This document shows, piece after piece, positions 1 through 64,000 of a stretch of DNA of 64,000 nucleotides; the first letter of the stretch is position 1, and every line of letters begins with the position of its first letter. The DNA is from Chthonomonadales bacterium. Its GTDB lineage: Bacteria > Armatimonadota > Chthonomonadetes > Chthonomonadales > CAJBBX01. The position numbers and the translations under genes are program-made. Location: NCBI GenBank assembly GCA_020849275.1, contig JADLGO010000009.1, forward strand, positions 62,001 to 126,000, given 5' to 3'. The notes under the pieces are model-generated. The model made no database searches, was not told the origin of the DNA, and worked only from the letters and a program-made list of their open reading frames with translations.

Positions 1-2627
1 GTCGCCGCCTGCACGCCGTCCATCGCCGGCATGTGCATGTCCATCAGCACGGCCACGAAGCTCCTGTCGGCCGGCGCGCGAAGCGCCTCGAGTGCCTCGG
101 GCCCGCTTGCCGCGGCGATGGGCTGGCATCGCCAGGAGCGGAGCTGCTCGACAAGGATGCGCCGGTTCGTCTCGTTGTCGTCCACCACGAGCACGCGGGA
201 GCCTGCCAGGACGTCTGGCGGAGCGGTGTCGGCGGTGCGCTCCGGCTGGAGCGGCAGGCGCAGCGTGAACCAGAACGTGCTGCCCTGCCCGGCCTGGCTC
301 TCGCACCCGATCTGGCCGCCCATCAGCTCGACGAGTTGACGGCTGATGGTCAGGCCGAGCCCCGTTCCTCCGTACTGTCGCGTCGTGCTCCCGTCGGCCT
401 GCGTGAAGCTCTCGAAGATCGCGTCCAGCCGATCCTGGGCGATGCCGATGCCCGTGTCGCGCACGGAGAGCTTGACCACGGGGTCCTCGTCGGCGCTCTC
501 GACGGCGGTGGCCTCGACGACGACCTCGCCGTGCTCGGTGAACTTCACGGCGTTGGAGACCAGATTGGTGAGTACCTGGCGAACGCGGCCGGCATCGCCG
601 ACGACGTGCTCCGGGAAGCCCGGGGGCACTCGGCAGGCGAGTTCGACATTCCGATCGTGGGCGCGCGGGCCGAGCAAGTCGGCCACCTCCTCGATGACGG
701 TTCGCAGGCTGAAGCCGGCGCTGTCGAGAGACAGCTTGCCGGCCTCGATCCTCGAGAAGTCAAGGATGTCATTGATGAGCCCGAGAAGCGCCTCCGCGCT
801 GGCTCGCACCGCCTCGGCGTAGTCCGCCTGCTCGCCGTCGAGGCGCGTTTCGAGCAAGAGCCCGGTCATCCCGATGATGCCGTTCATCGGCGTGCGTATC
901 TCGTGGCTCATGTTGGCCAGGAACTGGCTCTTGGCGCGGGTCGACGCCAGCGCCTGGTCGCGCGCGCTGGCGAGCTCGCGGGTCTGCCGCGCAAGGAGCG
1001 TCGCCTGCAGCGACGCGCGGCGATGCGCCGCCTCCAGTTCGGCAGCGCGCCGTCTCAACTCCTCCTCGGCCCGCTCTCGCTCGGCCAACTCACTCCGCGC
1101 GGCGTCGCGAAGGCGGGCGTTCTGCACGGCGACGGCGGCCTGCTCGGCGAACGGGAGGAGGCCGGCCACGTCGGCCGGGGAGATTGGGCGCTGCGTGATC
1201 AGATTGTCCACGGCGATCGCGCCCACCACGACACCATCGGCGCGCAGCGGCACGGCCGCGTTGGCGCGGACCCCGTACATCGGGTGCCCGGGCGGTAGGT
1301 CGGCCATGGCCGCCAGATCGTCGACGAGCGAGTACTCCGCGCGGCCCTCCAGGACGATGCGCAGCGGGCTCTGCCGGCCCTCGCCCAGCGCCATGATCTC
1401 GCCGCGCTCGTCGCACGCGAGGCCCTCGCGGTCCGTACCCCAGGAGCCGATGGCGGTGGCCGACTCAGCGTCGTAGAGAAACACGCCCGCGCGATCGAAC
1501 CCGCCCGCCTCCACGACGGCGTCGCGCACGAGCCGCAGCACGTCGTTCAGCGAGGCCTGTGACGCCACGGCTGCCGCCAGCCGCGCGAGACGGTGCTGCC
1601 GATCCAGCGCGCGCGCAGTCGCCTGGTCGGCAGCCCGGCGCTCGGTTACGTCGTGCGCGGTCACCAACACTCCCCCCACGTCCGGGTCGCTGGACACGTC
1701 CTGGGCGATCACGTCGAAGGTCCGCCACGCGCCGTCGCTTCGCATCAGGCGCAATTCGGCCCGCCGCGGCTCGCGCGAGGCGAGGGCCGCCGCGAGCAGG
1801 TCGCTGACCGCCCTTGCATCGTCCGGGTGAGCGTGGGCCCCGGGAGCCGTGCCGAGTAGCGCGGCGGGGTCCTGCCCGAGCATGGTCGCCACGGACGGGC
1901 TCACGTAGGCGAGGAGGCCGTCGCCTCCGATGACAGCGACGACGTCTGACGCATGCTGAAGCAGGCTGTGCAGCCGGGCTTCGCTCCGGCGGGCCGATTC
2001 GGCCGCGGCCCCACGATGCAGCGATCGGCGATAGAACGCATTGGCGGCGGCGAGCGCCAGGAGGAGCGCGGCGCCCGCGACGGCGACGGCGAGCGCGACA
2101 AGGCCGGCCGATCGTCTCCCCGCGACGCGTACGGACCGGCCGATCGCGGCCTCCTCATGGGCCAACTCCCGCCGCAAGCGCTCGTGTCCTTGCGCGATGC
2201 CGGCGGCCTCGGCGGGACCAGGCGGCAGCCCGCTGGCGACCGCAGCCCGTACCGTCCGTGCGTAGGCGGCGAACGCGCCTCGCGTTCTGGAGCCTCCCTG
2301 GCCTCGGGGCTCGTTCACCGCGAGCGACTGGAGGAGGGCGCGAGCCTCCGCCCGAAGCCGCCCTTCGGTGGCCAGGGCGCCAGGCGCCCCCGCGCGCCAT
2401 GCCAGTGCCTCCATCTCCGCGGCGCACGCGCGGAGCCGGGCGCACTGGACGGCTGCCGGGGCAGCCGGGGCCATGCGGTCGTAGCCGACCGCGACGGTTG
2501 CCAGGATGGCGACCAGCGCGAGGCCCGCCGCCATGACGGTCATTCGGGTCGCGGCGCGCGTTCGCGCCGCGGCCGGTTCGGCGGCGGTCGCGGCACGCGG
2601 CTCGACGGGACGGCTCGTGGGCGTCAT
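1..2627 (-). CDS. Membrane-bound hybrid sensor histidine kinase/response regulator (3' end cut by window edge)
   Basis: This is a partial gene: 875 codons are visible from the ATG at 2627, and the frame runs off the left edge without a stop. Reading the minus strand gives two membrane segments (about residues 30-48 and 173-195) around a small extracytoplasmic domain. Then come a PAS domain (about 215-325), a GAF domain (about 340-490), a coiled linker, and a HisKA box [12 protein letters not shown] with phospho-acceptor His575. A HATPase follows with N-box, DTGIGI and GGTGLGL motifs (about 680-760). A receiver domain starts near 812 (VVDDN) with phospho-acceptor Asp863 in VLMDMHMP. This is the BarA/ArcB-like hybrid architecture, in which signal passes from His to Asp; a further receiver or Hpt domain may lie beyond the edge. 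The signal and the target are not visible. Long plus-strand open frames over the same bases are shadows. Confidence 0.9.
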
Positions 2628-2834
2628 GGCACGGCGCTCCCCGGCGCCCCGGGACCGGCCCGGGGGCGAAAGGCGTTCTGGGCGGGACGGACGGCACGGC
2701 GCGTCGCCCTACGCATTATGCCGTCGTTGCGGGCGGATCCTCATACCAATGATGGGCGGACAGATGCGGGGCGGCGCGGACCGGCTCACCGGGGAGGCGG
2801 AGGCCTCCCCGGCGGGCTCGAGGATGGTGGCGGA

Positions 2835-3296
2835 TCAGGGGACGCCGGCGCTCACCTTGAGGAGCTCCTGGCGGGCTCCCATCAGTCGGCGCTCCATGGC
2901 AGCGGCGATGCGGCGCAGGAGCGCGTAGCCGAGCGACGGGTCCTGGTCGCACTTGGCGCGCAGAGAGCGGCCGTCGATAGCGAACGCGAGCGTCTCCTCG
3001 CGAGCGCGCGCGTCGAAGCGCCACCGGTACGGGGGAACGAGCCACGACCAGCCCAGCAGGTCTCCGGATGCGAGCTCCTGGACGACGATCGGGCCCTGGT
3101 CAAGTCGGAACACCTCGACGGTGACCCGCCCGGACCGGATCACGTAGAAGCGGTCGGCCGCCTCACCTTCGTGGAAGATGGGTTCGCCGACCGCGAAGCG
3201 GGCCTCGTTGGCGCAGTCCGCCACCGTGGCAAGATGGTCGTCTGCGAGACCCTCGAAGAGCGGGTGCTTGGCGAGCTCAGGTGCTAAGCCGGCCAT
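2835..3296 (-). CDS. Cyclic nucleotide-binding (Crp/cAP_ED fold) domain protein
   Basis: A 153-residue protein that is almost entirely one cyclic-nucleotide-binding beta-roll. It has the typical opening HPLFEGLADDHL, the turn FHEGEAADRFYVIRSGRV, and the later part of the roll GDLLGWSWL where the phosphate-binding cassette would lie. The canonical cassette Arg/Glu residues are not obvious, so the ligand is unknown. There is no helix-turn-helix, so it is a stand-alone sensor rather than a Crp regulator. The start at 3296 is set by AAGGAG seven bases upstream; the frame is open for another 110 codons without coding character. A TATACT box at 3361-3366 on the minus strand could be the -10 element, with no clear -35. 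It lies upstream of, and in the same direction as, the hybrid kinase, separated by 207 bases. Confidence 0.85.
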   Translation of the reverse strand: MAGLAPELAKHPLFEGLADDHLATVADCANEARFAVGEPIFHEGEAADRFYVIRSGRVTVEVFRLDQGPIVVQELASGDLLGWSWLVPPYRWRFDARAREETLAFAIDGRSLRAKCDQDPSLGYALLRRIAAAMERRLMGARQELLKVSAGVP

Positions 3297-3534
3297 GTGG
3301 CAACTCCTTGACGCGTGAGCGGCGCGGACGCATGGACGCCGCGGCGCCGCCTCTCCCTTCAGTATACGTGCGGGCAGGCCCGACAGTGCACACCGCGGGT
3401 GGGCGAGTTGCGCACGGGACCAGGAACTGGCGGCCGCGACGGCGCGTCCTGTCTCGCGGAGCCCGTGGGCCCGCCGCCGTGGCGGCAAGCGCCTCGACCT
3501 ACGTTCATTCGCGCGCACGGGCCCGGAGCCGGCG

Positions 3535-4132
3535 ATGACGCGTACGCGGCAGGGCGGACCCACCGGAGCCGACACACAGTGGCCCGGCAGTGCGGTCAAT
3601 CGGGTCATCGATCGCAACATACGCACGTTGGTGCAGCTGCGGTCGCGGGAGATGAAGGATCAGGGGATCGAGAGCCGGTCCGCCAACATCATCACGCGGT
3701 TCTCGGGCAGCCTTGCGTTCGTGTATGTGCACGCTGTCTGGTTCGGGGCATGGGTCGCCATTAACGTGCGCTGGACGCCCCTGCGTCCCTTCGACCCGTT
3801 CCCGTTCAGCTTTCTGACGATGATCGTCTCGCTGGAGGCGATCTTCCTCTCGACTTTCGTGCTCACCAGCCAGAACCGCATGCAGCGGGCCGCCGACCGG
3901 CGGGCCGACCTGGATCTGCAGGTCAACCTGCTCACGAAGCACGAGGTGACGCGAATCATCCAGATCGTCGACGCGGTTGCGGAGCGGCTCGGCGTGTCGC
4001 CGGCAGATGACCCCGAGTTGAGGGAGCTGAAGGAGGACGTGCCCCCCCGAAGAGGTACTGCGGGAACTGGAGCTGGGCGAGCACGAAGCGGGCGTGCCCC
4101 CGCCCACGGGCGATCCGTCCAGGGACGAGTAG
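3535..4132 (+). CDS. DUF1003 family membrane protein, apparent +1 frameshift near the C-terminus
   Basis: DUF1003 family protein of unknown function. It has a cytoplasmic N-terminus, two membrane helices (about residues 58-78 and 91-112) joined by the family's short Pro/Asp-rich loop (DPFPFSFL), and a C-terminal helix ending in QRAADRRADLDLQVNLLTKHE, of which the part after the second helix is typical of DUF1003. The start at 3535 has GGAG six bases upstream. The frame as written continues to 4257 through arginine-rich nonsense antisense to ricT. Dropping one C from the seven-C run at 4042-4048 instead gives an acidic ending EEVLRELELGEHEAG and a TAG at 4130-4132, four bases before the convergent ricT stop. 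I therefore place the true end at 4132 (198 residues). It may be a sequencing error or a real mutation. Confidence 0.85.
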
Positions 4133-4135
4133 CGA

Positions 4136-5023
4136 TCAGGTTGGCGGTTCGGCCGCCGCGTCGTCGTAGTCGCTCTGCATTCGGCCGACCGAGCAGCCCT
4201 TGCACGACGGGCAGCGCTCCGTACGCTGCGGAGTCACCTCGCCGGCGCCAAACGTAAGGTGAACCTCGCTCTCGGTGAGCTGCACCAGCACGTTCTCGCG
4301 AACGATGTTGACCTCAAGCACGCGGCCCTGACCGCGGGGCGTCATCACCAGGTCACCGATCTGCGGCAGGCGCTGCTTGGTTTCGACGTAGTTGTCGTGC
4401 TCGTAGCGCAGGCAGCACATCAGTTTGCCGCACACGCCCGAGAACTTGACCGGGTTCAGGAAGAGGCTCTGGTCCTTCGCCATCTTCATGGAGATGGGCG
4501 CGAATTCCGTCAGGAACGTGGAGCAACAGAGCGTCAGGCCGCACGGGCCGATGCCTCCCAGGATCTTCGCCTCGTCGCGAGCGCCGACCTGGTAGAGCTG
4601 GACTCGACAGCGGAGCGATCCGCTGAGGTCCTTCACCAGCTCACGGAAATCAACGCGGTTCTCGGCCGCGAAATAGATGGTGGTCTGGCTCGCGTCGAAG
4701 GTGTACTCGGCCTGGAGCAGCTTCATCGGCAGGTGGTGGTGCTTCACGCGCGCGGCGCAGACCTGCATGGCGTCGCGGGCGCGCTCCTTGTTGCGCTTCT
4801 CCTGGTCCAGGTCGGTCTGGGTGGCGATGCGCACGACGGACCGGAGTGGGGCCTGGATCTCGTCCGTCGGCACGGTGCGCGCGGTGACGCGCACCGTGCC
4901 AATCTCGAGGCCGCGCGAGGTCTCGACGATCACGCGCTCGAACTCGCAAAGCTCCAGGTCCCCGTGGGCGAACCAGTAGGATTTGGCGACGCGCTTGAAC
5001 GCGACGCCGACGGCCTCCGGCAT
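4136..5023 (-). CDS. ricT: PSP1 domain protein, RicT (YaaT) family
   Basis: A 295-residue PSP1-superfamily protein. In Bacillus, RicT works with RicA and RicF in a [4Fe-4S]-bearing complex that affects RNase Y-dependent mRNA processing. The diagnostic cysteine-rich core is present: GGIGPCGLTLCC, then SGVCGKLMCCLRYE, and the flanking KMAKDQ and LNPVKFSG motifs. A second cysteine cluster, CPSCKGC, is close to the C-terminus. I chose the ATG at 5023 because it has AGGAG after the gmk stop and gives the family N-terminus (VGVAFKRVAKSYWF). An ATG at 5056 would overlap gmk and adds a non-family tail. It follows gmk by 14 bases and is probably cotranscribed with it. Confidence 0.92.
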   Translation of the reverse strand: MPEAVGVAFKRVAKSYWFAHGDLELCEFERVIVETSRGLEIGTVRVTARTVPTDEIQAPLRSVVRIATQTDLDQEKRNKERARDAMQVCAARVKHHHLPMKLLQAEYTFDASQTTIYFAAENRVDFRELVKDLSGSLRCRVQLYQVGARDEAKILGGIGPCGLTLCCSTFLTEFAPISMKMAKDQSLFLNPVKFSGVCGKLMCCLRYEHDNYVETKQRLPQIGDLVMTPRGQGRVLEVNIVRENVLVQLTESEVHLTFGAGEVTPQRTERCPSCKGCSVGRMQSDYDDAAAEPPT

Positions 5024-5037
5024 GGTGGCCCGGTCTC

Positions 5038-5676
5038 CTATCGGCGGATGCGGCATCGCTCGGCGACGACGACACAGCGGAGCGCGTCGACCGCGGCGGC
5101 GAGGCGGTCATTCGTGATCACGTAGTCGTAGAGCGGAGCCATCGCGATCTCCTCCCGCGCGCGCTCGAGGCGCGCGGCCGCCGCCGCGGCGTGCTCGGTC
5201 GCGCGTCGGGAGAGGCGCTCGCGCAGCGCCTCCCAGCTTGGCGGCGCCAGGAAGACGAGAACGGCCCCTGGAGCGACCTCGCGCACCTGCAGCGCGCCCT
5301 GTACCTCGATCTTGAGGATGACGTCGACGCCCGCCGCCAGGCTCGCGTCCACCGCGCCGCGCGGTGTGCCGTAGCGGTTTGCGCCGAACACAGCGTGCTC
5401 CAGGAACCAGCCCCCCTGCACGCGCCGCTCGAACTCGTCCCGCGCGAGGAACTGGTAGTCGCGACCCTCCACCTCGCCCTCTCGCGGGGCGCGGGTCGTC
5501 GCCGTGACACAGCGCACGATGCCCGTCGGGCGCGCCTCGGACGCCAGTAGCGCGCCGAGCACCGCGTCCTTGCCGACGCCGCTCGGCCCGGAGACCACGA
5601 ACAGGCGGCCGCGCCCCGCGGTGAGCCCATCGGCCAGCAGGGGCTCGTCCGGCGCGTCCCCGGCAGTGGTTAGCAT
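5038..5676 (-). CDS. gmk: Guanylate kinase
   Basis: A 212-residue cytoplasmic kinase that phosphorylates GMP to GDP using ATP. It shows the P-loop GPSGVGKD (residues 30-37), the GMP-binding region TATTRAPREGEVEGRDYQF, the EHAVFGANRYGTPR segment, EVQGALQVR, and the C-terminal YDYVITND. This is the full set for bacterial Gmk and close to its usual length of about 205 residues. The frame stays open further upstream to 5769, but the ATG at 5676 gives the family-sized protein; no strong ribosome-binding site decides it. It sits between xylA (126 bases upstream) and ricT. Confidence 0.95.
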   Translation of the reverse strand: MLTTAGDAPDEPLLADGLTAGRGRLFVVSGPSGVGKDAVLGALLASEARPTGIVRCVTATTRAPREGEVEGRDYQFLARDEFERRVQGGWFLEHAVFGANRYGTPRGAVDASLAAGVDVILKIEVQGALQVREVAPGAVLVFLAPPSWEALRERLSRRATEHAAAAAARLERAREEIAMAPLYDYVITNDRLAAAVDALRCVVVAERCRIRR

Positions 5677-5802
5677 GGCGTAGGTTTGCGTCCGGGCATA
5701 CCGATCCCTTCTCTGCGCGGGCGTCTGGCCGCGAAATGGCGGGGCCGCCCGCGCGGGCGGCCCCGGCACCGCAAGCGAACCGCGCCCCGCACGGCAGCGC
5801 GG

Positions 5803-6969
5803 CTAGCGGACCCCCAGGAGCAACTCCACCGTGAGCTGGTCAAGCTTCTCGTAGCCCATGCCCCGGGCTCCGAGGGCAGCGCGATCGATGTCGAGCGACG
5901 ACAGCTTGCGGGCGACCTCCGCGCTGTAGCCGCCCGCGAGCAGGCTGGCCAGGCCGTCGGGGTCGGTTCTGGCCGCCGCCCGCAAGGCCTGGATCTCGGG
6001 ATCTGCGTTGAACTGCCGCACCTTCTCGCGCAGGACCAGGTAGGTGCGCATGCAGCCGGCCGCGAAGTCCCAGACGCCGGCCTCGTCCTCCGTGCGCAGC
6101 GCGTGAGCGTCGAAATGGCGCGGCCCCGCGTAGCCGTAGTCCTCGAGCAGCTTCACCAGGAAGAGCGCTCCCTTCTGGTCCTCTTGGCCGAAGCGGAAGT
6201 CCTGGTCATAGCGGCCGAACTTCTGGGCGTTGAGGTCGATGTGAAAGAGCTTTCCGGCCTCGAGGGCCTGCGCGACAGCGTGGGCGAAGTTGAGCCCCGC
6301 CATGCTTTCGTGTGCCACCTCGGGGTTCACGCCCACCATCGACGGGTCGTCGAGCGTCTCGATGAAGCCCAGCATGGAGCCGGTGGTGGGCAGATAGATG
6401 TCGCTGCGCGGCTCGTTGGGTTTCGCCTCGAGCGCGAACTGGAGGCCGTACCCTTGCTCCTTGTTGTAGCCGATGAGGAAGTTGAGGCACTCCCGCATCC
6501 ACTTGATCGCCTCGACCGGGTCCTTGCCGGCGTCCGTCTCCGCCCCCTCCCGTCCGCCCCAGAACACGTAGGTCCGCGCGCCCAACTCGGCGCCCAGGTC
6601 CATCGCGCGCATGGTCTTCTGGAGCGCGTAGGCGCGAACACGCGGGTCGTTGGAGGTGAACGCGCCGTCCTTGAACGCCGGGTCGAAGAAGAGGTTCGTC
6701 GTCGCCATCGGGACGACCATGCCGCTGTCGGCGAGCGCCCGCCGGAAGGCGGCGACGATTGAGTCTCGCTCGGCGACCGTGGCGTCGATCGGCACGAGGT
6801 CGTTGTCGTGCAGGTTCACGCCGTATGCGCCCAGTTCGGCGAGCTTCTGGACCGCGTGCTCGGGCGCAACCGTGTCGCGCACCACGTCGCCGAACGGGTC
6901 GCGGCCACGGTTACCGACGGTCCAGAGGCCGAAGGTGAACTTGTCGGACTTCCGCGGGGTATAGCTCAT
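5803..6969 (-). CDS. xylA: Xylose isomerase, class I (actinobacterial-length)
   Basis: A 388-residue xylose isomerase interconverting D-xylose and D-xylulose (and glucose/fructose). Catalytic numbering matches the Streptomyces enzymes exactly: His54 and Asp57 in NLHDND, Glu181 and Lys183 in LEAKPNEP, Glu217 and His220 in NPEVAHE, and the metal-site Asp245 in FHIDLN. The signature VFWGGREG is also present. The start at 6969 has GGAGG nine bases upstream and gives the standard class I N-terminus ([11 protein letters not shown]). No xylulokinase or XylR regulator lies nearby. The gene is divergent from the phosphoglycerate mutase, with 164 bases between them. Confidence 0.97.
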
Positions 6970-7133
6970 GGTGTGTGTCCTCCCGGGCGGCTGGCCATCC
7001 GCGGCCGTATTCGGGGGGCGGCGCGCGATCTCCTTCGGCGCCCCGAGGAGCGTAGGCGGCAGGGAACCGGCGCTCCGGCGCCCAACAGTATGGCCCGGTG
7101 GTGCCCGGAGGCGCCGGGCCGGAAAGGTGGCGC

Positions 7134-8321
7134 GTGAAGTACATTCTGCTGGTGCCGGACGGCGCGGCCGACCTGCCGCTGCCGGAGCTCGAGGACCGCA
7201 CTCCGCTGGAGGCCGCGCGCACGCCCTACATGGATGACCTGGCGAGTCGCGGCACGGTCGGCGTCGTGGCGGTGACGCCGCCGGACATGTACCCCGGCAG
7301 CGACGCGGCCAACATGGCGCTGCTCGGGTACGATCCGCGCGAGCACTACACGGGCCGCGGGGCGGTGGAGGCAGCGGCGCTCGAGATCCCGATGGCCGCC
7401 ACGGACGTGGCGTTCCGCTGTTCGCTCGTGAGCACCGACGGCGAGCGCCTGACCGACTACAGTGCCGGCCACATCTCCACGAAGGATGCCCGCCCGCTGA
7501 TCGAGCTGGCCGCAAGGAAGCTGGGCACGCCGCGCGTGCACCTCTTTCCTGGCGTCTCCTACCGCCACATTATGCTCTGGAACGAGGGTCCGGTCGACGT
7601 TCTGGCCTTCGCGCCCCACGAGCACATGGGGCGAGCGCTCGATGAGATCCTGCCGCGGGGCGACGGCGAGTCGACACTTCGCCGGTTCATCTGGGACTCG
7701 CTTGACCTGCTGGACGGTCAGCCAATCAACCGGCGGCGCGTGGGCGAGGGGCTTCCGCCCGCGAACCTGCTCTGGCCATGGGGCCAGGGCCGCGCGCCCC
7801 GGTTGCCGGCCTTCGCGGCGCTGCACGGGCTCGCCGGCGCCGTGGTGGCGGGGGTCGACGTGGTGCGCGGCCTGGCTCGCCTGGCCGGCCTGGAGGTGGT
7901 CCGGGTGCCCGGCGCCACCGGCTATCTCGACACCGACTACGCCGGCAAAGGGCGGGCCGCGCTCGCGGCGCTGCACAGGCACCCGTTCGTGATGGTCCAC
8001 GTTGAGGCGCCCGACGAGGCGGGCCACTCTGGGAGCATTGACGAGAAGATCAAGGCCATCGAGTCCGTGGACCGCGACGTGCTCGGCACGCTCCTCCACG
8101 GGCTGAAGCACCTGGACGACTTCCGCGTCCTGGTGGTGCCCGACCACGCAACCCCGGTTTCGACGCGCGGGCACCACATCGGCCCCGTGCCCTATCTGCT
8201 CTTCGACTCGCGCCGAGGTCCGACGCTGCGCGTTCCGTTCGACGAGCGCGCGTCCCACGAGCGCGTGCCCCGCGTCGACGAAGGGTATCGCCTCATCGGC
8301 GAGCTCTTCGCGGCCTCCTGA
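7134..8321 (+). CDS. apgM: 2,3-bisphosphoglycerate-independent phosphoglycerate mutase, archaeal (ApgM) type
   Basis: A 395-residue member of the alkaline phosphatase superfamily that interconverts 3- and 2-phosphoglycerate in lower glycolysis. It has the metal-binding start LLVPDGAAD, the nucleophile serine in [16 protein letters not shown] (about Ser56), the substrate segment [10 protein letters not shown], and the C-terminal metal ligands in [10 protein letters not shown] and VPDHATP. Length and motifs match ApgM rather than the longer GpmI. I prefer the GTG at 7134 (AAAGGTGG just upstream; the protein then begins with the family motif) over an in-frame ATG at 7098. It is divergent from xylA. 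Together with PfkA it covers part of glycolysis. Confidence 0.93.
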
Positions 8322-8713
8322 CCCCCGGCGCGGCGGCCGCCTTGCGCGCCTGCGATCGCCGGAGCGCGGCCCCGCATGCCGGCAACGAGCACGGCCTTTT
8401 GCGAATTCGCATGCCGCGGGCCGAAACCCATCGCCAGTGAGCACGTATGTCAGACTGTTGGGGAGAGCGATCAACCACGTGCTTGCGCGGTCCCGGTCTA
8501 CGGTGAGTGCCTCCACGTCGCCCGGCTCGCGTGAGCCTCGCGCCGCGCCAGTACGCAAGGCGCCGCGAGCGGCGCGGAGCGCGCGGCGTGCCGGACTGCG
8601 GTAAGATCGCGGCCGAGGAGGCCTCGCGGCGCCTACGCGAGCTCTCAGGCGACGGCCCGCGGAGGCGCGCCGGTGTCGGAATCCGCCAGCCGGCGAGACC
8701 AGAGAGGGAACAG
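8322..8713 (+). other. Intergenic region of 392 bases
   Basis: I see no gene here. It holds a perfect 12-bp palindrome TGCGAATTCGCA at 8400-8411 and a 9-base direct repeat CGCATGCCG at 8373-8381 and 8408-8416, which could be a regulator site for the DUF4097 gene. No convincing -35/-10 pair was found. Confidence 0.4.
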
Positions 8714-10231
8714 ATGGGCGACGACCACATCGCGGCGATCCTCAAGATGCTGGAGGAGGGACGCATCACGGCCTCCGAGGCCGAGAAGCTGCTCTCGGCG
8801 CTGGGCGCCGAGAAGGGCGGCGCGCAGCAGGGCGGTGCGGCTCCTTCGGCCCGAGCCGCCGAGCCGAAGGCCGAACCCACGGCCGAGGCCGAGTCGGGGC
8901 CCTCCAAGTCGTTCGAGTTCCGATGGAACCAGAAGCGCGGTTTCCCGATGGACCTTGGCGCCCTGAGCAAGCAGATTCAACAAGTCGTCAAGAAGGTGGA
9001 CCCCGAGCGCATTCTGCGCGACGCGCGTGCCGGCGGTAAGCGCTGGCAGGAGAAGGTGCGCCATTGGGGCCGTATGTTGGACGAGGACGAGGCCCCGCCG
9101 CGGAACGACCTGGGGCTTCCGACCGCCTCCACCACCGAGACGCAGACGTTCGACCTGTCGGCCGAGTCCATAGTCCAGGTAGAGAACAAGTGGGGACCGG
9201 TGCAGGTGCGTGGGGGGGCCGACGGCTTCCGTCTCGACGTGACGCGGGAGGCGTGGGCCCCGACGCAGGAGGAGGCAGCGGGGCGCCTGCGCGAGCTGAA
9301 GGTGGACTGCGAGGCACATATAGCCGGGCCGCCGATGCCCCAGCCCACGCCGCCGCCTTTCGTCGGGTTCGGCGCCGCGCCGCCTCCGCCTCCGCCCGCG
9401 CCCCGACAGAGCCGGCTGGACGTCCAGGTATGCGCTCCAGAGGGGTTCCGTGAGGGCACCGTCAGCCTGACGCTTCACGTACCCGGCCCCGCCGCCCTCC
9501 GCCTGGCCACGACGTTCGGCGCGGCGGAGGTGCGCGACATGTCGGGCAGCGTGGAGGTGCACACGGTGAGCGGGTCCGTTGGCTTCGAGGAGCTGAGCGG
9601 GTCGGTGCGCGCCGAGGGAGTCAGCGGGGCGATGCGGGCCGTCGGCGTCAGCGGGCATCTGGGGTTCAGCAGCAAGAGCGGTGACCTCTCCGCGGAGCGG
9701 TTGTCGAAAGGTGGCTCCCTCGTGGCGGTGAGCGGCGACGTGCGCGCGACCGATGTGGACGGCGGGCGCCTCGAGGCGCGTTCCGTGTCGGGCGACGTGC
9801 GAGTTGAGCGTGCGGGTGTCGGGGCACCCATCGACCTCTCCGTGGAGTCGGTGTCCGGCGACGTGCACCTGGCCAGCGCGCGCGGCAACGTCGCGCTCAA
9901 GACCGTTTCTGGCGACGCCGTCGCCGAGGATCTGAACGCCACCATGGTGCAGGCGCAGGCCGTCTCCGGCGACATGCGGATCCACATGCACAGCCCGCTC
10001 ACGGGCACGCTGACCACGAGCACGGTGTCTGGCGACGTTGAGATCCGGCTGCCGGGCGAGTCCAGCTTCCGCTTCACGCTCGCCACCCAGTCCGGCGAGC
10101 TCCGCTGCGAGCATACCGCGCACGACGTCGATCGGACTGATACGCTGTGGACCGGCACGGTGGGTACCGGCGTCGGTGTCGTCAACGTGCAGACGCTCTC
10201 TGGCGACGTGCGGCTCGGCACGACCGACTGA
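8714..10231 (+). CDS. DUF4097 beta-helix repeat protein with YvlB-type N-terminal helical domain
   Basis: A 505-residue protein. Residues about 5-32 (IAAILKMLEEGRITASEAEKL) match the short helical domain at the start of YvlB/LiaG-like proteins. A low-complexity Ala/Pro/Glu linker follows, then a charged helical stretch, a first beta domain with a Pro-rich insert (PPPPPPAPR near 240), and a C-terminal DUF4097 domain. That domain is made of roughly 20-24-residue rungs, each carrying SGDV, SGSV or a variant at the turn, expected to stack as a beta-helix. Family members link to cell-envelope stress, but their biochemical role is unknown. No signal peptide or membrane helix is visible. The start at 8714 has AGAGGGA upstream; the frame is open 69 codons further without coding character. 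A strong hairpin follows the stop. Confidence 0.88.
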   Translation: MGDDHIAAILKMLEEGRITASEAEKLLSALGAEKGGAQQGGAAPSARAAEPKAEPTAEAESGPSKSFEFRWNQKRGFPMDLGALSKQIQQVVKKVDPERILRDARAGGKRWQEKVRHWGRMLDEDEAPPRNDLGLPTASTTETQTFDLSAESIVQVENKWGPVQVRGGADGFRLDVTREAWAPTQEEAAGRLRELKVDCEAHIAGPPMPQPTPPPFVGFGAAPPPPPPAPRQSRLDVQVCAPEGFREGTVSLTLHVPGPAALRLATTFGAAEVRDMSGSVEVHTVSGSVGFEELSGSVRAEGVSGAMRAVGVSGHLGFSSKSGDLSAERLSKGGSLVAVSGDVRATDVDGGRLEARSVSGDVRVERAGVGAPIDLSVESVSGDVHLASARGNVALKTVSGDAVAEDLNATMVQAQAVSGDMRIHMHSPLTGTLTTSTVSGDVEIRLPGESSFRFTLATQSGELRCEHTAHDVDRTDTLWTGTVGTGVGVVNVQTLSGDVRLGTTD

Positions 10232-10260
10232 CGGCGCCAGTTGTGGTTGCCGGGACCCGT

Positions 10261-10296
10261 CGAGATCGGCCCCGCCCACCGGCGGGGCCGATCTCG
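10261..10296 (+). terminator. Perfect 16-bp hairpin after the DUF4097 gene
   Basis: Left arm CGAGATCGGCCCCGCC, four-base loop CACC, and an exact complementary right arm. It starts 29 bases after the DUF4097 stop. There is no T-run on either side, so it may be a factor-assisted terminator or an mRNA-stabilising 3' end. Confidence 0.6.
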
Positions 10297-10401
10297 CGCG
10301 TAACGCCCCCTCGACCGTGCCAGAGGAGCGCGCGCCCGGCGCGCCGAAAGGTGAGGCGCCCGTCCGCGCGACACGGACGGGCACGAGAGGGGGGAGCGTC
10401 G

Positions 10402-13400
10402 ATGCGCCGCAACGCGTGGTGCGCCTGCGTTGTCTGCCTGGTCGCGGCCTTGCCCGCGCGGGGCACGCAGCGCGCGGCCGTGCGCCAGGATGGCGGCGCG
10501 TGGCTCATCGAGCGGGCGTCGCTGCGCGTGCGCGTCGACCCGGCGCGCGCCGCCATCGTCGTGACCGACCGGCGGACGGGGCGCACCTGGGAGCCGGGAG
10601 CCAGCGGCTCCGTCGGGGCCGGCGCTTCGCGTGTCATCGAGGACGGCCTCGCGTTCGCCGCCACGCCGGTCGGGAGCGATTTGCGCCTCCGGATCACCAT
10701 CACGGCTCCGGCGGACGGCGAGGTCGTGGTGCGCGTGGCGAGCGAGCCGTCTACGCGGATGGCACAGCACGTCGTCGCTCTGGCGTCTCTGGTGCCCCAC
10801 GGCGCCAGGCCAGCGATGGCGGTGGCGGACTACAGCAATGGGCACCTGTACGCGCTCGACGAGGAGCCCTTCCGCGCGGAGTGGCTGGACGGCGGGCGTC
10901 TCGACATGCCCTGGGTCGGCGTGTGCGACCTGGAGCGCGGCGACGGCTATGCGCTCATCCTCGACACCCCCGACGACGCCGTTGTGCACAGTTCCTCGGA
11001 GGTCACCGGTTCGGGACGGCGGCGCGCCCCTCGCGTCGTCTGGCTTCCTTCGAAGGGCGCCTGGGCGTACGCGCGGCAGTTTCGCTACCGCTTCGTGCCG
11101 CGCGGCGGGTACGTCGCCCTGGCGAAGGCCTACCGCGAGCTCGCGCGCAAGCAGGGCCTGCTGGTGACGCTGGCGGAGAAGGCGCGCCGGAACCCCGCGG
11201 TGCGGCGCCTATTCGGGGCCGCCGACGTGTGGGGCGATGCCAGCTTGGCCTTCGCCCGCGCGGCCCGCGCGGCGGGCGTCGAGCACATGCTGATTCACGG
11301 TCGGCCGACGCCCGCCGAGTTGCGCGCCGTCAACGCCCTGGGGTATCTGACGAGCGAATATGACAACTACACCGACATCCTGCCGGTCGAGGGCGATGCG
11401 AAGACGGACCCGAGCCACGGCCGACTGCCGGACGACGCGGTGCTGAACGCGGACGGGAGCCGCATGGCCGCCTGGCTCACGTACGACAAGCGCACACAGT
11501 ACATGAAGCGCTGCCCCGCGCTCTGGGCCGAGACCGCGCGCCGGATGATCCCGAGCGTGCTGCGCGAGTACCCGTTCCTTGGGCGCTTTATTGACGTGAC
11601 GACCGCCGAGGGCCTTCTGGAGTGCTACGACCCAAAGCACCCGTTGACCCGTGCCGAGAAGCGGCGCAGAGGCCCCGAGCTGCTCCGCGCGGTGCACTCG
11701 CTCGGACTCGTAGTCGGCGGCGAGCATGGGATCTGGTGGGGCGTGCCCACGCAGTCGTACATCGAGGGCATGATGAGCAGCTACCAGTTCGCCTGGCCCG
11801 CCGGACACCTCATTCGCCCGCTGAGCCGGAGACAGACCTTCGACGGGCCCTACGGCACCGATACCTGGAGCAACTACGAGCGATGGGGCCTCGGCCACGC
11901 GTCGCGCGTGCCGCTGTGGGAGCTGGTCTTCCACGACTGCGTGGTCTCTACCTGGTACTGGGGCGACGCCAGCGACTACCTGCTGAAGGCGGCGCCAGAG
12001 CTGACGCCGAAGAAAGATGCGTTCAACGTGCTCTACGGCACGATCCCCCTCCTGTGGGCGGACGGGGCGGGATCGTGGAGCAGCGACCGCGAGGTGTTCC
12101 TGCGCACCTATCGCAACACGTGCAAGGCGCACGAGGCGCTGGCCGGTCGCGAGATGCTCAGTCATGAGTGGCTGACTCCCGACCGTGCGGTGCAGCGCAC
12201 ACGCTTCGCGGGCGGCTACGAGTGCACCGCAAACTTCGGCGCGCGGCCACACACCGTCACGATCGCTGGCACACGCCACGTGCTGCCGATGAACGGATTC
12301 GCCGTGCACGGCCCCGGCATCGAGCAGTATCTCGAGCTGCGCGGAACCCGCGCGGTCACGAGGATCCGACGCCCGGGGTATGCGTTCGAGGAGAGCGGTG
12401 GTCGCCGTCTGACCGTGCGCCGAACGGGCGCGGACACACTGCGCGTGGAGGTGCGCGGACCTCGCGGCGAGGTGGCGGTGCCCGGTACCGTGGCTGCGCC
12501 GAAGTGGGACGCCGTGACGAGCCGCGCCTACGAGGTCGGGCGCGACCAGAAGCGCCTGGCCTTGGCCGGCCTGCGGCGGCGCGGGGGCGGCCTGGTCCTC
12601 GAGGTAAATGGCGGTGACCATCTGTACGACCTGGTGTGCCGCGCGGCGTCCAATGCCGCGGACCTGGCAGTCGGGCCCGTCCGCCTCGCGCGTTCCGGGT
12701 TGGCCGGGCGCGTGCACTTGATGGTGACGAACGCCGGTCGGCGCGGCGCTCCCGGCGCCACCGTGTCGCTCTACGCCGATGCCGCCGAGCCCTCGCGCCT
12801 CCTCGCGCGGCGGCGAGTCGACCTTCCGGCGGCGACGCGCCGCGCCGTCGACATCCCGTTGGATACGCGCCGCCTGGATGGGGACCGTCGCCTGGTGGCG
12901 GTGGCTCGGATCGGCCGTGGCGGGCGCGACCTTTGCCCCGGCAACGACGCCGCGTCGGCCGCCGTCACGCTCCCGCTCGATGGGTCCCGATACCCCGGTC
13001 GCCTGCGGCTTACCGTCGACCCCGGCGACCTGGATCGCGTCGATGCGCTCGTGACCCTTACGCTGCCGGCTCGCGCGGCCGGCGCGGGCTCCGTGCGCGT
13101 GGTCGCCTGCGACGAGGGGGGGCAGCCGGATCTCGCTCGACCGGTGCCGGCGCAGTTGGACCGCATCGACGGTCGGGCGGAGGTCTCCTTCGTGGCGCGA
13201 GGCCGGCTGCCAGCAGGCAGGCCCGCCCGCTACGGCCTGCTGTATGCCGTCGGCCCGGCCGACCCGCTCGCTCCGCTCGGGACGCTCTGGGACTCGCGGA
13301 CCGGCGCCGTCCGGGGCGCCACCTACACGGCGGCCCTGCGCGAGGGGGTCCTGGGCCCCGTGGCGGCCATCGGTCCCGACGGCCGTTCGAGCCCGTTCGT

Positions 13401-13950
13401 TCGCAGCCTCATGTTCTCAAGCCTCGAGACCGGATGGACCGAGGAGCCCGGCACGGTGCTCGCCAGTCGGGTGCTGGCGCGCGGCCCGGCGCGGGCCGTC
13501 GTGCGCGTTACCAAGCGGCTGCGCCAGGGAGTGGAGTACGTGAAGACGTACACGTTCGCGGCGGGCGGATTCGACGTGTCGGCTCACGTGAGCCGGCCGG
13601 TCGGCATTCCCTTCCGCGCCTACTACGCGCTCGACGGCTCGTACCGCGACGGGCTGGGCGGGCGGGCGGCGATGGACACTCAGGGCGATGCGGAGGGCAT
13701 CGGCGCGCGCGGCGCGCCACCGTGGTACGCCGTATGGGGCACGGGTTGGGCGCAGTCGTGCGTGCCGGTTTCGGCAACTGCCGGGTTCGCCTACTGGGAC
13801 AGCGCCATGCGCGGCGGGATCGGCTACACGGCCGCCGGCGGGACGGACCTCGTTCTCGCGTACAGGGTCCATGGCGGCGCGTCCGACGCCGGCTTCGCCG
13901 AGCGCGACCACGAGCGGGTGCGGGCGCCTGTCCAGGTGGCGGTGGAGTGA
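10402..13950 (+). CDS. Large secreted glycoside hydrolase-like protein (GH101/DUF5696-like)
   Basis: A 1182-residue protein with a signal peptide (MRRNAWCACVVCLVAALPARG). A beta-sandwich-like N-terminal half leads into a probable TIM-barrel (about residues 290-600) with conserved-looking acidic motifs: FIDVTTAEGLLECYDP with Asp398, and VVGGEHGIWW with Glu441. The Asp-Glu spacing of about 43 is like the nucleophile/acid-base pair of GH101 enzymes. After the barrel come Ig- or CARDB-like segments (about 770-880) and a C-terminal DUF4861-like sandwich (YYALDGSYRDGL). A paralog lies at 33816-37100. Family assignment is from memory of this fold and is the uncertain part; substrate unknown. The start at 10402 has GGGAG upstream. 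It is followed by the GH38-like gene, so an operon is likely. Confidence 0.75.
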   Translation: MRRNAWCACVVCLVAALPARGTQRAAVRQDGGAWLIERASLRVRVDPARAAIVVTDRRTGRTWEPGASGSVGAGASRVIEDGLAFAATPVGSDLRLRITITAPADGEVVVRVASEPSTRMAQHVVALASLVPHGARPAMAVADYSNGHLYALDEEPFRAEWLDGGRLDMPWVGVCDLERGDGYALILDTPDDAVVHSSSEVTGSGRRRAPRVVWLPSKGAWAYARQFRYRFVPRGGYVALAKAYRELARKQGLLVTLAEKARRNPAVRRLFGAADVWGDASLAFARAARAAGVEHMLIHGRPTPAELRAVNALGYLTSEYDNYTDILPVEGDAKTDPSHGRLPDDAVLNADGSRMAAWLTYDKRTQYMKRCPALWAETARRMIPSVLREYPFLGRFIDVTTAEGLLECYDPKHPLTRAEKRRRGPELLRAVHSLGLVVGGEHGIWWGVPTQSYIEGMMSSYQFAWPAGHLIRPLSRRQTFDGPYGTDTWSNYERWGLGHASRVPLWELVFHDCVVSTWYWGDASDYLLKAAPELTPKKDAFNVLYGTIPLLWADGAGSWSSDREVFLRTYRNTCKAHEALAGREMLSHEWLTPDRAVQRTRFAGGYECTANFGARPHTVTIAGTRHVLPMNGFAVHGPGIEQYLELRGTRAVTRIRRPGYAFEESGGRRLTVRRTGADTLRVEVRGPRGEVAVPGTVAAPKWDAVTSRAYEVGRDQKRLALAGLRRRGGGLVLEVNGGDHLYDLVCRAASNAADLAVGPVRLARSGLAGRVHLMVTNAGRRGAPGATVSLYADAAEPSRLLARRRVDLPAATRRAVDIPLDTRRLDGDRRLVAVARIGRGGRDLCPGNDAASAAVTLPLDGSRYPGRLRLTVDPGDLDRVDALVTLTLPARAAGAGSVRVVACDEGGQPDLARPVPAQLDRIDGRAEVSFVARGRLPAGRPARYGLLYAVGPADPLAPLGTLWDSRTGAVRGATYTAALREGVLGPVAAIGPDGRSSPFVRSLMFSSLETGWTEEPGTVLASRVLARGPARAVVRVTKRLRQGVEYVKTYTFAAGGFDVSAHVSRPVGIPFRAYYALDGSYRDGLGGRAAMDTQGDAEGIGARGAPPWYAVWGTGWAQSCVPVSATAGFAYWDSAMRGGIGYTAAGGTDLVLAYRVHGGASDAGFAERDHERVRAPVQVAVE

Positions 13951-14001
13951 CACCGGCGCCGCTGCAGCACGGCGGCGTGGCGGGCGGGGAGGTGTGCGCT
14001 G

Positions 14002-17000
14002 GTGGTGAGCAGAGGCGCGCGCGCGGCGGGGATCGCCGCGGCGCTCGTGTTGGGTTCCGCGGCGCTCGGGCAGCCGGCGCCGGTGTGGAGCATCGGCCAA
14101 CCGGATCGGGACTACTGCGAACTGGCGATCGCTGGACGCTACGATCTGTACCCGCGGCACTTCCCGCAGGACGTCACGTTCGTCGTCGGGCGCTCCGATC
14201 CCGCCGTCGACTGGCCCTACGTGCAGCCGGGCCCGCTCGATGCCTGGGCAGGCGGCCGCGCGCACCCGTTCCGCGTGCGCTTCACGCTCTCGGGGCAGCC
14301 GGCGCCGGTCTATCGGCTCGAGATCGCGCTCGTCAACACGCACTATGCGAGCGCGCCGGCGCTCCGCGTGGCCGTGAACGGGCGCGCCCGCTACGCGCTG
14401 CCCTTGCCCCTCGGCGGCCCGGACGCCTCGCTCACCGATGCGTCGGCCGGCAAGCCGCACGTGGAGCGCCTCCTGTTTCCCGGACGCCATCTGCGCGCCG
14501 GCGAGAACGAGATCGCTCTGACGGTGACGACCGGGAGCTGGCTGCTCTACGACGCCTTGCGGCTTGAGGCCGCGCCCGACGTGCCGGCTCGCCCGCGCAT
14601 CACGGCCGTCTCGGCGGCGTCAACGCCATTGTTCCGACGAGTGGGCGGCGCGCTGCGCCAGGCGGTGGCGGTGCAGGTGCGCAACGCGGGCGTGGAGGGC
14701 GAGGCCGTGATGCGCCTCGATGGCGATCAGGGCGCGCCGGTACGCGTACAGGTCGGACCGGGGCCCGGCACGCACTATCTCCTCGTGGCGCCGTTTGGCG
14801 CCGCCGCGCGGCGTACGGTGCGCGTCAGCGCCGCCGACGAGACCCAGGAGGCGGCCTTCGACGCGCGGCCCTCGCGCCGGTGGCGCGTGTATGTCGCGCC
14901 GTGCGCGCACACCGACATCGGCTACACGGACCTCCAGGAGCGCGCGATCGACCGGCATCGCGACAACACGATGCTGGCCCTCGACGCCTGTGCGAAGGAC
15001 CCTGCCTTCCGCTGGAACCTCGAGGTGGCCGCGCATGCCTGGTTCGTCAAGGACCGATCCCCGGAGCGGTACGGCGAGCTTCTGCAGCGGCTGCGCGAAG
15101 GCCGCATCGGCGTCCAGGGACTCTACCTGAACATGCTGACCGGACTCTGCTCCGGCGAGGAGCTCGTGGAGGCCCTCGCTCGCGCGCGTCGTCTGGGGCG
15201 CGCGAGCGGCTTCGACGTCCGCTCGGCCCATCTGACCGACGTGCCCTCGGCGGTCGGGACGCTGCCGACGCTGCTGGCCGGCGCGGGCTACCGCTACTTC
15301 TCGGACGCGGTCAACGAGTATCGCGGCCCGGCCTTTCGCGGCGAGGGCGGTTCGCGGCGGCAGAGCCCTTTCTGGTGGGAAGGGCCGGACGGGTCGCGCG
15401 TCCTGGCGATCTTCACCACGGGCTATGCGCAGGCCTCGGGGCTCGGCCTGACGCAAAGTGTATCCGAGGTCGCGCGCCTCCTGCCGGGGTGGTTGCAGGC
15501 GTACGAACGGCCGACCTATCCCGGCGACGCCGTGTTCGTCTATGGCGCCTTCAGCGACAACGCCGTGATGTCGCCGGCCTATGCGGCCGTCGCCGAGAAG
15601 TGGAACCGGACCTGGGAGTTCCCGCGAATCGTCGTCTCGCGGAGCGATGCGTTCTTCCGGTACGTGGACGAGCGGTTCGGCCGCCTTCTGCCGGTCGTCC
15701 GTGGTGACATGGGCGTCTTCTGGGAGGACGGCGCGGGCTCCTCGGCCTACGAGACGGCGCTCACGCGCTGGGCGCGCGCACGGACCGATGGCGCGGCCGC
15801 GCTCCTGGCCGCCTCGAGCGGCGGGACCCCGCCGGCCGCCGCGGCGGAGGTCCGTGCCGCAAGAGAGGCGACGCTGTTCTACGACGAGCACACGTGGGGC
15901 GCCTGGTGCAGCATCAGCGACCCACACGGCCAGCAGACGGTTGAGCAGTGGGAGCGCAAGGCGGCCTTCGCCGTCCAGGCCGCGGCGCGCGCCGACCGGG
16001 CAGCGGCCCTCGCGCGCCGCGCCATCGCGGGTTCGGCACCACCCGAGCCCAGCCGGTGGTCGGTGGTCAATGAACTCGGCTGGGCCCGCGACGTAGCGGC
16101 CTCCGTCGCTGCTCCGGCCGGGCCGGGCCCGTGGCGCGTGGTGGACGTGGAGACCGGGCGCGCCGTGCCGTGCCAACCCTCCGGCGGGCGGATCGTGTTC
16201 ACGGCTGCGCGCGTGCCTCCGTTCGGGGCGCGGCGCTTCCGTTTGGCGCGGGGCGCGGCGGCCACGGGCCCGGTAGCGGTCGTGTCCGAGGACGGGGTCA
16301 CGATCCGCACCTCGGGGGTGCGACTACGGCTCGACGCGGCGACCGGCGGGATCGCCTCGCTGCGCGTGGCGGGCGTGGCGGGCGAGCTGGCGGCGGGCGG
16401 CGGATACTCGCTCAACCAGTTCATCTATGTGAGCGGCGGCGAGGGGTCGTCCATCGTACAGCCCGGGGCGCGCCCGCCAGAGCTGACGCTGCGGACGCAC
16501 ACGCGGGCGGCGGTTCGCGTGCTGGAGAACGGCCCGGCCCGTGCCGTGATCGCCGTAGAGCGCCGGGGTGACGGCGTGCCGGACGTCGACTCCTACCTCG
16601 TGCTGGGCCGCTCCGCTCAGGTCGACATCATCAACATCCTCCGCAAGGAGCCGACGCTCGCGAAGGAAGCGGGCTACTTCGCGTTCCCCTTTGCGCTCAA
16701 GGCCAGCGCCGCCCGCGCGTTCGTCGACGTTCCCTATGGCGTTGTCGAGGCGGGCCGCGACCAGTTGCCGGGCGCGTGTCGCGAGTGGTTCTGCGCGAAC
16801 GGCGCGGCCGCCGTGACCGACGGCGCCACGACATGCCTGCTCGCTACGCCGCACGCCCCGCTCCTGACCGTCGGCGACGTGTTTCGCGGCGACTGGAGCG
16901 GGGTGGCGCCCAGGGCGAACGGCGCCGTGTTCAGCTACGTGCTCAACAACTACTGGGACACCAACTATCGCGCCGAACAGGGCGGCGCGATGCTGTTTGC

Positions 17001-17520
17001 CTACCGCCTCGCCGCGCGGCCGGGCGCCGTGCGGCCCGCGGAGGTGATAAGGTTTGGCCGGGAGGCGCTCTGCGCCGCGCCCGACCCCCGGCTCGCCGCC
17101 AGCGGGTCGGCCGGCGTCCGTCGGGGAGCTCTCCTGCCTGACGAGCGGCAGGCGTGCGTCGCTGGCGTCGCCGGCGGGCTCGCCCCCGCTCCAACGGTGG
17201 CGGCGGGCACCGCTTATCTCGCGGCCCTGACCAACGCGGACGGCGGCCTCCGCGCGCGGCTGCACAACGCGGGCTCCGCTCCGACGACGGCGGTGCTGCG
17301 CTACCGCGCGCCGGGGAGGAGCCCGTGGCTGGCGGACCTCTCGGGCCAACTGCTGGGGCGCCTGGCCACCGGGAGCGACGGTACGGTGCGCGTGCCGGTG
17401 CGCGCGCGGGGGTTGGCGACGGTGGTATGGCGGCCGATGCGCGAGACGGCGCGCGCGCCCGTCTCCGGAGCGGGGGCGCCGGCGTCCCACCGGCCCGGCT
17501 ACCCGCCGGGTCCTGAGTAG
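14002..17520 (+). CDS. Secreted GH38-like alpha-mannosidase with N-terminal carbohydrate-binding domain
   Basis: A 1172-residue protein beginning with a signal peptide (AAALVLGSAALGQPAP). Residues about 30-190 resemble the rhamnogalacturonan-lyase-type beta-sandwich carbohydrate-binding domain (SGQPAPVYRLEIAL, VNGRARYALPLP). The catalytic part starts near 295 with APCAHTDIGY (metal ligands His303 and Asp305), and a candidate nucleophile Asp413 lies in AHLTDVPSAVG. The middle helical domain and C-terminal beta domains complete the GH38 layout. GH38 enzymes cleave alpha-mannosides by a zinc-dependent retaining mechanism; the exact linkage here is unknown. The start is a GTG at 14002 with GGGAGG upstream; a second GTG at 14005 is equally possible. 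It lies 51 bases after the preceding GH101-like gene. Confidence 0.85.
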   Translation: MVSRGARAAGIAAALVLGSAALGQPAPVWSIGQPDRDYCELAIAGRYDLYPRHFPQDVTFVVGRSDPAVDWPYVQPGPLDAWAGGRAHPFRVRFTLSGQPAPVYRLEIALVNTHYASAPALRVAVNGRARYALPLPLGGPDASLTDASAGKPHVERLLFPGRHLRAGENEIALTVTTGSWLLYDALRLEAAPDVPARPRITAVSAASTPLFRRVGGALRQAVAVQVRNAGVEGEAVMRLDGDQGAPVRVQVGPGPGTHYLLVAPFGAAARRTVRVSAADETQEAAFDARPSRRWRVYVAPCAHTDIGYTDLQERAIDRHRDNTMLALDACAKDPAFRWNLEVAAHAWFVKDRSPERYGELLQRLREGRIGVQGLYLNMLTGLCSGEELVEALARARRLGRASGFDVRSAHLTDVPSAVGTLPTLLAGAGYRYFSDAVNEYRGPAFRGEGGSRRQSPFWWEGPDGSRVLAIFTTGYAQASGLGLTQSVSEVARLLPGWLQAYERPTYPGDAVFVYGAFSDNAVMSPAYAAVAEKWNRTWEFPRIVVSRSDAFFRYVDERFGRLLPVVRGDMGVFWEDGAGSSAYETALTRWARARTDGAAALLAASSGGTPPAAAAEVRAAREATLFYDEHTWGAWCSISDPHGQQTVEQWERKAAFAVQAAARADRAAALARRAIAGSAPPEPSRWSVVNELGWARDVAASVAAPAGPGPWRVVDVETGRAVPCQPSGGRIVFTAARVPPFGARRFRLARGAAATGPVAVVSEDGVTIRTSGVRLRLDAATGGIASLRVAGVAGELAAGGGYSLNQFIYVSGGEGSSIVQPGARPPELTLRTHTRAAVRVLENGPARAVIAVERRGDGVPDVDSYLVLGRSAQVDIINILRKEPTLAKEAGYFAFPFALKASAARAFVDVPYGVVEAGRDQLPGACREWFCANGAAAVTDGATTCLLATPHAPLLTVGDVFRGDWSGVAPRANGAVFSYVLNNYWDTNYRAEQGGAMLFAYRLAARPGAVRPAEVIRFGREALCAAPDPRLAASGSAGVRRGALLPDERQACVAGVAGGLAPAPTVAAGTAYLAALTNADGGLRARLHNAGSAPTTAVLRYRAPGRSPWLADLSGQLLGRLATGSDGTVRVPVRARGLATVVWRPMRETARAPVSGAGAPASHRPGYPPGPE

Positions 17521-17932
17521 CGAGCGTGCCGTCAAAGACCGACGGTCCACCACCCCATACCGAGGAGGGAACGCCGAATCGTGCACGACCCCTTCACTCG
17601 GGCAGGATCGCCTTGCACCTGCCCCCGCCCGCCCAGCCCCGTGGGGGAGGGACATCTGTGCGTCTACCCGGATGCCCGATCCGGCGCCGGCCAGGATCGC
17701 CGGTAGAGACCCTGAGCGCGGGCCCGGGTGTTGGTGTCGACTGGCTGGCCGGGCGCCCCGCGCGCCGGCTCGGCGAGATGCCGGGACGGCAGCCGTTCGC
17801 AGCAAGGTCCGCGCCGGCTGGCCCTTCGCCGGCGCGGCGAATGGAGGCGGTTCTGGAGTACAATAGGGCCGCGCCCGCCGTCCCGGTCCGTTCTCGGTAG
17901 CCGGCGCGCGACACGCCGTGATACCGCCTCGA
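17521..17932 (+). other. Intergenic region of about 410 bases before the sugar-binding lipoprotein
   Basis: No confident gene. A TACAAT box at 17859-17864 may be the -10 of the importer operon, without a clear -35. A GTG at 17601, preceded by GAGGAGGG, would open a frame of about 40 codons, but its composition is Pro/Arg/Gly-rich and looks like GC-rich intergenic sequence, so I do not call it. Confidence 0.35.
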
Positions 17933-19348
17933 ATGACCGACCGAACACGAAGCAGACATCGCCTTCGCGCTCGCGGAACCGCATCGATCGCCGTCCTCGC
18001 CGCTCTGGTCGCCCTCGCGTGCCTGACGGGATGCGGGCGCGATCCCGCGGCGGGCAAGACGGAGGTGATCTACTGGACCGGCTGGTCCGGCCATGAGCTT
18101 GCCGTACAGGCGAAGCTCGTGGACGAGTTCAACCGCACGCATTCCCGTATCTATGTGCGCATCCTCAGCCAGTTTGGCAACTCGGGCTACCAGAAGGTCC
18201 GGATCGCCTTTGCCGGCGGCGCCACGCCGGACGTGATGTCGACGGTGTGGGCCGACGAGCTCGCGGGCTACGCGATGCGGGACGTGCTGACGCCGCTCGA
18301 CCCCTACCTGCAGCGCGCCGGGCGCGACATCGACCGCGAGTACACGCCCGGCGTAGGCCGCATGCTGCGGATCGGCGGCAAGTGCTACGCGATGGCCGTC
18401 ACCACCAACACGAACTTCATCGCGTACAATCGGCGGATCTTCCGGGAGGCAGGGCTCGACCCGGAGCGCCCTCCCCGGACCATCGCGGAACTGGACGCGG
18501 CCGCGAAGGCCTGCACGAAGTACGATGCCGACGGCAACTTCGTGCGGTACGGGTTTCGCCCGGGCGGGCTGATGCTGTGGGCCTACATCTTCGGCGGCCA
18601 GTGGTACGACCCGGTGATCGGGCGCGTGACGGCCAACGACCCGCACAACGTCGCGGCCCTGAAGTGGCTGGCCTCCTACAACCAGACCTACGACCTGCGG
18701 AAGATGCAGGCGTTTCAGACGACTTTTGGCAGCGACCAGACGGCGAACGGCCCCTTCTTCGTGGGCAAGGTCGCCATGTGGAGCACCGGTGAGTGGGCGG
18801 AGGAGTACGTCAAACGCTACGCACCCACGCTCGACTGGGGCTGGTTCGCGCTGCCGAGCCCGCCGGGCGGCCGGACGGGCTCAACGAGCGCCGGCGGAAG
18901 CGTTTTCGTGATCCCGGCGGCCTGCGAGCACAAGGAGGAGGCCTGGGAGTTCCTCAACTGGATCACGAGCCCGGGTCCGGTGCGGACATTCTGTCGTAGC
19001 ATCGGCAACGTTCCGCCGCTCGTCGCGGTCGGCAGGGACCCGGTGTTCCAGAACGACCCGCTGTTTCGCTTCGCCGTCGCGATCGCGCAGGGTCAGAACT
19101 CCTTCGGCCCGCCGCCGATCCCGACGTGGCCGACCTTCACGCGCGAGATCACGCGTGTCGAGGAGAAGGCGATGCTCGGTGGCGGCGACCCGCAAGCGCT
19201 ACTGAACGATCTGCAGACACGAATGCAGCGCGACCTGGAACGCACGCTCTTCGAGCTTGGCCGTCCGGCGCCGCGCGGGCCGGGCCTGGCGCCGCCGCCG
19301 GCCGCCACCGCGCGCTCCCCGCGCAGCGCGCGCGCGGTGGAAGGGTAG
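17933..19348 (+). CDS. Sugar ABC importer, extracellular substrate-binding lipoprotein
   Basis: A 471-residue family 1 solute-binding protein. The signal peptide ends in a lipobox LTGC with lipidated Cys34, so the mature protein is anchored outside the cytoplasmic membrane. Recognisable parts are EVIYWTGWSG, VDEFNRTH, GGATPDVMSTVWADEL, the hinge region YAMAVTTNTNFIAYN and the C-terminal KEEAWEFLNWITSPG. The last 30 residues are a Pro/Ala-rich tail. It captures an oligosaccharide or monosaccharide for the two permeases that follow directly (6 bases to the first). An in-frame GTG at 17918 would add five residues; no ribosome-binding site clearly favours either. The importer's ATPase is not encoded here. 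Confidence 0.92.
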   Translation: MTDRTRSRHRLRARGTASIAVLAALVALACLTGCGRDPAAGKTEVIYWTGWSGHELAVQAKLVDEFNRTHSRIYVRILSQFGNSGYQKVRIAFAGGATPDVMSTVWADELAGYAMRDVLTPLDPYLQRAGRDIDREYTPGVGRMLRIGGKCYAMAVTTNTNFIAYNRRIFREAGLDPERPPRTIAELDAAAKACTKYDADGNFVRYGFRPGGLMLWAYIFGGQWYDPVIGRVTANDPHNVAALKWLASYNQTYDLRKMQAFQTTFGSDQTANGPFFVGKVAMWSTGEWAEEYVKRYAPTLDWGWFALPSPPGGRTGSTSAGGSVFVIPAACEHKEEAWEFLNWITSPGPVRTFCRSIGNVPPLVAVGRDPVFQNDPLFRFAVAIAQGQNSFGPPPIPTWPTFTREITRVEEKAMLGGGDPQALLNDLQTRMQRDLERTLFELGRPAPRGPGLAPPPAATARSPRSARAVEG

Positions 19349-19354
19349 CGCCGC

Positions 19355-20278
19355 GTGGCATACGGCAAGCCGTGCCGCCCCCCGCGCAGCCGCGAGTCCG
19401 CGACCGCTCTCCGCACGGGGCTTCTGTTCGCGTCGCCCTGGCTTGTCGGCTTCGCGATCTTCATCCTCTATCCGATCGCCGCCTCGCTCTACTACAGCTT
19501 CTGCGCCTACGACGCCATCCAGCCGCCGCGCTGGGTGGGACTGGAGAATTACCGGCGCATGCTCACCGAGGACGACCTGTTCTGGAAGAGCCTCTGGAAC
19601 ACGCTGTACATGGTCCTCTTCGGCCTGCCGGTCGGCCTCGTTGCGGCGCTCGCGGTGGCCCTGCTGCTCAACCAGAAGGTGCGCGGCATGGCCTTCTACC
19701 GCACGCTCTACTATCTGCCATCCATCACGCCGATCGTGGCGACCTCCATCCTCTGGCTGTGGCTGCTGAACCCGGAGATGGGGCTCGTGAACATCGTACT
19801 GGGCAAGCTGGGGATCGCGCACGGGCCGGCGTGGCTGACGGACCCGGCCTGGGCCAAGCCGGCGCTGATCTTGATGGGCCTCTGGGGAGCGGGCGGGGGG
19901 ATGGTGATCTACCTGGCGGCTCTGCAGGACGTGCCGCAGTCGCTCTACGAGGCGGCCTCGCTCGATGGCGCCTCCTCAATGCAGCAGTTCCGGCACGTGA
20001 CGATGCCCATGCTGTCTCCGGTCATACTCTTCAACCTCATCATGGGCCTGATCGGCTCGTTCCAGTACTTCACGCAGGCATACGTGATGACCTCGGGCGG
20101 CCCCGAGGACTCGACGACGTTCTACGCGCTCCACCTCTTCAACCGCGCGTTCTTCGACTTCAAGATGGGGTACGCCTCGGCGATGGCGTGGGTGCTCTTC
20201 CTGATCGCGCTAGCGTGCGCGCTCGTGGTGTTTCGTTCCTCGGCCCGCTGGGTCTACTACGAAGGAGAGTCGCGTTGA
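19355..20278 (+). CDS. Sugar ABC importer permease, MalF/UgpA type
   Basis: A 307-residue inner-membrane permease with six predicted helices. It carries the family's N-terminal LLFASPWLVGFAIFILYP and the EAA loop EAASLDGASSMQQFRHVTMP, which docks onto the ATPase. With the next gene it forms the heterodimeric channel for the sugar delivered by the upstream lipoprotein. It starts at a GTG six bases after the lipoprotein stop. Its own stop overlaps the start of the next permease. Confidence 0.93.
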   Translation: MAYGKPCRPPRSRESATALRTGLLFASPWLVGFAIFILYPIAASLYYSFCAYDAIQPPRWVGLENYRRMLTEDDLFWKSLWNTLYMVLFGLPVGLVAALAVALLLNQKVRGMAFYRTLYYLPSITPIVATSILWLWLLNPEMGLVNIVLGKLGIAHGPAWLTDPAWAKPALILMGLWGAGGGMVIYLAALQDVPQSLYEAASLDGASSMQQFRHVTMPMLSPVILFNLIMGLIGSFQYFTQAYVMTSGGPEDSTTFYALHLFNRAFFDFKMGYASAMAWVLFLIALACALVVFRSSARWVYYEGESR

Positions 20279-21159
20279 GCACGGTCGCCTGCCCCGAGCG
20301 CCGGGGTCGACAGGCGCGGGCCCGCCGGGCGGCGGCGCGGCGCCAGATTCGGGCGGCGACGACGCACCTGATCCTGCTCGGCATCGGCCTTTTCTTCGCC
20401 CTGCCGTTCTACTGGCTCGTCAGCACGGCCGTGAAGCCCGACTCACAGATCTTCCAGATGCCTCCCGTCTGGGTGCCGCACCCGGTGCTCTGGGAGAACT
20501 ACCCGAAGGCGCTGCGCTACATCCCGTTCGCGATCTACACGTGGAACACCGTGAAGATCAGCGTGCTCAACGTGGTGGGAACGCTGCTCTCGTGCTCGCT
20601 CGTGGCGTACAGCCTTGCCAAGGTGCGCTGGAAGGGGCGCGAGTGGGTGTTCGTCTCGCTGATCGCCACGATGATTCTGCCGGGCCAGGTGACGATGGTC
20701 CCGACCTTCGCCATCTTCAAGTGGCTCCACTGGATCGGCACCAGCCTGCCGCTCATCGTGCCGGCGTTCTTCGGCACGGCGTTCAACATCTTCCTGCTGC
20801 GCCAGTTCTTCATGACGATCCCGGTGGAGCTCTCCGACGCGGCCCGCATCGACGGGTGCGGCGACCTGGCGATCTACTGGCGCATCATCCTGCCGCTCTC
20901 CAAGCCGGCGCTGGCCACGGTGGGGCTCTTCACCTTCATCGCGGCCTGGAACGACTTCCTGGGTCCGCTGCTCTACCTCAATGACGAGCGCAGCTACACG
21001 CTCTCGCTGGGGCTCCAGCGCTTCGTCAGCCAGCACGGCGCCGAGTGGGCCATGCTGATGGCGGCCTCCACGGTGATGACCGTGCCGATCATCGTGATCT
21101 TCTTCCTCGCCCAACGAACCTTCATCCAGGGCATCACGCTCACGGGGATCAAGGGATAG
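20275..21159 (+). CDS. Sugar ABC importer permease, MalG/UgpE type (TTG start)
   Basis: A 294-residue permease, partner of the preceding MalF-type protein. It has the typical LPFYWLVSTAVKPDSQIFQMPP near the start, the EAA loop SDAARIDGCGDLAIYWRIILP, and the C-terminal ending FIQGITLTGIKG. The start is a TTG at 20275 with AAGGAG seven bases upstream. It overlaps the upstream TGA by four bases, which suggests translational coupling; no suitable ATG lies in the first part of the frame. The 3' end overlaps the convergent DUF4434 gene by 11 bases. Confidence 0.92.
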   Translation: MSTVACPERRGRQARARRAAARRQIRAATTHLILLGIGLFFALPFYWLVSTAVKPDSQIFQMPPVWVPHPVLWENYPKALRYIPFAIYTWNTVKISVLNVVGTLLSCSLVAYSLAKVRWKGREWVFVSLIATMILPGQVTMVPTFAIFKWLHWIGTSLPLIVPAFFGTAFNIFLLRQFFMTIPVELSDAARIDGCGDLAIYWRIILPLSKPALATVGLFTFIAAWNDFLGPLLYLNDERSYTLSLGLQRFVSQHGAEWAMLMAASTVMTVPIIVIFFLAQRTFIQGITLTGIKG

Positions 21160-23443
21160 CGCGCGCGATCACCGTCTGCTCATCCAGCGTGGCCGGCGGC
21201 CGGTCGTGGAACAGGCGGCGCGCCTCGTCATCGGAGAGCCCTCGCGCGGTGACCTCCAGCGCCTTGCCCGGCGCGGCGCCCGTCAGGCGCAGCGTGACGA
21301 TGTTGCCGTCGAGCGCGGCCGATGCCACGCGGGCGCCGGCCACCGAGTACCGCGACGGCTCGGCGGCCGTGGCCGCCAGGGGCTTCGTGAAGACCAGGCG
21401 CACGGCGTCGCCTTGGCGCTCGGCAGCGGCTATGCGCGGCGGGTCGGTGTAGGTGTACTGGCCGATGAAGTACTCGTAGATGGTGGTGCTCATGACGCCC
21501 ATGCGCTCCGAGGCGCGCTCGAAGCCGGCTATCCAGTCCCAACTCCGGCGATTGGGCTGGAGCGAGCCCGTGTCCGCCTGGAAGCTGAGCGGAAGGGCCG
21601 GCGCGACGGCCCGCACGCCGTCCACGAATGGCTGGTAGTGCCGCACATAGTCGGGAGGTAGGTCGGCCTGCACCCAATCGGGCCAGTGTGTCTGGAAACA
21701 GTGCAGATCGGGCCTCACCGTCGTCACCACACGGGCGGCGTCCTCGCCGCTGTCCTCGCGCACGCGCTTCAGGCCGTCCTCGCCCGAGAGCGCGAGCGTC
21801 CAGGTGCCGACTAGCGCGCGCGGGGCGGTCCGCCGGATGCCGCCCTCGCCGTTCACCAGGTCGTTCAGGAAGCCGGTGAGGCTCGCCTCGCGGAACCGCA
21901 GCCACTTCGCCCAGAGCTCCGGATCGCCCACCGGGCCGCGGGCGGACTCCGGGTGGAGGATGTCCGGCAGCTCGGACTCCTCGGGGAACATGCGGCGGAA
22001 GGCGTCACGGCAGTGGCCGCAGAAGCAGGCGTAGGCGGGCGAGGCGATGCCGGGGTACTCGGGCCAGTGCGGCTCGGCGATCTGAACGCCGACGAACGGG
22101 TGCTGGGTGAGCATGCGGCCGATCTGCCGCTTCCTCCACGCACGGTAGTCGGGATTGCTCAGGCAGAGCCGCGTGTAGCCGTCGTTGAGGGGCTTCCCTT
22201 CCAGATCGCTACGCGTGACCATCTTCCACGCCTCCCAGCCCTTCGGGAGATCCTGCGTGGAGTAGGTGCCGTTGCCGAACGTGAGGTACCAGACGCCGAT
22301 GCCCTCGCGGCGAAACGCATCGATCAACGCGGGCTGCACGGCGCTATCGGCGGTGAGCACGTAGACGACGATGGGGTAACCCGCGGCACGGACCTCCGCG
22401 GCGACGCTCCCTGGCGAGCGATTGCGGTAGTATGCGAAGCCCGGATCGACCTCGAGGCTGCGCCCGAGGGCGGGCTCGAAGGCGCGGTCGACGAAGCGCG
22501 CGAGGTAATCGTCGTAGAGTCGCTTCTGGGCCTCGCCTCGATGCGGACTCATGTAGTGGAAGAAGTCGAACGTGACGAACCGCTCGACGAAGGGCGCCTC
22601 TGCCGTGATCTGGCGCGAGACGCGCTCGGCGGTCGTAGGCTGGAAGCCGCGCCCGGTGTCGGCGCGGCGGAAGCTCTCCAGGTCCGACCACATGGCGGCC
22701 CCCGCCCGCAGGCAGGCCCCACGAAAGGCGCGGAAGTAGGGCACCACGCGCGACTCCACCTGGTCGTCCCAGCCGCGCGCGCCCACGCCGTCCTGGGGCA
22801 TCACGATGTCAATGCCGGATCCTTCGAGCAGCGCGCCGTACACACGCTCCACGACCTCCGGCTTCGATATGCCAGAGAAGAACGGGGCGATGGCGACCGG
22901 CCGCGGGCCGGAGAGCCTCTTGCAGCCGTCGCTGACGCGGCGGAAGAAGCCGCGCAGGCGCGCGATCTGTCCGTCGTCGAGGCTTGCGTCCCAGAGCTCC
23001 TGCGGGAGGTACCATCCGGCGAATGAGCGGTGTTTGCCGTAGCGGCGCCACGCCTCGTCGGCGAGCCGGAGACAGGCTTGCGCGGCGCCGTCGAGGTAGG
23101 CCGCGTCCGTCGCCTGTTTCCACCATCCCTCGTCCGAGGAGAGGCCGACATAGACTTCCATGTGGTGCCGGTCCGCGTAGTCGAGGATGACGGCGGTCGG
23201 ATCGATCGCGCCGGCCCGGGCGGGTATGAACCGCTGATCTCCGGAAGCCAGGTACTGCAGCACGACGATCCGCATCTTCGCGCGGCGCATCGCATCGAGC
23301 TCCCGACGCCAGGCGTCGGCGTCCAGGCGCATCATCCACTCCTGGTACTGGATGAAGCCACCGTCCAGGCGAAGCGGGCGCGGTGTGCCACGAGCGGGCG
23401 CGGGCGCAACGGTGAGCGCAAGGCCGAGGGCAAGAAGGTTCAT
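21149..23443 (-). CDS. Secreted DUF4434 protein with second glycosidase-like domain
   Basis: A 764-residue protein with a signal peptide (MNLLALGLALTVAPAPARG). Residues about 25-310 are a DUF4434 TIM-barrel, a glycosidase-like family of unknown substrate, with GGFIQYQEW, VVLQYLASGD and SFAGWYLPQELWD. Residues about 320-680 form a second barrel-like unit with VVYVLTADS, VQIAEPHWPEYPG and the cysteine-rich motif ACFCGHCRDAFRRMF, seen in other predicted glycosyl hydrolases. A small beta domain (about 690-764) ends the protein. Start 23443 was chosen over an ATG at 23503 because it begins the signal peptide and lies downstream of a strong promoter. The last bases overlap the end of the convergent permease. 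It is likely part of the same polysaccharide programme. Confidence 0.8.
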   Translation of the reverse strand: MNLLALGLALTVAPAPARGTPRPLRLDGGFIQYQEWMMRLDADAWRRELDAMRRAKMRIVVLQYLASGDQRFIPARAGAIDPTAVILDYADRHHMEVYVGLSSDEGWWKQATDAAYLDGAAQACLRLADEAWRRYGKHRSFAGWYLPQELWDASLDDGQIARLRGFFRRVSDGCKRLSGPRPVAIAPFFSGISKPEVVERVYGALLEGSGIDIVMPQDGVGARGWDDQVESRVVPYFRAFRGACLRAGAAMWSDLESFRRADTGRGFQPTTAERVSRQITAEAPFVERFVTFDFFHYMSPHRGEAQKRLYDDYLARFVDRAFEPALGRSLEVDPGFAYYRNRSPGSVAAEVRAAGYPIVVYVLTADSAVQPALIDAFRREGIGVWYLTFGNGTYSTQDLPKGWEAWKMVTRSDLEGKPLNDGYTRLCLSNPDYRAWRKRQIGRMLTQHPFVGVQIAEPHWPEYPGIASPAYACFCGHCRDAFRRMFPEESELPDILHPESARGPVGDPELWAKWLRFREASLTGFLNDLVNGEGGIRRTAPRALVGTWTLALSGEDGLKRVREDSGEDAARVVTTVRPDLHCFQTHWPDWVQADLPPDYVRHYQPFVDGVRAVAPALPLSFQADTGSLQPNRRSWDWIAGFERASERMGVMSTTIYEYFIGQYTYTDPPRIAAAERQGDAVRLVFTKPLAATAAEPSRYSVAGARVASAALDGNIVTLRLTGAAPGKALEVTARGLSDDEARRLFHDRPPATLDEQTVIARAIP

Positions 23444-23498
23444 GGAAGCGAGGCTCCGTGCATCGAGTGGGGCCGACAGAGGGCCCCTGCCGTCCGGG

Positions 23499-23528
23499 AT
23501 CATACTGGAGAGCGCGGCGTCCTGTCAA
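23499..23528 (-). promoter_or_regulatory. Sigma70-like promoter for the DUF4434 gene
   Basis: On the minus strand TTGACA (23528-23523), an 18-base spacer, then TATGAT (23504-23499). The expected start point near 23492 leaves a leader of about 50 bases before the ATG at 23443. Confidence 0.75.
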
Positions 23529-23594
23529 CGCCGCGCGGAGGGATCGCCAGGTAGCCGGGCGAATAGATCGCCGCGGAGAGCCTGCCCACTCACC

Positions 23595-24434
23595 ATGACA
23601 CCGCCGCGCTACAGGATTCTGTTCGTCGACATCGACGGCACGCTCGTTGGCGACAGCGATGACCCCTCGGCCCGAGCGTTCGCCGCGCTGGAGCGGGCCG
23701 GACGTGCCGGATGCCGGGTGGTGCTCTGCACGGGCCGCAGTCGCCACACGACCCGCCGGCTCGCCGCCAGGCTGGGCGGCTCGCACGGCGTGTTGCTGAA
23801 CGGGGCCGTGATCGTGGAATGGAGCTCGGGGATGGTCCTGCGCAAGACCGCGCTCGATCCCGGCGTCGTCTCCCGGGCGATCGAGGTGGTCCGGGCGCAC
23901 GGTATGGCGCCGCTGTGCTTCGGCACGCGTGACGACGATCGCTGGATCGTGACGGATGGTCGGGCGCCGGTGCACCCGGGCTACGCGCGGCACAACGCTG
24001 ACCGACTCGTCTGGCGCGATGACGTCTCGGTCGACCTGGAGGACCTGCCGACGATGGTGGCCGCCTACGGGCCCCCGGCCCGCGGCCGCGCCGTGGCGGA
24101 GGCGGCCCGGCGTGCTCTCGGGCGGAGCGTGCGCGTGATCGAGTCGGTGTCGCCGCGCTATGACTGCTGGTGCACCGAGATCCACAGTCCGGAGGCCGAC
24201 AAGGCGCTGGCCGCCGCCGCGCTTGCGGAACGGCTCGGGGTGGCCGCCTCCGAGTGCGCGGCCATCGGCGACCACTTGAACGACATCTCGCTGCTGCGCT
24301 GGGCGGGCCTGGGCGTGGCCATGGGAGACGGGCATCCCGACGCGCGCGCTTGCGCGGACCGGGTGACCGGGTGTCTGGCCGACGATGGGCTGGCGAGCGC
24401 GGTTGAGCGCTACGTGCTGGGCGACGGCCACTGA
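23595..24434 (+). CDS. HAD-superfamily hydrolase, Cof type IIB
   Basis: A 279-residue cytoplasmic phosphatase of the Cof/YbiV kind. Motif I is VDIDGT (nucleophile Asp12 and acid/base Asp14), motif II is VVLCTGRS, and the late motifs are ADKALAAAALAERLGV with its conserved Lys and AIGDHLNDISLL. The IIB cap lies between them. Such enzymes dephosphorylate sugar phosphates or small metabolites; the substrate cannot be told. The start at 23595 gives the family N-terminus, although the frame is open upstream. It is divergent from the DUF4434 gene and 15 bases ahead of the Pro/Ala-rich secreted protein. Confidence 0.88.
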   Translation: MTPPRYRILFVDIDGTLVGDSDDPSARAFAALERAGRAGCRVVLCTGRSRHTTRRLAARLGGSHGVLLNGAVIVEWSSGMVLRKTALDPGVVSRAIEVVRAHGMAPLCFGTRDDDRWIVTDGRAPVHPGYARHNADRLVWRDDVSVDLEDLPTMVAAYGPPARGRAVAEAARRALGRSVRVIESVSPRYDCWCTEIHSPEADKALAAAALAERLGVAASECAAIGDHLNDISLLRWAGLGVAMGDGHPDARACADRVTGCLADDGLASAVERYVLGDGH

Positions 24435-24449
24435 GGCGGAGGCACGCAC

Positions 24450-25301
24450 ATGGGTAGAGCGGTCGGAGTCGTCCTTGCCGCGGCGTTCGCGGCGCTCGGC
24501 TGTTCGGCAGTGGCGCAGGCGCCGGTCCAGGCGCCCGCGCAGCGCCCGGCGCCTGCCCGGGCGCCCGTCCAGCAGCCGCTGGGTCTCCCGGTCCTCGAGT
24601 TGCCGCGGCTCACGCTGCCCGTGCTGGGCGGGCCGTCGACTCGCGAGGCCGCGCCGGCCGTCCAGGCGCCCGCCGCGCCGTCGTCCACGTGGCGCGGGCC
24701 GGTGCTGCTGGGTCCGCCGATCCTGACCAGGCCCGACGCGATCCCGCTGGCGCCGGTTCCGCCGCTGCCCATCATCGGGCCGACGATGCTTCTCGCGCCC
24801 GCCGCCGCGCCGGGAGCCCCCGCGGCCCAGCCCGCCACGGCGCCCGGTACCGCCTCCCTCGCCCTGCCACTGCTGACCTTCGACGCTTTCGCGACCGCCG
24901 CGGGGCGCGCGGCCGCGGGAGGGATGGCGGGGCCGTTCCCGCTGCTCTCCCTGCCCGTTCTGTCGTGGGACGTGGTGCCCCTCAGCGCGGAGGGCGCGGC
25001 GTACGCTTCGCGCGCCGCCTCCAGCCTCGCCGCGCCAGGGCAACCGGGCGCCGGCGTGCTCGAAGCGCCCATTCTACCGTACTCCGTGGTTGCGCCCCGC
25101 CACGACGGCGCCGCGGTCGCGTTCGCTTTCGCGCCGATCCTTCCGTACCGCGTGCTCGGCTACGGCCCGGCCGCCGCGCCCGAAGCGGGCCCGGCGTCCC
25201 AGGAGCCGCCGCCTTACGGAGCGTACGCGCCCGCGGGGAGTGCCGGCCTGCGCAGTCCCGTGGACCTCAGCAACCTCTATTACCTGATGAACTTCCGATG
25301 A
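24450..25301 (+). CDS. Secreted Pro/Ala-rich hypothetical protein with repeated hydrophobic motif
   Basis: A 283-residue protein I do not recognise. It has a signal-peptide-like N-terminus (VVLAAAFAALGCSAVAQ) with a possible lipobox cysteine, then is about half Ala, Pro and Leu. A short motif of the form P-[ILV]-[ILV] followed by an aromatic or small residue recurs along the whole length: LPVLELP, LPVLGGP, GPPILTRP, LPIIGPT, LPLLTFD, FPLLSLPVL, APILPYSVV and APILPYRVL. No cysteines or charged clusters suggest an active site. The start at 24450 has GGAGG upstream. Codon use is normal for the window and the frame ends close to the convergent MFS gene, so it looks like a real gene. It may be a cell-surface or matrix protein. 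Confidence 0.65.
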   Translation: MGRAVGVVLAAAFAALGCSAVAQAPVQAPAQRPAPARAPVQQPLGLPVLELPRLTLPVLGGPSTREAAPAVQAPAAPSSTWRGPVLLGPPILTRPDAIPLAPVPPLPIIGPTMLLAPAAAPGAPAAQPATAPGTASLALPLLTFDAFATAAGRAAAGGMAGPFPLLSLPVLSWDVVPLSAEGAAYASRAASSLAAPGQPGAGVLEAPILPYSVVAPRHDGAAVAFAFAPILPYRVLGYGPAAAPEAGPASQEPPPYGAYAPAGSAGLRSPVDLSNLYYLMNFR

Positions 25302-25319
25302 CGCGCAACGGCGCGGCGG

Positions 25320-26639
25320 TCAGGCCGCGGCCATGCCCGGCCGCACGTGCTGCACGCGGAGCGCCGCCACCAGGCCGAGCGCGGTCACGACGAGCGCGGC
25401 CGTGAACGCGGCCTCGTAAGAGTACCACTGCGCGATCAGGCCGCCCGCGAAGCCGTAAAGGGCGGTCGGCGTCTGGCACACCGTCGCCGCGCCGAGCGCG
25501 AGAGGGCGGTCGCGGTCACCGACCGACTCCAGCAGCGCGCTCGACGCCACCATCCAGACCCCATCCTGCGTGGCCCCCATGAGAACGAAGACCACCGGCA
25601 GCAGCCAGGGCGCGCCATGCGCAGCGATCAGCGCGCACGCCGGCGTCGCGAGTACGCACACGGCGACGGCGCGAACGCCCCTCGATGTCCCGAATCGATC
25701 GCAGATCCATCCCCAGAGCGGGCCGGTGGCAAGCCGCCCGACGCTCTGCACCACGGCCAGCACGCCGATCATGCGGTCGGGCGTGCCGAGGTGCTGCTGG
25801 GCGAAGAGGATGTAGAACGGCGCGGCCATGCCGGCGCCGTCGACGAGTACCCGCATGGCGATGAGACGGGCCACGCGCGGGCGGCTGCGGAGCAAGGGCC
25901 CGGCCTGCCGCAGGTAGGCCACGAAGCCGGGGCGCGGCTCCTCGCTGTTGGTCGCTCCGTGCGGTTCGCGGATCAGGAACAGCGCCGTCTGTGACACAGC
26001 CGCCCCGACACACCAGAGCCCCGCGAGGAGGGCGAAGCTGGCGGGAAAGGGCAGGCCCCCCTTGTCAAGAACGGCGGCCACCACGACGCCGGCGCCGATG
26101 GCCCCGAGGCCGCCGACGGCCTGCATGGCGCCGAAGAAGCGCCCGCGCACCCGCGCCGGGATCGTCTTGGCGACGATGTCGAACCACGATACCGCGCAGG
26201 CGCCGTCCATCAGCCAGAACAGACCGATCACGGCGAGGATCCACGCGACGGAGAGGGCGGGCGAGCGGGTTCCCCACGCAAGAAGGACGATCGGGAGCGA
26301 CAGCAGGCCGAGTCGGGCCAGCCCACACGTCGCCAGCAGGAATGGCTTGTGCTCGGCTCGGCCGTGGATGTAGTGCGCGGCAAAGAGCGCCGGCAGGGTG
26401 AACCCGAGGGTCTGGATGACGCGCGTGAGCCCGATGAGACGGTCGTCCGCCCCGAGGCGCGACAGGAGCACCGGCATCACCGTCGTGCCGTCGAGGAACG
26501 CCAGGCCTGCCATGAAGGCGCAGCAGTCGACGAGCAGGACGACGAAGTTGTGCCGGACGTGACGGGCCGCGAACGCCTCTCCCCGGTCGGGTGCCCCAGG
26601 GCAGCCGGCCGCTCGTGGAGGCGCGACGGTGGTCGGCAC
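25320..26639 (-). CDS. Major facilitator superfamily transporter
   Basis: A 439-residue integral membrane protein with about 12 helices in two six-helix halves joined by a cytoplasmic loop (EPHGATNSEEPRPG). The usual intracellular loop features appear as HYIHGRAEHKP after helix 2 and ICDRFGTSRG after helix 8. The substrate cannot be deduced; position in a carbohydrate region suggests a sugar or sugar-derived solute. It starts at a GTG three bases after the stop of the upstream secreted protein, with no clear ribosome-binding site, so translation is probably coupled. Confidence 0.85.
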   Translation of the reverse strand: MPTTVAPPRAAGCPGAPDRGEAFAARHVRHNFVVLLVDCCAFMAGLAFLDGTTVMPVLLSRLGADDRLIGLTRVIQTLGFTLPALFAAHYIHGRAEHKPFLLATCGLARLGLLSLPIVLLAWGTRSPALSVAWILAVIGLFWLMDGACAVSWFDIVAKTIPARVRGRFFGAMQAVGGLGAIGAGVVVAAVLDKGGLPFPASFALLAGLWCVGAAVSQTALFLIREPHGATNSEEPRPGFVAYLRQAGPLLRSRPRVARLIAMRVLVDGAGMAAPFYILFAQQHLGTPDRMIGVLAVVQSVGRLATGPLWGWICDRFGTSRGVRAVAVCVLATPACALIAAHGAPWLLPVVFVLMGATQDGVWMVASSALLESVGDRDRPLALGAATVCQTPTALYGFAGGLIAQWYSYEAAFTAALVVTALGLVAALRVQHVRPGMAAA

Positions 26640-26642
26640 CGG

Positions 26643-27296
26643 CTAGGGCTGTGCGGGCGGCGCTGCCGCTTCGCTCGTGGCGGTGCTGGCGAGGGCCTGG
26701 CGCATGTCCTTCAGCAATGGGACGATGCGCGCATAATGGATGACGGTGCCGATGAGATAGAGGTTGAAGAACTGCTCGTCGGTGCCGCGCAGGGTTGCCT
26801 TGCCCTCGCTCTCGGTGCTCTTGCGCGCGAGCGAGGCGGCGGTCGCCACTTGCTCAGGCGTCAGGACCTTGCGCATCTCCTCGGAGAGCGCGCGCAGCGT
26901 GGCCTCGTCCTCCCGTTTGCGCTGCTCAATGAACTGGTCCTGCAACTTCTTGAGGCGCTCGTCGAACGCCGCGGGGATGGAGCCGCCGGCCAGCACCTTG
27001 GACCGGGTGGAGCGGATGTCGTCGGCCATCGCGCGCAGCGGTCCCGTCATCGCGTCGGCTACGCGCCGGCTGTAGTCCTGCTGGGACTTCTCGATGATGG
27101 GCACCATGTGATCGATCTGGTCGGGCTTCAGCTTGAGCGGGTTGAGGACGCGAAGCTTGTCGATATCGTTGATGGCGGTGAGCAGCGCGGCCTGATCGGC
27201 CGGCGGAGCGGAAGGCGGCTGCTGGCCGCCGCGCGCGAGCGCGCCACAGACGGCGAGTCCGGCGGCGAGGAGGGCGAGGCAAAGTTGGCGTCGCAT
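26643..27296 (-). CDS. Secreted helical hypothetical protein (Spy/CpxP-like)
   Basis: A 217-residue protein with a signal peptide (LCLALLAAGLAVCGALA). It is then almost entirely charged helix, with LKPDQIDHMVPIIEKSQQDY and VLTPEQVATAASLARK resembling the LTxxQ elements of Spy/CpxP-type periplasmic proteins. That similarity is weak, so the function stays open. The start at 27296 has AGAGGA upstream; the frame opens 32 codons earlier, but that segment includes the promoter box. It is cotranscribed with the MFS gene that follows. Confidence 0.72.
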   Translation of the reverse strand: MRRQLCLALLAAGLAVCGALARGGQQPPSAPPADQAALLTAINDIDKLRVLNPLKLKPDQIDHMVPIIEKSQQDYSRRVADAMTGPLRAMADDIRSTRSKVLAGGSIPAAFDERLKKLQDQFIEQRKREDEATLRALSEEMRKVLTPEQVATAASLARKSTESEGKATLRGTDEQFFNLYLIGTVIHYARIVPLLKDMRQALASTATSEAAAPPAQP

Positions 27297-27390
27297 GGGT
27301 GTCCTCTCGTGCGCGGCCGCGCGGCGTGCGTGCACCCGCGATAGGGCGCGCCACCGGCGCCGCCTGTCGCGTCGGCGCCGGCGCGCCCTC

Positions 27391-27396
27391 ATTATA
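27391..27396 (-). promoter_or_regulatory. Consensus TATAAT box upstream of the Spy/CpxP-like gene
   Basis: A perfect TATAAT on the minus strand about 95 bases before the ATG at 27296. The -35 region is weak (TGCGCC-like), so this is only the -10 part of a promoter call. Confidence 0.5.
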
Positions 27397-27510
27397 TCCG
27401 ATGACGGCGCTCAGGGCGCACGGCCACGGGCCCGGCGAAGGAGCCGGCGCCCACACCGTCGAAGACAGGCCGCGTACCCACCGCACACCGGGAGTGCACG
27501 CGAGGTCACG

Positions 27511-29895
27511 ATGCGCATGGCACACCGCTTTCGCGTTCCCGCAGTCCTCTGCCTGGCGGCGCTGTGCGCCGTCGCGCACGCGCAGGTCGCTTCGCTGCGA
27601 GTCGACATGGCCCGTCCCGGCGCGCGCGTGGACTCGCGCCTGTACGGCATCTTCTTCGAGGAGATCAACCACGCCGGCGACGGTGGCCTGTTCGCCGAGC
27701 TCGTCCGCAACGGGTCCCTCGAGGATGCCGAGACGCCTCAGGGATGGACGGCCGCGCCCGCGGGCCGTGCCGGCGTCGAGATCGCCATCGAGACGCGGGG
27801 GCTGCTGAACGTCCGCCAGCGCCGCTGTCTGCGAGTCAGCGCCGGCCAGGCCGGCCAGGGAGCCGCCAACGAGGGCTACTGGGGCATCGCGGTGCGCCGG
27901 GGCGAGGCGTACCGGCTGTCGCTGTACGCCCGTTCAGACACGGGCGCCGGCCTGCGCGGCGAGTTGGTGAGCGCCGCAGGGAAGCCGCTTGGCTCGGTCC
28001 GGCTCGGAGGGGTGGGCGCGGGGTGGAAGCGCTTAGCCGGCACGATCCGCGCCGAGGGCGGCGATCCCGCGGCGAGCCTCGTCATCCGGCTCCAGCGACC
28101 GGGCACCGTGTTGGTCGATCTGGTATCGCTGATGCCCGCCCACACCTTCCGGGGGCGCGCCAACGGTCTGCGGGCCGACCTGGCCGGCCGGCTTGAGGCC
28201 CTCCGGCCGGCGTTCGTGCGCTTCCCGGGAGGCTGCTTCGTGGAGGGCGACCGGCTCGCCAACGCGTTTCGCTGGAAGACCACGATCGGCGAGCGTGCCT
28301 GGCGCATGCCGCACCAGAACCTCTGGGGCTACGTGTCGAGCAACGGCCTGGGGTACCACGAATACCTGCAGATGTGCGAGGATCTGCGGGCGGAGCCGCT
28401 GTTCGTCGTCAACTGCGGCATGGCCCACGCAGATAACGCGCCGATGGCCGAGATGGAGCCGTGGGTGCGCGACGCGCTCGACGCCATCGAGTACGCGAAC
28501 GGCCCCGTCGACAGCCGGTGGGGTGCCGAGCGGGCACGCAACGGGCATCCGAAGCCCTTCGGCCTGCGTATGGTCGAGATCGGCAACGAGAACGGCGGTC
28601 CCGCGTACGAGGAGCGATACGCACTCTTCCACGACGCCATCAAGGCGCGCTACCCCGACGTGCAGTTGGTGGCGAACGTGCCGGTCACCTCGCGTCCGAT
28701 GGACATCCTCGACGAGCACTACTACAACGCTCCACGGTGGTTCGCCGCCAACGCGGGCCGCTACGATAACTACGACCGCGGCGGGCCGCGCATCTATGTC
28801 GGTGAGTACGCGGTCACCCAGGAGTGCGGGCAGGGCAACCTGCGCGCTGCCGTCGCCGAGGCCGCCTTCATGACGGGCATCGAGCGCAACTCCGACGTCG
28901 TGACGATGGCGTCCTACGCGCCGCTCCTCGTGAACGTGCGCAACCGGGCCTGGAACCCGGACCTGATCGGCTTCGACGGCGCGTCGTCATACGGCACGCC
29001 CTCCTACTATGTGCAGCAACTCTTCAGCCTGAACCGCCCGGACTGCAACGTTGCCGTGTCGGTCGGCGCGCCTCTCGAGGCCGCGCCGACTGGCGGGGCC
29101 GTCGGCCTGGGCACCTGGGCCACGCAGGCCGAGTTCGCCGATGTGCGCGTGGAGCGCGAAGGCGCCACGCTGTTGGAGGCCGCGTTCCGCGACGGCGCGC
29201 CGGGCTGGCGGCCCCTGCGCGGAGCGTGGCGGACCGCCGATGGCGTGTACCGGCAGGCCAGCGAGGAGGTCGACTGCCGCGCGACCGCCGGCGATCCAAC
29301 ATGGGACTACTACGACTATCGCCTGCGCGCCCGCAAGCTCGGTGGAGCCGAAGGGTTCCTCATCCTGTTTCGAGTGCGCGACGACGGCAACTGGTACTGG
29401 TGGAACCTGGGCGGGTGGGGCAACCGGTGGCACGCCGTGGAGCGGTCAGTTGATGGCAGCAAGACGCTGGCGACCGCCCAGGTGCCGGGCCGCATCGAGA
29501 CCGGACGTTGGTACGAGATCCACGTGGAGGTGGACGGAGCGCGTGCGCGCTGCTACCTGGACGGCCGGCTCGTCCACTCCTTCGAGGACTCCGGGTTGCG
29601 CTCGCTGCACGCGGCGGCCGGCGTGATAGACCGGTCGCGCGAGCTGGTCGTTAAGGTGGCGAACACCTCCGATGCCGCCCGCGAGACGGATGTGATGGTT
29701 GCCGGAGCGAAGGTCGGGCCTCTCTCGGGCACGGCAACCGTGCTCACCGCCGACTCGCCGGATGCCGAGAACTCGCTGGCCGACCCGACGCGGGTGGCGC
29801 CCGTGACGCGCCGCGTTCGCTTCGAGAGGCCGGCATTCCGTTACCGCTTCCCGGCGCACTCTCTCACGGTGCTGCGCCTGAAGAGGGAGAGATGA
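27511..29895 (+). CDS. Secreted alpha-L-arabinofuranosidase, GH51, with inserted laminin-G/DUF1080-like domain
   Basis: A 794-residue GH51 enzyme with a signal peptide (AVLCLAALCAVAHAQ). It removes terminal arabinofuranosyl groups from arabinan or arabinoxylan by a retaining mechanism. The N-terminal signature YGIFFEEINHAGDGGLFAEL is followed by a carbohydrate-binding-like domain, then the TIM barrel with acid/base Glu360 in EIGNENGG and nucleophile Glu432 in YVGEYAV. A concanavalin-like domain (about residues 545-690; GFLILFRVRDDGNWYWWNL) is inserted before the C-terminal GH51 beta domain resumes (ELVVKVANTSD). The start at 27511 has GAGG upstream. The next gene starts five bases after its stop, so the two form an operon. 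XylA nearby fits pentose use. Confidence 0.93.
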   Translation: MRMAHRFRVPAVLCLAALCAVAHAQVASLRVDMARPGARVDSRLYGIFFEEINHAGDGGLFAELVRNGSLEDAETPQGWTAAPAGRAGVEIAIETRGLLNVRQRRCLRVSAGQAGQGAANEGYWGIAVRRGEAYRLSLYARSDTGAGLRGELVSAAGKPLGSVRLGGVGAGWKRLAGTIRAEGGDPAASLVIRLQRPGTVLVDLVSLMPAHTFRGRANGLRADLAGRLEALRPAFVRFPGGCFVEGDRLANAFRWKTTIGERAWRMPHQNLWGYVSSNGLGYHEYLQMCEDLRAEPLFVVNCGMAHADNAPMAEMEPWVRDALDAIEYANGPVDSRWGAERARNGHPKPFGLRMVEIGNENGGPAYEERYALFHDAIKARYPDVQLVANVPVTSRPMDILDEHYYNAPRWFAANAGRYDNYDRGGPRIYVGEYAVTQECGQGNLRAAVAEAAFMTGIERNSDVVTMASYAPLLVNVRNRAWNPDLIGFDGASSYGTPSYYVQQLFSLNRPDCNVAVSVGAPLEAAPTGGAVGLGTWATQAEFADVRVEREGATLLEAAFRDGAPGWRPLRGAWRTADGVYRQASEEVDCRATAGDPTWDYYDYRLRARKLGGAEGFLILFRVRDDGNWYWWNLGGWGNRWHAVERSVDGSKTLATAQVPGRIETGRWYEIHVEVDGARARCYLDGRLVHSFEDSGLRSLHAAAGVIDRSRELVVKVANTSDAARETDVMVAGAKVGPLSGTATVLTADSPDAENSLADPTRVAPVTRRVRFERPAFRYRFPAHSLTVLRLKRER

Positions 29896-29899
29896 GACC

Positions 29900-32800
29900 A
29901 TGACGCGGATCGGGGCGGCTGCCGCCTGCATGTTGTTGACGTGCGGCATGGTCGCGGCCGACGTGTCGCTGCAGGACTTCGCCGACCTCTCGGCGTGGAC
30001 GCTCAACCGCGACGGCGGCCGCGACGTGGAACGCGGCGTGGCCACACTGGCGGGCGGCGGGCGCGGCATGCGCCTGCGCTACACGGACGGCCCACCGCAC
30101 TGGGGCAACCTCACGGCGCCCTGCCGCGTGCCCGGCGAGGCCACGGCCATCCGGTTCGCCATCGTTAAGCACGCGTCGGACCCGGCGGCGGCCATGTACG
30201 TGTGGCTGATGGAACCGGACGGCGACGCATGGGCGCAGCAGGTGACGGCACGCGGGCTGACGGTGGGGCAGTGGTCTCCGGGGCGGCACGAGGTGAGCCT
30301 GCCGATGTCGGGGTTCCGCTTCGAGCACCGGGGCCCCGGCACGCGCGCGATGGTCTCCTGCGACCGCATGCTGCTCGGGTGCAACTACGGAGACCTCGAG
30401 GTGACGGTGGAACCGATGCGCTGGACGACGCGCGCGGGGCATGGCGGCGCGCCTCTGCCGCGAACGGAGGGACTGTCGGTGGAGCGAGGCGAGCGGGGCA
30501 GCGTGGCGGTGCTCGACATGGCGCCGGGCCTGCCGGACGGCTTCCGCACGGCGCACGCACCTCAGGCGCTCGCCCGCGTGCTCCGCCGGGGCGGGTTCGG
30601 CGTCACGGTGCTTCGACCGGGAGACCTGGCGGACCCCTCCGTGCTAACGGTCGCGAACTACGGCGCGGTGGTCCTCCCCTTCGGCCCCTACTTCCCGTGG
30701 GCCGCGCGTGAGACCTTTGTCGCCTATCTGCGCGCGGGTGGCGGGTTCCTGTCTACCGATGGCTACGCGTTCGACCGCCTGGTGGAGTGGACCGGCGCGG
30801 GGTGGGAGGACGCCGGAGCCGGGGCCACCGCCGCCGACATGGCGTCGCCGAGCGCGCACTCCGCGCCGATGAATACGCGCGCGGGCCGATCGGGCGATGC
30901 CGTGACCTTCGCGCCCGAGCAGATCGGCGTCTTCGACCCGGCCGACCCGCTGACCGGCGCCGCGCACGGCCGACCATCCGCGTGGCTCTCGGCCACCGCC
31001 GCCGGCCAGGCGCTGCCGCGCTACCGCTTCGCGCGGCCGCCCACCGGCTTCGCGGCCAGCGGCCTGATCGGCGACAACTCGCCGGTCTTCCCGCCCGTCT
31101 ACCGCCGGTGGATCCCGCTCGTCGAGGCGTTCAGCCCCTCCGGCGAGGTGCGCGGGGCACTGCTGAGCCTGATGCGGAACCACGCCGGCACGTACGCCGG
31201 CAGCGCATGGGCGTTCAGCGGCATCACGTCGGGCGAAGACGTGTTCCTGGGCACATCGGCCCGACGCGCGCTCCTCTGCCGGGTGGTGGGCGAGCTCGTC
31301 GACCGCGTCGGCCTGCACGACCTCACGACCGACCTGGCAACGTACCGCGTGGGCGAGAAGGCGCGCGTTCGCGTCACGGCGAGCAGGCACGGCGCCGGCC
31401 CGGTAACGGCGACGCTGCGCCTGCGCGTGGGCGCTCGCTGGCTCCCGGAGCAGCGCGTCGCGCTGTCGCCCGGCGCCGCGCGCAGCGTCGAGGTGGTCGT
31501 GCCCGTCACGGCGGCGATGGGCGATCTGGTGCCGGTGCGGGCCGTCCTGGACGTGGCGGGCCGCGCGCGCGACACGCTTGACGCCGCCTTCTGCGTCTGG
31601 AGCCCGAAGGTGGTGGCCTCCGGGCCGCACATCGAATGGCGCGACAACCACCTGTGGGTGAACGGCCGCCCGCGCTTCCTTGCTGGCACGAACCAGACGG
31701 GAATGATGTTCTACTCGGCCCACGAGGGGCCGCTCGTGTGGGACCGTGACCTGCGCATGATGGCGGAGCGTGGCGTGCGGGTGCTCCGTGTCCTGCACTT
31801 CTCGCCCTTCGCAATGGCCGGCTACGAGGGCGATGGCGCCAACGCGCCGCTCGACCTGGCGGCTCGGCCGGCGCGGCTGCGGCGGCAGCTCGACGCCATC
31901 GTGCAGCTCGCGCAGAAGCATGGGGTCTGTCTGTTCCTCTCGCTGCACGATTGGATGGGCGTGGCGCTAACCGACGAGGAGCTCGCGGCCCAGGCCGACT
32001 GGAACCGCTTCTGGGCCGCGCGCTATTGCGACGTTCCCGCCATTCTCTACGATGTGCAGAACGAGCCCTCCGTCGAGGTGCCGGATCGGCCGGACATGCG
32101 ACGGCTCTGGAACGACTGGCTCAAGGCCCACTACGGAACCGATGAGGCGCTGCGCGCGGCCTGGCGCGTGACGCCGCCGGACGCGTCGATGCCCGACGTC
32201 CCGCTCACCGGCGGGACGGGCCGGTGGAACGACGTGCGCTCGGCGGACCGCAAGCGCTTCGAGGCCGTCATTCTGAACCGGTGGGTCAAGGCGAACGTGG
32301 ACGGCGTGAAGGCCGGCGACCCGGACGCGCCGGTGTGTGTGGGCTATCTCCCGTTCATGTCGGCCGCCGATCGGATCCTCGGCGTCCGGCATACGGACTT
32401 CTCGAACATGCACTACTACGGTCCGCTCGAAGGCTACGCCGCCGAGCTAAAGCTGATCGACCGGCGAGCCTACGGTAAGGGACTGAGCATCGGGGAGTTC
32501 GGGGCGCAGGAGGCGCACGACAGCCGGGCGCAGGGGCTGACCGGCCTGCCGGTGGAGCCCAGCGTGCGCCGCTTCTCCCAGGTAGTGCACTATGCCGCGG
32601 GCATGGGCGCGGCCTTCGTGGCGAACTGGGACTGGAAGGAGCTCGACGAGATGGTGTTCCCCTGGGGCCTCCTCCAACGGGGCACCGGAACGGCGAAGCC
32701 GTGGCTGCACACGTTCGCGCACGACGCCGCCTATCTGGCCGGCGTCGAGCCGTCGGGCGCGCTGCCTGCGGTCGCCCTGCTCGTTCCTGACGGCAACCGC

Positions 32801-33796
32801 ATCGGGCCGCGCTTCGATGAGATCCACGGCGGCATCCGGCGCGCCGCGGACCTGCTGATGGACGCCGGCGCGGACTTCTGCGTGCTCAACGAGGAGAACC
32901 TGGCGCGCATCCCGAGGGCCGTGCGCGCCATCGTCTGGCCAATCCCCTACTGCCCTTCCGACGCCGCGTTCGAGCGCGTGCTCACCTGGGTACGAAACGG
33001 CGGGCGCCTCTACCTATCCGGCGGCGTCGGCTTCGATGCCGCGCGTCGGCCTGACCTGACCGGGCGGTTGAGGGAGCTTGGTCTGCCGGAGTCCGAGCCG
33101 CGGCCGCCGTTCGACGGCCCTCCGGGCGATGGGCGTCCCGTGGCGTTTCGCGAGGCGACGGTCGGCGCCGGCGCCGTCCTCTACGTGCCCTACCCGCTGG
33201 AGCTCATGCGTGAGGGGGGCGCGGACATCTACCGGCGCTTCCTGAAGGGGGCTGGAGTCGGGGAGCCCATCGCGCGGGCGGAGGGCGGCACCGTGCGCGT
33301 TCTGACGGAGCCGACGCGCTCCGGCGGCAGGCTCATCGCGCTCGTGCGGACCGATCGCGGTGACGGGAGAGTGCGCGTGACGCTGCCGCACTGCGACGCC
33401 ACGCTGGACCTTGGCCCGGGGGGAGCGGCCTTCGTCACCGTGGACGACCGGAACCGCCTGGTGGCCGCCGAGAGCGAGGGCCGCCTGGAGGTGGCCGGTC
33501 GGGTTCTCGCCGCGGCCGCGGGGCATTTCGGGGTGGTGGCTCTGGATGGCCGCGCGCTCGCGGAGTCCGCCCGCGTGCTCGTGCTGCCACACCTGCAATC
33601 GCGCGTGTCGGTGCCCGGGTTGCGCGGGGTGGCGGGCGGCCAGGCCGCCGTGCGCCGCTACGGAGAGCCGTGGCGCGCCGCGCAGGCCGGCGCCGAACTC
33701 CGATGCGAGCCGGGCGAGACGCTGCTCCTCGCGGCCCGCGGGGGGATGGGCGCCGCGAGGGAGGCCATGCGCCGCCGCGACGCGCTGGCGCCCTGA
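29900..33796 (+). CDS. Large secreted GH42/GH5-like (clan GH-A) glycosidase with GATase-like domains
   Basis: A 1298-residue protein with a signal peptide (GAAAACMLLTCGMVAAD). Order of parts: a CBM-like beta-sandwich (about 25-175), a GATase/ThuA-like domain (about 190-290; YGAVVLPFGPYFPWA), an Ig-like domain (about 480-570), and a GH-A TIM barrel (about 590-960) with acid/base Glu722 in VQNEPS and nucleophile Glu866 in SIGEFGAQ. A second GATase-like domain follows (about 965-1120), like the trimerisation domain of GH42 beta-galactosidases, then a beta C-terminus. A galactosidase is most likely, but mannanase or other GH-A activity cannot be excluded. It follows the GH51 gene by four bases. 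The 3' end faces a convergent GH101-like gene. Confidence 0.82.
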   Translation: MTRIGAAAACMLLTCGMVAADVSLQDFADLSAWTLNRDGGRDVERGVATLAGGGRGMRLRYTDGPPHWGNLTAPCRVPGEATAIRFAIVKHASDPAAAMYVWLMEPDGDAWAQQVTARGLTVGQWSPGRHEVSLPMSGFRFEHRGPGTRAMVSCDRMLLGCNYGDLEVTVEPMRWTTRAGHGGAPLPRTEGLSVERGERGSVAVLDMAPGLPDGFRTAHAPQALARVLRRGGFGVTVLRPGDLADPSVLTVANYGAVVLPFGPYFPWAARETFVAYLRAGGGFLSTDGYAFDRLVEWTGAGWEDAGAGATAADMASPSAHSAPMNTRAGRSGDAVTFAPEQIGVFDPADPLTGAAHGRPSAWLSATAAGQALPRYRFARPPTGFAASGLIGDNSPVFPPVYRRWIPLVEAFSPSGEVRGALLSLMRNHAGTYAGSAWAFSGITSGEDVFLGTSARRALLCRVVGELVDRVGLHDLTTDLATYRVGEKARVRVTASRHGAGPVTATLRLRVGARWLPEQRVALSPGAARSVEVVVPVTAAMGDLVPVRAVLDVAGRARDTLDAAFCVWSPKVVASGPHIEWRDNHLWVNGRPRFLAGTNQTGMMFYSAHEGPLVWDRDLRMMAERGVRVLRVLHFSPFAMAGYEGDGANAPLDLAARPARLRRQLDAIVQLAQKHGVCLFLSLHDWMGVALTDEELAAQADWNRFWAARYCDVPAILYDVQNEPSVEVPDRPDMRRLWNDWLKAHYGTDEALRAAWRVTPPDASMPDVPLTGGTGRWNDVRSADRKRFEAVILNRWVKANVDGVKAGDPDAPVCVGYLPFMSAADRILGVRHTDFSNMHYYGPLEGYAAELKLIDRRAYGKGLSIGEFGAQEAHDSRAQGLTGLPVEPSVRRFSQVVHYAAGMGAAFVANWDWKELDEMVFPWGLLQRGTGTAKPWLHTFAHDAAYLAGVEPSGALPAVALLVPDGNRIGPRFDEIHGGIRRAADLLMDAGADFCVLNEENLARIPRAVRAIVWPIPYCPSDAAFERVLTWVRNGGRLYLSGGVGFDAARRPDLTGRLRELGLPESEPRPPFDGPPGDGRPVAFREATVGAGAVLYVPYPLELMREGGADIYRRFLKGAGVGEPIARAEGGTVRVLTEPTRSGGRLIALVRTDRGDGRVRVTLPHCDATLDLGPGGAAFVTVDDRNRLVAAESEGRLEVAGRVLAAAAGHFGVVALDGRALAESARVLVLPHLQSRVSVPGLRGVAGGQAAVRRYGEPWRAAQAGAELRCEPGETLLLAARGGMGAAREAMRRRDALAP

Positions 33797-33815
33797 GGGC
33801 CGGCCGGCGAGCGCC

Positions 33816-36800
33816 TCAGCGCGCCGGCCAGCGGTAGGCGCGCGACCCGTTCAGCGGCAGGCGCCAGCGCCGATCCGCGCTCGTCGGCCGCACCATGCCG
33901 GCGTCCGTCCGGACGGCTCGCGGTCGGCCGAAGCGCCGCGCGTCGAGCTCCACCACAAACCGCGCATCGCGCGGCAGCGTCTGAAGCACCCAGTCGGCGC
34001 CCTCGCGACGCGCGAGCACGCTGCCGTCGGTGCGGACGGGCCCGAAGTCGATGGCCGCGCCGCGCGCGTTGAGGTGCTCGGCAAAGAGCGCCTGCAAGTC
34101 GGCGCCGGTTGACCGCTCCGGCTCGAAGCGCAGCGAGAGGCCGCCTTCGGCGACAACGAGCCGCCCCAGCACAACCCTGCCATGCCGGTCGGTCGGGCCC
34201 TCCAGCGGCGCGCGCGGCCCCCCGCCGGCCGCGAAGAGGCCGGTCGTCCACGCGTAGGTCCCGTCCGGCACGTCGTCGGGCACCCGCACCTCGTAGGGGC
34301 CGTCGGCCACGGTTTCGCCGGCCTTCCAGCGGTTGGTTGGCCTCGGCAGGACGTGGTCCTGCTGGAAGCGGATGCCCTCGTCCCACGGCTCGCGGCCCGG
34401 GTTGCCGAAGTGCACGAAGGCGCGGTAGTCCGAGGTCGGTGGCGCGCCGACTCTCCACCGGTAGGTCACGCGGAATCGGCGCGGCCCCGACTGCTCGAAG
34501 CTTGCGACGCCCGGCCGGACGGCCACGAGTCCGCTCAGGTTCCAGTGCGCGGCGTTGCGGGCGTTGGCGAAGACGCGGTTCGGCGTCTCGGCGTAGTCGC
34601 ACACCACTCCGTGGCGGAGAGCCGTCCAGGCCGCGAGCCCCGGGCCGGTCGCCAGCCAGCCGAACTGTGGCAGCGTGCGGCCATCGGCGACGAGCGGCGT
34701 TGGCGCGCCGTTCACGGTCACCCGCACACCCCCCGCATACTCCACCTGGACCCGGTCCCACGTGCCGGCGATGGCCGCCGCGGTCGGGTCGACCCACCGG
34801 CCGCCCACCTGATAGCAGATGCGCCGCACCGCGGCCGTGCCCGTGCGCGCGGTCACCGGCGTCAGCAGATGGTGCTCCAGCCACGCTAGCGGCAGCACCG
34901 ACCAGGTGGCGGCGCCCAGGAAGCCTGCGTGGCCGAAGGCGACCTCCTGGGCGCGGTACTGGTCGAGCACCACCATCGGCGGCAGGGTGCCCCAATCGGC
35001 GCGATCCCACCAGCGCTCGTAGTAGCCCATCCCGTGATTGAGCTGGAGTGGGTGGATGCGCAGGAGGTCGAAGTCAACCATCAGCGGCGCGGCCAGGCCC
35101 TGGTTGCTCGGCCAGCCGGCGCCGAACTGCGCCTCCACGCCGTCGAGCAGGCCGCTCCAGTACCAGTGGTTGTTGCCCTCGCCGAACACCGGCCCGCCGT
35201 GCGTCTTGCGCTCGTACGTCCACAGGCGCCGGTGCACGTCCCACACGCGAGCGAACGTTCCCGCTCCCTCCTCCCGGGCGCGGAAGTCCACGTGAAACCA
35301 GGGTGGCACGGCCGAGTGAACGTCCAGGTAGTCGGCGTTCGTTCCGTAGCGGCGGTGAATCTCGGGTGACTGCGTGGCCGCGAGGCGGAGGATGGCGTTC
35401 GGCTTCACCGCGAACGACTGGACCTTGGTGCCGGGGTTGTACCATGCTGGCACGCGGTCGCCGGACGAGTCGAGCGCGATGTCGTTCGGGTCGAACCGGT
35501 CGTAGTTCGGGTAGTAGTCGACGTAGTTCTCGTGCGGCGCCACCAGCATGCCGAGCGCCGCGCCTTCGCGCACGAGCGCGCGCATCCCCGCGTCGCCGCC
35601 GAGCTCCGCCATGGCAGGGACGTGCGCGGGGAGGGCGTTGTCGTAGCCACTCCGCTGCCACACGTGAATGATCACCACGCAGCGGCGGATGTCGTAGTCG
35701 GAGAGCGCCCGTAGCCTGCGCGCGATGTCCTCGTAGCGCCCGCCCCAGACGTCGAGCACAACCCGGTCGGAAAGCATGCGGCGGTATGGCGACGGCGGGT
35801 TCGGGATGCGGGGCAGTGCCTCCGCCAGGTGCCACGCGGCGCTGTAGACAAGCCTCTCGCGAAGCGAGCTTCGCGATCCGTCGGTGAGCGCGCCGTAGGT
35901 CGCCGCCGTACCATCGTGGCTGGAGGCGCTTGAGGCCGTCCAGTCGAGGAAGGCACTGACGAACAGCCCCTCGCGCGGCAGGTAGTGCACCTGCCCGGAA
36001 TAGTAGGGCACCGTCACCTGCCGGCGCCGGACGACCGGCCCCCAGCCCCCGGCGTCGAACCGCGACACGAGCGGCACGGAGCAGCGCACGTCGAGCACCA
36101 GGCTCTTGCCCACGAGGCGGGCCCGCGCGGTCAGAACGGCGTGGCGCCCTCCCAGGTCATACTCCCGCTCGAGGGTGATGCTATCGCCGGTCTGCCGGAA
36201 GCGCGCGCGGACCGGGCGCGCCGCGTCGGCCCACTCCATCGAGGCCGTGGATGCCAGGGGCACGCGGACGGCCGCGCCGCCGCCGATGTGCGCCACGAGC
36301 TCCAGCGCGCCAAGCGGGGCGGCGTCGTCCTTCCTCGGGACGCGCCATGTGTAGCGCATCTCCCCGTCTGCGCCGCGGTAGGTGAGGACGGCCGAGTCTG
36401 CCTGGATCGAGCGCGAGGTGCGGAAGGCGAACCCGCCGCGTGGAGCAGCGCCATCCTCGGCGCGGCCGGCGATGGCCGTGAGGTCGAGGGCGGGCGGAGC
36501 GGGGCGCCGCGCCGGGGCGGGTCGGTAGCCCTCGAACACGAGCTCACGCCCGGCCCAGAGCGAGAAGTCGAAGCCCGGGTTCTGGCGCGGCCCGGGGCCG
36601 GTCTCGAACCGGATGCGGACCGTTCGGCCCGCGAGGCGCGTCAGGTCGATCTCGAACGGCCGCCATCGCGCGTCGGCCTGGTTCCTGTCCACGAGCGCGC
36701 GGCCATCGAGAAAAACCCGAAAGTCGGCGCCGTCCGACTGGCCAACGATGTCGGCCCGCATCGCGGTGCTTCCCCGCAGGAGGATGCGCCTGGCGCGCGG

Positions 36801-37100
36801 CAGCGCTACCCGAAACTGCTGAAAGGCGATGCCCGTTCCGCCACGCCAGGGACAATGCAGAAGGAACGCCGGGCGGCCGTTCCGCACGCCGACTGGCTGG
36901 CAGGCGACCCCCGTGCGCTCCTCGAAGAAGCCGCTCCACCCCAGCGGAAACTGCCGCTCGGGCTGACCAGCGTAGCGGTAGCCGACGAAGTAAAGGCCGA
37001 CCTCGTCGAGGCCGAGCCGCGCTGCGTCCGGCGCGATGACCGGCTGCGCAAGCGCGGCGGCGGGCGCGACGAGGGCGAGGAGCAGGAGCACGGCGCGCAT
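33816..37100 (-). CDS. Large secreted glycoside hydrolase-like protein (GH101/DUF5696-like), paralog of the one at 10402
   Basis: A 1094-residue protein with a signal peptide (AVLLLLALVAPAAALAQ). An NPCBM-like N-terminal sandwich (about 30-215; DFRVFLDGRAL) is followed by a supersandwich region and a TIM barrel (about 460-720). The barrel contains VVIIHVWQRSGYDNALP, HENYVDYYPNYDRF, YLDVHSAVPPWFHVDF with Asp593, and GGPVFGEGNNHWYW with Glu641. The Asp/Glu pair, 48 residues apart, recalls the GH101 catalytic pair. C-terminal beta domains complete it. The start at 37100 has GGAG upstream. It is the last gene of a minus-strand run of four that starts with ruvC, 57 bases after the URO-D-type gene. 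The substrate is unknown. Confidence 0.75.
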   Translation of the reverse strand: MRAVLLLLALVAPAAALAQPVIAPDAARLGLDEVGLYFVGYRYAGQPERQFPLGWSGFFEERTGVACQPVGVRNGRPAFLLHCPWRGGTGIAFQQFRVALPRARRILLRGSTAMRADIVGQSDGADFRVFLDGRALVDRNQADARWRPFEIDLTRLAGRTVRIRFETGPGPRQNPGFDFSLWAGRELVFEGYRPAPARRPAPPALDLTAIAGRAEDGAAPRGGFAFRTSRSIQADSAVLTYRGADGEMRYTWRVPRKDDAAPLGALELVAHIGGGAAVRVPLASTASMEWADAARPVRARFRQTGDSITLEREYDLGGRHAVLTARARLVGKSLVLDVRCSVPLVSRFDAGGWGPVVRRRQVTVPYYSGQVHYLPREGLFVSAFLDWTASSASSHDGTAATYGALTDGSRSSLRERLVYSAAWHLAEALPRIPNPPSPYRRMLSDRVVLDVWGGRYEDIARRLRALSDYDIRRCVVIIHVWQRSGYDNALPAHVPAMAELGGDAGMRALVREGAALGMLVAPHENYVDYYPNYDRFDPNDIALDSSGDRVPAWYNPGTKVQSFAVKPNAILRLAATQSPEIHRRYGTNADYLDVHSAVPPWFHVDFRAREEGAGTFARVWDVHRRLWTYERKTHGGPVFGEGNNHWYWSGLLDGVEAQFGAGWPSNQGLAAPLMVDFDLLRIHPLQLNHGMGYYERWWDRADWGTLPPMVVLDQYRAQEVAFGHAGFLGAATWSVLPLAWLEHHLLTPVTARTGTAAVRRICYQVGGRWVDPTAAAIAGTWDRVQVEYAGGVRVTVNGAPTPLVADGRTLPQFGWLATGPGLAAWTALRHGVVCDYAETPNRVFANARNAAHWNLSGLVAVRPGVASFEQSGPRRFRVTYRWRVGAPPTSDYRAFVHFGNPGREPWDEGIRFQQDHVLPRPTNRWKAGETVADGPYEVRVPDDVPDGTYAWTTGLFAAGGGPRAPLEGPTDRHGRVVLGRLVVAEGGLSLRFEPERSTGADLQALFAEHLNARGAAIDFGPVRTDGSVLARREGADWVLQTLPRDARFVVELDARRFGRPRAVRTDAGMVRPTSADRRWRLPLNGSRAYRWPAR

Positions 37101-37157
37101 GTGGCTCTCCGGTGATGGGCGATCGGCCGGGGCGCGGCGCGCCCGAGCCAATCGCGG

Positions 37158-38240
37158 TCAGGCGTAGGTCCCGTGCTCGCGCAGCAGGTCAAGCGCGTAG
37201 CCGTAGGTATCGAGGCGCACGTTGGGTGGAATGGAGTGGTCCGAGTGGAAGAAGTAGGGGACCCGCATCTCCTTGAGCCGCCGCAGCTTGGGCACGACCG
37301 CGTCCCGGACCGTATCGCGGTCGTTCGTGGTGAGCGCCACTACGTCGATGTTGCCCATGTACGCGAGGCGGCTGCCGAACTCCGAGGCGATCTGCACGAC
37401 GTCGCAGCCAGCCTTGGCCTCCATCGGCTGTAGGCAGTCGAAACCGGCCTCCACGAGGAGCGGGACCGCGCGCCGGATGTCGCCGCAGGAGTGCAGGATC
37501 ACCGGGAGGCCGTAGTCCTTCAGGAATCCGACGAAGGCCGCCTCGTAGGGCATCACCAGGTCGGCAAGCACCTTCGGGGAGCAGAAGAGCCCGTTGCGGT
37601 AGCCAAGATCCTCGTAGACGAAGAAGCCGTCGGGCAGGCCGGACTCGCGGAACAACACCTCGTAGTGCGCGCGGTACGAGTCCAGATAGACCTGGCAGAA
37701 GTCGCGGATCCAGTCGGGCTCGGTGAGAAGAGCGGGGAGGAAGTTCTCGTCGCCGATCGTGGCCCGCATCAGTTCGAACACGAACAGGTTGCCGAACACG
37801 GCATAGCGGCCGCTCTCGCGGGCCGCGGCAATGGCGGCCCTGGCGGCGACGGGATCCCCCAGGCGCCCGCGGTCGACCGTCAGGAGCGACTCACGGACAT
37901 CGCGCCATGCCTCCGGCGTCGTGATCGTGAAGCCGATGTGCTCGGGCGTGCCGGACTTATGCTTCCAGTACTTCAGCGCCGCGCCACGCCCGTCGCGCAC
38001 CACGCGCCACTCGTCGGTCTCATCGAGCACCTCGTGCCGCCCCGGGCAGGGCTCCGAGTTGAACCAGCCGCCGCAGTTGACGATGTCGTACCCGAAATGC
38101 GTCTCGGGCGCCTGCCCCTCGGGGTAACCCTCGCGCGGCCAGTACTCCGCCAGCGTCTCGGGCCAGAAGTGCTCGTAGAGGCCCATGCGGTCGGGCAACT
38201 CGTGCCGCAGCAGGCTCGTGACGCGCTCTCGTGATGTCAT
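37158..38240 (-). CDS. URO-D superfamily protein, MtaA/CmuA-like methyltransferase type
   Basis: A 360-residue protein with the uroporphyrinogen-decarboxylase fold. It is unlikely to be HemE. It has the zinc motif His-x-Cys (His250 and Cys252 in ILHSCGD) with a later cysteine in GFDCLQPMEAKAGCD, as in corrinoid-dependent methyltransferases MtaA and CmuA. Its N-terminus (MTSRERVTSLLRHELPDR) is of the methyltransferase-like branch. It probably moves a methyl group between a cofactor and a thiol or corrinoid, but no corrinoid protein is encoded in the window. The start at 38240 has GAGAGGA upstream. It sits between a DegT aminotransferase (28 bases) and a GH101-like gene, a context that suggests modified-sugar breakdown. 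Confidence 0.85.
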   Translation of the reverse strand: MTSRERVTSLLRHELPDRMGLYEHFWPETLAEYWPREGYPEGQAPETHFGYDIVNCGGWFNSEPCPGRHEVLDETDEWRVVRDGRGAALKYWKHKSGTPEHIGFTITTPEAWRDVRESLLTVDRGRLGDPVAARAAIAAARESGRYAVFGNLFVFELMRATIGDENFLPALLTEPDWIRDFCQVYLDSYRAHYEVLFRESGLPDGFFVYEDLGYRNGLFCSPKVLADLVMPYEAAFVGFLKDYGLPVILHSCGDIRRAVPLLVEAGFDCLQPMEAKAGCDVVQIASEFGSRLAYMGNIDVVALTTNDRDTVRDAVVPKLRRLKEMRVPYFFHSDHSIPPNVRLDTYGYALDLLREHGTYA

Positions 38241-38268
38241 CCGTCGTCCTCTCGGGTTCGTGCGGCGG

Positions 38269-39492
38269 TCACGCCCACGCCCGCTGAATCCTGGCGATCG
38301 CCTCGGCGATGTCGTCCATGTCGGACGGCTCGCCAAGCAGCAGGTTCTGGAAGAGCCAGACGCCGTCACGGCACACCTGCTCGCACACCGGACACTCCAC
38401 CGCGCCGTAGTCGATGGGGCGGCCCGCGCGGCACCAACTCCCCTGCCCGGCGCTCTTGCGCTGGAACAGGACCTCCCGGTAGAGGGGCACGTAGCCGGCG
38501 CTGGCTGGCACCCCCTCCGCGCCCAGGGCTCTCAGGAACTCGTCGCGCGACCGGCCGCCGAACCCGAGCGTGTCATAGCGGAGGATGTACAGGTGGTAGG
38601 CGTTGCGGGTTACGCGCGCGTCGTCTGGCATCGTAATGACGCCTGGGATCTCGCGCAGGTGCGCCGTGAGGCGCTCGGCGTTGCGTGTGCGCCGCTCCGT
38701 CTGTTCGGCGAGCCGGCCGAGTTGCGCGAGAAGGATGGCGCCCTGCCATTCCGTCATGCGGAAGTTGCCGCCCAGCACATGGTGCTCGTACCAGCGGCCG
38801 GTCCGCGTTCGGCCGACGTTGTGGACCGACCACACCCGATCCGCCACATCGTCGTCGTTTGTGACGATGGCCCCGCCCTCGCCGGCGTTCAGGTTCTTGC
38901 TGGCCTGGAAGCTGAAGGTGCCTGCGTCACCGATCGCGCCGACCTTGCGGCCGCGCCACTCGGCCCCATGCGCCTGGGCGGCGTCCTCCACGACGCGCAG
39001 CCCGTGGCGCGCGGCCACCTCCATGATACCGTCCATATCGGCGGGGCGACCGCCAATATGGACCGGGATGATCGCGCGTGTGCGCTCGGTGACCGCCTCC
39101 TCGATGCGCGCGGGGTCCAGGTTCAGGCTCCCGGGCTCGATATCGACGAAGACGGGCGTGGCGGCAACGGCGAGCACGCTGCTGGCCGTCGCGACGAAGG
39201 TGTAGGGCGGCACGATGACCTCGTCGCCGCACCCGATGCCGAGGCCGCGCAGCGTTACCTCCAGGGCGGCGGTGCCGTTCGTGACGCAGACGGCGTGGCG
39301 CGCGTCCTGGAATGCGGCGAAGGCGCGCTCGAGTTCCGTAACCTTACACCCGCCGACCGCCCACCACTGGCCGCTGCGCAGGACCTCCAGAATCGCGCGT
39401 TCCTCCTCGGTGCCCCACACCGGCCAGGTCGGCCACGGCTTCTCACGCGTCTTCGGCCCGCCGTCCACGGCAAGCGCGGCTGCGGTGGTCAT
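38269..39492 (-). CDS. DegT/DnrJ/EryC1/StrS-family PLP aminotransferase
   Basis: A 407-residue pyridoxal-phosphate enzyme of the sugar aminotransferase family, which transfers an amino group to keto-sugars or cyclitols. The PLP lysine is Lys199 in SFQASKNLNAGEGG. Also present are the phosphate-binding TNGTAALEVTL, the aspartate in VVEDAAQAHGA, and the family's N-terminal region with EVLRSGQWW. The cysteine-rich C-terminal stretch (ECPVCEQVC) is typical of the AHBA-synthase/StrS branch. The start overlaps the ruvC stop as ATGA. No nucleotide-sugar synthesis genes are near, so a role in catabolism or glycan decoration is open. Confidence 0.92.
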   Translation of the reverse strand: MTTAAALAVDGGPKTREKPWPTWPVWGTEEERAILEVLRSGQWWAVGGCKVTELERAFAAFQDARHAVCVTNGTAALEVTLRGLGIGCGDEVIVPPYTFVATASSVLAVAATPVFVDIEPGSLNLDPARIEEAVTERTRAIIPVHIGGRPADMDGIMEVAARHGLRVVEDAAQAHGAEWRGRKVGAIGDAGTFSFQASKNLNAGEGGAIVTNDDDVADRVWSVHNVGRTRTGRWYEHHVLGGNFRMTEWQGAILLAQLGRLAEQTERRTRNAERLTAHLREIPGVITMPDDARVTRNAYHLYILRYDTLGFGGRSRDEFLRALGAEGVPASAGYVPLYREVLFQRKSAGQGSWCRAGRPIDYGAVECPVCEQVCRDGVWLFQNLLLGEPSDMDDIAEAIARIQRAWA

Positions 39493-40022
39493 CGCTTCCC
39501 CTCCTCCGGCGCGCGCACCGGCGCGCCGGTTCGGTGTGCGGAGTGCCGCTCGGGCGGCATCGTGTGGGCGTGGCAGATCGCCACGGCAAGGGCGTCGGCC
39601 GCGTCGTCGGGCCGGGGTATCTCGCTCAGGCCCAGGATCTGGCGGATCATGTACTGTACCTGACGCTTCTCGGCGCCGCCATACCCGACGACGGCCTGCT
39701 TGACGACGGGAGGCGAGTACTCAACCCACGGCAGGCCGCGCTGCGCGGCCGCGAGGAGGATGACCCCGATGGTGCGGCCGACCGCGATGGCCGTGGTCTC
39801 GTTCGTCCCAAAGAAAAGGCGCTCCGTCACGAGCACGTCCGGCGCGTGCGCGTCCATGAGGTCGCACAGGCGCTCGTATATTCGCATCAGGCGCACGGGC
39901 GGAAGGTCGCGGGAACTGGTGCGCACGACGCCGTAGCCGACGGCGGCGACCCGCTGCCCATCGCGGGCAAGCAAGCCGTAGCCCGTGGTCGCGGTCCCGG
40001 GATCGACTCCGAGGATGATCAT
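39489..40022 (-). CDS. ruvC: Crossover junction endodeoxyribonuclease RuvC
   Basis: A 177-residue Holliday-junction resolvase. The four catalytic acidic residues are visible: Asp in GVDPGTATTGYG (residue 7), Glu in VTERLFFGTN, and the pair in RPDDAADALAVAICHA. The segment KQAVVGYGGAEKRQVQYMI is also characteristic. The start at 40022 has GGGAGAG upstream; the frame stays open 38 codons earlier with arginine-rich non-family sequence. It is unusual that ruvA, ruvB and yebC are absent and that ruvC is translationally coupled (ATGA) to the sugar aminotransferase. Confidence 0.95.
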   Translation of the reverse strand: MIILGVDPGTATTGYGLLARDGQRVAAVGYGVVRTSSRDLPPVRLMRIYERLCDLMDAHAPDVLVTERLFFGTNETTAIAVGRTIGVILLAAAQRGLPWVEYSPPVVKQAVVGYGGAEKRQVQYMIRQILGLSEIPRPDDAADALAVAICHAHTMPPERHSAHRTGAPVRAPEEGKR

Positions 40023-40143
40023 CGCGCTCTCCCGCCTCGCCCGAGCCGCATTTCGCCGCCTCGTGCGCGTATCCCTTGCCGTGCGCGAGCGGCGACGCGA
40101 CGGCTCGAGAAGGAATGAGCCCGACGCGCCCAACATTAGCTTC

Positions 40144-40189
40144 TATAGTCCGCCGCTGGGCGCGCCGGCCCTCGTGGGGCGCCCAGCGG
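40144..40189 (+). repeat. Inverted repeat at a probable promoter start site
   Basis: A TATAGT box (40144-40149; weak -35 CCGACG about 17 bases before) is followed by an 11-bp inverted repeat, CCGCTGGGCGC at 40153-40163 and GCGCCCAGCGG at 40179-40189, with a 15-base loop. It lies at the expected transcription start of the membrane-protein gene and could be an operator or a 5' mRNA stem. Confidence 0.5.
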
Positions 40190-40215
40190 GACGCGGACCG
40201 AGGAGGAAACCAGAG

Positions 40216-40902
40216 ATGGGCACAGGTGAAGGAGTTCCCCCGACCGGGCCGGGGCCGGAGTCGCGGGCGCGGGTGCGCTTCGACGCAATCAACGAGGGCT
40301 GGGCGCTGCTCCAGCAGCAGATGGGCACATGGGTCCTCACGACGCTGATCACGATCATCATCGTCGCCGTTGTCGCCGCCATCGTTCGGCGCATTCCGGT
40401 CCTCAACGGGCTGATCATCGCCATTCCCGAGTACCTGCTGCTCGCGGGGATGGCGCGCATGGCGCTGCGCCAGATCGACGGAGGGCCGATCGCGGTCGGC
40501 GACCTCTTCGATACCGGCGATGTGGTGGGGCACATCGTCGTGGCGGCGATCCTGATCGCCATCGGAACGACGATCGGGTTCGTGCTGTGCATCCTCCCCG
40601 GGATCGTCGTCGGTGGGCTGTGGATGTTCACCATCCCGCTGATCGTCGACCGGCGGCTCGCCGGGGTAGACGCCATGCGCGAGAGCTGGAACACGCTGCG
40701 GGGCGAGGTGGTGATGAGCGCGCTCTTCTGGTTCGTGATGTTTCTGCTCGTGCTGGTGGGCGTCGTCCTGTGCGGGGTCGGCGTGCTCCTCGCCGCGCCG
40801 CTCGTGGTGCTGTCGGTCTGTCGGCTCTACCGCGACTTCTTCCCGCGCACCATGGCGAGCGCGACCGATCCGCCGGTCCCGGGCGTGCCGCCCGTGTCAT
40901 AG
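40216..40902 (+). CDS. Polytopic membrane protein of unknown function (DUF975-like)
   Basis: A 228-residue protein with about five or six membrane helices. It begins with a polar stretch containing FDAINEGWALLQQQMGTW, then hydrophobic segments at about 38-58, 62-82, 106-148 and 170-205. The pattern INEGW followed by long helices, VGDLF between helices, and LIVDRRLAGVDAMRESW resembles DUF975 and related proteins, whose role is unknown. The start at 40216 has a perfect AGGAGG. Divergent from ruvC; a strong hairpin follows the stop before the convergent pyrophosphatase. Confidence 0.8.
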   Translation: MGTGEGVPPTGPGPESRARVRFDAINEGWALLQQQMGTWVLTTLITIIIVAVVAAIVRRIPVLNGLIIAIPEYLLLAGMARMALRQIDGGPIAVGDLFDTGDVVGHIVVAAILIAIGTTIGFVLCILPGIVVGGLWMFTIPLIVDRRLAGVDAMRESWNTLRGEVVMSALFWFVMFLLVLVGVVLCGVGVLLAAPLVVLSVCRLYRDFFPRTMASATDPPVPGVPPVS

Positions 40903-40922
40903 GGCGAGCCGCGCGAAGAGAA

Positions 40923-40950
40923 GGCCCCGGGGGCCCGCGCCCCCGGGGCC
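40923..40950. terminator. Bidirectional hairpin between the membrane protein and hppA
   Basis: A perfect 12-bp stem (GGCCCCGGGGGC and its complement) around the loop CCGC, lying between two convergent stops at 40902 and 40977. No T-run is present on either strand. Confidence 0.65.
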
Positions 40951-40976
40951 GATCGCGAGTGTGGCTCGCGGGGGCG

Positions 40977-43571
<2,595 letters not shown>

Positions 43572-43634
43572 AGTCGCAGATGTCCTCCTTCGGAGCAGCC
43601 CACGAGGGGCATGGGATTGGGAAGGATCCCGTAG

Positions 43635-43664
43635 ATTATGGACCTGTGGCGGGAGGTGTGTCAA
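43635..43664 (-). promoter_or_regulatory. Sigma70-like promoter for hppA
   Basis: TTGACA (43664-43659), an 18-base spacer, then CATAAT (43640-43635) on the minus strand. The transcript would begin near 43628, about 57 bases before the ATG at 43571. Confidence 0.8.
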
Positions 43665-43792
43665 GCCGAGAAGCAAGCCCAGGAGTATCGCTCCCCGGGA
43701 CGGGAGCATCGACGGATCCTTAGCGCGTATTACTTAGGTTGCCGCACGCCGACACGGGTCGCCACGCCCGGGATTGCCACGCGGTCAGGCTC

Positions 43793-43821
43793 TTGCCAGA
43801 GCCCGTCCAACCTGCTATCAT
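43793..43821 (+). promoter_or_regulatory. Sigma70-like promoter for the R3H - tmk - pstA operon
   Basis: TTGCCA (43793-43798), 17 bases, then TATCAT (43816-43821). The start point near 43828 leaves a long leader of about 150 bases before the TTG at 43979. Confidence 0.65.
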
Positions 43822-43978
43822 CCTGCTCGGGAAACTAACCCGGACGGCCAAACGTCTTGAACTGTAGGGCGTATCTCCAACTCTCAGCGGCCCCCCGCGG
43901 ACGGCTGGCCCTCCACCAGGGGCCCGAAGCGACGGCAGCGCGCGGCGCGCGCCGCCGCCGCGAGGAGCGGTCCACCCT

Positions 43979-45603
<1,625 letters not shown>

Positions 45604-45607
<4 letters not shown>

Positions 45608-46248
45608 GAGGCGCCTTCATCACTTTCGAGGGAGTCGAGGGGGCGGGCAAGACAACGCAGGCCAGGCTTCTGCGTGACCACCTTCTGGGCATGGGGCTGC
45701 GCTGCCAGATCGTGCGCGAGCCGGGCGGCGAGCCGACGGCCGAGGCCATCCGTGGCCTGCTGTTGGCGGCGCAGGACCCGGTGACGGCGCGCGCCGAGTT
45801 GCTGTTGTTCGCCGCGGCGCGCGCGCAGCTCGTGGAGCGCGTGGTGCTGCCTGCCCTGCGTGAAGGTGTCGTGGTGCTCTGCGACCGCTACGCGGACTCG
45901 ACGGTGGCATACCAGGGCCACGCGCGGGGCCACGATGTGGCGTTCGTGCGCTCGGTGAACGTGTTCGCCACCGGCGGCCTGAGCCCCGATCTGACCCTGC
46001 TGCTTGACCTGCCGGCGGACGAGGGCCTGCGGCGCCAGCCGGATCGTAACCGCATGGAGCGTGAGCCGCTGGAGTTCCACCGCCGCGTGCGCGAGGGGTA
46101 CCTGGCCGAGGCGGAGCGCGAGCCCGCGCGCTTCACCGTGATCGACGCGCGCCTACCAGCCGAGGGCGTGCATGCCGAGATCGTGCGCCGCGCGCTCGCC
46201 GTTGCGGATCCGGCGCGGGCGCAAGCGCCCATCGACCCGCAAGCCTGA
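45604..46248 (+). CDS. tmk: Thymidylate kinase
   Basis: A 214-residue enzyme phosphorylating dTMP to dTDP. It has the P-loop [10 protein letters not shown] (residues 9-18), [13 protein letters not shown], the [12 protein letters not shown] motif and the LID arginine region [12 protein letters not shown]. The ATG overlaps the stop of the R3H ATPase gene by four bases. pstA follows 27 bases downstream, repeating the tmk - pstA order known from Bacillus. Confidence 0.96.
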
Positions 46249-46275
46249 GGTCACCCGCTTCTTCGGAGGGAAAGC

Positions 46276-46605
46276 GTGAAGCTCGTAATCACCGTCGTGC
46301 ATGATCGCGATAAGAACCGCATCACGGAGACCCTGCTGCGCAACGACTTCAAGTTCACCAAGATCGGCAGCACCGGCGGTTTCCTGCGCGAGGGCAACGT
46401 GACCCTGCTGGTGGGGGTGGACGAGAGCGAGGTGGAGCGGCTCCTGCAGCTGATCGGCGACAGCTGCAAGACGCGTGAGCAGTTCGTGAACGTGCTGCCG
46501 CCAGACGCGGCTCCCGTGGGCACGTTCATGCCCTCGCCGGTGAAGGTGCTCGTGGGCGGCGCGGTGGTCTTCGTGGTCGACGTGGAGCGCTTCGAGCGCT
46601 TCTGA
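46276..46605 (+). CDS. pstA: Cyclic-di-AMP receptor PstA/DarA (PII-like)
   Basis: A 109-residue PII-like signalling protein of the DUF970 family, a trimeric receptor of c-di-AMP in Gram-positive bacteria. The family sequence is clear: LVITVVHDRDKNRITETLL, FKFTKIGSTGGFLREGN, TLLVGV, and the C-terminal VGGAVVFVVDVERFERF. It starts at a GTG with GGAGG upstream. Its presence implies c-di-AMP signalling in this organism, though no cyclase is in the window. Confidence 0.95.
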   Translation: MKLVITVVHDRDKNRITETLLRNDFKFTKIGSTGGFLREGNVTLLVGVDESEVERLLQLIGDSCKTREQFVNVLPPDAAPVGTFMPSPVKVLVGGAVVFVVDVERFERF

Positions 46606-46614
46606 GCGCGCTCA
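46603..46614. terminator. Stop-to-stop palindrome between pstA and the ABC ATPase
   Basis: TGAGCGCGCTCA is a perfect 12-bp palindrome whose two ends are the TGA stop codons of the convergent genes. It may act as a short bidirectional 3' end signal; with so small a loop the stem would be weak. Confidence 0.35.
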
Positions 46615-47547
46615 CACGGCCGCCGCCATCGTCTCCCGCAGGTCGCGCTCGCCTTCCGTGCCGGCGACCCGCACGAAGATGTCCTCCAGCGTGGGCTCCT
46701 CGGGCTCGAACCGCCGCACGTCGGCGCCGGCCGCCAGCAGGGCGGCGAGCACGTCACGCCGCCGGGCGCCGTCCTGCGGATACAGGCGCGCGGCGTGTGG
46801 TCCGAGGGCCTCGTGGCGCACGCCGGCGATGCCCGGCACCGGGCCATCGCACTCCACGAGCAGTGCGTGGTCGACGTACCGCGCCTTGATCTCGGCGATG
46901 GAGCCGTAGAGGCGCACCTGTCCGCGGTGCAGCATCAGCAGGCGCTGACAGAGCCGCTCGGCGTGCTCCATGTTGTGGGTGGAGAGGAGCACCGTCGTGC
47001 CGGCCTCGTGCCGCTCCTGAACGAGCTCCTGAAGGCGCCGAGAGCTCACGGGGTCCAGGCCCGAGAAGGGCTCGTCCAGAATGAGCAGATCCGGCCCGTG
47101 GGCGAGCGTGGCCGCGAACTGCACGCGCTGGGACATCCCCTTGGAGAGCTCCTCAAGTTTGCGCTTCGCGTGCCCGGCCATGCCGACCGCTTCGAGGGCG
47201 CGTTCGGCGCCGCGGCGGGCGTCCGCCGCGGAGAGGCCCTTCAGGCGGGCGAAATAGGAGACGGTATCGAGGGCCGTGAGGCCGCGGTAGAGGCCGCGCT
47301 CCTCCGGCATGTAGCCCACGCGCGACAGCGAGGCGCGGATTCGGGAGTTGCCGAAGAGGCGCACCTGGCCACCGTCGGGGCGCAGGATGTCGGTTAGCAG
47401 CCTCATCAGTGTAGTCTTGCCTGCGCCGTTGGGGCCGACGAGGGCGAACACCTCGCCGCTTCCCACGGTGAACGAGACGCCGTCCAGCGCGGTCACGCCC
47501 TCGTAGGACTTGCTGACCCCGATGGCCTCCACCACCGGATCCGCCAC
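46612..47547 (-). CDS. ABC transporter ATP-binding protein, NatA/EcsA-like
   Basis: A 311-residue ATPase of the exporter kind. Walker A GPNGAGKTT (residues 38-46), signature LSKGMSQRVQ, Walker B LLILDEPFSGLD and the H-loop STHNMEH are intact. A C-terminal DUF4162-like extension follows (about 220-311; EPEEPTLEDIFVRVAG). It starts at a GTG with GGAGG nine bases upstream; the open frame before it has no family sequence. The expected membrane partner is missing on both sides, so the permease must be elsewhere. Confidence 0.92.
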   Translation of the reverse strand: MADPVVEAIGVSKSYEGVTALDGVSFTVGSGEVFALVGPNGAGKTTLMRLLTDILRPDGGQVRLFGNSRIRASLSRVGYMPEERGLYRGLTALDTVSYFARLKGLSAADARRGAERALEAVGMAGHAKRKLEELSKGMSQRVQFAATLAHGPDLLILDEPFSGLDPVSSRRLQELVQERHEAGTTVLLSTHNMEHAERLCQRLLMLHRGQVRLYGSIAEIKARYVDHALLVECDGPVPGIAGVRHEALGPHAARLYPQDGARRRDVLAALLAAGADVRRFEPEEPTLEDIFVRVAGTEGERDLRETMAAAV

Positions 47548-47598
47548 GACGCGTCCCTCCCGCCTGCCGCCGCCCCTGCGCGGGACGGCGGCAGGGGC

Positions 47599-47627
47599 AT
47601 TGTACCAGAGGCCGGCCGGAGCCGCAA
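47599..47627 (-). promoter_or_regulatory. Sigma70-like promoter for the ABC ATPase
   Basis: TTGCGG (47627-47622), 17 bases, then TACAAT (47604-47599) on the minus strand. The expected start point is about 45 bases before the GTG at 47547. Confidence 0.65.
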
Positions 47628-47825
47628 CGCCGAGATCATCTGCCGGGCGAAGCGGCATTACGGGTCACGCGAGACCGCCCGGCTCGCCTGCACGTGCCGG
47701 CGACTGCCAGCCGGGACGCGGACGCGCGGGCTGGCCGGTCCGCACGTTGCCAAGCACGCTCTGGCCGAAGCTTGTGAAGCCGCGGCCCGTCCGCGGTACC
47801 GAGCCGGGCGGCGGTCAGGGATCGG

Positions 47826-49976
47826 CTAAGGTCGGGCCGGACTCGACGCCGGCGTGCCCTCGCTTGGGCCGGCGAAGCGGCGGCGATAGGCTTCGACGTG
47901 CACTGCGCGCGCGGCCGTCACCAGTTCCGGATAGGGCGAGTCCACCACGGTGACGAAGCCGATGTTATAGTTCTCACCGTCGAAGTAGCGGCCGGTGAGT
48001 GGTTCGTCCACGTACTGGAACCAGTGACAGCCCACGAACGCGGGGTTGTCCAGCACGGAGCGCACGTAGCCCTGGTAGATGGCCGCTCGCGCACGCTGGT
48101 TCGGCGCGGCGACCAGGCCAGTGTGGAACATGCCCCGGTCGAGGGCCCCCACGTGGAACTCGCCAATGATGCACGGGCGATCCAGCGCGGTCAGGAAGCC
48201 ATACCGCGCCGCGTCGACGCGCGGTGCGTAGATGTTGAAGCTGACCACGTCGCTGAGCTCGGCGGCGGCCTGCACGGCCTCTGGCGTGTAGCCGGCGAAG
48301 CGGCATCCGAGGTAGAGGTGGTCCGGGTCGACGGCGTGGAGGGCGTCGCGTACCGTTCGGAAATACTGGCGGGCGTACTCGAGCGTGAAGGCGCGCAGGT
48401 CGCCGCGCAGCGCGTCGGTATGGCTGGCGGGCGGCGTCAACGGTCCGGCGAGCGCCTCCCAGTCCGGGAACGAGGCGCCCCAGGCAGCGTTGAGCCGCTC
48501 GACGGATGGGTACCGCTCCCGAAGCCGGGTGAGGAACGCCCGCTTGGCCGGCGATGCCGCCGCCTCGAGCGCGAGCGCTCCAAGAGCCAGGCCATAGCGG
48601 CCCGCGTCCGAATCGCCTCCGCCCCAGCTCAGCTCGTTATCCACGAAGGTGCCGACGCACCATGGGTCTCCGGCGACCTGCCGGGCGATCGCGCCTGCCG
48701 CGGCCGCGGCGGCCTCCGCGAACCGTGGATCGAAGGGATCGGGCATCTTGCCCCAGTAGTCCTGCCCGCTCGCCACGCGCGCGAACGGCCCGGAGATGCC
48801 GGTGGTGGCTACGTACGGGATGCGGCCGTTACGGTAGAGGCGCGCGTCCGACCAGTTGCCGACGGTGTTGAACCCCCACGACCGAAGACGGCGCACGGCG
48901 AGGTCGAGCCACGCTCGCTCCCACTCCGGCCCGAGCTTGCGATCGAGGTTGGCCGACAGGAAGTTGTAGGCCGTGCCGCTCTGGATCGGGCCCGAGTGCA
49001 CATTGCTCACCTCGGAGTAGTAGCGCCCGAGCGGCTCATCCTTCCCCGGCAGCCAGGTGAACATAGGCTCGCGGCCGGTGACGAAGGTCGGGTTCCACGC
49101 TCCCACGCAGTCCATCCCGAGCGAGAAGAAGAGCGTGCCGTCGGGCGTCACGAGCCACCAACGGCCGTTGACCTTCTCCGTACGGAAGTAGCCCGTGGCC
49201 GGCATCCGGGGTCCGTCGCGCCAGCCGCCGAAGCGATCGCGGCCCTTCAGCGCTGGCGCGGCTCGCAGGGCGCGCTCCTCCGCGTCGGCACGCAGCTTCA
49301 GATCGGTCTCCGACCTCGCCTTGCCAGGCCATTCCGCGCCCGTGTACTGCCCGAAGCGGTCGACGATGCCCTCGAGCGAGGCCGAGGCGCGGACCAACCG
49401 GACGTTGTCGATGACCAGGGCCGTGCCGGCGGCCGGGCGGTGGGCGAACACCTGGAACGCGACGATGTGCGACAGGTTGAGCGGGCCGCCGGACGAGACG
49501 CCAAGCACGCGCATGCCCGGCGCGGCCATCGGCATACCTCGCATCCCGTGCTCCATCGGCCCGGGGCCCAGGGGCAGCAAGAACGTCGCTGAGGCGCCGG
49601 GCGCCAGGCCACTGCCGGCCTGACGGCAGTAGCGCGCCCCGTCGGCGCGCGGGTCGTCATCGACGCGCACGCCGAACTCCACGTGCGCGCGTCCGGGGTT
49701 GCGCAGGTCCAGAGCCAGGCCGTCGTACCCCGACCAGTCCCAGGGCGTCGTGCCGGCGAGCGTCACGTTGGGCCACTCGGCATCGCCGAAGTCCACTCGC
49801 AGGGCACGTTTGCCCTCGGTGGCGCCCGCGGCAACGGGCAGAAGGCGCACGTTGTTGGCGCGCGCGAGCGCCAGGCCCGACGGGCCCTCGAAGCCAGCAA
49901 TGAGGCGCGGCTGCGCGCCGGCGCGCGCGTCAAGCAGCGCGATCAGGATCACGGAGAGGTGGGCGATAGCTCGCAT
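47826..49976 (-). CDS. Secreted GH50-like (beta-agarase family) glycosidase
   Basis: A 716-residue protein with a signal peptide (IAHLSVILIALLDARAGAQ). A beta-sandwich N-terminal domain (about 25-200) precedes a TIM barrel with the GH50-like entry segments VNGRWWLVTPDGTLFFSLG and LRSWGFNTVGNWSD. The acid/base is Glu448 in TFVDNELSWG. The nucleophile is Glu606 in IIGEFHVGALDRGMFHTG, a motif close to that of agarolytic GH50 enzymes. GH50 members act on agarose; terrestrial relatives may cleave other beta-galactans, so the substrate is open. The start at 49976 has GGGAG upstream. Divergent from the copper-amine-oxidase-N gene. Confidence 0.88.
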   Translation of the reverse strand: MRAIAHLSVILIALLDARAGAQPRLIAGFEGPSGLALARANNVRLLPVAAGATEGKRALRVDFGDAEWPNVTLAGTTPWDWSGYDGLALDLRNPGRAHVEFGVRVDDDPRADGARYCRQAGSGLAPGASATFLLPLGPGPMEHGMRGMPMAAPGMRVLGVSSGGPLNLSHIVAFQVFAHRPAAGTALVIDNVRLVRASASLEGIVDRFGQYTGAEWPGKARSETDLKLRADAEERALRAAPALKGRDRFGGWRDGPRMPATGYFRTEKVNGRWWLVTPDGTLFFSLGMDCVGAWNPTFVTGREPMFTWLPGKDEPLGRYYSEVSNVHSGPIQSGTAYNFLSANLDRKLGPEWERAWLDLAVRRLRSWGFNTVGNWSDARLYRNGRIPYVATTGISGPFARVASGQDYWGKMPDPFDPRFAEAAAAAAGAIARQVAGDPWCVGTFVDNELSWGGGDSDAGRYGLALGALALEAAASPAKRAFLTRLRERYPSVERLNAAWGASFPDWEALAGPLTPPASHTDALRGDLRAFTLEYARQYFRTVRDALHAVDPDHLYLGCRFAGYTPEAVQAAAELSDVVSFNIYAPRVDAARYGFLTALDRPCIIGEFHVGALDRGMFHTGLVAAPNQRARAAIYQGYVRSVLDNPAFVGCHWFQYVDEPLTGRYFDGENYNIGFVTVVDSPYPELVTAARAVHVEAYRRRFAGPSEGTPASSPARP

Positions 49977-50180
49977 GGCGGACTCCCTCGCGCGCCGGAG
50001 CACGGTTGCGGCGGCGCGTCCACGGGATCCCTGTTCCCGCGTGCGAGCGGCGAGTCCTGCGCCGCGCGGGAGCCGGGCTCGTGGAGAGGAACCGGCGTTC
50101 GCGCGCGGGCAGTCTTATGCCTCGTCGACCGCGCCGACGGCAGGAGGTCCGGCGATCGGCGCTCGACAGGGAGGCGCACG

Positions 50181-51509
50181 ATGAGGAACACGCTGCTCAC
50201 CGCGGCCGGCGCTGTTGCCCTTGCGGCGCCGGCGCTCGCCGGGCCGCAAGGCATCGACGTGCGGGTGAACGGGGAGCCGCTACGGATGAGCGCCGCCGCC
50301 GTCCGCGAGCGCCAGGGCCAGGTGCTCATACCGCTGCGCGCAGTGATCGAGAGCGCCGGCGGCCAGGTACGCTGGATGCCCGCGACCGACACGGCCATCG
50401 CGACGCTCGGCGACCAGCGCGTGCGCGTGCCCGTCGGCGGCTCGATGGCCGGTTGGAGCGGCGGCGACACGGGCCGCGGCCCGCTCGCCGTCGTCCAGAA
50501 CGGTAACACGCTCGTGCCGCTGTGGTTCCTGCGCTCGGCGTTCGGCGCCAGCGTGCTGTACAACGCTGGGGCGCGGACGGCCTGGATCGACTTCGACGGG
50601 CAGGGCACCCGGTCGGCCGGCTACCGCGATGACTACGGCGACCGCATGGCGATGGTGGAGCGGCGCTACCGTGGCGCCTACTGGCCGGAGAACGCCCGGC
50701 AGAGTGGCGGCAGGTTCGGCGTCGGCGGGTACTACGGGCCGAACTACGGGTACGGCCCGAATTACGGCTATGGACCCTACTATGGCTATCCCAGCCCGAG
50801 CTACGGCTATCCCAACCTTAGCCACGATTACGGCCGCTACAGCGGGTACGGGGTCCCGCGCGTCGGCTCGGCCGGCTACCAGGGCTGGTGGAACGATGCT
50901 CCCGGGTACGCCACTGGCTCGCCGCCGATGTCCGTCTACGACCAGGACACGTGGGATCGCGGCAACTGGAACCCGGAGTCGGGCGACGGCCCGGGCTACA
51001 CCATGCCCGATCGCCGCTATCGCTCCGGCGCCTTCGACCAGGGCTACGAGTCCGGCATCGGCGGCGACGCTGACTGGCGCGAGTACCGATCGCACTATGA
51101 GGAGCCGGCCTACCGGCGCTACCTGCGCGACCGCGATTACCAGCACTTCAAGAAGGACCGCAACGCCTGGTACCGCGACTATGACATGTTCATGGGCGGC
51201 CAGTTCCCCGCATACCGCAACTTCGCCCGGGACAACTACAGCATCGGCTACGACCGCTGTCTGCGCGATCGCGACTACCAGCGGTTCCTGAATGACGAGG
51301 ATGCCTGGCGCAAGGATTACGAGGCCTTCCGCAAGGACCCGATCGGCCAGCCCAGCCCCTCCCGATCCGACCTTGAGAAGTACCGCAACCAGCGGGACGA
51401 GATGATGGCCGGTATGGACTGGTCGTGGCGCAACGACGACGCGCGGCACTTCGGGCCCGACGCGGAGGACTTCGCGGCCCCGGCCGGCCAGGACGGCTCC
51501 ATGCGCTGA
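50181..51509 (+). CDS. Secreted copper-amine-oxidase N-terminal domain protein with Gly/Tyr-rich and repeated YR-acidic segments
   Basis: A 442-residue protein with a signal peptide (AAGAVALAAPALAG). Residues about 25-145 form the stalk-like Cu_amine_oxidN1 domain (VNGEPLRMS, LIPLRAVIESAGGQVRW, LVPLWFLRSAFG), with no oxidase domain behind it. Residues about 185-230 are a Gly/Tyr/Pro repeat (YYGPNYGYGP, NYGYGP). The C-terminal half holds two similar units, YLRDRDYQHFKKDRNAWYRDY and CLRDRDYQRFLNDEDAWRKDY, with one shorter YEEPAYRRY lead-in. The function is unknown; cell-surface or matrix attachment is a guess. The start at 50181 has GGGAGG upstream. A hairpin follows the stop. Confidence 0.8.
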   Translation: MRNTLLTAAGAVALAAPALAGPQGIDVRVNGEPLRMSAAAVRERQGQVLIPLRAVIESAGGQVRWMPATDTAIATLGDQRVRVPVGGSMAGWSGGDTGRGPLAVVQNGNTLVPLWFLRSAFGASVLYNAGARTAWIDFDGQGTRSAGYRDDYGDRMAMVERRYRGAYWPENARQSGGRFGVGGYYGPNYGYGPNYGYGPYYGYPSPSYGYPNLSHDYGRYSGYGVPRVGSAGYQGWWNDAPGYATGSPPMSVYDQDTWDRGNWNPESGDGPGYTMPDRRYRSGAFDQGYESGIGGDADWREYRSHYEEPAYRRYLRDRDYQHFKKDRNAWYRDYDMFMGGQFPAYRNFARDNYSIGYDRCLRDRDYQRFLNDEDAWRKDYEAFRKDPIGQPSPSRSDLEKYRNQRDEMMAGMDWSWRNDDARHFGPDAEDFAAPAGQDGSMR

Positions 51510-51524
51510 CCTCCGGCGCATCCC

Positions 51525-51547
51525 GGCCAGGGGTACGGTCCCTGGCC
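51525..51547 (+). terminator. Hairpin after the copper-amine-oxidase-N gene
   Basis: An 8-bp stem GGCCAGGG/CCCTGGCC with a seven-base loop, 16 bases after the stop codon. No T-run follows. Confidence 0.45.
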
Positions 51548-51734
51548 CGGCGCGTCTCGCGCCAGCATCGTCTCTCGCCGTGGGCGTGAAGGCAGAGCCA
51601 CCTTCGCGCCCGCGGCGCGTGCGGACCGCGCCCCCGAGGACGGGACGGGCGCGCGAGGGAGGGAGGCCGGCCGGGCGCGGAGAACCGGTAGCCGTCGGCC
51701 CGTCGGAGCGTGTGGGCGGGCCGGGGGAGTTGCC

Positions 51735-54700
51735 ATGCCAGGGCGTAGATCTTCGGAGGCGGCGCAGCGAGGAGCTTTTCCACGCGAGCTTCCCGACGGT
51801 GCGCGTTCCATGTTGGAGGCCATGCCCCACGCGGCGGCGGTCCTCGGCCGCGACGGGCGCATCCTGGCCGCGAACGCCGCCTGGCCCCTGGGCGAGGCTG
51901 CGGGGCGGGAGCTCGCGGTGGACTCTCCGGACTACGAGGCCCAGCTCCGCGCACTGGCCGGCGACGGCGTGGCGCTCGATGGCGTCGCCGCCGCCGTGCT
52001 GGCCGTGGCGGCCGGACGGGACGGCGCGTACCGCGGGGCACTGGATGTGCTCCTGACGGACGGCTCGCGCCGGGTACGGGTCGATGCGCGCCCGCTGCCC
52101 TCGATGGCGGCGGGATGCGCGCTCGTGACACACGTCGCCGAGGCGCGGGATGGCACGCCCGTCACGTCCGGCGTCGCCCCAACGCTTGGCGCTCTGGTGG
52201 ACGCATGCCCGCAGGCCATCGTGGTGATGGACCCGGAAGGGCGTGTACGGCTCTGGAACCACTCCTCGGAACGGCTCTTCGGCTGGACCGCCGACGAGGT
52301 ACTGGGCCGGCCACTCCCGACGGTTCCGGATGGCGGCGCGCTGGAGCTCGCCGGGCTACTCGAGCGCGTGGCGGGCGGCGATTCGGTCTCGGGCGTCGAG
52401 GTGGAGCGTGTGCGCAAGGACGGCTCCCGTCTCCAGGTAGCTCTGTCGACGGCGCCGCTGCGCGATGGCGCCGGCGCCGTGATCGGGGCCATGGCCGCCT
52501 GCGCCTCCATCACCGACGAACGCCGCGCGCAGGCCGCGCTTCGCGAGAGCGAGGAGACCCTCCGCGGCTTCTTCGACGCCCCAGGCGTCTATCTGTGCGT
52601 CATCGAGCTCGAGGACGACGACTTCGTGCTGGTTCGTCCGAATCGCAGCATCGCGGACCTCTTCGGGCGGTCGGTGGAGCAGATGTCCGGGCGCTGCGGC
52701 CGCGAGCTCGGGTTCCGGCCGGGCTGGGTGCGGCGCGCGGTGGCCGCACTGCGGCGATGCCACGCCACGGGCGCGACTCTCCCCCTCGAGTTCCCGATCA
52801 GCCTTGGTCGGCGCCGTGCGTGGTTCGGCGGCAGCGTCAGTCCCGTCGTCACCTCCCCGGAGGCTCCCGCGCGCTTCAGCCTGACCGCCGAGGACCTGAC
52901 CGAGCGCGTGCGCGCCGAGGAGGCGCGACGGGCCACCGAGGCGCAGCTTCGTAAGGCGATCCTGGAGGCGCCGCTGCCCATCATGCTGCACGCCGAGGAC
53001 GGCGAGGTGCTTCAGATCAGCCGCGCCTGGACCGAGATCACCGGCTACACGCCGGCGGAGATCCCGACCGTGCCGGCCTGGATCGAGCGCGCCCGCGTCG
53101 GGCAGGGCGGCAGGGATGGCGCAGGGGCCCGGCGGCTCGACGCGATCAGCGACCGCCAGCACGAGGGCGAGTTCGGCGTTACGACCCGCACCGGCGAAAC
53201 GCGCGTCTGGGACTTCAGTTCCGCGCCGCTCGGGCGATTGCCCGATCGGCGCCGCGTCGCCATCCGTATGGCGGTCGACGTGACCGAGCGGCAGCGGGCC
53301 GAGGAGGCCATCCGCGGCAGCGAAGCGCGGCTACGCCACATGATGGACGGGCTCCCGGCCGGCATGGTCTATATCGAGGGCGACCAGATGACGTTCAACC
53401 GGGCGGCCGCCGAGATCACGGGCTTCGGCGTGAGCCACATCGCCTCTCCGGACCGGTGGTTTGCCGCGCTCCTCGGCGACGAGGCGCCGGCCGCTCGGGC
53501 CTGGTACGAGTCGCAGAAGCAGGTGGGCTTCCCGGAGAGCCGAATGATGCGACTGCGCCGCGAGGACGGCACGGAGCGTTGGGTCGAGTTCTCGGGCTGC
53601 CTGCTGGAGGGGGCCGAGGTGTGGTTGCTCCACGACATGACGGAGCGGCGGCGGCTCGAGGAGCAACTCCTCCAGGCGCAGAAGATGGAGGGCATCGGCC
53701 GTCTGGCTGGCGGTGTGGCCCACGACTTCAACAACCTGCTGACGGCCATTCTGGGCTACGCCGAGCTGGCGCAGGCCACGATGGCGCCAGAGGATCCTCA
53801 CCGCTCACACATGCAGCAGATCGAGAAGGCGACGGAGCGCGCGGCGGAGCTCACGCGCCAGCTCCTGGCCTTCGCTCGCAAGCAGATCGTCGAGGCGCGG
53901 GTCCTCAGTCTCAACGACCTGGTGCTCGGGCTGGAGAAGATGCTCCGGCGCTTGATCGGCGAGGACATCGAGGTCATCAATCGCCTGGCGCCTGAGTTGT
54001 GGCCCGTGAAGGTGGATCCCGGCCAACTCGAGCAGGTGCTCGTCAACCTCGTGGTCAACGCGCGCGATGCGATGCCGGACGGCGGAACCATCACCATCGA
54101 GACGGCCAACGCCATCGTTGAGGAGGGCTATGCGCGCCGCCACCCCGAGGTCTCGGTCGGCGCGTACGCGATGGTGGTGGTGAGCGACACCGGGCACGGC
54201 ATGTCGCGCGAGGTGCGGGAGCACATCTTCGAGCCGTTCTTCACCACCAAGCCGCATGGCAAGGGTACCGGGCTCGGGCTGGCCACGTGTCACGGCATCG
54301 TCAAGCAGAGTGGCGGCCACATCTGGGCCTACAGCGAGGAGGGGCGCGGCACCACGTTCAAGGTCTACCTTCCGCATGCCGAGGGGGCCCTGGCGGCGGC
54401 CGCCGCCGGCGGTGCCCAGGGGCCGGCGCCGCGCGGGCACGAGACGATCCTTCTGGTGGAGGATGAGCCGCTCGTGCGCGACCTGGCGGTTCAGGCGCTC
54501 AGGAAACAGGGGTACACGGTGCTGTCGGCGCGCAGCGGCCGCGAGGTGGCGGGGCTGGCGCTGAGGCACCCCGCCAAGATCGATCTGCTCGTCACCGACG
54601 TGGTGATGCCGGGGCTGAGCGGGCCGCAGGTGGCCGAACGCTTCCGTGAGGTGCGCCCCGACGTGCGCGTACTCTACGTGTCCGGCTACACGGAGGACTC

Positions 54701-54812
54701 GATCGTGCGTCATGGGGTGCTGGAGGAGGGCGTGCACTTCCTCTCCAAGCCGTTCACGCCCGCCGCTCTCGCGCGCAAGGTGCGCGAGGTGCTGGATACC
54801 CCGTCGCGTTAG
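51735..54812 (+). CDS. Soluble multi-PAS hybrid histidine kinase with C-terminal receiver
   Basis: A 1025-residue cytoplasmic kinase with no membrane helix. Four or five PAS/PAC units fill residues about 25-640 ([47 protein letters not shown]). The HisKA box is [16 protein letters not shown] with His663. HATPase motifs are [18 protein letters not shown] and [14 protein letters not shown]. The receiver domain begins near 905 (LLVEDEP) with phospho-acceptor Asp955 in VTDVVMPG. This is the typical FixL-like hybrid arrangement with intramolecular phosphotransfer. The start at 51735 has GGGGGAG upstream. No partner regulator is adjacent, and heme or flavin binding cannot be judged. Confidence 0.93.
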
Positions 54813-54834
54813 CCGCGCGCGGCAGCCCGCGGCC

Positions 54835-56790
54835 TCAGCGGCGCAGGACGTAAACGTTCGTTCCGCAGCTTACGTAGACGCTCCCATCCGCGCCGGCGGC
54901 CACCCGGTCGATGTCGGCGGGAGCCTGAACCGTCGTCGCAACCGTCCGTGTGAGGCTGTCCAGCGAGACGAGCGCGCGCTTGCTCCCATACCAGAGTGTC
55001 CGCCCGTCCGTCTGCGCCACGCTCCCACTGGTGATCGGCGGCACATCGGCCGGCGTCGGGGCGAACGTCCGCCGCGCCGTGTCGAAAAGCCGCAGCTGAC
55101 TGCCCGCGCCGACGGCGAGAAGCCCTGTCGCCGGAAGCAGCGTCAGGTTGCGCACGCTCCCGGAGCCGGGCATCTCCTCGTTATGCAGCACGCTCGCGCC
55201 GCGCGCGTCGACGATGCCGAACCTCGGGGCCTGGTTGGCAAGGTCCGGCAGGCCGTTCGCGCCGAGTCCCGTGCCCACATAGAGCAGGCCGTCGCCGACC
55301 GCCAGGCCCGTGATCGCCTGCTGTGCCAGCGGGTTCTCGATCAGGTCGGTGGCGCCGGTGCTCGGGTTCGTGATGGCGATGGCGCCGCCGTAGACGCCGT
55401 ACTTCGCCATCCACCCGGAGTAGAGCTTGCCGTCGGCGCCGGCGACGATGCCGCCGGTCGGACGAATGTAGCCGCGCTGGCCCAGACTGACGATGGTGCG
55501 CGGGTTGTGGCCGCCGAGTTGGTCCCAGGGCCGGCCGGGCTCGTAGCGCACGATGTCGCCCCCCGCGTAGGAGGCCGCGTAGACCGTGTCGCCGATGAAC
55601 GCGACATCGTACACCTCACCACCGGAGTCGGTAACGGTGGAGGTGTTGACGACCGCGCGCGTCTTTGGGTCGAGGCAGAACAGCGTCTGGCCGAACGAGG
55701 GGCCGCCCCACACGCGCCCTCGCGCGTCGATCTCCAGGAAGTGCGGCGGCCTGGGGGCGGTCTCGCCGGGGATGCGCCGCAGGTCGAGCCTGGTGTCGCC
55801 GGGATGCAGCACGAAGTAGTCCTGGCCGCGCACGCCCAGCACGGCGCCGCCCGCGCTCGCCGCAAGCAGGCGGCCGCCGCGGAGATCGACCTCGGCGACG
55901 CGCGTCAACGCCGTCTCGCCGGCCTTGCAGCGGTAAACGACGCTGCCCTGCCGAAGGTAGAGGGTGTCGGGCGTGGTCAGGTCCGGGTCGACCGTCCAGG
56001 ACCCGCGCCCTTCAGGTGGAACCGGGAAGGGCACCGGGGTGACGGGCGTAAGGTCGCGCCCGGCGAACGCATGGTCGCCAACCAGGAAGAAGCCGTGCCA
56101 CAACGCGCCTTGCGAGGCGCCCTCCAGCGTGGCCGGCGGCGGCGCCCAGGCGCGCGTCGACGGGTCGTAGATCCGTGTGGTCGGCTTCTCCGTCATGAAG
56201 TAGCAGAAGATGCGGCCGTCCGGCGTGGCGGAGACGGTGCGCAGGTAGAGGTTCGGCGGCGCGGGCGCCCCGCAATCGGTCACCGCGCCGGTGGCGAGGT
56301 CGAGCGAGGCCAGTCTGCCGCCGGGGTAGGTGCCGCCATACACGCGGCCGTCGCCGCCGATGGCCAGGTTCCAGATGTAACTCTCGCCGGGCACGCCGTA
56401 GCTCTTCGCCCAGCGCATGCTCCGGAGGTCGAAGAGCATGAACTGGCCGTCGTAAAACGTGCCCACCGCCAGGCGGTCGCCGGCGACCTCGCGGAGCGCC
56501 CATGATCCGGCGCCCTTGGGCGCGCGAAACACGCGGGCCGTGTCCTTCTCCCAGTCTACGAAGATGAGCTCGGCCCGACTGGCCTCGTTCATGTTCGTCA
56601 TGACGAGCATCTCGCGGCCGCTCGAGCGGTCACGGACCACGCGGCCGGCCAGCACGTTGCGCGAGCGGCAAGGCTGCCCGAGCAACTCCAGGCGCGGCGC
56701 GCCGGCCGCCTGTACGGCGCACAGGGCCCCCAGGCACATGAGCGTTGCGCTCCCCATCGCGATCGGTCGTCGGCCGGTCAGGCTAGCCAT
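54835..56790 (-). CDS. Secreted beta-propeller (WD40/quinoprotein-like) protein
   Basis: A 651-residue protein with a signal-like N-terminus (MGSATLMCLGALCAVQAAG, about 12-30). The rest repeats blades with patterns such as GGDGRVYGGTYPGGRLASLD, DARGRVWGGPSFG, GDTVYAASYAGGDIVRYE, GADGKLYSGWMAKYG and GDGLLYVGTGLG, enough for two propellers. Ligand and activity are unknown; carbohydrate lyase or sensor roles exist among such proteins. The ATG at 56790 has GAGGAG upstream and overlaps the end of the lyase gene by 13 bases, pointing to coupled translation. A later ATG at 56757 is possible. Confidence 0.78.
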   Translation of the reverse strand: MASLTGRRPIAMGSATLMCLGALCAVQAAGAPRLELLGQPCRSRNVLAGRVVRDRSSGREMLVMTNMNEASRAELIFVDWEKDTARVFRAPKGAGSWALREVAGDRLAVGTFYDGQFMLFDLRSMRWAKSYGVPGESYIWNLAIGGDGRVYGGTYPGGRLASLDLATGAVTDCGAPAPPNLYLRTVSATPDGRIFCYFMTEKPTTRIYDPSTRAWAPPPATLEGASQGALWHGFFLVGDHAFAGRDLTPVTPVPFPVPPEGRGSWTVDPDLTTPDTLYLRQGSVVYRCKAGETALTRVAEVDLRGGRLLAASAGGAVLGVRGQDYFVLHPGDTRLDLRRIPGETAPRPPHFLEIDARGRVWGGPSFGQTLFCLDPKTRAVVNTSTVTDSGGEVYDVAFIGDTVYAASYAGGDIVRYEPGRPWDQLGGHNPRTIVSLGQRGYIRPTGGIVAGADGKLYSGWMAKYGVYGGAIAITNPSTGATDLIENPLAQQAITGLAVGDGLLYVGTGLGANGLPDLANQAPRFGIVDARGASVLHNEEMPGSGSVRNLTLLPATGLLAVGAGSQLRLFDTARRTFAPTPADVPPITSGSVAQTDGRTLWYGSKRALVSLDSLTRTVATTVQAPADIDRVAAGADGSVYVSCGTNVYVLRR

Positions 56791-57830
56791 TGGTCGATGT
56801 GCTCCTCGACGAAGGCGTCGTCGTGGAGATGCGGGTAGGCCGCGAGCACGCGGTCGATCTCGCCGATCTGCCCGAAGGAGACGTTCTCCGCGGGGTCGAT
56901 GCACCAGCGTCCCTGCATCAGCCCCTGCCGGTGCAGCACCTCGTGGATGCCGCACAGGCAGCCGGCGAAGCCGTTGGCCGCGTCGAAGAGCGCCGCGTTC
57001 GTGTCCGTTATCTGCGCGGCCAGGTCGAGCAGGCTCCGCGGGGCACACCCGGCATCGCGGGCCGCCCGGACCCGCCCGAGCAACTCGACGGCGCGCCGCG
57101 TCCCGACGGCCCACTGGCCGAGCAGGCCGCCCGCGCAGCCGACCTCGCCCTCGGGCAGAGTCCAGCACATCAGCAGATCGGCCACGATGCTGTCGTCGTT
57201 GCCGGTGTAGAGCGCGATCTCGCCCGCGCGCCCAGACTCCGCGATGGCGCGCGCAACGTCGAGGGTTCGATAGCGGTCGAACGGGGCGACCTTCACGGCG
57301 ACGACCTCCTCGATCTCCATGAAGCGGCGCCAGAACGCCAGGCTGAGTGGTCGCCCGCCAACGGCCGGCTGCAGGTAGAAGCCGATGAGAGGCAACACCC
57401 GCGCGACCTCGCGGCAGTGCGCGATCAGCATGTCGTCGCTCGCGCGCGGGAGAGCGGCCAGGCTCAGCAGGCCGGCGTCGTACCCGAGATCGGCCGCGGT
57501 GCGCGCCTCGCGCAGGGCCTGACGCGTCCTGCCACAGATGCCGGAGATGAGCACGGGCCGCTCAGGAGCCTCGCGGGCCGTCTCCGCGGCCATCTCGAGG
57601 ACCGCCATAAAGAGGCCCACCATCGGGTCGCGAATCACGAACTGCGTCGTGTGGACGGCCACGGCGAGCCCGCCGGCGCCCGCCGCCAGGTAGTAGCGGG
57701 TCAGCGCACGCTGCCGACGCTCGTCGAGCCGGCGGTCGAGGTCCAGGGCGAGGGGATGCGCCGGGATGACCAGGCCGTCGAACAGGCGCTCGCGCAGCCA
57801 GGGAAGCCGGGTGTGTGGTTCGGCAGGCAT
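56778..57830 (-). CDS. Dihydrodipicolinate synthase/N-acetylneuraminate lyase family protein
   Basis: A 350-residue Schiff-base aldolase of the DapA/NanA superfamily. The catalytic lysine is Lys180 in VVAVKVAPFDRY. The conserved tyrosine fits GFYLQPAVGG, and LYTGNDDSIVADLL matches the late active-site loop. It is longer than DapA (about 290), with a C-terminal extension (QGRWCIDPAENVSFGQ). The N-terminus lacks the usual GGTGE-type motif and instead reads HTTQF, so it is unlikely to be lysine-pathway DapA. A sugar-acid or other 2-keto-acid lyase is inferred. The start at 57830 has GGAG upstream. It is coupled to the beta-propeller gene. Confidence 0.85.
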   Translation of the reverse strand: MPAEPHTRLPWLRERLFDGLVIPAHPLALDLDRRLDERRQRALTRYYLAAGAGGLAVAVHTTQFVIRDPMVGLFMAVLEMAAETAREAPERPVLISGICGRTRQALREARTAADLGYDAGLLSLAALPRASDDMLIAHCREVARVLPLIGFYLQPAVGGRPLSLAFWRRFMEIEEVVAVKVAPFDRYRTLDVARAIAESGRAGEIALYTGNDDSIVADLLMCWTLPEGEVGCAGGLLGQWAVGTRRAVELLGRVRAARDAGCAPRSLLDLAAQITDTNAALFDAANGFAGCLCGIHEVLHRQGLMQGRWCIDPAENVSFGQIGEIDRVLAAYPHLHDDAFVEEHIDQWLA

Positions 57831-58144
57831 GGTCCGCTCCGCGAAGGTCCGCCGCGCGGGTTCGCGGCCGACCGGTCTCCTTGCACTCTCCCGCTATACG
57901 GGCGCGCAGACGGCTTTCGAGAGGGCGACGCCGGTCTCCTCCCCACGCGGCGCTCCCACTCGGCGCGGGCGGAACTCAGGCCGGACCTCCTACTCCCACG
58001 GTAGCGCCGAACTGCGCCGGACGCATGGGCGGGCTTCGTCGGCCAGGCCCGCTTGCGCCAGCCGACGCGCGCGTGCTATGATGGGCGCGGCTACGCGATG
58101 GGCCGCGCCGCGCGGCCCACGGGCGGCCGCCAGAGGGAGGTTCC
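57831..58144 (+). other. Divergent intergenic region of about 310 bases
   Basis: No gene is seen. The right end carries the promoter of the SLH porin gene (listed separately). Nothing clear was found for the leftward lyase gene. Confidence 0.5.
58053..58082 (+). promoter_or_regulatory. Sigma70-like promoter for the SLH porin gene
   Basis: TTGCGC (58053-58058), 18 bases, then TATGAT (58077-58082). The start point near 58089 gives a leader of about 55 bases before the ATG, which has GGGAGG upstream. Confidence 0.6.
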
Positions 58145-60076
58145 ATGACGGGCTTCGTGCGGCTTTTGCTGCTGGCGCCGTTGCTCCTGGCGCGCCTGCC
58201 GGCGCGCGCGCAAGGCGATCCCTTCCGCGACGTCCCGGCGGGGAATTGGGCCTATCGGGCGGTCGAAAGCCTGCGAGCGCGCGGCCTGCTGCAGGGTTAC
58301 CCGAACGGTTCCTTCCGCGGCGCCCGCACCCTCACGCGCTATGAGCTTGCCGTCGCGCTCTCCCGCGCCCTGGCCGCGCTCCAGGCCGCGCCGCGTGGCG
58401 GCTTGCCGGGACCTGCCGGCCCGCCCGGCCCGGACGGGCCCGAGGGGCCTGCCGGACCGCCGGGGCCGACCGTGGGGAGCGAGGACGTGGGGAACCTGCG
58501 CCGCCTGCTCGACGAGTTCCGCTCCGAGCTCACGCTGGTCGGCGTCAGGGTCGGCGAGGCAGCGAAGCGCCTGGATGCGCTGGAGCGGGAGGCGGCCGAC
58601 CTGGGCGAGCAGGTGCGGCGGATGCCGACGGTCTACGGCATGGCGGCCCTGTATGTGCGCGGCGACGAATCCGATGGCCGCTACGTCGACGCCGACGGGC
58701 GCGTGAACGGGGCCGGGTCGGCGGGCGGGTCGCGGCCACTGGGCGGCGCGGTCGCCGTCACCGATCTCACGCTCGGCCTGCGCCTCCCCCTGCGGCGCGG
58801 CTCCTCGCTGGACGCGGCGATCACCTCGACGGGCTACAAGGATTTCCTGGGAGGCAGCTTCTCCGAGGTGCGTCCGCTCGAACGACATGCGCCGTCGGAC
58901 GTCTATCTTCGGCGGCTGGCGCTCACCCTGCCACTGGGACCCGACGCGAAACGATCGAGCCTGGTGATCGGCCGCTTCGGCTTCCGGCTCCGCCCATTCA
59001 CGCTGTGGCGACCGGACCTCGACTCCTACTTTGCGAGTCCGTGGGAGGACGACGGCGAGTACCTGGTGGACGGCCTGCGAGCAGCGGGCTCGGTTGGCCG
59101 GCTGGACGTGGCGGCGTTCGCGGGGCGGTTCGGCACGGTCCAGGGCACGCGCGGCGGCCCGATCAACCTTCCCCTTGCCGGGACGGCTCCCGGCGCGGCC
59201 GGCACGACGCTGTTCGTGGGCGGCCAGCGCCCCATGCGCCAGCCTGACCAGGGCCAGATGCGCGCCGACCTGTTCGGCGGCATCTCTGTGGGCCGGCGCT
59301 TCACGGCCGGTCCGAACGCCTTGGGGATCGGCGCCACCGCGCTCGACCTGGGCGCCGGCGCGGCCGGCACGCGGGGCGAGGGCTTCAGCAACGTGCTGGT
59401 GCTCGGCGCCCATGCGGACGCGGCGCTGGCCAGCCGGTACCGTCTGCGCTTCGACTGGGCCAGGACGATCATTGGCACGGGCCTGGGGGCGCAGGTCGAG
59501 TCGCGCAACACGGCCGCGTTCGACTTCGCGGCGGACTGGGGATCCGGGCCGCTCACCATCGGCACCGGCTACCGCTACATCGAGCCGCACTTCTACTCTC
59601 CCGGCTACTGGGGGCGGCTGGGGAGCTGGTTCAACCCGAACAACATCCAGGGGCCCACGGTCCGCGCCGCCTACGACCTCTCGCGCGCGGTCGGCGTTCG
59701 CTATGCCGAGGAGTTCTACTGGGCGGTGCGGGACCGGGCCGCCCAGGGCGGGATCGGGCCCAATGACTTCGTGAACCGGATCCGGGTGGGCATCTGGTGG
59801 AGGCCGTGCGCGCCGACGCTGCTCAGCGCGAACTGGGAAGGTGTTCGGCCCAAGTACGCCGGCCGTCACAGCGGGCTGCCGCTGCTCGGCACCGGCTTCG
59901 TGCACTCGCCCGAGAACCACGTGATCCTCGCGGCGACGCACCGGCTGGCGGAACGGATGCGACTGCGGCTGGCCTACCACGTGGGCAGTTTCTACGGCAA
60001 GGGGTCGGTCTTCACGCCGGCCGGGACGCGCTACAACTACAACGTGTGGACGCTGCAGACCGACACGTCGTTCTGA
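58145..60076 (+). CDS. SLH-domain outer-membrane beta-barrel protein with collagen-like and coiled-coil stalk
   Basis: A 643-residue envelope protein. A signal peptide (LLLLAPLLLARLPARAQ) is followed by one SLH domain (about 25-78; FRDVPAGNWAYRAVESL), which can bind pyruvylated or amidated wall polymers. Then come eight Gly-X-Y triplets (residues 86-109) and a heptad-like helix (about 113-158). From about 163 to the end runs a beta-barrel with alternating hydrophobic strands and a terminal phenylalanine (TDTSF) fit for the BAM machinery. This resembles SlpA/OmpM porins that tie the outer membrane to peptidoglycan in Deinococcus, Thermus and Veillonella. The collagen-like insert is unusual. 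The epimerase gene follows at 19 bases. Confidence 0.88.
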   Translation: MTGFVRLLLLAPLLLARLPARAQGDPFRDVPAGNWAYRAVESLRARGLLQGYPNGSFRGARTLTRYELAVALSRALAALQAAPRGGLPGPAGPPGPDGPEGPAGPPGPTVGSEDVGNLRRLLDEFRSELTLVGVRVGEAAKRLDALEREAADLGEQVRRMPTVYGMAALYVRGDESDGRYVDADGRVNGAGSAGGSRPLGGAVAVTDLTLGLRLPLRRGSSLDAAITSTGYKDFLGGSFSEVRPLERHAPSDVYLRRLALTLPLGPDAKRSSLVIGRFGFRLRPFTLWRPDLDSYFASPWEDDGEYLVDGLRAAGSVGRLDVAAFAGRFGTVQGTRGGPINLPLAGTAPGAAGTTLFVGGQRPMRQPDQGQMRADLFGGISVGRRFTAGPNALGIGATALDLGAGAAGTRGEGFSNVLVLGAHADAALASRYRLRFDWARTIIGTGLGAQVESRNTAAFDFAADWGSGPLTIGTGYRYIEPHFYSPGYWGRLGSWFNPNNIQGPTVRAAYDLSRAVGVRYAEEFYWAVRDRAAQGGIGPNDFVNRIRVGIWWRPCAPTLLSANWEGVRPKYAGRHSGLPLLGTGFVHSPENHVILAATHRLAERMRLRLAYHVGSFYGKGSVFTPAGTRYNYNVWTLQTDTSF

Positions 60077-60095
60077 GAGAGCGGTGGAGGCGGCG

Positions 60096-61145
60096 ATGGC
60101 GAACCGCGCCGGAAAGGGCGCACCTCCCGCGAGCGTGGAGGAGTTGGAGGAGCGGCTGAGTCGGCCGACCAAGGCCACGGTGCGGGCAGCCGAGCGGCTG
60201 GGCGGCGATGTGGTGGTGCTTGGCGCGGGCGGCAAGATGGGGCCCTCGCTGGCGCGGCTTCTGCTGCGCAGCATCGCCGAGGCCGGCGCCAGCCATCGCG
60301 TCGTCTGCGTCTCGCGCTTCGGAGACGCGGCCGCGGCGGAGGCGCTCGAGCGCGACGGCGCGCGGGTGGTGCGGTGTGACCTGCTGGAGCCTGGCGCCCT
60401 CGATGCCCTGCCGGACGCCCCGAACGTGCTCTACCTGGCTGGCACCAAGTTCGGCTCGTCGTCGACGCCGGCGCTCACCTGGGCGATGAACTGCCTGCTG
60501 CCGGCGCTCGCTGCCGAACGGTACCGGTCATCGCGCATCGTGGCGCTCTCCACGGGCAACGTCTACCCGTTCGTGTCGCCGCGCTCTGGCGGGGCGACCG
60601 AGCGGACGCGGCCTGACCCGGTTGGCGAGTACGCGCAATCGTGCCTGGGACGTGAGCGGATGTTCGAGTACGTGTCTGCCCGATCCGGGGCGCGCGTGCT
60701 CCTCGCCCGGCTGAACTACGCTACCGATCTCCGCTATGGCGTGCTGGCCGATATCGCGCGCACCCTGGCGGCCGGCCGTCCGGTCGACGTGACGATGGGA
60801 TGGCTCAACACCATCTGGCAGGGGGACGCGAACGCAGTCCTGGTGCGCGCCCTCGACCATTGCGCGAGCCCGCCGATGGCGATGAACCTGACCGGGCCAC
60901 GGATCCTCTCGGTGCGGGAGGTTGCCGTCCGCCTTGCCGGGCTGATGGGCTGCCCGCCGCCCGCGTTCGCCGGCGAGGAGGCGCCGGCGGCGCTGCTGAG
61001 CAACCCGACGACCTGTACCGGCCTCTACGGGCTACCGTCGGTGTCCGAGGAGCGGATCGTGGAGTGGACGGCGCACTGGGTGGCGGCGGGGCTGCCCTCG
61101 CTGGATCGACCGACCCACTGGGAGACGCGCGACGGCCGCTTCTGA
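60096..61145 (+). CDS. NAD-dependent epimerase/dehydratase-like protein with altered YxxxK motif
   Basis: A 349-residue extended short-chain dehydrogenase. The Rossmann glycine motif is VVLGAGGKMGPSLA. After it come DLLEPGALDAL, the strand LYLAGTKFG, and the active-site serine in VALSTGNVY. The active-site tyrosine lies in VGEYAQSCLGRE, so the usual lysine of YxxxK is Cys here, which questions ordinary catalysis. Family members act on nucleotide sugars; the substrate is unknown. The ATG at 60096 is preferred because GGAGG lies five bases upstream; a GTG at 60084 would add four residues. It is cotranscribed with the SLH porin. Confidence 0.85.
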   Translation: MANRAGKGAPPASVEELEERLSRPTKATVRAAERLGGDVVVLGAGGKMGPSLARLLLRSIAEAGASHRVVCVSRFGDAAAAEALERDGARVVRCDLLEPGALDALPDAPNVLYLAGTKFGSSSTPALTWAMNCLLPALAAERYRSSRIVALSTGNVYPFVSPRSGGATERTRPDPVGEYAQSCLGRERMFEYVSARSGARVLLARLNYATDLRYGVLADIARTLAAGRPVDVTMGWLNTIWQGDANAVLVRALDHCASPPMAMNLTGPRILSVREVAVRLAGLMGCPPPAFAGEEAPAALLSNPTTCTGLYGLPSVSEERIVEWTAHWVAAGLPSLDRPTHWETRDGRF

Positions 61146-61159
61146 GCGCCCCGCGCTCA
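61143..61159. terminator. Stop-to-stop hairpin between the epimerase and SorC-type genes
   Basis: TGAGCGC, loop CCC, GCGCTCA: a perfect 7-bp stem. The outer three bases of each arm are the TGA stop codons of the two convergent genes. Confidence 0.5.
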
Positions 61160-62455
61160 GGCGCCGGCCGGCTCGGCCGCGGAGAGAGCGAGCAGCGCCT
61201 GGGCGCTGCAGCCGTCGGTGACGACCGCGTTGACGATGCCGCCGCGGATTGCCGCGAGGAGCGCCCGGATCCGCGTGGGGTGCGCCGCGATCACCGCCAT
61301 CACGATTCCGCCGCCGCGCACCACCCGCTTGAGCCCCTCGATGTCCATGCCGATGGGCTCGATGGCCTCGTCCGGCACGGCGTTGCCGTTCGCGTCGAAC
61401 CATAGGCCGGAGATTTCCCCGACGGCGCCCCGCTTCCGCACGCGCTCCACGTCCTCCGGAATGAGGAGCTCGCAGTGTACCATCGCCGACTCGGCCGGGT
61501 CCGGCGCGGCCAGCGACGTGACGACGAACGTGGAGCACCGGATGCGCTTCATGACGTCATTGACCACGGGGTTACGCAGCGTCGCGTCCTTGTCGGTGCG
61601 CGCTCGCACGATGGCCGGCGCCGGCAGCCAGTAGGCGTTCGTGCTCCCGTAGGACGCGGCCGCGGCCTCCGCCAGCGCGTTGGCCTCGAACGTGAAGACG
61701 GAGGGCTTCTGACTGAGCACGCCCACCATCGGCACGACGTTCAGTCCGGGAAGATGATGGCTGGGGCGCAGCAGCTTGCTGATGGTGTACACCATGCGGC
61801 CCCACGCAAGGCAGAGCGTGTCGCCTTCCTGAAGCCTCGCATCGATCTCGTTGGCGGCCGCCTGGGCGGCGGCAAGCCGCACGGCCTCCCGAGTCGCGTT
61901 CAGATAGGGGTCGTCGCCGCCGCCTGGCAGAAGCGTCTCCGGACGGCCGGGAACCAGGGCAACGGCCGCCAGGCCCAGGCTCGCCGCCAGCCGACGGGCC
62001 GTCTCCTGCAGCGTATGGTCGGCCGGCGAGCCGAGGACAACGTGGCGCACCAGGCCGAACTGCTCCGCCTCGCCGAGGAGCCGCTGCACCTCGCTGCGCG
62101 AGACGCCGCGCTGCGGCGTCGACATCTGCGCGGCCACGTCGGTCTGGGTCAGGCGGTCCCACTTCTCGCAGAGCGATCCGCGGTCCTCGGGTTGTAGGGC
62201 CATGTCCCACGCTCGGCGCACCACGCCCGACCAGCGTCCGGAGCAGTGGGGGCAGGGCCCACCCGCATCGGCCGACAGGGGCACTTGCCGCTGGCAGGTG
62301 CCGCAGAACTTGCCGGCGAGCTTGCGCGCCTCAAAGTAGAGCTGCGCGGCCCGAAAGATGCGTTCGACGCGGTCCGGATCCATCGCGTTGCCGTCGAGGG
62401 GCCGGATCGCCGGGTAGCCGATCCGCATGGGCAGGGGGCGGGCGCCGTCTCGCAT
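61157..62455 (-). CDS. SorC/CggR-family transcriptional regulator with N-terminal zinc ribbon
   Basis: A 432-residue regulator. A Cys4 zinc ribbon (Cys51, Cys54, Cys68, Cys71; CGTCQ and CPHC) comes first. A SorC-type helix-turn-helix follows (about 103-137; LTQTDVAAQM and GVSRSEVQRLLGEAEQFGLV), then the SorC sugar-phosphate-binding domain (about 160-432), with LCLAWGRMVYTI, VVPMVGVL and GLWFDANGNAV. SorC proteins bind phosphorylated sugars; CggR senses fructose-1,6-bisphosphate and represses glycolytic genes. This gene is divergent from a phosphofructokinase, so control of glycolysis is a natural inference. The zinc ribbon is not usual in this family. The start at 62455 has GGAGGAAGG upstream. 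Confidence 0.85.
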   Translation of the reverse strand: MRDGARPLPMRIGYPAIRPLDGNAMDPDRVERIFRAAQLYFEARKLAGKFCGTCQRQVPLSADAGGPCPHCSGRWSGVVRRAWDMALQPEDRGSLCEKWDRLTQTDVAAQMSTPQRGVSRSEVQRLLGEAEQFGLVRHVVLGSPADHTLQETARRLAASLGLAAVALVPGRPETLLPGGGDDPYLNATREAVRLAAAQAAANEIDARLQEGDTLCLAWGRMVYTISKLLRPSHHLPGLNVVPMVGVLSQKPSVFTFEANALAEAAAASYGSTNAYWLPAPAIVRARTDKDATLRNPVVNDVMKRIRCSTFVVTSLAAPDPAESAMVHCELLIPEDVERVRKRGAVGEISGLWFDANGNAVPDEAIEPIGMDIEGLKRVVRGGGIVMAVIAAHPTRIRALLAAIRGGIVNAVVTDGCSAQALLALSAAEPAGA

Positions 62456-62522
62456 AGTGCCTTCCTCCAGTGCCTCCTGGCAGGCAGCGATCGGCCGAGC
62501 CGGATGCGCCCCTGCACGCATC

Positions 62523-62550
62523 ATTCTAGCGCATTCGCGCGCGTTCGCGC
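62523..62550. promoter_or_regulatory. Tandem repeat next to a -10 box before the SorC-type gene
   Basis: A TAGAAT box on the minus strand (62523-62528) is flanked by two copies of GCRTTCGCGC at 62531-62540 and 62541-62550 (9 of 10 bases identical). It could be an operator for the SorC-type protein, controlling itself and perhaps pfkA. Confidence 0.4.
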
Positions 62551-62729
62551 CCGCTCGGGACGCGTCGTGGCGCCGCTCTCCGGGCGCTCGAATCCATGGG
62601 GTACTATGACCCTGGCGGGAGCAGCACGGAGCCTGCCACGGGGCGTCGATCCGGGGGGGCGCGCGGACTTAGCGCGGCAGGATCCCTCGGCGATGGCTCC
62701 CCCTCGAACCCGAGCATCGAAAGGACGGC

Positions 62730-64000
62730 ATGCCAGTGACAGAGGATGGGGCGAATGGAGGACGGGTCGGGATCCTGGTCGGGGGCGGCCCCGCGCCCGG
62801 AATCAACGGCGTCATCGCCGGCGCCACGCGCGAGGCGATCCGCAACGGTCTCGACGTGGTGGGCATCTTCGACGGGTTCCGCTGGCTCTCGCGCGGCGTC
62901 ACTGAGAACGTGGTCCCGCTGACCCATGACATGGTGGAGGCCGCCCGCCTGCGCGGCGGATCGATCCTGCGCACCTCGCGCGAGAACCCCACCAGGGACC
63001 CGGCCATGCTGGCTCGCGTGGTTGAGTCGCTTCGGGCGCTGGACATCCGCTACCTGGTGACCATCGGCGGCGACGACACCGCCTACAGCGCCAGCCGCAC
63101 CGCGCGGGAGGCGAATGGCACGGTCCGCGTGGCGCACGTGCCGAAGACGATCGACAACGATCTCCCGCTTCCGGGCGACATGCCGACCTTCGGCTTCCAG
63201 ACCGCGCGCGACGTGGGCGGTCGGCTCGTGCGCAATCTGGTGGAGGATGCCAGGACCACGCGCCGCTGGTATCTCGTGGTGGCGATGGGCCGCACGGCCG
63301 GCCACCTGGCGCTGGGCATGGGGACCTTCGGCGGCGCGGCCGTCACACTCATTCCGGAGGAGTTCGGCGACCGATCGGTGACCTTCGGTCTCCTGTGCGA
63401 TACGCTGGAAGGCGCCATCGCCAAGGCCCGGGCCAACGGCCAGGACCACGGCGTAGCGGTCATCGCGGAGGGAGTCGGCGAGCTGCTGAAGGAGGAGCTG
63501 AAGGAGCACCCGCTCGTGGTGGTCGAGGACGACGAGCACGGCCATCTCCGGCTCGCGGAGGTGCCCTTGGCCCTGATCTTCAAGCGCATCCTGCAGGACC
63601 ACGCGAAGGCGCGCGGCAAGAAGCGCACCTTCGTCGACGTCACCATCGGTTACGAGTTGCGCTGCGCCGACCCGATCCCCTTCGATGTTGACTACACCCA
63701 GCAGCTCGGGTGGGGTGCGCTGCGCTACCTGCTTCAGCTCGGCGAGGAGAGCTGGCACGACACCGGCGCGCTCATCTCCCTTCAGGCCGGCGAGGTGGTC
63801 CCGATCCCGTTCGACAACATCCTCGACCCGCGAACCAACCGCACGGCGGTCCGGCGCGTGAACGTGACTTCGGACCGCTATCGGTCGTTGCGGGCAGCCA
63901 TGACCCGGCTGGAGCGTGCCGACTTCGAGGACGCCGCCCGGCTGGAGGAGATCGCGGCCGCCGCGGGCCTGTCGGCCGAGGAGTTCCGCGGGAGCTACGC
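62730..64000 (+). CDS. pfkA: 6-phosphofructokinase, PPi-type signature (3' end cut by window edge)
   Basis: A partial gene: 423 codons are visible and the frame runs off the right edge. It is a phosphofructokinase by GILVGGGPAPGINGVI, GSILRTSREN, MGRTAGHLA and EGVGELL. Two residues that set the phosphoryl donor point to pyrophosphate rather than ATP: Asp116 in GGDDTAY (ATP enzymes have GGDG), and Lys139 in PKTIDND (ATP enzymes have Gly). The catalytic aspartate is Asp142. PPi-PFK works reversibly in glycolysis and gluconeogenesis. The start at 62730 has AAAGGA upstream. It is divergent from the SorC-type regulator. Confidence 0.92.
   Translation, partial: MPVTEDGANGGRVGILVGGGPAPGINGVIAGATREAIRNGLDVVGIFDGFRWLSRGVTENVVPLTHDMVEAARLRGGSILRTSRENPTRDPAMLARVVESLRALDIRYLVTIGGDDTAYSASRTAREANGTVRVAHVPKTIDNDLPLPGDMPTFGFQTARDVGGRLVRNLVEDARTTRRWYLVVAMGRTAGHLALGMGTFGGAAVTLIPEEFGDRSVTFGLLCDTLEGAIAKARANGQDHGVAVIAEGVGELLKEELKEHPLVVVEDDEHGHLRLAEVPLALIFKRILQDHAKARGKKRTFVDVTIGYELRCADPIPFDVDYTQQLGWGALRYLLQLGEESWHDTGALISLQAGEVVPIPFDNILDPRTNRTAVRRVNVTSDRYRSLRAAMTRLERADFEDAARLEEIAAAAGLSAEEFRGSY

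What the first reader, a model, noticed from the sequence alone, without database searches (positions are those of the whole stretch)
61157..62455. SorC/CggR-type regulator carrying an N-terminal Cys4 zinc ribbon
Cys51, Cys54, Cys68 and Cys71 precede the helix-turn-helix, an addition I do not know from this family. It faces a phosphofructokinase gene, so it may be a glycolysis regulator that also senses metal or redox state.
Basis: partly seen in the sequence, partly recalled or inferred. Interest (0 to 1): 0.6.

Follow-up and report, generated by a model that had tools for sequence, protein, structure and literature searches.

The report
Sugar regulator with embedded zinc ribbon
A bacterial sugar-metabolism repressor in an Armatimonadota genome has a four-cysteine, probably zinc-binding loop spliced into the middle of its DNA-reading domain, an arrangement absent from every relative examined; the host protein itself belongs to a well-known family.

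Summary
The ORF (61157-62455, minus, 432 aa) and Cys51/54/68/71 are real. It is a SorC-family regulator (sugar-binding domain 2.6e-33), but of the SorC/DeoR subfamily, not SorC/CggR. The cysteines do not precede the HTH. A leave-one-out profile splits the protein cleanly: residues 27-42 match DNA-binding helix 1, residues 101-423 match the rest, and 58 residues (43-100) carrying CxxC-x13-CPHC are inserted between helix 1 and helix 2. The DNA-reading arginines corresponding to DeoR R34/R39 are kept. No other SorC protein examined has the insert (about 25 full-length, nearly all from the phylum). A 52%-identical ribbon sits in an unrelated protein of the same phylum, so the ribbon looks like a transplanted module. 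The two nearest homologs (42-46%), both ribbonless, neighbour FBP aldolase/phosphatase and GAPDH; the window gene faces a PPi-type phosphofructokinase across 274 bp. This supports control of glycolysis/gluconeogenesis by a sugar phosphate. A structural or DNA/partner-contact role for the ribbon is more likely than metal or redox sensing. The architecture is known from one genome only, so selection on the cysteines could not be tested. New variant of a known kind; moderate interest.

The parts
61157..62455 (-). SorC/DeoR-subfamily regulator gene, 432 aa
   Evidence: Pfam PF04198 2.6e-33; NCBIfam NF053881 DeoR 4.9e-24, below its equivalog cut-off; DeoR 8r7y matched over both domains by the family profile, 1.3e-43
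62464..62468 (-). Shine-Dalgarno-like GGAGG, 8 nt before ATG 62455
   Evidence: sequence
62321..62377 (-). DNA-binding domain helix 1 (residues 27-45)
   Evidence: AlphaFold H27-45; relatives' helix-1 profile 15.5 bits against a maximum of 8.6 in 2000 shuffles
62156..62329 (-). 58-residue insertion (residues 43-100) absent from all relatives examined
   Evidence: alignment A1; leave-one-out HMM: model 2-17 to residues 27-42, model 19-342 to residues 101-423
62243..62305 (-). Cys4 zinc ribbon core C51GTC-x13-C68PHC71
   Evidence: sequence; 52% identical over 31 aa to the ribbon of L032; aligned ribbon profile A2; strands in the model at low confidence
62123..62146 (-). helix 2 of the HTH (residues 104-111)
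62108..62122 (-). 5-residue insertion STPQR in the HTH turn (residues 112-116)
62060..62098 (-). recognition helix 3 (residues 120-132); R120 and R125 align with DeoR R34 and R39
   Evidence: role of R34/R39 from PMC11229326
61175..62020 (-). sugar-phosphate-binding effector domain (residues 146-427)
   Evidence: Foldseek to DeoR/LsrR/SorC/CggR domains
62456..62729 (.). 274-bp divergent intergenic region, presumed operator/promoter region
   Evidence: gene boundaries; no sigma-70 consensus promoter and no strong palindrome found
62730..64000 (+). PPi-type phosphofructokinase gene, 429 aa, ends about 19 nt beyond the window
   Evidence: NF041103 4e-163, 543 bits against cut-off 550; GGDDT and PKTIDND motifs

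Best explanation
This is a SorC/DeoR-type transcription factor whose three-helix DNA-binding domain has acquired an in-frame Cys4 zinc ribbon between helices 1 and 2. Inferred working: it binds as a tetramer to the 62456-62729 region, represses the divergent PPi-phosphofructokinase gene and probably its own gene, and releases when its C-terminal domain binds a phosphorylated intermediate of upper glycolysis (FBP, DHAP or a hexose phosphate). The ribbon binds Zn(II) through Cys51/54/68/71 and most likely serves as a structural extension of the DNA-binding domain that adds DNA-backbone or partner contacts, not as a sensor. Shown: family, subfamily, insertion point, kept DNA-reading residues, gene neighbourhoods. 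Inferred: zinc binding, operator, effector, direction of control, role of the ribbon.
For: Family and subfamily: and PMC11229326. Insertion inside the HTH. DNA-reading arginines kept. Glycolysis link: PPi-PFK divergent; homolog L041 (46%) divergent from a GAPDH-II-like plus FBP aldolase/phosphatase pair; homolog L044/L037 (42-45%) next to FBP aldolase/phosphatase and GAPDH-I. Effector: Glu347 in GAVGE aligns with the Glu of CggR AVTE, by numbering Glu269 of the FBP site discussed in PMC6920703, whereas DeoR, LsrR and SorC have Asp there. Zinc: CPxC knuckle pattern and a similar ribbon in L032, and in multi-ribbon proteins L054 and L056.
Against: The ribbon architecture is seen once; no ortholog to test selection on the cysteines. 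The PFK pairing is not conserved in sister genera. No operator could be identified. The Thr151-Thr152 of CggR's FBP site appears replaced by Arg-Met (WGRM) in this protein (alignment to DeoR WGTT; equivalence to CggR from general knowledge), so FBP itself may not be the ligand. The ribbon in the AlphaFold model has low confidence (pLDDT about 55). The two HTH insertions could weaken or abolish DNA binding.
Confidence: 0.5

Rival explanations
1. The ribbon is a metal or thiol-redox switch: loss of zinc or oxidation of the cysteines distorts the helix 1/helix 2 packing and releases the repressor, so the protein integrates sugar-phosphate and metal/redox state.
For: The ribbon is covalently embedded in the DNA-binding helical bundle, where a folding change would be transmitted directly.
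Against: CxxC/CPxC ribbons are commonly stable structural sites (general knowledge); no metal or redox genes among the immediate neighbours; no relative shares it.
Confidence: 0.12
2. A neutral or decaying chimera: the insertions destroyed DNA binding, and the gene persists by chance or has a non-DNA function.
For: Single occurrence; two insertions in the HTH, one in the usually tight turn.
Against: Intact 432-codon frame with normal codon-position composition and a good SD; recognition-helix arginines kept; other Armatimonadota SorC-like proteins (L144, L145, L147) also have expanded HTH turns; a near-standard ribbon core would not be expected in decaying sequence.
Confidence: 0.15
3. An ordinary SorC/DeoR regulator of another sugar pathway that merely happens to lie beside the phosphofructokinase gene; the ribbon is incidental.
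For: PFK adjacency is not conserved in sister genera; more distant homologs (L042/L038, L043/L039) are not near glycolysis genes.
Against: The two closest homologs, in other lineages, independently neighbour FBP aldolase/phosphatase and GAPDH.
Confidence: 0.22

Closest known systems
SorC/DeoR subfamily (B. subtilis DeoR 8r7y/7bhy, SorC 2w48, LsrR 4go1)
   Same: Homeodomain-like three-helix DNA-binding domain followed by the Sugar-bind effector domain; recognition-helix arginines R34/R39 kept as R120/R125
   Different: 58-residue Cys4 ribbon insertion between helices 1 and 2, and a 5-residue insertion in the HTH turn
CggR (B. subtilis, SorC/CggR subfamily)
   Same: Same effector-domain fold; Glu at the position of CggR Glu269; probable control of glycolytic genes
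   Different: CggR has a winged HTH of about 100 residues; CggR Thr151/Thr152 appear replaced; the profile matches CggR only from the end of the DNA-binding domain onward
L044/L037 and L041 regulators
   Same: 42-46% identical, same effector-domain signatures, beside FBP-metabolism genes
   Different: No ribbon; standard HTH
Armatimonadota zinc ribbons CxxC-x3-V(P/D)xxS-CPxC-xxxW (L032, L054, L056)
   Same: Motif, and 52% identity over 31 aa (L032)
   Different: Those occur in unrelated proteins (L032: copper-amine-oxidase N-like) or as tandem ribbons, not in a SorC regulator

Membership tests
SorC family | C-terminal Sugar-bind effector domain of about 250 aa (PF04198) | tested here: met
   2.6e-33, 115.8 bits against cut-off 27; fold match to DeoR/LsrR/SorC
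SorC family | N-terminal HTH DNA-binding domain | tested here: met
   Helices 27-45, 104-111, 120-132; interrupted but alignable
SorC family | Tetramer on a bipartite operator, released by a phosphosugar | not testable with these tools
   needs biochemistry
SorC/DeoR subfamily | Contiguous homeodomain-like HTH of 50-60 residues | tested here: inconclusive
   Residues and helix order match but the domain is interrupted by 58 residues, so it is not a contiguous 50-60 residue unit
SorC/DeoR subfamily | Conserved base-contacting arginines of the recognition helix (DeoR R34, R39) | tested here: met
   R120 and R125; contacts from PMC11229326
SorC/CggR subfamily | Winged HTH of about 100 residues | tested here: not met
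   CggR matched only by profile positions 49-333; best NCBIfam match is DeoR
Cys4 zinc ribbon | Two CxxC/CPxC knuckles suitably spaced | tested here: met
   C51-x2-C54-x13-C68-P-H-C71
Cys4 zinc ribbon | Match to a curated ribbon family above its cut-off | tested here: not met
   DZR 0.014 and Zn_ribbon_19 0.03, both below cut-off; so it is called ribbon-like by motif and by similarity to L032, not filed in a named ribbon family
Cys4 zinc ribbon | Binds Zn(II) | not testable with these tools
   needs metal analysis
PPi-dependent phosphofructokinase (neighbour) | NCBIfam NF041103 above cut-off | tested here: inconclusive
   543.2 bits against 550; GGDDT/PKTIDND motifs fit the PPi type

The most novel reading that the evidence does not exclude
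A zinc ribbon embedded between helices 1 and 2 of a SorC/DeoR HTH acts as a second input (zinc or thiol redox state), gating a glycolysis/gluconeogenesis repressor that also senses a sugar phosphate.
Probability: 0.12. Interest if true: 0.65.

Novelty: new variant of a known kind. Interest (0 to 1): 0.36.

Why it matters
HTH domains usually gain modules at their ends. This would be a case of a folded metal-binding module accepted inside the helical bundle of a sugar regulator, and it offers a direct test of whether such an insert only stabilises the domain or adds a second signal. It also points to a small regulator group, mostly in Armatimonadota, linked to FBP metabolism.

Tried and rejected
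Scan of genome contigs with the single protein found no relative; the alignment scan found nine loci, none with a ribbon where the N-terminus was held. Viral contigs: none. Plasmid records: 106 SorC matches, of the 25 rows shown all but one start at residue 100 or later. My degenerate DNA pattern for the ribbon was mis-spaced and did not even match the window, so says nothing. Most weak ribbon-profile hits are probably chance (several contain stops). A first script tallying N-termini read several loci on the wrong strand and was replaced. Folding residues 24-140 alone was uninformative (pLDDT 48). Promoter, palindrome and repeat scans of the intergenic region gave nothing convincing. Rejected: 'the ribbon precedes the HTH' and 'CggR subfamily'. 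Paper searches: none held CggR, SorC and zinc together; a broader search gave no description of a SorC regulator with a zinc ribbon in the titles and abstracts listed.

Full report
Observation. The ORF 61157-62455 (minus) encodes 432 aa with cysteines at 51, 54, 68 and 71. ATG 62455 has GGAGG 8 nt upstream. Two CxxC motifs at this spacing occur in 0.07% of shuffles of a protein with 9 Cys, and the insert region shows the codon-position composition of a coding region.

What it is. Pfam gives only Sugar-bind PF04198 above cut-off (2.6e-33, residues 187-423). NCBIfam's best model is DeoR NF053881 (4.9e-24, residues 103-422, below its equivalog cut-off). A profile of the protein and five relatives matches full-length DeoR 8r7y at 1.3e-43 over both domains and the isolated DeoR DNA-binding domain 7bhy at 6.8e-14, but CggR only from the end of the DNA-binding domain on. 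PMC11229326 defines two subfamilies by their DNA-binding domains: SorC/DeoR (50-60 residue homeodomain-like HTH) and SorC/CggR (about 100-residue winged HTH). The window protein is therefore of the DeoR type.

Where the cysteines are. In alignments with relatives, residues 43-100 have no counterpart. A profile built without the window protein splits it cleanly: model 2-17 on residues 27-42 and model 19-342 on residues 101-423. In that search the helix-1 piece on its own is below significance (-1.4 bits), but a dedicated helix-1 profile scores 15.5 bits against at most 8.6 in 2000 shuffles of the N-terminal 100 residues. AlphaFold, with eight sequences, places helices at 27-45, 104-111 and 120-132 with the ribbon and a low-confidence linker (76-100) between the first and second; ribbon confidence is low (about 55). 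The ribbon is thus inside the DNA-binding bundle. A further 5 residues (112-116) lie in the HTH turn; some other Armatimonadota SorC-like proteins also have expanded turns (L144, L145, L147), so this need not be fatal. The DeoR base-contacting arginines R34 and R39 correspond to R120 and R125.

How widespread. The genome lies in Armatimonadota, as the record titles of contigs from its same-phylum relatives show. In 291 genomes of the phylum no other protein with the combination was found; among the distinct SorC-like ORFs recovered from the fetched loci, about 25 of them full-length SorC proteins, only the window protein, recovered twice from overlapping loci, carries the ribbon. No close ortholog exists in the sister genera, and no second genome of the same genus was held, so conservation of the cysteines could not be tested. 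Similar ribbons exist elsewhere in the phylum: L032, a copper-amine-oxidase N-like protein (Pfam 2.1e-14), has a ribbon 52% identical over 31 aa, and L054 and L056 carry several ribbons in a row. The ribbon therefore looks like a module that was transplanted.

Neighbourhood. Across 274 bp stands a 429-aa phosphofructokinase that fits the PPi-dependent model NF041103 at 4e-163 but falls 7 bits under its cut-off. Its orthologs in sister genera (about 60% identical) have no SorC gene alongside in the stretches examined, so the pairing is recent or has been lost elsewhere. However, the closest regulators from other lineages, both without ribbon, sit by related genes: L041 is divergent from a GAPDH-II-like gene followed by FBP aldolase/phosphatase, and L044/L037 is convergent with FBP aldolase/phosphatase and GAPDH-I. 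Three contexts around FBP metabolism favour control by an upper-glycolytic sugar phosphate. Glu347 lies in the position of the CggR AVTE glutamate, which by my numbering is Glu269, a residue of the FBP site discussed in PMC6920703; DeoR, LsrR and SorC have Asp. Against FBP as such, the Thr-Thr pair of DeoR (and, from general knowledge, CggR) is Arg-Met here.

Mechanism. Best supported: a sugar-phosphate-responsive repressor of the PPi-PFK gene with a structural zinc ribbon extending its DNA-binding domain. Zinc binding, operator and effector are inferred. Metal or redox sensing is possible but has no positive evidence.

Novelty. The family is well known. The embedded ribbon is a new variant as far as the tools could show; the literature search found no description, but the held library is incomplete.

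Noticed in passing
L032:1333-1992 (genome G254): Predicted copper-amine-oxidase N-like protein with a Cys4 ribbon 52% identical over 31 aa to the window ribbon; L054 and L056 encode proteins with several tandem ribbons of the same style.
   Followed up: partly
L041:3526-6939: SorC-type regulator divergent from a GAPDH-II-like gene and FBP aldolase/phosphatase: a candidate gluconeogenic switch locus in an unnamed lineage.
   Followed up: partly
genome G053 (loci L018, L022-L025, L140): About 15 Sugar-bind domain matches in large (590-740 aa) open frames, apparently an expansion of SorC-like sugar-binding domains.
   Followed up: no
L144, L145, L147: SorC-like regulators of about 440 aa with an expanded HTH turn, recurrent in other families of the same order.
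   Followed up: no
window 56778-57830 (-): DHDPS-like gene whose relative also lies beside the phosphofructokinase ortholog in L116 (3325-4395), suggesting old synteny interrupted here by the porin, epimerase and regulator genes.
   Followed up: partly
window 62530-62549: Tandem 10-bp repeat CGCATTCGCG/CGCGTTCGCG in the intergenic region next to TAGAAT on the minus strand; could be an operator but is CG-rich low-complexity sequence.
   Followed up: no
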